A DNA stretch of 33,700 bases from Blastococcus sp. GTDB lineage: Bacteria > Actinomycetota > Actinomycetes > Mycobacteriales > Geodermatophilaceae. Both the position numbers and the translations under genes were made by a program. A model generated the notes under the pieces. That model searched no databases. It was not told the origin of the DNA and saw only the letters and a list, made by a program, of their open reading frames with translations. The DNA lies in NCBI GenBank assembly GCA_025965695.1, contig JAOPWM010000310.1, positions 1 to 33,700 of the forward strand, read 5' to 3'. The number at the start of each line of letters is the position of its first letter. The first letter of the stretch is position 1. Shown piece after piece: positions 1 through 33,700 of the stretch.

Positions 1-56
1 TAGAGGTACCCGCCGGTGAGCGTGCCCGGGTCGCCGAGCGTGACCCGCGAGACCAT
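1..56 (-). CDS. Glycosyltransferase, N-terminal fragment (runs off the window)
   Basis: Only the first 18 codons lie in the window. Read on the minus strand from an ATG at 56 the protein begins MVSRVTLGDPGTLTGGYL. The GDPGTLTGGYL stretch resembles the donor-side loop at the start of GT4-type glycosyltransferases (typically G-x-x-TGGY or TGG). The frame is open further upstream, so an in-frame GTG at 62 is an alternative start; no clear ribosome binding site is visible for either. The start lies 6 bases from the oppositely oriented glycosyltransferase pseudogene, so each promoter would have to lie inside the other gene or in sequence now lost. Function is inferred from this short stretch only. 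Confidence 0.5.
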   Translation of the reverse strand, partial: MVSRVTLGDPGTLTGGYL

Positions 57-62
57 CAGCAC

Positions 63-795
63 GTGCGCATCGTCCACGTCGCTCCGACCCTGTTCGGTGC
101 CGGCGGCCTCCTGGGTGGCGGCGAGCGATATCCGGTCGAGTTGGCCCGCGCGCTGGCCCGCCACGTCGACGTGGACCTGGTGACCTTCGGATCCCGCCCC
201 GGCGTCGTCCGCGACCGGTCGGGCGGCTCACCCCGCACAAAGGCATCGACCGGCTGATCCGTGCGCTGCCCGACAGCGCCCGGCTCACCGTGGCGGGACC
301 GGCGGGCACGACTGTCGTCCACCCGAACGGGACTACCCGCTTCTGCTGCGGGAACTCGCTCGCGGGACGGACGTCGTCTTCACGGGGGCGGTGACCGAGG
401 CAGCCTTGCCCGGTCTCCATCGCGGCGCGGCGGTCTTCGTGCTGCCCACCGTCAAGCAGGACTGCTACGGCCGGCACTTCGCGATCTCCGAGCTGCTCGG
501 GCTCAGCGTGCTCGAGGCGATGGCCAGCGGCACACCGGTGGTCGCCAGCTGTCTCGACGCGCTGCCCGAGGTGCTGCGCCACGGGGAGACCGGGTTCCTC
601 GTCACCCCGGGTGACGTCGACGAGCTGCGGGACCATGTCGCGCAGTTGCTGGAGGACCGGGCGCTGGCCGGGCGGATGGGGCGGCGTGGCCGGGAGGTGG
701 TGCTCGAGCAGTTCACCTGGGAGGCCTGCGCGCGGCGCTGCCTGAGGGCCTACGAAGAGCTGCTCTCACCTGGCGCTCACAGCGGCCCGGTGTAA
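63..795 (+). pseudogene. GT4 family glycosyltransferase, internally deleted and frameshifted
   Basis: Three pieces of one GT4 glycosyltransferase lie in three different frames. From the GTG at 63 the sequence reads MRIVHVAPTLFGAGGLLGGG, a typical GT-B N-terminus with a glycine-rich donor loop, and continues to about codon 50 (near 215). At about 218 the reading moves to another frame with VGRLTPHKGIDRLIRALPD, the classic start of the C-terminal nucleotide-sugar domain, so roughly 150 residues between are missing. Near 300 a second shift leads into the last frame. That frame carries GTDVVFTGAV, the SVLEAMASGTPVVAS nucleotide-sugar motif and a normal C-terminus at the TAA at 795. An intact family member is about 400 residues; only about 240 remain. 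The 3' end overlaps the convergent PTPS-like gene by 19 bases. An assembly error could mimic one frameshift but not the large deletion. Confidence 0.85.
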
Positions 796-1151
796 CCCCC
801 GAACGCCACCGGGGACTCCCAGACGCGCACGGCGAGCGTGACGCCGGGCAGTGGGCCGAGCGCGGCCGCGAGCTGCATGTGCACCCAGCGGGCGAAGAGT
901 TCCACGGTGACGGCATCGGTGTCGGCCGGCTGGATCTTCTCCAGGTCGTCGTCGGCGACCTGGGCCGCGGCATCCCGCAGCGCCTGCTCCAGCCGATCGA
1001 GGTCGACGACCATGCCGTGTGCGTCGAGGTCGTCCCGGCGGACGACGACGTCGAGCCGGTAGTCGTGCGAGTGGCGCTCGCCTTCCGGCGGCGGCATGCC
1101 GGGCATGACGTGAAAGGCCCGCACCTGCAGCGCTGTCCCTGTCTCGTACAT
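777..1151 (-). CDS. 6-pyruvoyl-tetrahydropterin synthase / QueD-like protein with altered catalytic residues
   Basis: A 124-residue protein of the T-fold PTPS/QueD family, about the usual length. The three zinc-binding histidines are recognisable: His14 (in RAFHVMP), His27 and His29 (in ERHSHDY, the counterpart of HGHNY). The substrate-anchoring glutamate is Glu112 (VWES). The catalytic cysteine four residues before the first HxH histidine is Glu23, and the DHHYLN catalytic segment is replaced by an acidic stretch, DDDLEK, at 67-72. Glutamate at the cysteine position recalls PTPS-III enzymes, so QueD chemistry should not be assumed. ATG start. The stop of the upstream dehydrogenase is 4 bases away, so the two are co-transcribed. 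The likely substrate is a dihydroneopterin-like or related GTP-derived compound made with the neighbouring cyclohydrolase, which is inference. Confidence 0.85.
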   Translation of the reverse strand: MYETGTALQVRAFHVMPGMPPPEGERHSHDYRLDVVVRRDDLDAHGMVVDLDRLEQALRDAAAQVADDDLEKIQPADTDAVTVELFARWVHMQLAAALGPLPGVTLAVRVWESPVAFGGYTGPL

Positions 1152-1155
1152 GAGG

Positions 1156-2139
1156 CTATGGATAGCGCAGCGCTACGTGCACGACACCTGCGGCTCGGCG
1201 GTCCAGCGCCTCGTAGGCCAGGGGGGCGTCGTCGAAGGCCAACTCGGTGGTGGCGACTGCGGACAACGGCAATTGGCCGAGGAGTGCCGCGGCGACACGG
1301 CGGCGGCGGGTGACGTCCCAGCGGCCGGCGAGCGCGGCCGGGATGGTCGACACCTGGCTGCTGCGGATCGTCAGCCTGCGTCGGTGGAAAGCACCGCCGA
1401 GCGGCAGTGTGACCTCCTGTCGGCCGTACCAGGAGCCCACGAGAGCGGTGCCCTCGTGGGTGAGCAGGGGAAGCGCGCCGGCGAGGGCCGCGGGTGCGCC
1501 GGACAGCTCCACGAGCAGCGGCACGCCACCGGCCGGCACGCGGGACGGCAGCTCCTCCGGCGCAACTGCGGGGATACCCAGTGACAGCGCCAGTTCGCGA
1601 CGCCGGCCGAGCGGATCGGCCGCGAGAACGGTGGAGCCGGCCTGCTGCAGGAGCAACGCCGTGATGAGCCCGACCGCGCCCAGTCCGAGGACGACGACGG
1701 TCTCGTGGGCCACCTGGCCGGCGTCGAGGCTGAGCTGCAGCCCCGTCTCGACGAGCGGGAACAGGGTGGCTGCGCGCGAGTCGATCCCCTCGCCCAGCAC
1801 GACGACGTCCGCCTCGGAGACGACGAACCGGTCCTGGTGCGGGTGGAACGCGAAGACGCGGGTTCCGGCAGGGACCGTGCCGGTGGAGCCTTCGACCTCT
1901 CCGACGCAGCTGTAGCCGTACGGAAACGGGTAGCGGAAGCTGCCGCCGAGCGATCCGATTCGTTCGTCCAGGGGAAGGTCGGGATCCAGCAGGCCCCGGT
2001 AGCAGAGCAGCTCCGTGCCGGTGCTGATGCCCGAGTGCAGGGTCCGGACGAGCAGTTGGCCAGGTCCGGGCTCCGGGACGTCGACGGGCGCCAGCTCGAC
2101 GCGTCTCGGGGCGACGAACAGCAGTCGGCGGGCCTGCAC
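1156..2139 (-). CDS. Zinc-independent MDR-family dehydrogenase (BchC-like)
   Basis: A 327-residue medium-chain dehydrogenase/reductase. The start is a GTG at 2139 preceded by GGGAGG nine bases upstream. The frame stays open far upstream, but that extension lies opposite the cyclohydrolase gene and is not protein-like. The N-terminal half is a GroES-like domain with HSGISTGTE, where zinc MDR enzymes have a cysteine followed by GTD or GTE. The GHE motif is replaced by YGYSCVGEV, and the four-cysteine structural-zinc loop is absent. The Rossmann domain has the dinucleotide motif VLGLGAVGL. The SGISTGTE pattern is like bacteriochlorophyllide dehydrogenase BchC and related sugar or small-molecule dehydrogenases. 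It probably oxidises or reduces an alcohol of the pathway encoded by its neighbours; the substrate cannot be read from the sequence. Confidence 0.8.
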   Translation of the reverse strand: MQARRLLFVAPRRVELAPVDVPEPGPGQLLVRTLHSGISTGTELLCYRGLLDPDLPLDERIGSLGGSFRYPFPYGYSCVGEVEGSTGTVPAGTRVFAFHPHQDRFVVSEADVVVLGEGIDSRAATLFPLVETGLQLSLDAGQVAHETVVVLGLGAVGLITALLLQQAGSTVLAADPLGRRRELALSLGIPAVAPEELPSRVPAGGVPLLVELSGAPAALAGALPLLTHEGTALVGSWYGRQEVTLPLGGAFHRRRLTIRSSQVSTIPAALAGRWDVTRRRRVAAALLGQLPLSAVATTELAFDDAPLAYEALDRRAAGVVHVALRYP

Positions 2140-2191
2140 GCCAGTTCGCCTCCCGGTGCGTTCGACCGCGTGTGATCCGGCGCCGCGACGG

Positions 2192-2197
2192 TAGCGT
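2192..2197 (+). promoter_or_regulatory. Candidate -10 box (TAGCGT) for the cyclohydrolase-reductase gene
   Basis: TAGCGT fits the actinobacterial TANNNT -10 consensus and lies 38 bases before the ATG at 2236. The surrounding ggtagcgtgc also occurs at the candidate promoter near 6170. No convincing -35 box is visible. The 96-base spacer 2140-2235 must also hold the promoter of the divergent dehydrogenase operon. Confidence 0.3.
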
Positions 2198-2235
2198 GCG
2201 GGGCCCGGAGCACGCGCGAGCGAGGAGTCGGGCTG

Positions 2236-3633
2236 ATGGCCGTTACATCGTCGCAGCAGGGCCGGCCATCCGTCCGCGAAGTGGCGTCCGCACCGATTCC
2301 GACACCGTACGGAGAGTTCGACGCACGTGCCTTCCAGACGCCGTCCGGACACGTGCACCTCGCGCTCGTGCTGGGCGCGATCGGCGACGGCGGGTCGGTG
2401 CTGACCCGGCTGCACTCGGAATGCCTGACCGGCGACGCCCTCGGCTCGCTGCGCTGTGACTGTGGCGTCCAGCTGCGGTCGGCGATGCGGACCGTCGCCG
2501 CCGAGGGACGGGGCGTCGTGCTGTACCTCGACGGCCACGAGGGGCGCGGTATCGGCCTGATCGACAAGCTGCGGGCCTATGTCGAGCAGGACGCCGGAGC
2601 CGACACCGTCGACGCCAACCTGCAACTCGGGCTCGATGCCGACCTGCGGAACTACGACGACGCGGCCGCCGTGCTGCGCGCCCTGGGTGTCCAGTCGGTG
2701 CGGCTGCTGTCCAACAACCCCGGGAAGGCCGACGGCCTGCAGCGCAACGGAGTCGCGGTCCAGTCGATGCGCCCGCTGGGCACCGCCGCACATCGGCGCA
2801 ACCGCGCGTACCTCGAGACCAAACAAGCGCGCTTGGGACACCAGCAGCCGGCCGGGAAATCCCTCGAGGAGCTATCCGCCGCGCCCGTCGACGTCGGCCG
2901 CCTGCTCGGCCCGCAGCGGCCGCGGGCCGACCGCCCGAACATCGTGCTCAAGTACGCCCAGACGATCGACGGTCGGATCGCGACCCGCACCGGCGATGCC
3001 AGATGGATCAGCGGCGAGCCGGAACGCCGGGTGGCGCACGCCATGCGCGCAGGCTGCGACGCGGTGCTGGTGGGGGCACGCACGATGCTCCAGGACGATC
3101 CACAGTTGACCGTGCGGATGGTCCCCGGGGCCTCGCCGCTGCGCGTCGTGCTCGACTCGACGCTGCGCACTCCGCTGACGGCGAAGGTGCTGTCCGACGA
3201 CGCGGCGACACTCATCCTGTGCCGGCCCGACGCCGACCCGGCGCGCCGGCGGGCACTCGCGTCGACGGGTGTCATGGTGCGCGAGGTCGCCGGCGGTCCC
3301 GAGGGGCTGCGGATCGAGGAAGTGCTGCGCCTGCTGCGCTCGCTCGGTGTCGCGGCGCTCCTCGTCGAGGGCGGCGGCCGGGTGATCACCTCGATGCTGC
3401 AGGCCGGCGTGGTCGACCGCGTGGTGGTCTCGATGTCGCCCACCATCATCGGTGCAGGGGTGGACGCGGTCGGTCCGCTCGGGATCAGCAGGGTCTCCGA
3501 GGGAATCCGGCTGGCCAACCGAGCCGTGTACCTGGCTGGTGACGACGTTCTGCTCAGCTTCGACGTGGAGAACGGCCCGCGGTCACGAGCCGATAGCTCG
3601 GCCGGCGGCGAGAGTGGCACAGAGAGTCCGTGA
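2236..3633 (+). CDS. GTP cyclohydrolase II fused to RibD-type reductase domain
   Basis: A 465-residue two-domain enzyme. Residues about 20-200 are GTP cyclohydrolase II: RLHSECLTGD with zinc ligands Cys63, Cys74 and Cys76, HEGRGIGL at 101-108, and the active-site tyrosine in KLRAY (Tyr115). Residues about 233-455 are the RibD C-terminal reductase (DHFR-like) domain, with LKYAQTIDGRIA, the DDPQLTVR segment and VEGGGR. Neither a DHBP synthase nor a RibD deaminase domain is present, so this is not a standard bacterial riboflavin protein. It could open GTP and reduce the ribosyl side chain without deamination, the order used by fungi. The residue before GHEGR is Asp99 where most homologues have arginine. 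The ATG start has AGGAG eight bases upstream. It diverges from the dehydrogenase-PTPS pair, supporting a shared pathway. Confidence 0.88.
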   Translation: MAVTSSQQGRPSVREVASAPIPTPYGEFDARAFQTPSGHVHLALVLGAIGDGGSVLTRLHSECLTGDALGSLRCDCGVQLRSAMRTVAAEGRGVVLYLDGHEGRGIGLIDKLRAYVEQDAGADTVDANLQLGLDADLRNYDDAAAVLRALGVQSVRLLSNNPGKADGLQRNGVAVQSMRPLGTAAHRRNRAYLETKQARLGHQQPAGKSLEELSAAPVDVGRLLGPQRPRADRPNIVLKYAQTIDGRIATRTGDARWISGEPERRVAHAMRAGCDAVLVGARTMLQDDPQLTVRMVPGASPLRVVLDSTLRTPLTAKVLSDDAATLILCRPDADPARRRALASTGVMVREVAGGPEGLRIEEVLRLLRSLGVAALLVEGGGRVITSMLQAGVVDRVVVSMSPTIIGAGVDAVGPLGISRVSEGIRLANRAVYLAGDDVLLSFDVENGPRSRADSSAGGESGTESP

Positions 3634-3692
3634 GAGGTGCCGCTGACGGCCATCGCCTTGCCGACGGCGTCCAAGGTCGAAAGCCCAGGACT

Positions 3693-3717
3693 CGTCCGTC
3701 GCCCACCGCTGACCTGC
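3693..3717 (+). repeat. 25-base direct repeat, copy 1 (downstream of the cyclohydrolase fusion)
   Basis: The segment starts cgtccgtcgccc and ends gctgacctgc, with three differing bases (acc here, gct in the other copy) between them. It matches the segment at 7315-7339 at 22 of 25 positions. Both copies lie just past the 3' end of a plus-strand gene and flank the thiamine block. The rest of the spacer 3634-3745 shows nothing recognisable. Confidence 0.5.
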
Positions 3718-3745
3718 GCTGGGGACGACTACTGATCGGAGCCGG

Positions 3746-4555
3746 TCAGTGCGGCCAGATCCCGGCGAAGTGGTGCACCGGCCCGTGTCCCGAGCCGATG
3801 CCGAGTGCCTCGCCGGCCTCCAGCGCGCTCTGCAGGTAGTCGCGTGCGCCCTCGACGAGCACTGGCCAGCCCGCGCCGGGGGACCGGGCCGCGAGCGCGG
3901 CGATAGCCGAGGACAGGGTGCAGCCGGTGCCGTGGGTCGCGTTCGTCGCCACCCGGGGACGGCGGGTGATCTGTACGCCGTCCGCGGAGGCCAGCACGTC
4001 GATGCTCTCCGGGCCGCCGAGGTGGCCGCCCTTGAGCAGCACTGCGCCCGGACCCAGCGCCAGGAGGGCGAGCGCCTGTTCCGGTAGCGCGTCGGCGTCG
4101 GTGACCGGGGCGGTACCCAACAGCGCAGCGGCCTCCGGGACGTTCGGTGTGATCAGGTCGGCGAGCGGCAGCAACTCCGTCCGGACGGCGGCCACCGCCT
4201 CCTCGTCGATCAACCGGTCACCACTGGTGGCGACCATGACGGGGTCGCAGACGACCGGCCCGGGACGGCGCTCGGCGAGCACTGCTGCGACCTCCCGCAC
4301 CACCTCGGCGGTGCCGAGCATCCCGAGCTTGGTGGCGTGCACCTCGACGTCGTCGAGCAGCGTGCGCAGCTGCAACCCGACGAAGGCGGCCGGCACCGGG
4401 TGCACCCCCGTGACACCGCGGGTGTTCTGCGCGGTCAGTGCGGTGAGGACGGCGGTGCCGTAGGCGCCGAGGGCGCTGAAGGTCTTCAGGTCGGCCTGGA
4501 TGCCGGCACCGCCGCTGGGGTCGCTACCGGCCACGGTCAGCGCCACGGCGGTCAC
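3746..4555 (-). CDS. thiD: Hydroxymethylpyrimidine/phosphomethylpyrimidine kinase
   Basis: A 269-residue ThiD, the enzyme that phosphorylates HMP and then HMP-phosphate to give the pyrimidine diphosphate half of thiamine phosphate. It is a ribokinase-fold protein with the N-terminal GSDPSGGAGIQADLKTF, the central CDPVMVATSGDRL and the C-terminal NATHGTGCTLSSAIAA anion hole with its catalytic aspartate replaced as usual by the GTGC motif. The GTG start at 4555 overlaps the TGA of thiE by four bases (GTGA), so translation is coupled. It is the last gene of the thiMED operon and should be controlled by the TPP riboswitch upstream of thiM. No thiC or thiG is in the window, so this unit alone supports salvage. 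Confidence 0.95.
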   Translation of the reverse strand: MTAVALTVAGSDPSGGAGIQADLKTFSALGAYGTAVLTALTAQNTRGVTGVHPVPAAFVGLQLRTLLDDVEVHATKLGMLGTAEVVREVAAVLAERRPGPVVCDPVMVATSGDRLIDEEAVAAVRTELLPLADLITPNVPEAAALLGTAPVTDADALPEQALALLALGPGAVLLKGGHLGGPESIDVLASADGVQITRRPRVATNATHGTGCTLSSAIAALAARSPGAGWPVLVEGARDYLQSALEAGEALGIGSGHGPVHHFAGIWPH

Positions 4556-5226
4556 CGGGCCTTCACCGCCGACCGGCCGCGGGTGACCTCGTCGCGCAGC
4601 TTCCGGGCGGCAGCCGCGGGGTCGGCCGCCGTGCAGACGGCGGAGACGACGCAGATCCCGTCGACGCCGGTGGCGGCGACCTCGGCGGCCCGGTCGTGAC
4701 TGATCCCGCCGATCGCCACGGCGGCCAGCCTCCGGGCACGGGCGGCGGACGCCAGCTCGGCGACCCCCGCAGGCCCCAGCGCCGGCCCCGCATCGGGCTT
4801 GGTCGGGGTTCCCCATACCGGGCCCAGCCCGACCAGGTCCAGCGTTCCGGTCGGCAGCGCCAGCGCCGCGTCGAGCTCTGCCCGCGACGACACCGACAGA
4901 CCGAGCAGCCGGTCGGGACCGATCAACGCGCGTACCTCCGCGGCGGGGAGATCGTCCTGGCCGACGTGCACGCCATCGGCACCGGCGAGCAGCGCGACGT
5001 CCAGCGCGTCGTTGACCACGACCCGCACCCCCGGCGTGTCCGCGACCGCGCACTGCACCGCTCGTACCAGCTCGAGCAGGTCGCGGCGGGAGGCGAACTT
5101 GTCCCGCACCTGCACGGCCGTCACACCGCCGGCCACGGCCGCCCGGACGACGTCGGCCACCGGCCGTGGCCGGGACAGTTCCGTGTCGGTGACCAGGTAG
5201 AGCGTCGGGTCGAACGGCGGCCTCAT
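4552..5226 (-). CDS. thiE: Thiamine-phosphate synthase
   Basis: A 224-residue ThiE, which joins HMP diphosphate to thiazole phosphate to form thiamine phosphate. It is a TIM-barrel protein with LYLVTDTE near the N-terminus, the diphosphate-binding AVQVRDK, NDALDVALLAGADGVHVGQDD in the middle and LVGLGPVWGTPTK followed by AIGGIS near the C-terminus. All are standard ThiE signatures. The ATG at 5226 shares its A with the TGA stop of thiM (TGATG), and the 3' end overlaps thiD by four bases, so the three genes are translationally coupled. Confidence 0.95.
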   Translation of the reverse strand: MRPPFDPTLYLVTDTELSRPRPVADVVRAAVAGGVTAVQVRDKFASRRDLLELVRAVQCAVADTPGVRVVVNDALDVALLAGADGVHVGQDDLPAAEVRALIGPDRLLGLSVSSRAELDAALALPTGTLDLVGLGPVWGTPTKPDAGPALGPAGVAELASAARARRLAAVAIGGISHDRAAEVAATGVDGICVVSAVCTAADPAAAARKLRDEVTRGRSAVKAR

Positions 5227-6020
5227 CACGCGATGCGCACGTCGGCCTCGGCCAGCGTGTTCCCGTCGACAGCGTCGAGAGCATCGAGCCAGGCGGCCGC
5301 GAACGTCCCCGGTCCGCCGGCCGTCACTGCGGCACGCTCGGCGGCCAACGCCACGTGTGCGTGCGCGGCGACCGCCCCGGCGAGCGGGTCGTCGGTGACG
5401 GCGAGATAGGCAGCGACCAGAGCGCCGAGCGCGCACCCGGCCCCGGTCGTCCGGGTGAGCAGCACCGACCCGCCGCCGACCCGGACGGTCCGCTGTCCGT
5501 CGGTCAGCAGGTCCACCGCGCCACTGACCGCCACCACGCCGCCGGTCCGCCGGGCCAGCTCCACGGCAGCCTTCGCCGCGTCGTCGGCGCCCGCGGTGCT
5601 GTCCACGCCCCGGCCCCCGGCGCCCGCCCCGGCCAGCGCCAACACCTCCGAGGCGTTGCCCCGCACCACGGTGGGTCGCAGCGCGAGGAGTTCCTCGGCC
5701 AGCGCCGTCCGATAGGCCAGAGCGCCGACGGCGACGGGGTCCAGGACCCACGGCGTACCGGCTGCACCGGCCGAGCGCGCCGCCAGCCGCATCGCCTCGG
5801 CGGTGCGCTCGTGCACCGTGCCGACGTTGATGAGCACGGCCGAGGCGACGGCGGCGAAGTCGCCGGCCTCCTGGGGGGCGTCCACCATGGCGGGCGCGGC
5901 CCCGGCGGCCAGCAGGGCGTTGGCGGTGATTGCCTGGACCACCGTGTTGGTCAGGCAGTGCACCAGAGGTGCGGTCTCGCGCAGCGCCTTCCGGGCAGCG
6001 CGCAGGTCGATGGCTTCCAC
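5226..6020 (-). CDS. thiM: Hydroxyethylthiazole kinase
   Basis: A 264-residue ThiM, which phosphorylates 4-methyl-5-hydroxyethylthiazole for thiamine salvage. It shows PLVHCLTNTVVQAITANALLA near the N-terminus, VLDPVAVGA in the middle, RGNASEVLAL, and the TTGAGCALGALV active-site loop containing the ThiM cysteine. The GTG start at 6020 lies ten bases downstream of an AGGGA sequence that is itself the 3' edge of a TPP riboswitch. It is the first gene of the thiM-thiE-thiD operon and is expected to be repressed when thiamine diphosphate is plentiful. Confidence 0.95.
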   Translation of the reverse strand: MEAIDLRAARKALRETAPLVHCLTNTVVQAITANALLAAGAAPAMVDAPQEAGDFAAVASAVLINVGTVHERTAEAMRLAARSAGAAGTPWVLDPVAVGALAYRTALAEELLALRPTVVRGNASEVLALAGAGAGGRGVDSTAGADDAAKAAVELARRTGGVVAVSGAVDLLTDGQRTVRVGGGSVLLTRTTGAGCALGALVAAYLAVTDDPLAGAVAAHAHVALAAERAAVTAGGPGTFAAAWLDALDAVDGNTLAEADVRIA

Positions 6021-6028
6021 GCCGGTGA

Positions 6029-6105
6029 CATCCCTTCGCCAGTGCGAACTGGAGCAGGTTCGACGGGTGTGTTCTCAGTCCCGAGCAGGACACCCCGTGC
6101 CACGT
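6029..6105 (-). promoter_or_regulatory. TPP riboswitch (THI element) of thiMED
   Basis: On the minus strand the leader reads in order ACGGGGTGTCC, GGACTGAGAACAC, GTCGAACCTG and CACTGGCGAAGGGATG. These are the conserved blocks of a thiamine diphosphate riboswitch (the CUGAGA pyrimidine-binding loop and the GAACCUG / GCGAAGGGA diphosphate side). The terminal AGGGA probably doubles as the ribosome binding site of thiM, suggesting control by sequestration; no separate terminator hairpin is seen before the start. Confidence 0.93.
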
Positions 6106-6113
6106 ACGGCCCG

Positions 6114-6119
6114 AAGGTA
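6114..6119 (-). promoter_or_regulatory. Candidate -10 box (TACCTT) of thiMED
   Basis: TACCTT on the minus strand fits TANNNT and would place the transcription start about 7 bases further on, exactly where the riboswitch fold begins. No clear -35 box is visible in the GC-rich spacer shared with the divergent leader. Confidence 0.4.
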
Positions 6120-6170
6120 ACAGCCCGGCCCGAGCGGGACCCGGCGGGCGGGCGCATCTGGCGGCCTGGG

Positions 6171-6176
6171 TAGCGT
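6171..6176 (+). promoter_or_regulatory. Candidate -10 box (TAGCGT) of the riboswitch-controlled dehydrogenase
   Basis: TAGCGT in the context gggtagcgtgcc fits TANNNT and predicts a start near 6183, just before the plus-strand riboswitch. The same ggtagcgtgc string precedes the cyclohydrolase fusion at 2191. No convincing -35 box is visible. Confidence 0.4.
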
Positions 6177-6185
6177 GCCGCCCGT

Positions 6186-6275
6186 ATCACGGGAGCCCAC
6201 CCGAGTGGACTGAGAGGGCGGCTGGGGCCGCCGACCGTTGGAACCTGTCCCGGGTCATGCCGGCGTAGGGAGGAA
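6186..6275 (+). promoter_or_regulatory. TPP riboswitch upstream of a zinc alcohol dehydrogenase
   Basis: On the plus strand the leader contains CACGGGAGCCC, GTGGACTGAGAGGG, a GC-rich variable hairpin (cggctggggccg), TTGGAACCTGTCCCGGGTCA and GCCGGCGTAGGGAGG. These are the conserved parts of a TPP riboswitch in the correct order and spacing. The final GGGAGG (6268-6273) is also the Shine-Dalgarno sequence of the ATG at 6280, six bases away, so ligand binding should block translation directly. It lies head-to-head with the thiMED riboswitch. Confidence 0.93.
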
Positions 6276-6279
6276 ACCG

Positions 6280-7293
6280 ATGCGTGCTGTGCGCTTCCAC
6301 GGCGTGGGCCGGCCGCTGGCCGTCGAGGACGTCGACCGGCCGCGGCCCGGCCCCGGGGACGTGCTGATCGACGTGGCGGCGGCCGGTGTCTGCGGCACCG
6401 AGCTGCACTTCCTGGACGGCCTGCTCACCCCGGCTCGGACACCGATCACCCTCGGCCATGAGGTCGCGGGCGTCGTCGCCGAGGTAGGCGAGGCCGTCGA
6501 GGACGTCGCCGTCGGGGACCGCGTCGACGTCCATTACCTGCACGCCTGCGGCGCCTGCCGGTGGTGTCGTACCGGTGATGACCACCTGTGTGACGCTCCC
6601 CTCGGCTTCCTGGCCTTCGTCAGCGACGGGGGTTTCGCCGAGCAGATCGTCGTGCCCGCGTCCGCGACCGTGGCCGTCCCCGATGGCCTCGACCTCCCGG
6701 CCGCAGCCGTCCTGTGCTGCAGCGGCACCACGGCGCTGCACGCAGTCGACATGGCCGGCGTCGTGGCAGGTGCGACGGCGGTCGTCTACGGCACGGGCGG
6801 GGTGGGCCTGGCACTGGTGCAGGTGCTGAAAGAGGCGGGGGCGCGACCCATCGCGGTTGCCCGGAACCCCGAGCGGCTCGCGCTCGCGCGGGAACTGGGT
6901 GCCGAGACGACGGTGAACGCCGCCACCGAGGACGTCACTGCCGCGATCCGGGAGGCGACAGGCGGCATCGGGGCCGACGTCGTGTTCGAGCTGGTCGGCA
7001 CGAGGAAGACCAGTGCCGCTGCGCTCGCCTCCCTCGGCAAACGCGGCACCCTCGTCTACGTGGGTTACAGCTTCGACCGGGTGGAGATCGACCCGCTGTC
7101 GCTCGTCGTGCCGGAACAGCGCATCGTGACCTCGGTGGGCAACCGCCGTTCCGAGCTGGTCGAGGCGCTGGATCTGGCCGCACGGGGCCGGCTGCACACC
7201 ACCGTCACGACGCATCCGCTGGAGGACGCGGCGCGCGTCCTGCAGGACCTTCGGGCCGGCCGCGTCCTCGGACGTGCGGTGCTCGTCCCGTAG
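6280..7293 (+). CDS. Zinc-dependent MDR alcohol dehydrogenase under TPP riboswitch control
   Basis: A 337-residue zinc MDR oxidoreductase with both metal sites visible. Catalytic zinc ligands are Cys38 (GVCGTELH) and His60-Glu61 (GHE); the structural zinc site is Cys90, Cys93, Cys96 and Cys104 (HACGACRWC...C). The Rossmann motif YGTGGVGLALVQV binds NAD(P). The start is the ATG at 6280, which lies at the correct distance from the GGGAGG of the riboswitch. The longer reading frame begins inside the riboswitch and is not used. Riboswitch control ties it to thiamine metabolism, for example oxidation or reduction of a thiamine precursor alcohol or aldehyde (HMP, hydroxyethylthiazole) or of thiamine itself. 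This role is inference; the fold alone fits many alcohols. Confidence 0.93.
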   Translation: MRAVRFHGVGRPLAVEDVDRPRPGPGDVLIDVAAAGVCGTELHFLDGLLTPARTPITLGHEVAGVVAEVGEAVEDVAVGDRVDVHYLHACGACRWCRTGDDHLCDAPLGFLAFVSDGGFAEQIVVPASATVAVPDGLDLPAAAVLCCSGTTALHAVDMAGVVAGATAVVYGTGGVGLALVQVLKEAGARPIAVARNPERLALARELGAETTVNAATEDVTAAIREATGGIGADVVFELVGTRKTSAAALASLGKRGTLVYVGYSFDRVEIDPLSLVVPEQRIVTSVGNRRSELVEALDLAARGRLHTTVTTHPLEDAARVLQDLRAGRVLGRAVLVP

Positions 7294-7314
7294 GAGCGTG
7301 CGGACGTCGCGGAG

Positions 7315-7339
7315 CGTCCGTCGCCCGCTGCTGACCTGC
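7315..7339 (+). repeat. 25-base direct repeat, copy 2 (downstream of the dehydrogenase)
   Basis: It matches 3693-3717 at 22 of 25 positions (cgtccgtcgccc, then gct instead of acc, then gctgacctgc). It overlaps the left arm of the inverted repeat at 7333-7368. Confidence 0.5.
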
Positions 7340-7368
7340 CTGTCGCGCGAAGACGTGCACGGCAGGTC
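7333..7368 (+). terminator. Inverted repeat after the dehydrogenase, possible terminator
   Basis: A perfect 8-base inverted repeat (gacctgcc at 7333-7340, ggcaggtc at 7361-7368) with a 20-base loop lies 40 bases past the stop codon. There is no U-tract and the loop is long, so it could equally be an operator for the next gene. Confidence 0.35.
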
Positions 7369-7395
7369 GGCCTGGGCGGCTGTTTCAGTTGATGC

Positions 7396-7426
7396 TTGAC
7401 GCTCTCTCCATCCTGGGAAATACCGT
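7396..7426 (+). promoter_or_regulatory. Candidate promoter for the cyclopropane fatty-acid synthase gene (leaderless)
   Basis: TTGACG at 7396-7401 and TACCGT (TANNNT) at 7421-7426 are separated by 19 bases. The ATG begins seven bases after the -10 box and no Shine-Dalgarno sequence precedes it, which together suggest a leaderless mRNA. Confidence 0.38.
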
Positions 7427-7432
7427 GAGCGG

Positions 7433-8752
7433 ATGGCTTCAGGAGTGGCCGGCCGCCTCGCGCCGCTGATGACCCAGTTGCTGGGGACGGCCCTGACATA
7501 CCGGTTGCGCGGCTGGGACGGCAGCGAAGCCGGGCCGCCCGACGCGTCAGCGACCGTCGTCCTCCGGTCCCGCCGCGCACTCCGCACCCTGTTGTGGCAG
7601 CCCGACGAGCTCGGACTGGCACGGGCCTTCGTGGCGGGGGATCTCGACGTCGAGGGCGACATCTACGCGGCGCTGGCCTCCCCGGGCCTGGTCGCCAAAC
7701 TCTCGAGCAACGAGGGGCTGGGCCTCACCACGGGTGAGAAGGTGCGGGCGTTGGTGACCCTGGCCGCGCTGGGGGCGATCGGCCGCCGGCCACCGCTGCC
7801 GCCCGAAGAAGTGGTCCGCCCGAGGCTGCGGGGCCGGATGCGGCACGATGAGCGCTCCGACGCCGCCGCCATCAGTCACCACTACGACGTCAGCAACGAC
7901 TTCTACGCCCTCGTCCTCGGGCCGTCGATGGCCTACTCCTGCGCCTACTGGGCGCGCCCCCCGTCGTCCGACTTCGGTCTGGAGGAGGCTCAGGGGGAGA
8001 AGCTGGAGCTCATCTGCCGCAAGCTCGCGTTGCGGCCCGGCCAGCGGCTGCTCGATGTCGGCTGCGGCTGGGGCGGCCTGGTGCTGCACGCAGCACGCGA
8101 ATTCGGGGTGGATGCCGTGGGGGTCACCCTGTCGCAGGAGCAGACGCAGTTCGCCCGGGCGCGGGTCAGCGCCGCGGGGCTCGCCGACCGGGTGGAGATC
8201 CGCCTTCAGGACTACCGGGCGGTCGACGACGGCCCGTACGACGCGGTCGCGTCAGTCGGGATGGCCGAGCACGTCGGCTCCAGCCAGCTCGGCGTCTACG
8301 CCGCGGCGCTGCGGGGCCTCATCGCTCCCGGGGGGCGGCTGCTGCACCACGCGATCGCGTCGCACCCCGAGCCCACGGGGATCGAAGAGCCGCCGAGGTC
8401 GTCGTTCATCGACCGGTACGTGTTCCCGGACGGCGAGCTCGAGCCCTTGGGCGCGACGATCACCGCACTGGACCGGGCAGGGTTCGAGGTGCGGGACGTG
8501 GAGAACCTGCGCTAGCACTACGTCCTCACCCTGCGGGCGTGGGTGTCGCGGCTCGAGGAGAACTGGGACGCTGCTGTGGCGCTCACCTCCGCCGGTCGGG
8601 CCCGGGTGTGGCGGATCTACATGGTGGCGTCGGCGCTGGCGTTCCAGTTCGGGGACATCACCGTGAACCAGACTCTCGCCGTCGCCCGCACCCCGGACGG
8701 GCGCAGCGGGATGCCGCTGACGAGGGACGGCCTGCTCCCGGGCCCACGGTGA
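7433..8752 (+). pseudogene. Cyclopropane-fatty-acyl-phospholipid synthase interrupted by an in-frame amber codon
   Basis: SAM-dependent synthase that would add a methylene bridge to unsaturated membrane acyl chains. Codons 1-360 encode the N-terminal domain and the methyltransferase core: YSCAYW, LLDVGCGWGGLVLHAA (SAM site), GVTLSQEQ, GMAEHVG and LLHHAIASH. At codon 361 (8513-8515) there is a TAG. The same frame then continues for 79 further family-like codons (HYVLTLRAWVSRLEENWDAA and on to a TGA at 8750). A typical homologue has a charged residue here (LREHY or similar), and GAG to TAG is a one-base change. The residues beyond the stop include the Tyr-x-x-TL-x-AW motif that in E. coli Cfa holds an active-site tyrosine, so the truncated 360-residue protein should be inactive. 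A sequencing error or readthrough are alternatives. Confidence 0.85.
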
Positions 8753-8878
8753 CCTCCGACCGAAGCGCGCCGCCGTGGTCGGAAAGGTAGGTCCGCGAGT
8801 ACCACCCGTGCCTGCTCGAGCCGCCCGTCCGTCGTCCTCTCGCCAGGCGCTGTGCCGCGGCGAAGCCGGCCGCGCGCT

Positions 8879-14395
<5,517 letters not shown>

Positions 14396-14618
14396 CCGAG
14401 CGACCCCCTATCGGTGCATCCCGGCTGTGGTCGTCGGAACGGCCGAGACGTGTCACGGGGGAGGAGCGGGAATCGCCCTCACCACGAGATCCGGGTTGTC
14501 TGGGCAGCATCGTGCGAGCACGGTGGGCAGTCAATTCCGGGACAGGTGCAGGCGTTCGAGGCTGCCCGCCCCGATGCCTGCGGGGTAGAACGCTCGAGCC
14601 TGGTCACCGGCCCGCCGC

Positions 14619-14972
14619 TCACGGTGGATCGAGGGCCGACTCGTTCTGGTCGTGGCGCAGATCTGCCTCCACCAGCGCCGTCGCGCCCGCCGAACGGACG
14701 TCGACGGAGCGGGTGCGCTCCCGAAGGCGGTCGAGCATCTCCGTGTCGCCCGTGGGCACGCTGGCGGCCAGGTGGGAGGCCGCACAGACCTGGGGGTCTT
14801 CCAGTACGGCGTCCACCAGCCTCGTCCGCGATCCCGCCGGCAGGTGTCCCGATTCGACGTGCATGGCGGAGCGGACCACGTCCGGGTCATCCGTCCGGCT
14901 GATTTGTGCGGCGGCGACCAGATGGCCGTCGACCTCTATCTGGAGCTCATGGGGATCGGGAGAACAGGTCAT
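14619..14972 (-). CDS. Conserved-looking hypothetical protein (117 residues)
   Basis: The most protein-like part of a longer minus-strand frame starts at the ATG at 14972 (MTCSPDPHELQIEVDGHLVA). It is an alpha/beta-looking soluble protein without signal peptide or membrane segment. Segments such as HVESGHLPAGSRTRLVDAVL and ASVPTGDTEMLDRLRERT read as a real coding sequence with high third-position GC. I do not recognise a named family and see no catalytic motif. The Shine-Dalgarno sequence is weak. The carboxylase gene follows on the same strand after 223 bases in which I see no gene or clear hairpin. The upstream extension to 15305 is arginine-rich and not protein-like. Confidence 0.55.
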   Translation of the reverse strand: MTCSPDPHELQIEVDGHLVAAAQISRTDDPDVVRSAMHVESGHLPAGSRTRLVDAVLEDPQVCAASHLAASVPTGDTEMLDRLRERTRSVDVRSAGATALVEADLRHDQNESALDPP

Positions 14973-15186
14973 GGAGGGCTTCTTCGGGGCGCGAGATGGG
15001 GGAGTCCAGGTCGTTGGCGCGACTTCTCTCACGATCTGTCGGCCACCTGGCAGTCCGATGACATCCCGCTGGGTGGCGGATGTGAGCCGCACGTGTCGAT
15101 CGCGAGGCCGGCCGATCACGCAGTGACCATGCTCGGCGTACCCGGCCGACTCGTCCGTCGTCCGCCGCAGCCCGCGGCGGGCGCTC

Positions 15187-15654
15187 TCAGTCCAGTGCGA
15201 TGGTGACGTGAGCCGGCAACGGGTCGTCGCCCGAGTGCGTGAAGACGCTCCGGCCCGGCAACCCGTAGAGGTGGAGCGCTCGCGCGCCCTCCGGGATGGG
15301 CCCATCGAACGTGGAGTTGTAGATCATCCGTCCGAACGGTCCACCACCGCCGCCACCGCCCTGCCGAAAACGGTGGAAGCCACCGAGGTCGTCACGGAGG
15401 GCGAGTCGGACGTTGGAATGTTTGGCCTGGACGCCCAGGCCCGGCTCGACGGTCAGGACCGTCACGGAGTCGGGCCAGCCGATGATGGCGATGATGAGCA
15501 TCGGCCCTAGGCCGGGAACGATGAACGTGCTCGCAGGGGCGGCGAGCCGGCGGACGTCCGTTCCGGATGCGAGCCAATTCTCGACGTCGTCACCAAGCCC
15601 TGTGCTCTCCACGCACCTCACGGTAACCGTGGGATAACCCAGAGTCCGGGGCAC
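15187..15654 (-). CDS. Hypothetical protein with a glycine run
   Basis: A 155-residue frame from a GTG at 15654. It has a hydrophobic patch near 45-58 (VPGLGPMLIIAIIGW), then VLTVEPGLGVQAKHSNVRLALRD, a run of seven glycines (about residues 99-105) and a C-terminal half with FDGPIPEGARALHLYGLPG. The composition is protein-like but I recognise no family. The hydrophobic patch is too short and proline-broken to be a confident membrane helix. The 214 bases between this and the next gene (14973-15186) show no further convincing gene. Confidence 0.5.
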   Translation of the reverse strand: MPRTLGYPTVTVRCVESTGLGDDVENWLASGTDVRRLAAPASTFIVPGLGPMLIIAIIGWPDSVTVLTVEPGLGVQAKHSNVRLALRDDLGGFHRFRQGGGGGGGPFGRMIYNSTFDGPIPEGARALHLYGLPGRSVFTHSGDDPLPAHVTIALD

Positions 15655-15743
15655 GCGTGTGGCCTTCGCTACACCATGCAGGTGCCGGCCGGCCGCCTCG
15701 AATGCTTCGTTCGGGCGCAGCGCAGTCGAACGTTCAGAAGCGC

Positions 15744-15905
15744 TCAGTCGACCAGTTCGGTGCAGCTTCGGCAGGCATAGGAGTCCGCCGCGTCCTGGCC
15801 CGACCAGGGACGGTTCAGATCGACGGCGACGAGTTCAGCTCCGCACAGCGCCAGACATCGGTTCGGCTGCTGCGGGTCGACCGCATGCGACGTGGCGATC
15901 GGCAT
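15744..15905 (-). CDS. Small cysteine-rich (zinc-ribbon-like) protein
   Basis: Fifty-three residues from the ATG at 15905: MPIATSHAVDPQQPNRCLAL, then CGAELVAVDLNRPW and a C-terminal YACRSCTELVD. The paired cysteines (RCLALCG and CRSC) and the HAVDP and LCGA segments resemble short actinobacterial zinc-ribbon proteins of unknown function. An upstream in-frame ATG at 15944 is possible. No Shine-Dalgarno sequence is clear. Flanking bases 15655-15743 and 15906-16100 hold nothing else I can support. Confidence 0.5.
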   Translation of the reverse strand: MPIATSHAVDPQQPNRCLALCGAELVAVDLNRPWSGQDAADSYACRSCTELVD

Positions 15906-16100
15906 CCACGTCGTGAGTAACCGGCCCCAGCCGGTGAGCGCCATGGAGGGCGTCGCCGACTGTGTCGATCGAGGCCCGGGCTGTCTGGGTTCCACAGCAG
16001 ATACGTCGACCAGGTACGCCCGGGAGTTGATCTCGCATTTTCGTTGGGTGACATCTGTGCAGGCGATGGCAGGAGCGCGGTCGACCGCACCCTCCCACCC

Positions 16101-16640
16101 TCAGCGACTGTCGGCAGCCCGGGCTGACCGAGCGCGGATGGTCGCGACGGTCGCCCACAGCGCGGCCACGACCAGAACGCCGACGTCGACCAGCAGCAGG
16201 TTCCGTCCGTAGGCGCGGGGCAGGAACGACGGGTTCGCCGGGTCGGCTCCGACGCCCAGGACGAACGGTAGCGCGATCAGGGCGAGGAGCCCCGCGACGG
16301 CAGCGCCCACCACGACCGCCGGCCGGGCCGCGGCCGGAAGCACCCGTGTTGCGAGCCACCCCAGGCCGATCCAGATCGGCGCGATCACCAGGTCGTGCAG
16401 CAGCGCACTGCCGACGAACCAGGTCAGCCAGGAGCCGAGCGGCACCCGGCTGCCTGCCGTGAGCAGGCCGTAGACCCCGTAGACGACCGCGGCCAGGCCC
16501 GGCAGCACGAACAGCCACCGCCACCACGGGCGCAACGACGAGGTCGCCGGGCGCGCAGGGTCGGACGCGTACGGGTCGTCCGGCACGAGCGCGGCGGCCC
16601 GGTCGTCGGGCCCGTGGGCGGCTTCCGTCGAGAGGCTCAT
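16101..16640 (-). CDS. Small polytopic membrane protein of the molybdopterin operon
   Basis: A 179-residue protein with an acidic soluble N-terminus (about 1-45) and four hydrophobic stretches, from WLFVLPGLAAVVYGVYGLL to LLLVDVGVLVVAALWATVA. The C-terminus is basic. The ATG at 16640 overlaps the TGA of the molybdopterin gene (ATGA), so the two are translationally coupled and this is the last gene of the operon. No enzymatic motif is visible; a role as membrane partner of the oxidoreductase is inference from position. Confidence 0.8.
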   Translation of the reverse strand: MSLSTEAAHGPDDRAAALVPDDPYASDPARPATSSLRPWWRWLFVLPGLAAVVYGVYGLLTAGSRVPLGSWLTWFVGSALLHDLVIAPIWIGLGWLATRVLPAAARPAVVVGAAVAGLLALIALPFVLGVGADPANPSFLPRAYGRNLLLVDVGVLVVAALWATVATIRARSARAADSR

Positions 16641-17869
16641 ACCGGCGTCACCTTGGTGACCCACTTCGTCTGCAGAACCCCTGGCCGGTTCGGCGCGATC
16701 AGCCGCACCGGGTAGCCGTGGTCGGGGTCGAGCGGCGATCCGTTGAGGCCCGTGGCGAGCAGCGTGCGCGGACTGGCCGCGTGCGGCGGGGCCACCGTCG
16801 ACTTCCGGTAGAGACCGCGCTCCTGCAGGGATTCGACGGTGACCTCGGTGTCGCGGGGGAGGGCCGCCTTCTCCAGGAGGTCACCGAGCCGGACGCCGGT
16901 CCAGGTGGCCGAGGCACTCCAGCCCTCGACACAGGTGATCGGCAGGCGTTCGGAGCGTTGCGGGAAGGCCGCCAGGTCGACCAGGGTGAGCTCCAGTCGG
17001 TTCGGCCCCTCGACGACCAGGCGGTAGTCGGCGCCGACGTCGGGCACCCGGGCTCGCTGCGCGGTCTGCCGTACCGGCAGGCCCTGGGGGCCGAGGCCAG
17101 GGACGCGGGGGGACAGCACCGAGACCGCCCCCAGCGGGGAGAAGCTCTGGCCGACGGTGGTCAGCGTGACCGCGCCGACGCCCAGGCCGGCGGCGACCAC
17201 GAAGGCCCGCCGGGAGACGCTCTGGTACTCGGCGGCGGAGTCCACCGCGGCACGCTCGACCGCCTGCTCCTCGGTCAGGCCGGCGGCGGCACCCGCAGTT
17301 CCGCGGCGGGCCAGGCCGCGCCGGATCTCCGGGGCCTTCGCCCCCACGTGCACCGCGACAGCACCGATGGCGAGCCAGCCGGTCCAGTAGTGCGTCGTCG
17401 TGAAGAAGAAGGTCCACGGGTACCACTCGGCGATATTGATCAGGCCGGTGAGCAGTTGCATCGCGCAGGCGCCGACCAGCACCAGGATCGACAGCCGGCT
17501 GACCGCCCGCGACACCGAACCGGCCGGCGGCCACTCGAACAGCTTCGGGTAGACGGTCCACAGCTTGACCAGGAGCAGGGGGATCGCCGCGAGGCCGGTG
17601 GCCACGTGCACGCCCTGGGTGACCCGGTAGAGCCAGGCCGGGGACGCCGGCCAGTAGAACCAGCCCGGCGGATTCTGGATCAGATGGCTCGTCAACCCGG
17701 TGAGGAAGCAGACCGTGAACGCCAGGCCCAGCCACAGGCCGACGCGGGCGGCCCGGCGCTCGGAGTGCAGCGGGCTGCTGAAGGTCCCCTCGCGGAACGG
17801 GCCGTGGCGCGCTCCCTCGGGCGGACCGGGCAGCCGGGCCCCCAGCAGCCGGTCCAGGCCGCTGCTCAT
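16637..17869 (-). CDS. Membrane-anchored molybdopterin-dependent (sulfite oxidase-like) oxidoreductase
   Basis: A 410-residue fusion. Residues about 40-180 contain four membrane helices with histidines in LTSHLIQ, TQGVHVATG, TTTHYWTGW and AVAVHVGAK, which look like heme b ligands of a cytochrome b-type subunit. At about 215-240 there is a further helix preceded by SRRAFVV, an internal twin-arginine-like motif. The C-terminal half is a sulfite oxidase-family molybdopterin domain with the cofactor cysteine Cys313 in LPITCVEGW. The domain is truncated relative to full sulfite oxidases, as in MsrP-like reductases. The arrangement predicts electron transfer between the quinone pool or heme and an extracytoplasmic molybdenum site. 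The ATG at 17869 overlaps the preceding stop (ATGA). The substrate is unknown. Confidence 0.88.
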   Translation of the reverse strand: MSSGLDRLLGARLPGPPEGARHGPFREGTFSSPLHSERRAARVGLWLGLAFTVCFLTGLTSHLIQNPPGWFYWPASPAWLYRVTQGVHVATGLAAIPLLLVKLWTVYPKLFEWPPAGSVSRAVSRLSILVLVGACAMQLLTGLINIAEWYPWTFFFTTTHYWTGWLAIGAVAVHVGAKAPEIRRGLARRGTAGAAAGLTEEQAVERAAVDSAAEYQSVSRRAFVVAAGLGVGAVTLTTVGQSFSPLGAVSVLSPRVPGLGPQGLPVRQTAQRARVPDVGADYRLVVEGPNRLELTLVDLAAFPQRSERLPITCVEGWSASATWTGVRLGDLLEKAALPRDTEVTVESLQERGLYRKSTVAPPHAASPRTLLATGLNGSPLDPDHGYPVRLIAPNRPGVLQTKWVTKVTPV

Positions 17870-18528
17870 TCCAGGCCCAGAGCGGTCGCCACGGAGGCCA
17901 CCAACCGAGCGGTACGGCTGTGCGGCGCGCAGTCGGCCGCCACCGCCATCGCATCGGGGAAGTGGTCGATGTCGGTCAGCTGCGGGAGGTCCAGCACGGT
18001 CAGCCCGGTCGCCTCCAGGGCGGCCCGGGTGCGCACCGCGGTGTCCTCGCGCGACATCGGCACCGTCGCCAGCACCGCCGCCGAAGCCGCGCTGTGCAGC
18101 CCGAGCGCCCACCAGCCGCCGTCCGGCGCCGTCCCGAGGACCGCGTTCCCCGGACCCGCGGACTCCAGCAGCTCCGAGCAGTGCGTCAGCAGCTCCGGCG
18201 TCACCTGCGGGGTGTCCATGCCGATGAGCAGCGTCGGCACGGAGCCAGCGGTCATCGCGTCGGCGAAGGCCGCCGCGAGGCGGGTGCCGAGATCGCCGTC
18301 GGTCTGCGGCACGACGGTGAAGCCGTCGAGCTCGAGCTCGCCCGGTGCGCCGTCCAGGACGACGACCCGGGAGGTCACCGGTGTGGCTCGTACCGCGTCG
18401 AGGGTGTCGCCCACCGCCGCGGCGGCGATCCCGGCGGCCTGCTCGGGCGTGCACGGCGGGCTCAGCCGGGTTTTGCTCCGCCCCGGCACCGGCGCCTTCG
18501 TGATCACGAGAACCTGCACGGCGCTCAT
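17866..18528 (-). CDS. DUF2064 / TIGR04282-type glycosyltransferase-like protein
   Basis: A 220-residue nucleotidyl/glycosyl-transferase-like protein of the DUF2064 group, which has a GT-A-like fold. Recognisable parts are VLVITKAPVPGRSKTRLSPP near the N-terminus, GMDTPQVTPELL (the aspartate motif) and GTAPDGGWWALGL. In other bacteria this family lies next to GT2 enzymes, as here. The ATG at 18528 overlaps the GT2 stop and its own stop overlaps the molybdopterin gene, each by four bases. Acceptor and donor are unknown. Confidence 0.88.
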   Translation of the reverse strand: MSAVQVLVITKAPVPGRSKTRLSPPCTPEQAAGIAAAAVGDTLDAVRATPVTSRVVVLDGAPGELELDGFTVVPQTDGDLGTRLAAAFADAMTAGSVPTLLIGMDTPQVTPELLTHCSELLESAGPGNAVLGTAPDGGWWALGLHSAASAAVLATVPMSREDTAVRTRAALEATGLTVLDLPQLTDIDHFPDAMAVAADCAPHSRTARLVASVATALGLE

Positions 18529-19202
18529 CGGGTCAGCACCCCGCGCATGTCCCGGATCGTGCGCACGGTCCCGAGGACCGTGCCGGTCACCTTGGACGTG
18601 CTGCCCGCGGTCCGGGGGCCGTAGTCGACGTCGACCTCGCGCACGCGCCAGCCGGCGTCCGCAGCACGGATCACCATCTCCAGCGGGTAGCCGAACCGCC
18701 GGTCGGTGAGGCCGAGCCCCAGCAGGGCCTCGCGCCGGCCTGCCCGCATGGGACCGAGGTCGTTGAGCCGCAGTCCGGTGCGGGTGCGCAGCATGCGGGC
18801 GAGCGCCACGTTGGCGACCCGGGCGTGCAGCGGCCAGGCGCCCCGGGCCGGGCGGCGGCGTCCGAGAACGAGGTCGTACTCCCCGGCGCGCACCGGGTCG
18901 AGGACCCGGGGCAGCTGCGCGGGGTCCATCGAGCCGTCGGCGTCGCAGAAGCAGACGAACTCGGCCGTCGCCGCTTCCAGACCCGCGTGGGCGGCGGCGC
19001 CGAACCCCCGCTGCGGGACGGGGACGACGGTCGCGCCGTGCTCGGCGGCGATCTCCGCGGACCCGTCGGTCGACCCGTCGTCGGCCACGATCGCCCGGTA
19101 GCCGGCCGGCAGCCGGGAGAGCACCCAGGGGAGGGACGCTGCCTCGTCGAGGCAGGGGAGGACGACGTCGGCGAGCGGGGAGTCCTGAGGATTCGTCGCC
19201 AT
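18525..19202 (-). CDS. GT2 family (dolichol-phosphate-mannose-synthase-like) glycosyltransferase
   Basis: A 225-residue GT-A glycosyltransferase with VVLPCLDEAASLPWVLSRLP, VADDGSTDGS, the metal-binding FCDADGSMDP and YPLEMVIRAADAGWRVREVDV. It has no membrane helix, so it is likely cytoplasmic or peripheral and transfers sugar from an NDP-sugar to a lipid or small acceptor. The ATG at 19202 has no good Shine-Dalgarno sequence. It is the first gene of the four-gene operon and lies 87 bases from the divergent membrane protein gene. Confidence 0.92.
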   Translation of the reverse strand: MATNPQDSPLADVVLPCLDEAASLPWVLSRLPAGYRAIVADDGSTDGSAEIAAEHGATVVPVPQRGFGAAAHAGLEAATAEFVCFCDADGSMDPAQLPRVLDPVRAGEYDLVLGRRRPARGAWPLHARVANVALARMLRTRTGLRLNDLGPMRAGRREALLGLGLTDRRFGYPLEMVIRAADAGWRVREVDVDYGPRTAGSTSKVTGTVLGTVRTIRDMRGVLTR

Positions 19203-19276
19203 GTCCGTGTATTCGCGTCGGAGCCCATTTCGGTTCACCTGCCCGAGCAGACCCGACGCCTGCCCGCCCAGGCACA

Positions 19277-19282
19277 TACTCT
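19277..19282 (+). promoter_or_regulatory. Candidate -10 box (TACTCT) for the polytopic membrane protein gene
   Basis: TACTCT fits TANNNT and lies seven bases before the ATG at 19290, with no Shine-Dalgarno sequence. That arrangement suggests a leaderless transcript. No clear -35 box is seen. Confidence 0.33.
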
Positions 19283-19289
19283 GCGGCTG

Positions 19290-20663
19290 ATGAGCGCCGC
19301 TCCAGTCGACGTCGGGACGGAGCCGGTCTCGCGGGCCCCGCGATGGCAGCGGACCGCCCGCGGCGGCCTCGTCGTCCTCGTCGCCGCGGCTGTCCTCGCC
19401 GTCTGGCTGGTCGGTCGCGCACTCACCCGGGACGGTGCGGACCTGCACCTGCGCACGGGCTACGTGCTGGTCGGCGGGTTCGATCCGATCCTGACCGCCC
19501 GGGTGCTGCTGCCGCTCGGAGTCGCGGCCGCCGGTGTGCTCTGGGGCCCCCCGCTGGCCCGCGGCTTGCGCTGGTCGCGGCTGCTCGCCGGAAGTGCCGT
19601 GGCCGCGGCCCTGTGGGCGGTCGCGCTCGCGCTGAGCAGCGGCTGGGGGCGGCTCACCGAGCCCATGAAGAGCAGCCACGAGTACGTCGCCGACGTCGGC
19701 CGGGTGCACGGGTTCGGCCCCCTTCTCTCGACGTTCATCGACTCGGTTCCGGTGAACTCGGCGGACCCGTGGACGACGCACGTCGCCGGTCACCCGCCGG
19801 GTGCGCTGCTCGCCTTCGCGCTGCTCGACCACCTCGGGCTCGGCGGACCCGGCTGGGCCGCCGTCCTCTGCATCGCCGGGGGAGTGCTGGCGGTGCCGGC
19901 GGTGCTCGTCACCGTCCGTGCGGTCGCCGACGAGGCCGCCGCGCGGACCGTCGCACCCTTCGCTGTCCTCGTACCCGCCGCGGTGTGGGTGGCCACGAGC
20001 GCCGACGCGTTCTTCGCCGGGGTCACCGCGTGGGGGGTCGCGCTGCTGGCCCTCGCCGCCGTGCGGGGACCGTCGCCTGCCGGCTACCTCCGCGCGATCG
20101 CGGGCGGCCTGCTGCTCGGCCTCAGCCTCTTCCTGTCCTTCGGCCTCACCGCGACCGGACTGCTCGCGCTGGCCGTCGTCCTCGTGCAGCAGAAGCAGCT
20201 GCGGTGGGGCGGCGTCGTCCGGGTGCTGGCCGCTGCCGCCGTGGGGGTGCTGCTCGTCTTCGCCGTCTTCACGCTGGGCGGCTACTGGTGGTTCGACGGG
20301 ATCGCCGTCGACGCGCAGCGGGTGCGCGACGGCGCCGCGTACGGGGACCGCTTCCGCCACTTCCACTACTTCCTCGCGGCCAACGTTGCCGCCGGGGCCG
20401 TCGCGGCGGGTCCGGCGGTCGTCGCCGGGCTGGCCGGCGTGCGCGGCCGGCCGCTCTGCCTGCCCCTGGCGGCGGTCGCCGGAATGGCGGTCAGCGACGT
20501 CTCGGGGCTGGTGCTCGGTGAGACCGAGCGGATCTGGCTGCCTTTCGTCGTCTGGCTGCTTCCCGCGACGGCGACGCTGCCGCCCCGGTCGCAGCGGTTC
20601 TGGCTGGCGCTGTCCGCGCTGCTCGCGATCACCGTCGAAGTCGTCGTCCGCACCCCGTGGTGA
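19290..20663 (+). CDS. Polytopic membrane protein, GT-C glycosyltransferase-like
   Basis: A 457-residue integral membrane protein with about ten hydrophobic segments. A soluble loop after the third helix contains SSHEYVADVGRVHGFGPLL and DSVPVNSADPWTTHVAGHPPG. This resembles the first extracellular loop of GT-C polyprenyl-sugar transferases and carries acidic and histidine residues. I see no exact catalytic motif, so the assignment is tentative. The ATG at 19290 is chosen because the longer reading frame upstream lies opposite the GT2 gene. The gene ends six bases before the convergent epimerase gene, so no separate terminator fits between them. Confidence 0.8.
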   Translation: MSAAPVDVGTEPVSRAPRWQRTARGGLVVLVAAAVLAVWLVGRALTRDGADLHLRTGYVLVGGFDPILTARVLLPLGVAAAGVLWGPPLARGLRWSRLLAGSAVAAALWAVALALSSGWGRLTEPMKSSHEYVADVGRVHGFGPLLSTFIDSVPVNSADPWTTHVAGHPPGALLAFALLDHLGLGGPGWAAVLCIAGGVLAVPAVLVTVRAVADEAAARTVAPFAVLVPAAVWVATSADAFFAGVTAWGVALLALAAVRGPSPAGYLRAIAGGLLLGLSLFLSFGLTATGLLALAVVLVQQKQLRWGGVVRVLAAAAVGVLLVFAVFTLGGYWWFDGIAVDAQRVRDGAAYGDRFRHFHYFLAANVAAGAVAAGPAVVAGLAGVRGRPLCLPLAAVAGMAVSDVSGLVLGETERIWLPFVVWLLPATATLPPRSQRFWLALSALLAITVEVVVRTPW

Positions 20664-20669
20664 GTGGGG

Positions 20670-21725
20670 TCAGGGGGCGGGTCGCAGGGGATCGGTCGCG
20701 AAGGTGCGCATGCCGTCCTCGAACGCCACCTGGGCCCGGAACCCGAGTTCCTTCTCGGCCCGCACGGGGCTGGCGACGACGTGCCGCACGTCGCCGATCC
20801 GGTACTCACCCGTGACCTGCGGCTCCGGCCCCCCGAACGCGTCGGCCAGCGCCAGGGCCATGTCGCCGACGGTGTGCGGGTGCCCCGAGGCGACGTTGTA
20901 GGCGCGTAGCCCCCCCTCCGGGGGATCTGGGAGCAGTGCCCGGAGGTTCGCCTCGGCCACGTCGGTGACGTGCACGAAGTCGCGTTGTTGGCCGCCGTCC
21001 TCGAAGACCCGCGGGGCCCGGCCGGCCTCCAGCGCGCTGCGGAAGATCGCGGCGACACCGGCGTACGGGGTGTCGCGCGGCATGGAGGGCCCGTAGACGT
21101 TGTGGTAACGCAGCGCGATGGCGCCGCCCCCTGTCGAGGACGCCCAGGCCGACGCGAGGTGCTCCTGTCCGAGCTTGGTCGCGGCGTAGGTGTTGCGGGG
21201 ATCGGGCCTGGTCTCCTCGCTCACCGGACCCCAGGACAGCTGCCGCCCGCAGAGCGGGCAGGGCGGCTCGAACCGGCCCTGGTCGAGGTCCGCCCGGCGA
21301 CGTGGCGCGGCCGGGACGACGCCGTCCGCGGGGCACTCGTACCGGCCTTCGCCGTAGACCACCATCGAGCTGGCGAGCACCAGCCGCCCGATGCCGGCCC
21401 GGGCCATGCCGGCCAGCAACACCGCGGTCCCCAGCTCGTTGATCCCGGCGTACTCGGGCATGTCCTGGACGTCGACGCCGAGCCCCACCATCGCGGCCTG
21501 GTGGCAGACCGCGTCGACTCCTTCGAGGGCCCGATCGACCATCCCCGCGTCGCGGACGTCACCGACCAGCAGTTCCCCGCCGTCGGGGAGCGTCGGCTCG
21601 ACTCCGGCCTGATGGACGGCGGGCAGCAGCGCATCGAGCACGCGCACCTCGTGGCCGGCGTCCCGGCAGGCACTGACGACGTGCGAGCCGATGAAACCCG
21701 CACCTCCGGTGACCAGGATGCGCAC
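20670..21725 (-). CDS. NAD-dependent sugar epimerase/dehydratase with a cysteine-pair insertion
   Basis: A 351-residue extended short-chain dehydrogenase. It has VRILVTGGAGFIGSHV (NAD site), ASSMVVYGEGRYE, NTYAATK (the catalytic Tyr-x-x-x-Lys) and ALRYHNVYGPSMP. Near residues 150-160 there is PPCPLCGRQL, a paired-cysteine insertion also known from dTDP-L-rhamnose 4-epimerase-like proteins, which probably binds zinc. It likely interconverts or dehydrates an NDP-sugar for the neighbouring glycosyltransferases. The GTG start at 21725 follows the methyltransferase stop by two bases. The exact sugar cannot be told. Confidence 0.9.
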   Translation of the reverse strand: MRILVTGGAGFIGSHVVSACRDAGHEVRVLDALLPAVHQAGVEPTLPDGGELLVGDVRDAGMVDRALEGVDAVCHQAAMVGLGVDVQDMPEYAGINELGTAVLLAGMARAGIGRLVLASSMVVYGEGRYECPADGVVPAAPRRRADLDQGRFEPPCPLCGRQLSWGPVSEETRPDPRNTYAATKLGQEHLASAWASSTGGGAIALRYHNVYGPSMPRDTPYAGVAAIFRSALEAGRAPRVFEDGGQQRDFVHVTDVAEANLRALLPDPPEGGLRAYNVASGHPHTVGDMALALADAFGGPEPQVTGEYRIGDVRHVVASPVRAEKELGFRAQVAFEDGMRTFATDPLRPAP

Positions 21726-21727
21726 GG

Positions 21728-22450
21728 TCAGGACGCCAGACCGATACGGGGGACGACGACCGCGCGACGGTGGTGCTCGGACGCCGGAACGAGCGCGGCG
21801 AACGAGCGGCCGGCCCGCTCCCAGGTCTGGTCCGCGCACAGTCCTGCCTCCGCGGCGGGCCCGTGGACGGCGTCGGCAGCGACGTGCGACCAGTCGAACC
21901 AGCTGCCCCGCTGGGTGCCGCGCTCGAGCCGCACCCGGTTGGAGCGCAGCCCCGTCCCCGCGGGGTCGAGTTCGACGAGCACTCGGCCGGTGGGGCCGAT
22001 CAGGTCGCGGCAGCGGGCCAGCAGCATGGCCGGGTCGCCGCCGATACCGACGTTGCCGTCGGCCAGCAGCACCGTGTCCCACCGGCCCTCGCCGGGGACC
22101 GGATCGAAGATCGACCGGCACAGCGCGGTCGCCCCGGCGCTCCGGGCGAGCCGAACCGCGACCCGGGAGGTGTCCACCCCGGCGGACTCGCGTCCCTGGC
22201 GGGCCAGTTCGATGACGAGCCGCCCAGGGCCGCAGCCGACGTCGAGCACCGCGCCCGGTGCGCGGGCGAGCAGGTCCTGATCGGTGGGGTCCACCGTGCT
22301 GCACCACCGGCGCAGGGCCTCGCCGAGCGATCGGCGGGGGCCGCCCTCGTAGCGGGCGTACCAGTGCCGGTGGCCGTCGGGATCGTTCATCGAGTGCAGG
22401 GCGGTTCCGTACAGGTCCGCCGTCGGCGCGTCCGTGACCGCGAGGCTCAT
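21728..22450 (-). CDS. Class I SAM-dependent methyltransferase
   Basis: A 240-residue protein with the SAM-binding motif VLDVGCGPGRLVIELA (motif I), GVDTSRVAV, and DTVLLADGNVGIGGDP in the motif IV region. A GTG at 22462 could give four more residues; the ATG at 22450 is preferred as an unambiguous start, and neither has a strong Shine-Dalgarno sequence. Its start faces the lipoprotein gene across a 232-base spacer. It is coupled to the epimerase, so the methyl acceptor may be a sugar nucleotide or glycan; that is inference. Confidence 0.88.
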   Translation of the reverse strand: MSLAVTDAPTADLYGTALHSMNDPDGHRHWYARYEGGPRRSLGEALRRWCSTVDPTDQDLLARAPGAVLDVGCGPGRLVIELARQGRESAGVDTSRVAVRLARSAGATALCRSIFDPVPGEGRWDTVLLADGNVGIGGDPAMLLARCRDLIGPTGRVLVELDPAGTGLRSNRVRLERGTQRGSWFDWSHVAADAVHGPAAEAGLCADQTWERAGRSFAALVPASEHHRRAVVVPRIGLAS

Positions 22451-22577
22451 CGGGACAGCCACGCGCTGTCGTGCAGCGGGCGGCGGTCAGGGCATCGGTG
22501 GCGGGTCACATCGGATGTTCGATGCGCGGGGTCCGATCGGTTCGTCGCAGTGCTCGGTCTCACCCGGTCCGTCCCCG

Positions 22578-22606
22578 TCGACGTACGCGACTCATCGAAA
22601 AAAAAT
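22578..22606 (+). promoter_or_regulatory. Candidate promoter of the lipoprotein gene
   Basis: TCGACG at 22578-22583 and AAAAAT at 22601-22606 are separated by 17 bases. An eight-base A run at 22598-22605 stands out in this GC-rich sequence. The predicted transcript would have a leader of about 70 bases before the ATG at 22683. Confidence 0.33.
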
Positions 22607-22682
22607 CTGGTTGTGCGCAATCCGTCGAGGCGTCTCGGCCCGAATGCCCCCTGCATCGACCGATCGACACCCAGGAGCCACC

Positions 22683-23372
22683 ATGACCCCGTCCACGCTC
22701 TCCGCCAAGAAGCTGCTGGTTGCCACCGTCGCCCTGAGCGCGGCGCTCGGTCTCGGCGCCTGCAGCAGCACGGACGCCGGCGCGAGCAACTCGTCCTCGA
22801 GCTCCAGCCCGCAGGCGCGCCCGAAGCCCATCGCCTCCCTGCCGGCGATCCCCGCCGGCGGCAGCACCGCCGTCGCGCTCGACGCCAACTTCGTGTCCGC
22901 TCTCGGCACCCTCGGCCTCACGCCGGCCACGGTCGGGAACGCCACGCTCGCCGACGGTTCGGTCAGCTTCCCGATCACCGGGGGCACCGTGACCGTGTTC
23001 GACAAGAGCAGCGGCTACCGCCCCTACGTGCAGGGCACCCTGCTCCACCAGAACAGCGGCCTGAGCCTCACCGCGGGCAGCACCACGGTCGAGCTGACCG
23101 ACTTCACCGTCGACCCGGGGACCCCCGCGCGGCTCTTCGGTGACGTCGCCGTGAACGGCCGGCAGGTCGCGGCCAGCGCCCCGCTGTTCGACCTCGACGG
23201 CACCACCCTCAACCCGATCTCCATGGACGCCAAGGGCAACGCCGTTCTGCAGGGCACCACGGTGAAGCTCAGCCCCGAGGCGGCCGGCCTGCTCAACAAG
23301 ACCTTCGACACGACCGCCCTGGCCGGCGGCCTGGTGATCGGCATCGCGACCATCACGGTCCCGACCACGTAG
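22683..23372 (+). CDS. Exported lipoprotein of unknown function
   Basis: A 229-residue lipoprotein. It has a basic N-terminus (AKK), a hydrophobic core and a lipobox LGLGAC with Cys27 as the lipidation site, then a serine-rich linker (about 30-45). The remaining 180 residues are rich in threonine, glycine and valine and read as a beta-sheet domain, with PITGGTVTVFD, TTVELTDFTVDPGTPARL and LKNKTF-like LLNKTFDTTAL. No named family is recognised. The ATG at 22683 has AGGAG five bases upstream. It is followed by a strong terminator. Confidence 0.88.
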   Translation: MTPSTLSAKKLLVATVALSAALGLGACSSTDAGASNSSSSSSPQARPKPIASLPAIPAGGSTAVALDANFVSALGTLGLTPATVGNATLADGSVSFPITGGTVTVFDKSSGYRPYVQGTLLHQNSGLSLTAGSTTVELTDFTVDPGTPARLFGDVAVNGRQVAASAPLFDLDGTTLNPISMDAKGNAVLQGTTVKLSPEAAGLLNKTFDTTALAGGLVIGIATITVPTT

Positions 23373-23388
23373 GCACCTGCACGCGAAC

Positions 23389-23422
23389 GGGGCCGGTCGG
23401 CAGAGAGATGCCGACCGGCCCC
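23389..23422 (+). terminator. Perfect 14-base-pair hairpin, bidirectional terminator
   Basis: Arms 23389-23402 and 23409-23422 are exact complements (ggggccggtcggca and its complement) with a six-base loop. It lies between the convergent lipoprotein gene (stop at 23372) and the Gfo/Idh gene (stop at 23443), so it can serve both strands. The U-tract is weak, as is usual in actinobacteria. Confidence 0.85.
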
Positions 23423-23442
23423 GCTGCGTTTCCTGGGCCGGA

Positions 23443-24495
23443 TCAGCCGAGCGGCAGGGACACCAGCACGCCGTCGGTCGCGCTGCGGCGCGCGGCGTCG
23501 AGCACCGTCGCGGTGGCGACGGCGTCGTGGGGATCGACCGGCACCGGCTCGAGTCCCCGGACGGCGGCCGCGAACGCCGGGTAGAAGGTGTTCCACGCGC
23601 CGGGAAGGGTCGGCACCACCTCGCCGTCGTCCCCCCGGACCACGTGTCCCCAGCGCTCGGCCGGCTCGGCGCCCCACGCCGAGCCCAGCGTCGCCGGCGT
23701 CGCCCCCGCCAGCAGTGCGGCCTCCTGCCCGTCCAGGAGCGCGCGCACCACGTAGCTGCCCGTCGTTCCCGTGACCCGGAAGCGGGGGCCGGGCGCGCCC
23801 TGCCTCCAGCTGCCCCACAGGTGCGAGCGCGCGCCGTTCGCGTGGGTGAGTGCGAGGAACACGTCGTCGTCCAGACCGCTGTCCCGCACCCGCCACTCGG
23901 CGTACACGGAGGCGACCGGGCCGAGGAGCACGAGCGCCTGGTCCACCAGGTGACTGCCGAAGTCGCGCAGCGTGCCACCGCCGGAGGTCGGGGGGCCCGG
24001 ATCGGGTGCCAGCCGCTCGAAGCGGGACTCGAATCTGGTCAGCTCACCGAGCGTGCCCTCGGCGGCCAGGGCCCGCACGGTCAGGAAGTCGGAGTCCCAG
24101 CGCCGGTTCTGGTACGGGGCCAGGGGGAGTCCGAGCCGCTCGGCGCGCTCGACCGATCGCCGGGCGGCGTCCGCGTCGAGCGCGAAGGGCTTGTCGCACA
24201 CCACCCCGAGCCCGAGCTCGAGCGCCTGGTCGATCAGCGCGCTGTGGGTAGAGGCAGGTGTCGAGATGGCGACCGCCTCGGCGCCGGCGGCGCGCAGCGC
24301 CTCCAGCGAGTCGAAGGTCGGCCGCCCCGGGTGGTCGTGCTCGACCAGCGCCCGCCGTTCCGGGGAGGAGGTGACCACGCCGACGACGTCGCACTCGGCC
24401 GCCGCCCCCAGCAGGGGGGCATGGAACCAGCGGCCGCCGAAGCCGTACCCCACCAGGCCGATCCGGACCGGTTCCATCCCTGCGCCGGGTGTCAT
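23443..24495 (-). CDS. Gfo/Idh/MocA family oxidoreductase
   Basis: A 350-residue NAD(P)-dependent sugar-dehydrogenase-type protein. The N-terminal Rossmann domain has IGLVGYGFGGRWFHAPLL and VAISTPASTHSALIDQAL; CDKPFAL is the usual lysine-proline motif of the active site. The C-terminal alpha/beta domain has GGGTLRDFGSHLVDQALVLLG with its conserved aspartate and histidine. Two starts are possible, ATG at 24495 and ATG at 24477; the first is chosen because AGGA lies 11 bases upstream, while the second has AGGG touching the ATG. It acts on a sugar or inositol-like substrate that cannot be specified. It is divergent from the secreted-protein gene. Confidence 0.9.
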   Translation of the reverse strand: MTPGAGMEPVRIGLVGYGFGGRWFHAPLLGAAAECDVVGVVTSSPERRALVEHDHPGRPTFDSLEALRAAGAEAVAISTPASTHSALIDQALELGLGVVCDKPFALDADAARRSVERAERLGLPLAPYQNRRWDSDFLTVRALAAEGTLGELTRFESRFERLAPDPGPPTSGGGTLRDFGSHLVDQALVLLGPVASVYAEWRVRDSGLDDDVFLALTHANGARSHLWGSWRQGAPGPRFRVTGTTGSYVVRALLDGQEAALLAGATPATLGSAWGAEPAERWGHVVRGDDGEVVPTLPGAWNTFYPAFAAAVRGLEPVPVDPHDAVATATVLDAARRSATDGVLVSLPLG

Positions 24496-24843
24496 TCCTG
24501 CATGATCCTGTGGCCCGCAACACTCACTCTCAGTTACCGTGAGGACACTGCGCGCGGCGGTCCGGTGAGAGATCCGCGACAGGCATCCCGCTAACGGCCT
24601 AAACCTGTCCCATTTCCTTGACAGGCGCTCACGCACCGTGAACCTTTCGAGCCGACAGCTAGGACTGGGATCGACGTACTGCCAGGTAGACCGCCCGACC
24701 GGGTGGGCCTCGGTAACGCACGGTCACCACCACGGGGAGTTCGCATGGTTAAGAGCACTGGCATGTCGGGAGCTGTCCGCCTTCGTCGGAGGGCGTTGCA
24801 CCCCCGCTCCGCCCCCTGGTCGCGCCGTACCGAAGGTAGCCCG
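24496..24843. other. 348-base spacer between the Gfo/Idh and secreted-protein genes
   Basis: No convincing gene is present. The plus-strand frame that starts at 24703 runs into the secreted-protein gene, but its first 47 residues are arginine-rich and precede the real signal peptide. The region holds the promoters of both flanking genes and a long 5' leader for the secreted protein. Confidence 0.5.
24618..24646 (+). promoter_or_regulatory. Candidate promoter of the secreted LamG/PKD gene
   Basis: A perfect TTGACA -35 box at 24618-24623 is followed after 17 bases by AACCTT (24641-24646), a weak -10. It lies about 200 bases before the start codon, so a long leader would follow. Confidence 0.4.
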
Positions 24844-27800
24844 ATGTCCTCACTCTCCGTCCGGGGTTCCCGCGCCGGTTCCGCAGCGCTCGCCGCGCTC
24901 CTTGCCGTCGGGCTGCTGCTCCTCGGTCTCGCGGTCCCGGGTGTCGCCTCGGCGGACACAGCGCCGGACCCAGGTGTCCCGGCCACCGTCGCCGCCGACC
25001 GGCTCGGCACCGTCCAGGTCAACGGCGTGGTGTGGTCGATGGTCACCGTCGGCAACATGGTGTACGCGACGGGCAGCTTCACGCAGGCGCGGCCGGCGGG
25101 TGCGGCGGCGGGCACGAGCGAGACCCCGCGGGCCAACCTGGTCGCCTTCAGTCTGACGACCGGCGTGATGACGGCGTTCAACCACACGCTCAACGGCCAG
25201 GGGCGCACGATCACCGCCTCGCCGGACGGCACCCGCATCTACGTGGGTGGCGACTTCACCACCGTCGACGGCGTCGCCCGCGGGCACATCGCCGCGTTCG
25301 ACGTCGCCACCGGCGCGCTGATCACGACCTTCGCGCCCACCTCGAACGCCGCCGTCTATTCGCTCGCGGCCACCGACACGACCGTCTACGCGGGCGGCAA
25401 CTTCACCACCGCCGGCGGCCAGGCTCGCACCCGGCTGGCTGCGTTCACCGCCAGCAACGGCGCCGTGACGGCCTGGGCGCCCACGGCCAACCACACGGTG
25501 CGCGGCATCGTGCTCAGCCCGGACGGCACGCGGGTCAACCTGGCCGGCCAGTTCTCCCAGATCAACGGCGCTACGGCCATCGCGGTGGCGAACGTGAACA
25601 CCGCCGGCACCGAGATGCGCACTTGGCAGCTCGGCATCACCAACTCCGGTGACGCGGGTGGCGTCTGGAACATGAAGACCGACGGGACGAACCTCTACGT
25701 CGTCGCCTACGGCTTCCAGGTGGGCAACATCGAGGGCACGATCGCTCTCAACCCCAACACGCTGGAACTCGTGTGGATGAACGACTGCCACGGCGACCCG
25801 TACGACATCTTCTCCACGGGCACGGTCGTCTACACCGCGGGTCACGTGCACGACTGCGAGACGTCCGGCGGGTACCCCGACCAGCGGCCCACCGTATGGA
25901 AGCGGGTCATCGCCAACACGGTGGCCGCCACCGGCACGCTGAAGGCCACCACGCAGGTGCCGCGGTACACGAGCTGGGCGGGGCGCCCGAACCCCAACCT
26001 CCTGACCTTCTTCCCGCTTCTGACTGCCGGTTCCTTCACCGGTCAGAACCAGGCGGCCTGGTCGGCCTCAGGGAACGGCAGCTACCTCGTCCTCGGCGGC
26101 GAGTTCCCCACGGTGAACGGCACCGGCCAGCAGGCACTGGTCCGGATGGCGACGAGGAACATCGCGCCGAACACCCGGGGTCCCGAGCTCACGGCCGCCC
26201 AGATGCGGCCCAACGCGACCTCGACCACGCCCGGCGAGATCAAGGTCACCTGGCCCTCGTCCTGGGACATGGACAACGAGACCCTGACCTACAACCTCTA
26301 CCGCAATACCGGGACGACGCCGGTCTACACCGTGACGGCCAAGTCGCAGTGGTGGAACCGGCCGAACATGACCTGGACCGACACCGGCCGGCCCGCTGGC
26401 AGCACGGCCTCCTACCGGGTCACGGTCACCGATCCCTTGGGCAACGTCGTGAACAGCACGCAGGGCAACACGGCTACGGTCGCCTCGACGGCCAGCGCCT
26501 ACGCCAATCGCGTGCTCGCAGACAGCCCGGCGCAGTACTGGCGACTCGGTGAGACCACTGGAACGACCGCCTACGACTACGTCGGTACGGCCAACCTGGC
26601 CGAGGCCGCCGGCATCACGCGCGGCACGGCCGGAGCGGTCACCGGCGACGCGGCGATCACCGCGAACGGGACGACGACGGGCCGCGCTGCGACGACGGCG
26701 TCGCTGACCGCTCCGAACCCTGCCTTCTCGGTCGAGACCTGGGTCCGGACGACGTCGACGGCCGGGGGTGTGATCGCCCAGTTCGGCGACAACGCCACCG
26801 GGGCGAACACGACCACCGACCGGTCGCTGTACGTCGACGCCGGTGGGCGCGCGTCGTTCGGCCTCTCCCGACGGGTGGGCACCGGCGCCACGGCGACCAT
26901 CGCCTATACCACCGTGCGCAGCCCGGCGGTGGTCAACGACGGACAGTGGCACCACCTGGTCGCCACAGTCGGAGCGGGTGGCACCCAGCTGTACGTGGAC
27001 GGCGCGCAGGTGGCCGGCAATGCCACGATGACCACAGCCAACACGCGGGTGAACCCGGGTTACTGGGCGCTCGGCACCGGAACGCTGACCGCGTTCGTCG
27101 ACACCCCGACGAGCGCTTCGCTGGCGGGCGCGATCGACGAGACCGCGATCTACCCGACGACACTGACCTCAGCGCAGGTGGTGCAGCACTACTCGACCGC
27201 CACCAACACGGCGGCCAACCCGTCACCGACGGCGTCGTTCACCTCGACGGCGAACCAGCTCGCGCTGTCGGTCGACGGTTCGGCGTCGTCGGACACCGCT
27301 CCCGGAACAATCACGTCCTATGCGTGGAGCTGGGGTGACGGCACCGCGAACGGCTCGGGTGTCACCGCGAGCCACACCTACGCGACCGCTGGCACGTACA
27401 CCGTCGGTCTGACCGTCACCGACAACGATGGGGCGACCGGCACGGCCACTAGCTCCGTGACGGTGAGCGGACCGCCCCCGGCCAACCCCGCCCCCACCGC
27501 GTCGTTCACGGTGGCGGCGAACGGGCTGCAGGTCACGGCCAACGGTTCGGCGTCCAGCGACACCGCCCCCGGCACGATCAGCTCCTACACGTGGAATTGG
27601 GGTGACGACACCACCACGCCGGCGGGTGCGGCGAGCACGGTGCCGCACACCTATGCGACCGCGGGCACCTACACGATCACGCTGACCGTGACCGACAACG
27701 GCGGGGCCACGAACAGCACCACGAGGAACGTGACGGTGGCAGCGGCGACAGCCGAGTTCGCCCGCGACGCGTTCGGCCGGACCGTTCCCGCCGGCGGCTG

Positions 27801-28401
27801 GGGCAACGCCGAAGTCGGCGGCGCCTGGACCGCGTCGGTCGGGGGCAACCGACTCTCGGTCACCCCCGGTGCCGGCGTGATGGACCTGCCGACGGCGGGC
27901 AACAACACCGGGGCCTTCCTCGGTGGTGTGTCCCAGACCAGCGCAGACATCCGGACGTCCATCGTGGTGCCCGTCGCGCCCGTGGGCACAGCCGGCACGG
28001 ACGCCTACGTGAGCGGCCGCCGTGTCGGCGCCGGCGAGGAGTACCGGGTCCGGGTGCGCTTCTACACCAACGGCACGGTTGGCCTCGTCCTGTCGCGGCT
28101 CAGCGGGGGGGCGGCCGAGGCCTTCCCCGGCGGGGAGGCCATCGTGCCCGGGCTGACCTACAAGCCGGGCGACGCGCTCAACGTGCGCGTCCAGATGTTC
28201 GGCACAGGCACCACTACGGTGCGGGCCATGGTGTGGAATGCCACCGGCGCCGAGCCGGCGACGTGGCAGATGACGCGGACCGACACGACGGCCGCACTGC
28301 AGGTGGCCGGCGCGGTGGGTCTGGCGGCGTACCGACCGGGCAGCAACACCTCGGCCACGTCCGTGCGGTTCACGTCGTTCAGCGCCCGGCCGGTCGCGTG
28401 A
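24844..28401 (+). CDS. Large secreted multi-domain protein (delta-60/propeller-like repeats, LamG, two PKD domains)
   Basis: An 1185-residue exported protein. Start at the ATG at 24844, with GAAGG upstream; a Sec signal peptide covers 1-37 (cleavage after ASA). Residues about 50-430 hold repeats like SPDGTRIYVGGDFTTVDG and VYAGGNFTTAGGQARTRLAAF, of the delta-60/beta-propeller type. About 440-545 is fibronectin III-like, about 552-786 a LamG/concanavalin-like domain (SPAQYWRLGE, SVETWVRTT, DGQWHHLVATV), and about 793-875 and 880-965 two PKD domains that share SASSDTAPGTI and HTYATAGTYT. A C-terminal beta domain starts with FARDAFGRTVPAGGWG. It has no enzyme motif or sorting signal. It likely binds glycans at the cell surface; that is inference. 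Confidence 0.93.
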   Translation: MSSLSVRGSRAGSAALAALLAVGLLLLGLAVPGVASADTAPDPGVPATVAADRLGTVQVNGVVWSMVTVGNMVYATGSFTQARPAGAAAGTSETPRANLVAFSLTTGVMTAFNHTLNGQGRTITASPDGTRIYVGGDFTTVDGVARGHIAAFDVATGALITTFAPTSNAAVYSLAATDTTVYAGGNFTTAGGQARTRLAAFTASNGAVTAWAPTANHTVRGIVLSPDGTRVNLAGQFSQINGATAIAVANVNTAGTEMRTWQLGITNSGDAGGVWNMKTDGTNLYVVAYGFQVGNIEGTIALNPNTLELVWMNDCHGDPYDIFSTGTVVYTAGHVHDCETSGGYPDQRPTVWKRVIANTVAATGTLKATTQVPRYTSWAGRPNPNLLTFFPLLTAGSFTGQNQAAWSASGNGSYLVLGGEFPTVNGTGQQALVRMATRNIAPNTRGPELTAAQMRPNATSTTPGEIKVTWPSSWDMDNETLTYNLYRNTGTTPVYTVTAKSQWWNRPNMTWTDTGRPAGSTASYRVTVTDPLGNVVNSTQGNTATVASTASAYANRVLADSPAQYWRLGETTGTTAYDYVGTANLAEAAGITRGTAGAVTGDAAITANGTTTGRAATTASLTAPNPAFSVETWVRTTSTAGGVIAQFGDNATGANTTTDRSLYVDAGGRASFGLSRRVGTGATATIAYTTVRSPAVVNDGQWHHLVATVGAGGTQLYVDGAQVAGNATMTTANTRVNPGYWALGTGTLTAFVDTPTSASLAGAIDETAIYPTTLTSAQVVQHYSTATNTAANPSPTASFTSTANQLALSVDGSASSDTAPGTITSYAWSWGDGTANGSGVTASHTYATAGTYTVGLTVTDNDGATGTATSSVTVSGPPPANPAPTASFTVAANGLQVTANGSASSDTAPGTISSYTWNWGDDTTTPAGAASTVPHTYATAGTYTITLTVTDNGGATNSTTRNVTVAAATAEFARDAFGRTVPAGGWGNAEVGGAWTASVGGNRLSVTPGAGVMDLPTAGNNTGAFLGGVSQTSADIRTSIVVPVAPVGTAGTDAYVSGRRVGAGEEYRVRVRFYTNGTVGLVLSRLSGGAAEAFPGGEAIVPGLTYKPGDALNVRVQMFGTGTTTVRAMVWNATGAEPATWQMTRTDTTAALQVAGAVGLAAYRPGSNTSATSVRFTSFSARPVA

Positions 28402-29084
28402 GCGGACCGGACGCCCCCCGGCGGAGCCGCAGGCAGCTGCTGCTCCGCTGGGGTCTCCCGGTCCTCGTGCTGATCGTCGTCGGGCTGCTGCTCGCCCTGA
28501 TACTGCCGGGCGGAACCGACGGCTCCGTACCCGCTGCCGACTCGGAGCCGACCGCGTCCGAAGGCCTGTCCCCGGACGGGGAGCCGACGGCCACCGTGCC
28601 GCCGTCGCCGGCAACCGAACAGCCGGCGGCCTCCGTCGCCGCCCGTGAGGGCGTGCCGGAGTCGGCGCGGACCGTCGCGGTGGCGGCGGCGGCCGAATTC
28701 GCGGGCACGGCCGAGTGGTCGGACGGTGCGTCGGTGCGTGTGACCGACGCCCGGCAGCAGGTGACCTCGGGCCGGGGGCCGGGGGAGCGGGCCGGTCAGC
28801 CGCAAACGGTCTTCGCTCTCGAGCTGACCAACGGCTCGGGAGCGCCGCTGGACCTGAACGCGGTGATCGTCCAGGCCGTCTACGGGGGCGACAAGTCGCA
28901 GGCCAGCCCGCTCTACGACGCGGAGACCGTGGACTTCTCGCGCACGCTCGAACCGGGCGGCACGGCGACGGCGATCTACTCCTTCGCCATCCCGGCTGAC
29001 CAGGTCGGCGACGTCGTCCTGTCGGTCGACGTCGACGGGTACCGCTTTCCGGCGGTGTTCAGCGGGGCAGTTCCGGTCCGCTGA
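28398..29084 (+). CDS. Single-pass membrane protein with extracytoplasmic DUF4352-like domain
   Basis: A 228-residue protein with a basic N-terminus (RRSRRQ), one membrane helix (WGLPVLVLIVVGLLLALILP, about 18-37), a proline-, threonine- and glutamate-rich linker and a C-terminal Ig-like domain. That domain has FALELTNGSGAPLDLNAVIV and LEPGGTATAIYSFAIPADQV, the pattern of DUF4352-like domains. The GTG at 28398 overlaps the TGA of the secreted-protein gene (GTGA), so the two are translated together and probably act together, for example as a membrane anchor or assembly partner. Confidence 0.83.
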   Translation: MSGPDAPRRSRRQLLLRWGLPVLVLIVVGLLLALILPGGTDGSVPAADSEPTASEGLSPDGEPTATVPPSPATEQPAASVAAREGVPESARTVAVAAAAEFAGTAEWSDGASVRVTDARQQVTSGRGPGERAGQPQTVFALELTNGSGAPLDLNAVIVQAVYGGDKSQASPLYDAETVDFSRTLEPGGTATAIYSFAIPADQVGDVVLSVDVDGYRFPAVFSGAVPVR

Positions 29085-29168
29085 CCGTCCGGCGCCCCGG
29101 ATCTGCACCGCGGACGCCGACCGCCCGGGTCCCTGGGTGCGGCAGGGCGCTGTGTCAGGGTGACCGCC

Positions 29169-29825
29169 GTGACAGCCGCCCTGACCGCGTTCCTCACCGG
29201 AGTGCTGGGACTCGGGATCGGTCACCTGGCGAACCGGATGGCCGGCAGATTTCCCTGGTCAGATGACGACGGGCGCGCGCTCGCCGTCCGGCCGCCCGTC
29301 GTCGAACTCGGGACGGCGCTCCTCTTCGTGCTCGTAGCTCTCCGCTTCGAGTCGTCCTGGGAGCTGCCTGCGTTCCTGTTCCTCGCGGGCGCCGGTGTGC
29401 TCCTCGCCGTCATCGACCGGCAGCACAAGCTGCTGCCCGACCGCGTCACGCTGCCCTCGATCGGGATCGGCGCGCTGCTGCTCGCGGTGGCGGCGGTGAC
29501 GACCGGGAACGGGGCGGCGCTGCTCCGGGCGGTGCTGGGCGCCGTGGTGCTCTACGTCGTCTTCGTCGTCCTCGTACTGATCTCGCCCCGCAGCATCGGC
29601 ATGGGCGACGCCAAACTGGCCGCGCTGCTGGGCCTGTACCTCGGCTGGCTGGGGTGGGGCGTGCTGCTGGTGGGCGCGGCCGCCGGCTTCGCGGTCCAAG
29701 CCGTGCTCGCGCTGGTCCTGCTCGCCAGCCGGCGGATCGGACTGCGCGGTGAGCTGCCGTTCGGACCGGCGATGCTGATCGGCGCCGCGCTCGCGATCGG
29801 GTGGAGCGACGCGCTTCTCGGCTGA
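29169..29825 (+). CDS. Prepilin peptidase (A24 family)
   Basis: A 218-residue membrane aspartyl protease that cleaves the signal of type IV/Flp prepilins. It has six to seven hydrophobic helices and the two catalytic aspartates, Asp83 (AVIDRQHKLLPD) and Asp147 in the GMGDAK motif (GxGD). The long N-terminal methyltransferase domain of PilD is absent, as in TadV-type enzymes. The GTG at 29169 is preferred because CAGGG lies eight bases upstream; a GTG at 29160 would add three residues but overlaps that site. It is the first gene of the Tad locus and its substrate is the Flp pilin downstream. Confidence 0.92.
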   Translation: MTAALTAFLTGVLGLGIGHLANRMAGRFPWSDDDGRALAVRPPVVELGTALLFVLVALRFESSWELPAFLFLAGAGVLLAVIDRQHKLLPDRVTLPSIGIGALLLAVAAVTTGNGAALLRAVLGAVVLYVVFVVLVLISPRSIGMGDAKLAALLGLYLGWLGWGVLLVGAAAGFAVQAVLALVLLASRRIGLRGELPFGPAMLIGAALAIGWSDALLG

Positions 29826-30011
29826 GATCCGTTCCGGCTGGCTACTCAGCGTCATGGCGCGGTGCGCAGAGTAATCCAAACGCATGACTGCTGTCCGGCG
29901 TCCGGGTGAACATCGCTCAAGTTGCCGGCAGTTCGGCCCGACAAGCTCCCCACAGCCGCGAGGCCGGGTCGCCCGACCCGGTCCGGACGGTCGACCCCTC
30001 AAGGAGCTCAT

Positions 30012-30206
30012 GTGCTGAACGTCTACGCCACCCTGGTCAGCCTCGTCGCGGTCGCCAAGAACCGCATGGAGGAGGAGAAGGGCGCCACCGCCGTCGAGTA
30101 CGGCCTGCTCGTCGGCCTCATCGCCGTCGCGATCATCGTGACCGTCGGCATCCTCGGCGGCCAGCTGAACAGCCTGTTCAAGACCATCACCGACGCCCTT
30201 CCGTAA
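30012..30206 (+). CDS. flp: Flp/Fap-type major pilin
   Basis: A 64-residue prepilin. The GTG at 30012 has AAGGAG five bases upstream; an ATG at 30010 is out of frame and stops at once. The leader ends with EEEKG; the predicted cleavage is Gly24/Ala25, giving a 40-residue mature pilin that begins ATAVEYGLL, with Glu29 at position +5 and a following tyrosine as Flp pilins require. The rest is one hydrophobic helix (IAVAIIVTVGILGG) and a short polar tail. The 186-base upstream spacer holds its promoter, which I could not identify. Confidence 0.95.
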   Translation: MLNVYATLVSLVAVAKNRMEEEKGATAVEYGLLVGLIAVAIIVTVGILGGQLNSLFKTITDALP

Positions 30207-30236
30207 GGCGCACCTCCCATCCATTCGCGGCTGTCC

Positions 30237-30271
30237 GGCGCAGCGGCCCCGATCCCGGGGGCCGCTGCGCC
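30237..30271 (+). terminator. 14-base-pair hairpin between flp and tadE
   Basis: Arms 30237-30250 and 30258-30271 are exact complements (ggcgcagcggcccc and its complement) around a seven-base loop. It lies 30 bases past the flp stop and no U-tract follows. It should end most flp transcripts or stabilise their 3' end, letting less mRNA reach the downstream assembly genes. Confidence 0.8.
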
Positions 30272-30298
30272 GTTGCACACGGGAGGCGGTGACCAGCA

Positions 30299-30697
30299 CT
30301 GACGAAGAGACGACTGCGCGGAGAACGCGGCGCCACCGCGGTGGAGTTCGCCTTCATCATGCCGCTGCTCATCGTGCTCGTCCTCGGCATCGCCGAGTTC
30401 GGGCGGGCCTTCCAGGTGTCCGGCACGCTCTCGGCCGCCGCCCGTGAGGGTGTCCGGGTGATGGCGCTGCAGAACGACCCGGCCGCCGCGCGGGCCGCCG
30501 TGCGCAACGCCGCGCCGGCGCTCGATCCCGCTGTCACCGACGCCCAGATCACCATCACGCCCGCCTCGTGCCCGACCACGGGCACCACCAACACCACGGT
30601 CCGCCTGAGCGTCACCTACCCCATGCCTTTCCTCACCAGCTTCTTCGGGAGCGGCGTCGACCTCACCGGAACGGGGGTCATGCGATGCAACGGCTGA
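30299..30697 (+). CDS. TadE-like pseudopilin, apparent CTG start
   Basis: A 132-residue TadE family protein of the Tad pilus. The leader KRRLRGERG and the helix ATAVEFAFIMPLLIVLVLGIAEF form a class III prepilin signal with cleavage after Gly11 and Glu16 at +5. The mature part has a periplasmic domain with a cysteine pair (PASCPTT and VMRCNG). The first canonical in-frame start is the GTG at 30341, which falls after the cleavage site and would remove the signal. An in-frame TGA at 30290 limits the upstream extension, so the best start is the CTG at 30299, 12 bases after GGGAGG. It overlaps the next gene by 13 bases. Confidence 0.8.
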   Translation: MTKRRLRGERGATAVEFAFIMPLLIVLVLGIAEFGRAFQVSGTLSAAAREGVRVMALQNDPAAARAAVRNAAPALDPAVTDAQITITPASCPTTGTTNTTVRLSVTYPMPFLTSFFGSGVDLTGTGVMRCNG

Positions 30698-31650
30698 CCG
30701 CCCCGTTCCGCAGACGTCTTTCCGGCGAGCACGGGGCCACCGCGGTGATCTTCGCGCTGCTCCTCGTGCCGATGCTCGGCTTCGCCGCCCTCGCCGTGGA
30801 CATCGGCTCGCTCTACGCCGAGCGGGCCCGTCTGCAGGTCGCCGCCGACGCCGCCGCGCTGGCGGTCGCGCAGGACTGCTCCCGCGGCGCCTGCGGAGAC
30901 ATGCTCGCCACGGCCCGCGCCATGGTCGCCGCGAACGACGGGGACGCCGCCGCAGCGCAGCCGGTGCTCAACAGCGCCCCGCTGAGCGTCACCGTCACCG
31001 GCCGGACTCCCGTGCAGCACTGGTTCGCACCGGTGATCGGGCACGACGCGACGGCGGTCTCCGCGACGGCGACCGTGGGTTGGGGCGCGCCGAGCCAGGG
31101 CACGGCCGTGTTGCCGCTGGCCTTCTCCTGGTGCTCGTTCAAGGCCCAGACCGGTGGTGGCCTGCCGTCGACGACGACGGTGCAGACGATCAAGCTCAGC
31201 AAGTCCGCGGGCCTGCCCGACTGCACCGGGCCCTCCGGGAACGTCGTCCCCGGCGGCTTCGGATTCCTGGTGACCGACAGCGGGACATGCGAGGTCACCA
31301 GCGCGCTGGACCAGCGGATGACCTCCTCCACCGGAAACACCCCTCCCCAGGGCTGCAGCGCTGCGGACTTCGCGGGCTACGTGGGGCGCACCGTCCTCCT
31401 GCCGATCTTCGACGAGTTCGGCGGAACGGGCAGCGGTGCCTGGTACCGGGTCTACGGCTACGCCGCCTTCACGCTCACCGGCTACGACTTCGGCGGCCAG
31501 TTCAACACCGGCAAGAAGGTCTGCGGCGGCAACGGCAGCGACCGCTGCGTCCTCGGCTACTTCACCCGGTTCGTCGAGCTGTCCGACGCCTGGAACTACA
31601 GCCCCGACGCCCCGCAGCTCGGGGCCTCCATCCTTCGACTGATCCGATAG
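30685..31650 (+). CDS. TadG-like pilus assembly protein
   Basis: A 321-residue membrane protein of the Tad/TadE/G-like group. The N-terminus has RRRLSGEHGATAVIFALLLV and a single membrane helix, followed by LAVDIGSLYAERARLQVAADAAALAVAQ, the hallmark of Tad-type proteins. The rest is a large extracytoplasmic domain with several cysteines. The prepilin-like signal lacks the +5 glutamate (Ile22 instead), so processing by the peptidase is doubtful. The ATG at 30685 lies inside the end of tadE, a 13-base overlap. Confidence 0.88.
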   Translation: MQRLTAPFRRRLSGEHGATAVIFALLLVPMLGFAALAVDIGSLYAERARLQVAADAAALAVAQDCSRGACGDMLATARAMVAANDGDAAAAQPVLNSAPLSVTVTGRTPVQHWFAPVIGHDATAVSATATVGWGAPSQGTAVLPLAFSWCSFKAQTGGGLPSTTTVQTIKLSKSAGLPDCTGPSGNVVPGGFGFLVTDSGTCEVTSALDQRMTSSTGNTPPQGCSAADFAGYVGRTVLLPIFDEFGGTGSGAWYRVYGYAAFTLTGYDFGGQFNTGKKVCGGNGSDRCVLGYFTRFVELSDAWNYSPDAPQLGASILRLIR

Positions 31651-31662
31651 GGGCGCCGATCC

Positions 31663-32412
31663 TTGGCACGTCGACTCCTGGCCGCGTTCGCGGCCCTGCT
31701 CCTCCTCGTCGTCGGCACCGCCGTCCTCGTGGCCTACGTGCGCGGCGCGGACAGCCGTGCCCTGGCCGGCGTCCGCACCGTCGACGTCCTGGTGGCCGAT
31801 GAGCTGATCCCCGAGGGGACGGCGGCCGCGGACCTGGCCGGCATGGTGCGCACCGAGACCGTGCCGGCGAAGTCCGCCGTCGACGGTCGGGTCGAGAACC
31901 TGGAGGAGCTCACCGGGCAGGTCGCCACGGTCGACCTCCTGCCGGGGGAGCAGTTGCTCGCCGCCCGCTTCGCGCGGCCGGGCGACCTCCGCGCGCCGGG
32001 GACCGTCGACGTGCCTCCGGGGCTGCAGGAGATCAGCGTGCTGCTCGAACCCCAGCGGACGGTGGGTGGCCGCCTCGCGGCCGGGAACACCGTGGGTGTC
32101 TACCTCTCGCAGGCGCTCCCGGACGGCACCGCTCAGACCTCTGCGGTTCTCCACCGTGTCCTGGTCACCCAGGTGCAGGGCGCGCCGGCGACGCCGGACC
32201 CGAAGGCCGCGACCGGTACCGAGGCGGCCGCCTCGGGCGCGCCGGCCGCGAGCCTGATGGTCACGCTGGCGCTCACCGCGAAGGACGCCGAGACGGTGAT
32301 CTTCGGCGCGGAGCACGGGACGCTGTGGCTGTCCCTGGAGCCCGAAGGAGCCGAGACGGGCGGCACGCGCGTCATCGAGCCGGGCACGATCTACACGGAG
32401 GTACCGCGATGA
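31663..32412 (+). CDS. cpaB: Flp pilus assembly protein CpaB/RcpC
   Basis: A 249-residue SAF-domain protein. A N-terminal membrane helix (about 5-27) is followed by VRTVDVLVADELIPEGTAA and LTGQVATVDLLPGEQLLAARFA (SAF) and then a beta domain with LQEISVLLEPQRTVGGRLAAG, typical of RcpC/CpaB. It is thought to sit with the outer part of the Tad machine. The start is a TTG at 31663 with AGGGG nine bases upstream; the first ATG is far inside the conserved region. Confidence 0.88.
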   Translation: MARRLLAAFAALLLLVVGTAVLVAYVRGADSRALAGVRTVDVLVADELIPEGTAAADLAGMVRTETVPAKSAVDGRVENLEELTGQVATVDLLPGEQLLAARFARPGDLRAPGTVDVPPGLQEISVLLEPQRTVGGRLAAGNTVGVYLSQALPDGTAQTSAVLHRVLVTQVQGAPATPDPKAATGTEAAASGAPAASLMVTLALTAKDAETVIFGAEHGTLWLSLEPEGAETGGTRVIEPGTIYTEVPR

Positions 32413-33602
32413 GCCGCGTCGTGCTCGCCGCAGCCGATGAGGAGCTCATCCTGCGGGTCAAGCAGGCGGCCGACGGCGACGTCCAGGTGCTGCCGCCCGG
32501 CCGCCTGCCCGGCGACCCGGCCCGCCTGTTCGAGCAGTTGCTGGACGGCGAACTGCCCGACGTGCTGCTCGTCGGCCCGCTCGCGCCGCTGCAGGAGGTG
32601 CTCACCCTCACCCAGCGGCTCGACGTCCAGTCCCCGGGGATCAGCGTCGTGCTGTTGACCGAGCCGGCGCCGGACACGTGGCAGGCCGCCATGCGCGCCG
32701 GCGTCCGAGACCTGCTGCATCCCCGTAGTGACGTCGCGGAGATCCGGGCGGCGGTGGACCGGGCCGGAACCGTCGCGGAGGGACGGCGGCGGGTGCTGCG
32801 CCCGGTCGAGGAGACCGCCCGCTACACCGGACGGGTCATCACGATCGCCTCGCCCAAGGGCGGCGTGGGCAAGACGACGGTCTCGGCCAACCTGGCCATC
32901 GGGCTGACCGCGGCCGCGCCCCAGTCGACGGTGCTGGTCGACCTCGACGTCCAGTTCGGCGACGTCGCCTCGGCGCTGAGCCTGGTGCCCGAGTACACCC
33001 TGCCCGATGTCGTCCGCGGCCCGGCCAGCGAGGACACGATGGTCCTCAAGACGTTCCTCACCCAGCACCCGAGCGGTCTCTACGCCGTCTGCGGCGCGGA
33101 GTCCCCGGCAGCCGGCGACACCGTCCGCGGCGAGGACGTGACCCGGCTGCTGGCCTCCCTGGCGCGGGAGTTCCGCTACGTCGTCGTCGACACCGCGCCC
33201 GGGCTCTCGGAGCAGACGCTGGCCGCACTCGACCGCGCCACCGACGTGATCATGCTGACGAGCATGGACGTGCCGGGCGTCCGCGGACTGCGCAAGGAGC
33301 TCGACGTGCTGCGCGAGCTGTGCATGATCCCGGCCGGCCGGCACGTGGTCATGAACTTCGCCGACCCCAAGGGCGGGCTGTCGGTCCGGGACGTCGAGAC
33401 CACGATCGGCGCCGGCGTCGACGTCGTCCTGCCGCGGTCATCGGCCGTCCCGGGATCGACCAACCAGGGCGTGCCCCTGCTGGAGAGCGGCGGCCGGCGC
33501 GATCCCATGGTCAAGGAACTGCGGCGGCTGGTGTCCCGGTTCTCCGCGACCCCACTGATGCGCCCGTCCCGGTACCGGGCCAAGCACCGGGCGGCCTCCT
33601 GA
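32409..33602 (+). CDS. cpaE: Tad pilus localisation ATPase CpaE/TadZ
   Basis: A 397-residue protein. Residues about 1-130 are a degenerate receiver-like domain (PDVLLVGPLAPL, RAGVRDLLHPRSD). Residues 140-380 are a MinD/ParA ATPase with the deviant Walker A motif SPKGGVGKTT at 148-157, LVDLDVQFGD and VVVDTAPGLSEQTLAALD. CpaE/TadZ proteins set the cellular site of Tad pilus assembly. The ATG at 32409 overlaps the cpaB stop (ATGA), and its own TGA shares a base with the next ATG. Confidence 0.93.
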   Translation: MSRVVLAAADEELILRVKQAADGDVQVLPPGRLPGDPARLFEQLLDGELPDVLLVGPLAPLQEVLTLTQRLDVQSPGISVVLLTEPAPDTWQAAMRAGVRDLLHPRSDVAEIRAAVDRAGTVAEGRRRVLRPVEETARYTGRVITIASPKGGVGKTTVSANLAIGLTAAAPQSTVLVDLDVQFGDVASALSLVPEYTLPDVVRGPASEDTMVLKTFLTQHPSGLYAVCGAESPAAGDTVRGEDVTRLLASLAREFRYVVVDTAPGLSEQTLAALDRATDVIMLTSMDVPGVRGLRKELDVLRELCMIPAGRHVVMNFADPKGGLSVRDVETTIGAGVDVVLPRSSAVPGSTNQGVPLLESGGRRDPMVKELRRLVSRFSATPLMRPSRYRAKHRAAS

Positions 33603-33700
33603 TGAACCTTGCCGACCGGCTGGAGGCGGCCCGCGGCCGCCCGATGCCCCACGACCCGACCGGCGGCCCGGCCACGACGGCCGCGCCCCCGCGCCCGCTG
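33602..33700 (+). CDS. Start of probable CpaF/TadA secretion ATPase (runs off the window)
   Basis: The last 33 codons of the window begin MNLADRLEAARGRP from an ATG at 33602 that overlaps the cpaE stop (TGATG). The residues are a soluble proline- and alanine-rich start without a motif. Position after cpaE and the MNLADRLE beginning fit the CpaF/TadA motor ATPase, but the catalytic part is outside the window. Confidence 0.6.
   Translation, partial: MNLADRLEAARGRPMPHDPTGGPATTAAPPRPL

Follow-up and report, generated by a model that had tools for sequence, protein, structure and literature searches.

The locus at the start of a Blastococcus sp. contig raises the question of why a GTP cyclohydrolase II (GCH II) is joined to a RibD-type reductase beside a dehydrogenase and a PTPS-like protein, and what such a set of genes might make. 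The window, meaning the whole stretch of 33,700 nucleotides analysed, begins at base 1 of contig C22, in an assembly rated 81.53% complete with 317 contigs. The fusion (P0001, 465 aa) lies on the forward strand at 2236..3633, and the reverse strand carries a BchC-like MDR dehydrogenase at about 1156..2139 (P0003 from residue 35, with a presumed GTG start; 64.8 bits against a BchC model cut-off of 291) and a PTPS/QueD-like protein of 124 aa at 777..1151 (P0002; PF01242, E 5.7e-17), the two genes being separated by 4 bases. The intergenic region at 2140..2235, about 96 bases, stands between the fusion and this divergently transcribed pair. The preliminary description had reported a fusion with neither deaminase nor DHBP synthase, its divergence from a dehydrogenase and a PTPS-like gene, and two adjacent glycosyltransferase genes; the first two points were borne out but the third was not, as only the N- and C-terminal parts of a single interrupted GT4 gene (the GTa of L006) are present, at 63..795 on the forward strand.

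The fusion contains PF00925 (GTP_cyclohydro2, residues 16-178, E 1.1e-58) and PF01872 (RibD_C, residues 234-438, E 7e-47), and no other Pfam domain was found at E 0.001, hence neither a deaminase nor a DHBP synthase. Its translation carries ECLTGDALGSLRCDCG and VEGGG, which we take to be the zinc motif and the reductase motif, respectively, so PF00925, the zinc cysteines and the catalytic Tyr all place it in the GTP cyclohydrolase II family. In the alignment to 2bz0, Tyr115 (codon 2578..2580, forward strand) aligns with E. coli RibA Tyr105, presumably the APy/FAPy switch position, where Tyr was observed in 26 of 26 aligned housekeeping GCH II copies. The Tyr-to-product rule for GCH II is reportedly due to Spoonamore in 2006; since the window's GCH II keeps this Tyr, the ordinary deformylated pyrimidine is predicted as its product, unlike that of SCO6655, which we take to be the FAPy-forming GCH II of Streptomyces coelicolor. 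Under this rule, Tyr115 led us to reject a SCO6655-type identity for the window enzyme. The reductase half has 6p8c and 2azn as its nearest PDB entries and a RibD_C domain with no deaminase domain; an ArfC-type reductase acting before deamination would be expected to lack Lys at the position of B. subtilis RibG Lys151, but the window's reductase carries Lys there, where other cluster reductases carry Ser or Gln. As RibG Lys151 presumably selects the deaminated substrate, this Lys counts against reduction before deamination as proposed below.

The co-occurrence of these neighbours in related genomes, on which the preliminary description depended, was observed within the family. Ten other loci (L003-L012) carry the fusion at 75-91% identity, and in the stretches examined it is accompanied by the PTPS in nine of them and by the MDR in eight. 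Among 112 family genomes, the fusion was found in 11, the window-type PTPS in 11 and a close MDR in 10, and the three coincide in nine; the exceptions are G389 and, on short contigs, G355 and G392. With the MDR as the seed for finding the cluster and presence thresholds of our own setting (for a GT, 100 bits or more), the MDR (E<=1e-30) was detected in 46 of 296 genomes of the class sample. The 47 class MDR places, window included, have a PTPS within about 9 kb in 45, a GT in 44 and a GCH II in 38. In the phylum sample, 47 of 396 genomes have the MDR, and 33 of the 35 new places were counted (G148 and G473 were left out), of which 26 carry both PTPS and RibD_C, 23 a GT and seven a GCH II. Places with an MDR and no PTPS, namely L120, L121 and seven of the 33, were counted as misses, and L197, which is the same contig as L013, was counted once. 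L014 and L015 have a Tyr-type GCH II, the other cluster genes being absent from their short stretches.

Related clusters were also found on proteobacterial and haloarchaeal plasmids, where 23 of 28 records were analysed (H9/H24, H32, H37, H39 and H42 were left out) and the unannotated L182-L186 were read with our own profiles. GCH III beside the MDR replaces GCH II in four of the eight haloarchaeal loci (PF05165 checked in L170; by annotation only in L174, L176 and L177). GCH III is unrelated to GCH II, and its product is given as FAPy in the relevant part of PMC7288161. We define the cluster as an MDR adjacent to a PTPS, with a GT4 and an entry module of GCH, RibD_C or both, and the window falls within this definition, its GT being only an interrupted gene. 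The window locus thus belongs to a conserved cluster, and the retention of the fusion in L003-L012, together with the recurrence of the gene set across the phylum and on plasmids from outside it, argues for more than chance.

The residue at the switch position is matched by a second gene. A creatininase-family gene is present in all 28 non-Tyr GCH II loci (26 plus L164 and L185) and in none of the 47 Tyr loci (31 + 7 + 9), of which nine of the 31 are stretches under 15 kb that could hide a gene and three (L007, L009 and L122) lack MDR or PTPS. The creatininase-family protein of the non-Tyr clusters is predicted to be a FAPy deformylase. Both the Tyr and the creatininase have changed only some two times over the GCH II tree, too few for a significant result from independent pairs, and Fisher values take no account of relatedness. 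Nineteen of the 26 creatininase genes overlap the GCH II frame or lie within 180 bases of it, and the other seven are 3.6-8.3 kb away. Homologues (E<=1e-50) occur in 32 of 296 class genomes, among them all 26 with a non-Tyr cluster. Relatives 54-62% identical to the cluster creatininase also stand at eight more places, seven of them in six other genomes and the eighth a second copy in G152, and neither a GCH II nor any other cluster gene was found in their stretches. The subfamily is therefore not tied to GCH II, which weakens the rule. An NsdA-like frame was matched by BLAST in all eight of these stretches and was named by a model in two. The cluster creatininase scores 37.6 of 180 bits with the ArfB model, and mycofactocin MftE was rejected as its identity at 135.6 bits (cut-off 172).

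The GCH II-RibD_C fusions appear from the trees to have arisen at least twice. A single clade of fusion reductase halves was rejected (p-AU 6.5e-6, on a reductase tree with a long-branch warning), and a single clade of the GCH II halves from both fusion groups is possible (p-AU 0.49). Where Streptomyces-type (f19) clusters have no RibD_C of their own, a related one was found elsewhere in the genome in 14 of 14 cases; the corresponding counts are zero of four f19 genomes whose cluster has its own RibD_C and three of 12 cluster-free ones. Of the 20 f17 genomes that have no cluster, 10 also contain the A4-type reductase. For the L108-type reductase, 30 genomes were searched: the four with a cluster copy gave strong matches and weaker second ones, and none was found at 1e-20 in the other 26.

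A catalytic Asp-His pair is a feature of QueD and biopterin PTPS. P0002 contains His14, His27, His29, Asp50, Glu84 and Glu112 and no Cys, and Asp50, Glu84 and Glu112 are invariant in 103 of 103 PTPS alignment rows. The protein thus appears to retain Glu84 and Glu112, which we presume to bind the pterin, and to have lost the canonical catalytic residues. A QueD or biopterin PTPS identity was rejected, as Cys is absent, the Asp-His pair is not conserved, and the scores fall below the curated cut-offs (QueD, 36.1 bits against 89.25; 6PTHBS, 30.3 against 125.5); the QueD/biopterin signatures are CxxxHGH or CxxxxxHGH in the signature descriptions of PMC5445326. Membership of PTPS-IV was likewise rejected by signature, the window PTPS having PPEGERHSH in place of the FGPAQ given there for PTPS-IV, which the Streptomyces-type cluster PTPS does carry.

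We consider it rather probable that a dedicated pathway distinct from riboflavin synthesis, spread over several bacterial phyla and the haloarchaea, takes its Geodermatophilaceae form in this locus and works by the following mechanism. From the gene content, conservation, residues and riboflavin genes elsewhere that were observed, we infer all of its reactions. The GCH II half would open GTP and, being of the Tyr type, would also remove the formyl group, giving 2,5-diamino-6-(5-phosphoribosylamino)pyrimidin-4-one (APy); the fused RibD_C half would then turn the ribosyl into a ribityl group with no prior deamination, and these two steps are supported by context. The evidence weakly suggests that the MDR could oxidise a side-chain hydroxyl, most simply C2', to a ketone that could condense with the 5-amino group into a dihydropterin phosphate, so that dihydroneopterin-like compounds could be reached with no need of GCH I, and that the PTPS-like protein may complete or rearrange this phosphate. 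Glycosylation by GT4 enzymes would follow, and the product would presumably be a glycosylated pterin. There is some chance, though a smaller one, that the same cluster closes no ring and that its MDR, PTPS-like and GT enzymes yield a ribityl-diaminopyrimidine, deaminated or not, that carries a sugar. The lack of Cys and of a conserved Asp-His pair in P0002, the occurrence of PTPS-like proteins without canonical catalytic residues and the Lys at the RibG Lys151 position speak for such an open pyrimidine, against which stand the invariance of Glu84 and Glu112, presumed to bind pterin, and the pairing of an alcohol dehydrogenase with a PTPS fold, which fits ring closure at C2'.

Whether the pathway runs to its end in the source genome depends on the glycosyltransferase. 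The GT4 frame of the window is interrupted and about 380 internal bases shorter than its relatives in L004 and L013, and at the contig start of a draft assembly real decay and assembly error are indistinguishable. A second GT was found in L004, L005, L006, L013 and L076, its expected position in the window being beyond the contig edge. The suggestion in the preliminary description that the last step is lost here is thus weakly supported, by one interrupted gene at a contig start. That the whole locus is a decaying remnant making nothing in its source genome seems unlikely: GTa is broken, the closest relative, L003, likewise retains only its end, and the distribution is patchy (11 of the 112 family genomes have the fusion), but fusion, MDR and PTPS all have open frames, with identities to L003-L005 of 85-91%, 84-88% and 79-86%, respectively, and the break lies where a draft contig begins.

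Lipid genes were found in some of the clusters. Of the 45 class clusters with PTPS, 37 have both a CDP-alcohol phosphatidyltransferase gene and a flippase-like one, as do four of ten fusion-type Geodermatophilaceae stretches with PTPS and six of 11 proteobacterial plasmid loci, the Rhizobiaceae ones; the former gene is present in five of eight haloarchaeal loci. Neither was found in the 26 phylum-level clusters with PTPS, and both, as well as the Streptomyces-type methyltransferase, are absent from the window-type L004 and L006 (about 10 kb either side). The same six Rhizobiaceae loci carry a cytochrome b, as does Thiodictyon; L168 is the one locus in which PF01292 was checked, and no class or phylum locus gave a match. 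The frequency of the lipid genes in class-level and Rhizobiaceae clusters suggests a lipid-linked, exported form there. The lipid genes and the cytochrome b hint further at a lipid-anchored glycosylated pterin made by the cluster in general, serving as a redox cofactor at the membrane or outside the cell in actinobacteria, proteobacteria and haloarchaea, with repeatedly exchanged cyclohydrolase, reductase and deformylase modules. This reading is doubtful, as the phylum-level clusters have neither lipid gene and the class and phylum loci no cytochrome b match; window-type loci would then be a soluble, sugar-only branch.

The separation of the GTP-derived gene set from riboflavin synthesis, as the preliminary description had it, was supported by the search for a canonical rib set in the same genome. 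Contig C231 carries rpe-, ribD- and ribE-like ORFs and the start of a ribBA-like ORF (PF01872 match; the rest read from translation), and C182 carries a DHBP synthase-GCH II protein (by Pfam) and a ribH-like ORF (read from translation). The fusion is thus not the sole GCH II/RibD of the genome and was rejected as its housekeeping copy, and no deaminase, DHBP synthase, RibE or RibH was seen beside it. That the fusion merely feeds a pyrimidine precursor to riboflavin synthesis as a spare copy, in the way that Sinorhizobium flavin pools draw on different entry enzymes, is very improbable given these canonical genes elsewhere, and we know of no riboflavin role for the conserved MDR, PTPS and GT; the enzyme families are the same, and parallel entry routes are described for S. 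meliloti in part of PMC9478397. A known PTPS-family or diaminopyrimidine pathway (preQ0/queuosine, biopterin, folate or F420) is scarcely credible, despite the superfamily membership, database names such as 6-carboxytetrahydropterin synthase and a PTPS-IV role in archaeal F420 synthesis mentioned as unpublished in a passage of PMC5041015, given the QueD and 6PTHBS scores and the absence of any named queC, queE, queF or F420-synthesis gene from the incomplete gene table of the 18 annotated plasmid stretches.

The cluster has counterparts in Streptomyces. SCO6650, solved as PDB 3d7j and labelled uncharacterized, matches the cluster PTPS of L083 at 2.3e-80, and the SCO6650-SCO6655 genes of S. coelicolor resemble the cluster, with their order being assumed. 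The comparison with SCO6655 in the preliminary description was therefore apt for the cluster, of which SCO6650 is the PTPS, but not for the window enzyme, which keeps the Tyr. A Streptomyces fungicidicus plasmid has a similar row of CDP-alcohol phosphatidyltransferase, MDR, PTPS, GT4, methyltransferase, creatininase and ribA, with a flippase-like frame in between. The Streptomyces type differs from the window in its non-Tyr GCH II with creatininase, its unfused reductase, usually elsewhere, and its PTPS with FGPAQ and HGA instead of PEGE-HSH.

Our literature searches found no published description of the cluster's pathway, and we know of no product of the gene set. Toxoflavin-type pathways make a GTP-derived natural product with GCH II, a RibD-like protein and a methyltransferase, and to our knowledge they have no PTPS, MDR or glycosyltransferase core. 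The archaeal riboflavin/F420 entry (ArfA GCH III, ArfB deformylase, ArfC reductase) is predicted to share the same intermediates, in line with the 6p8c and 2azn matches and the four haloarchaeal GCH III loci, but the window uses GCH II, of another family, and should need no deformylase. The set is not wholly undescribed, as had been supposed: AGeNNT cluster-node 62 (PTPS-IV) groups 561 PTPS homologues, preferentially with FGPAQ, beside PF00925 and PF01872 and was in print in 2017, although PF00925 goes under the name GTP cyclohydrolase I/FolE2 in the part of that paper on the node, where no pathway is put forward, and the window PTPS is without FGPAQ (PMC5445326). The predicted role of the cluster creatininase resembles that of BrbF of Sinorhizobium/Brucella, a FAPy (AFRPP) formamidase first annotated in the creatininase family, but BrbF serves riboflavin, as stated in part of PMC9478397, in whose main text a term search found neither Streptomyces nor Tyr.

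With the fusion, the first two predicted steps become accessible through one enzyme, and a pathway hypothesis can now be offered for SCO6650. The Tyr/creatininase rule bears on why Streptomyces has a formyl-retaining GCH II and on the role of the creatininase. The occurrence of the gene set across actinobacteria, proteobacteria and haloarchaea suggests that a compound derived from GTP is useful enough to be retained in different domains.

The GCH II-RibD_C fusion ORF (2236-3633, +) was found to carry a GTP_cyclohydro2 domain at residues 16-178 and a RibD_C domain at residues 234-438, and no further Pfam domain was returned for it by the Pfam search. On the opposite strand lie the BchC-like dehydrogenase (MDR; about 2139-1156) and, directly after it with a gap of 4 bases, the PTPS-like gene (1151-777), while the single GT4 gene on the upstream side (63-795) is out of frame and ~380 bases shorter than the versions in the related loci L004 and L013. 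Relatives carry a second GT and, in L004 and L006, an FkbM methyltransferase further out, a flank that is not visible in the window because its base 1 is the contig start. Downstream of the fusion, thiamine-type ORFs from 3746 on are oriented towards it, with a TPP riboswitch ahead of them (6014-6107, -). A second TPP riboswitch match (6179-6289, +; 58.4 bits), back to back with the first, was observed at the beginning of an alcohol dehydrogenase-like ORF (6238-7293, +; named from its translation), which is an unusual target, and an 1838-aa ORF (8879-14395, -) resembles, from its translation only, a one-chain biotin carboxylase-carboxyltransferase.

The preliminary description had placed this locus in a GTP-derived pathway separate from riboflavin synthesis, and the canonical riboflavin set was searched for in the same genome. 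PF00925 gave two matches, the window fusion and a DHBP synthase-GCH II protein on contig C182 followed by a ribH-like ORF (the latter named from translation). PF01872 matched at seven places, the best being a RibD on contig C231 that appears to include a deaminase part, flanked by rpe-like and ribE-like ORFs and the start of a ribBA-like ORF (all from translations). That the fusion is simply the housekeeping riboflavin copy was rejected, because another GCH II (C182) and another RibD (C231) are present, and the separation from riboflavin synthesis stood in this respect.

Using the MDR as seed, matches were obtained in 46 of 296 class genomes at 1e-30, and all 47 places, window included, were examined to a distance of about 9 kb, or as far as the contig extended. 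PTPS was present at 45 of the 47, GT (100 bits or more) at 44, a flippase-like frame at 39, GCH II at 38, a CDP-alcohol phosphatidyltransferase at 37, a methyltransferase at 35, creatininase at 26 and RibD_C at 18. At the phylum level, 47 of 396 genomes matched at 1e-40; the 33 places analysed of 35 new ones contained PTPS and RibD_C (26), GT (23) and GCH II (seven, six fused to RibD_C), with no lipid gene, methyltransferase or creatininase at any of the 33. Among 72,556 plasmid records, 28 matched the MDR, and the 23 loci analysed came from Streptomyces, Microbacterium, Arthrobacter, Thiodictyon, Methylosinus, Palleronia, another Rhodobacterales strain, Rhizobiaceae and haloarchaea, with PTPS adjoining the MDR in all except L174. 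Since 19 kb amounts to <1% of any genome of at least 2.5 Mb, the gene association is beyond chance.

The product-switch position, E. coli Tyr105, aligned with Tyr115 of the window. As Spoonamore reportedly found in 2006, SCO6655 gives the formyl-retaining FAPy since Met substitutes this Tyr, and Tyr leads to the deformylated APy. Tyr-less clusters were predicted to need a deformylase, and creatininase was therefore looked for: it was present in 28/28 loci with non-Tyr GCH II (Met, Leu, His or Gln) and in 0/47 Tyr-type loci. The Tyr loci of the main class, phylum and fusion-type count number 31, of which nine are short stretches and three (L007, L009 and L122) are without MDR or PTPS; 7/26 creatininases stand 3.6-8.3 kb from GCH II. 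Each of the two traits changes about twice on the GCH II tree, and the pairing therefore does not represent many independent events. The rule is helped by the creatininase-family FAPy formamidase known in Sinorhizobium and Brucella (PMC9478397, excerpt) and by GCH III, unrelated to GCH II, which replaces it in 4/8 haloarchaeal loci and forms FAPy (PMC7288161, excerpt); of these eight, L172 alone has a creatininase annotation, and no GCH III is present there. It is weakened by eight places at which a creatininase homologue (54-62% identity) stands and GCH II is absent. These places (L198-L205, seven class genomes) pair the creatininase with an NsdA-family TPR regulator frame, as at L202:7583-9630(+) and L200:8980-10948(-), where the family was assigned by model match. 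The haloarchaeal plasmid GCH III genes (L170:8229-9011(+), L174:8213-9001(+), L176:8235-9017(+) and L177:8229-9011(+)) share a few overlapping bases with the MDR gene and are possibly paralogues of chromosomal ArfA.

A single clade of reductase halves for the window-type and L116/L118/L122 fusions was rejected (p-AU 6.5e-6, with a long-branch warning), which means that GCH II and RibD_C fused at least twice; the GCH II halves alone were undecided (p-AU 0.49), and the L122 stretch contains neither MDR nor PTPS. In counts at E of at most 1e-60 that ignore genome relatedness, a related reductase occurs elsewhere in 14/14 Streptomyces-type (f19) clusters without their own RibD_C, 0/4 with one and 3/12 genomes without MDR, and in f17 in 9/10 (the tenth a split copy) versus 10/20 genomes without MDR. 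The window reductase has Lys at the RibG Lys151 position, which we take to mark a deaminated substrate and which argues against the simple reading of reduction without prior deamination; at this position Ser or Gln stands in the remaining cluster reductases, and Asn in 6p8c and 2azn.

In the PTPS alignment, Asp50, Glu84 and Glu112 are invariant in 103/103 rows, and His14 and His27 are each found in 102; Glu84 and Glu112 are presumably the pterin binders, judging by PTPS structures. Neither the catalytic Cys nor the Asp-His pair is conserved, and the window protein contains no Cys. An EG-HSH-type stretch is common to the window-type and haloarchaeal PTPS, the Streptomyces type having FGPAQ-LHGA. 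The BchC-like MDR beside PTPS suggests oxidation of a secondary alcohol, which at ribityl C2' would lead to the ketone that also arises in the GCH I Amadori step.

Hints of a lipid and redox connection come from accessory genes. Phosphatidyltransferase genes co-occur with flippase-like ones in 37/45 class clusters with PTPS, in 4/10 fusion-type Geodermatophilaceae stretches with PTPS (L008, L010, L011 and L012), in 6/11 proteobacterial plasmid loci (L168, L178, L179, L183, L184 and L186) and in 0/26 phylum-level clusters with PTPS. The same six plasmid loci have a cytochrome b match (family PF01292 confirmed in L168 only), Thiodictyon L165 has cytochrome b and a phosphatidyltransferase, and no cytochrome b match was obtained at any class or phylum locus. 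The cytochrome b gene adjoins the RibD_C gene in the Rhizobiaceae and Thiodictyon plasmid clusters (L168:12999-13532(-), L165:12503-13060(+)). A phosphatidyltransferase is annotated in 5/8 haloarchaeal loci (L170, L172, L173, L176 and L177).

The PTPS of Streptomyces-type L083 matched PDB 3d7j ('Uncharacterized protein SCO6650') at 2.3e-80, and from gene order we infer that SCO6649 and SCO6651-6654 are the remaining cluster genes. SCO6655, a GCH II, is in a table of genes, the majority raised in stationary phase, with expression anticorrelated to predicted flux (PMC2853524, excerpt), and SCO6652 is among uncharacterised genes >4-fold different between mycelium stages, with values of 0.8, 4.3 and 4.1 in columns unlabelled in the excerpt (PMC3610822). 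A 2017 paper already noted PTPS-IV in a neighbourhood with PF01872 and PF00925, the latter called GTP cyclohydrolase I there (PMC5445326, excerpt), and PTPS-IV was assigned, as unpublished work, to archaeal F420 synthesis (PMC5041015, excerpt). A literature search covering mostly open-access papers found no description of the cluster as a whole, of the Tyr/creatininase rule, of the recurrent fusions or of the haloarchaeal exchange.

Within the family of the window, the fusion and the window-type PTPS were each detected in 11/112 genomes and a close MDR, at 71% identity or above, in 10/112, and all three together in 9/112, confirming that the neighbours of the fusion co-occur in related genomes. 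A contig end cuts the fusion in G355 (L013, identical to L197), G389 is without a close MDR, and the G392 locus (L009) is a 3.8-kb contig. Nine family genomes, including G389, carry an alternative version in which RibA-like and RibD_C are encoded by separate genes, with PTPS in 8/9 stretches. The two versions therefore place the cluster in about 20/112 family genomes, a distribution that is patchy yet coherent.
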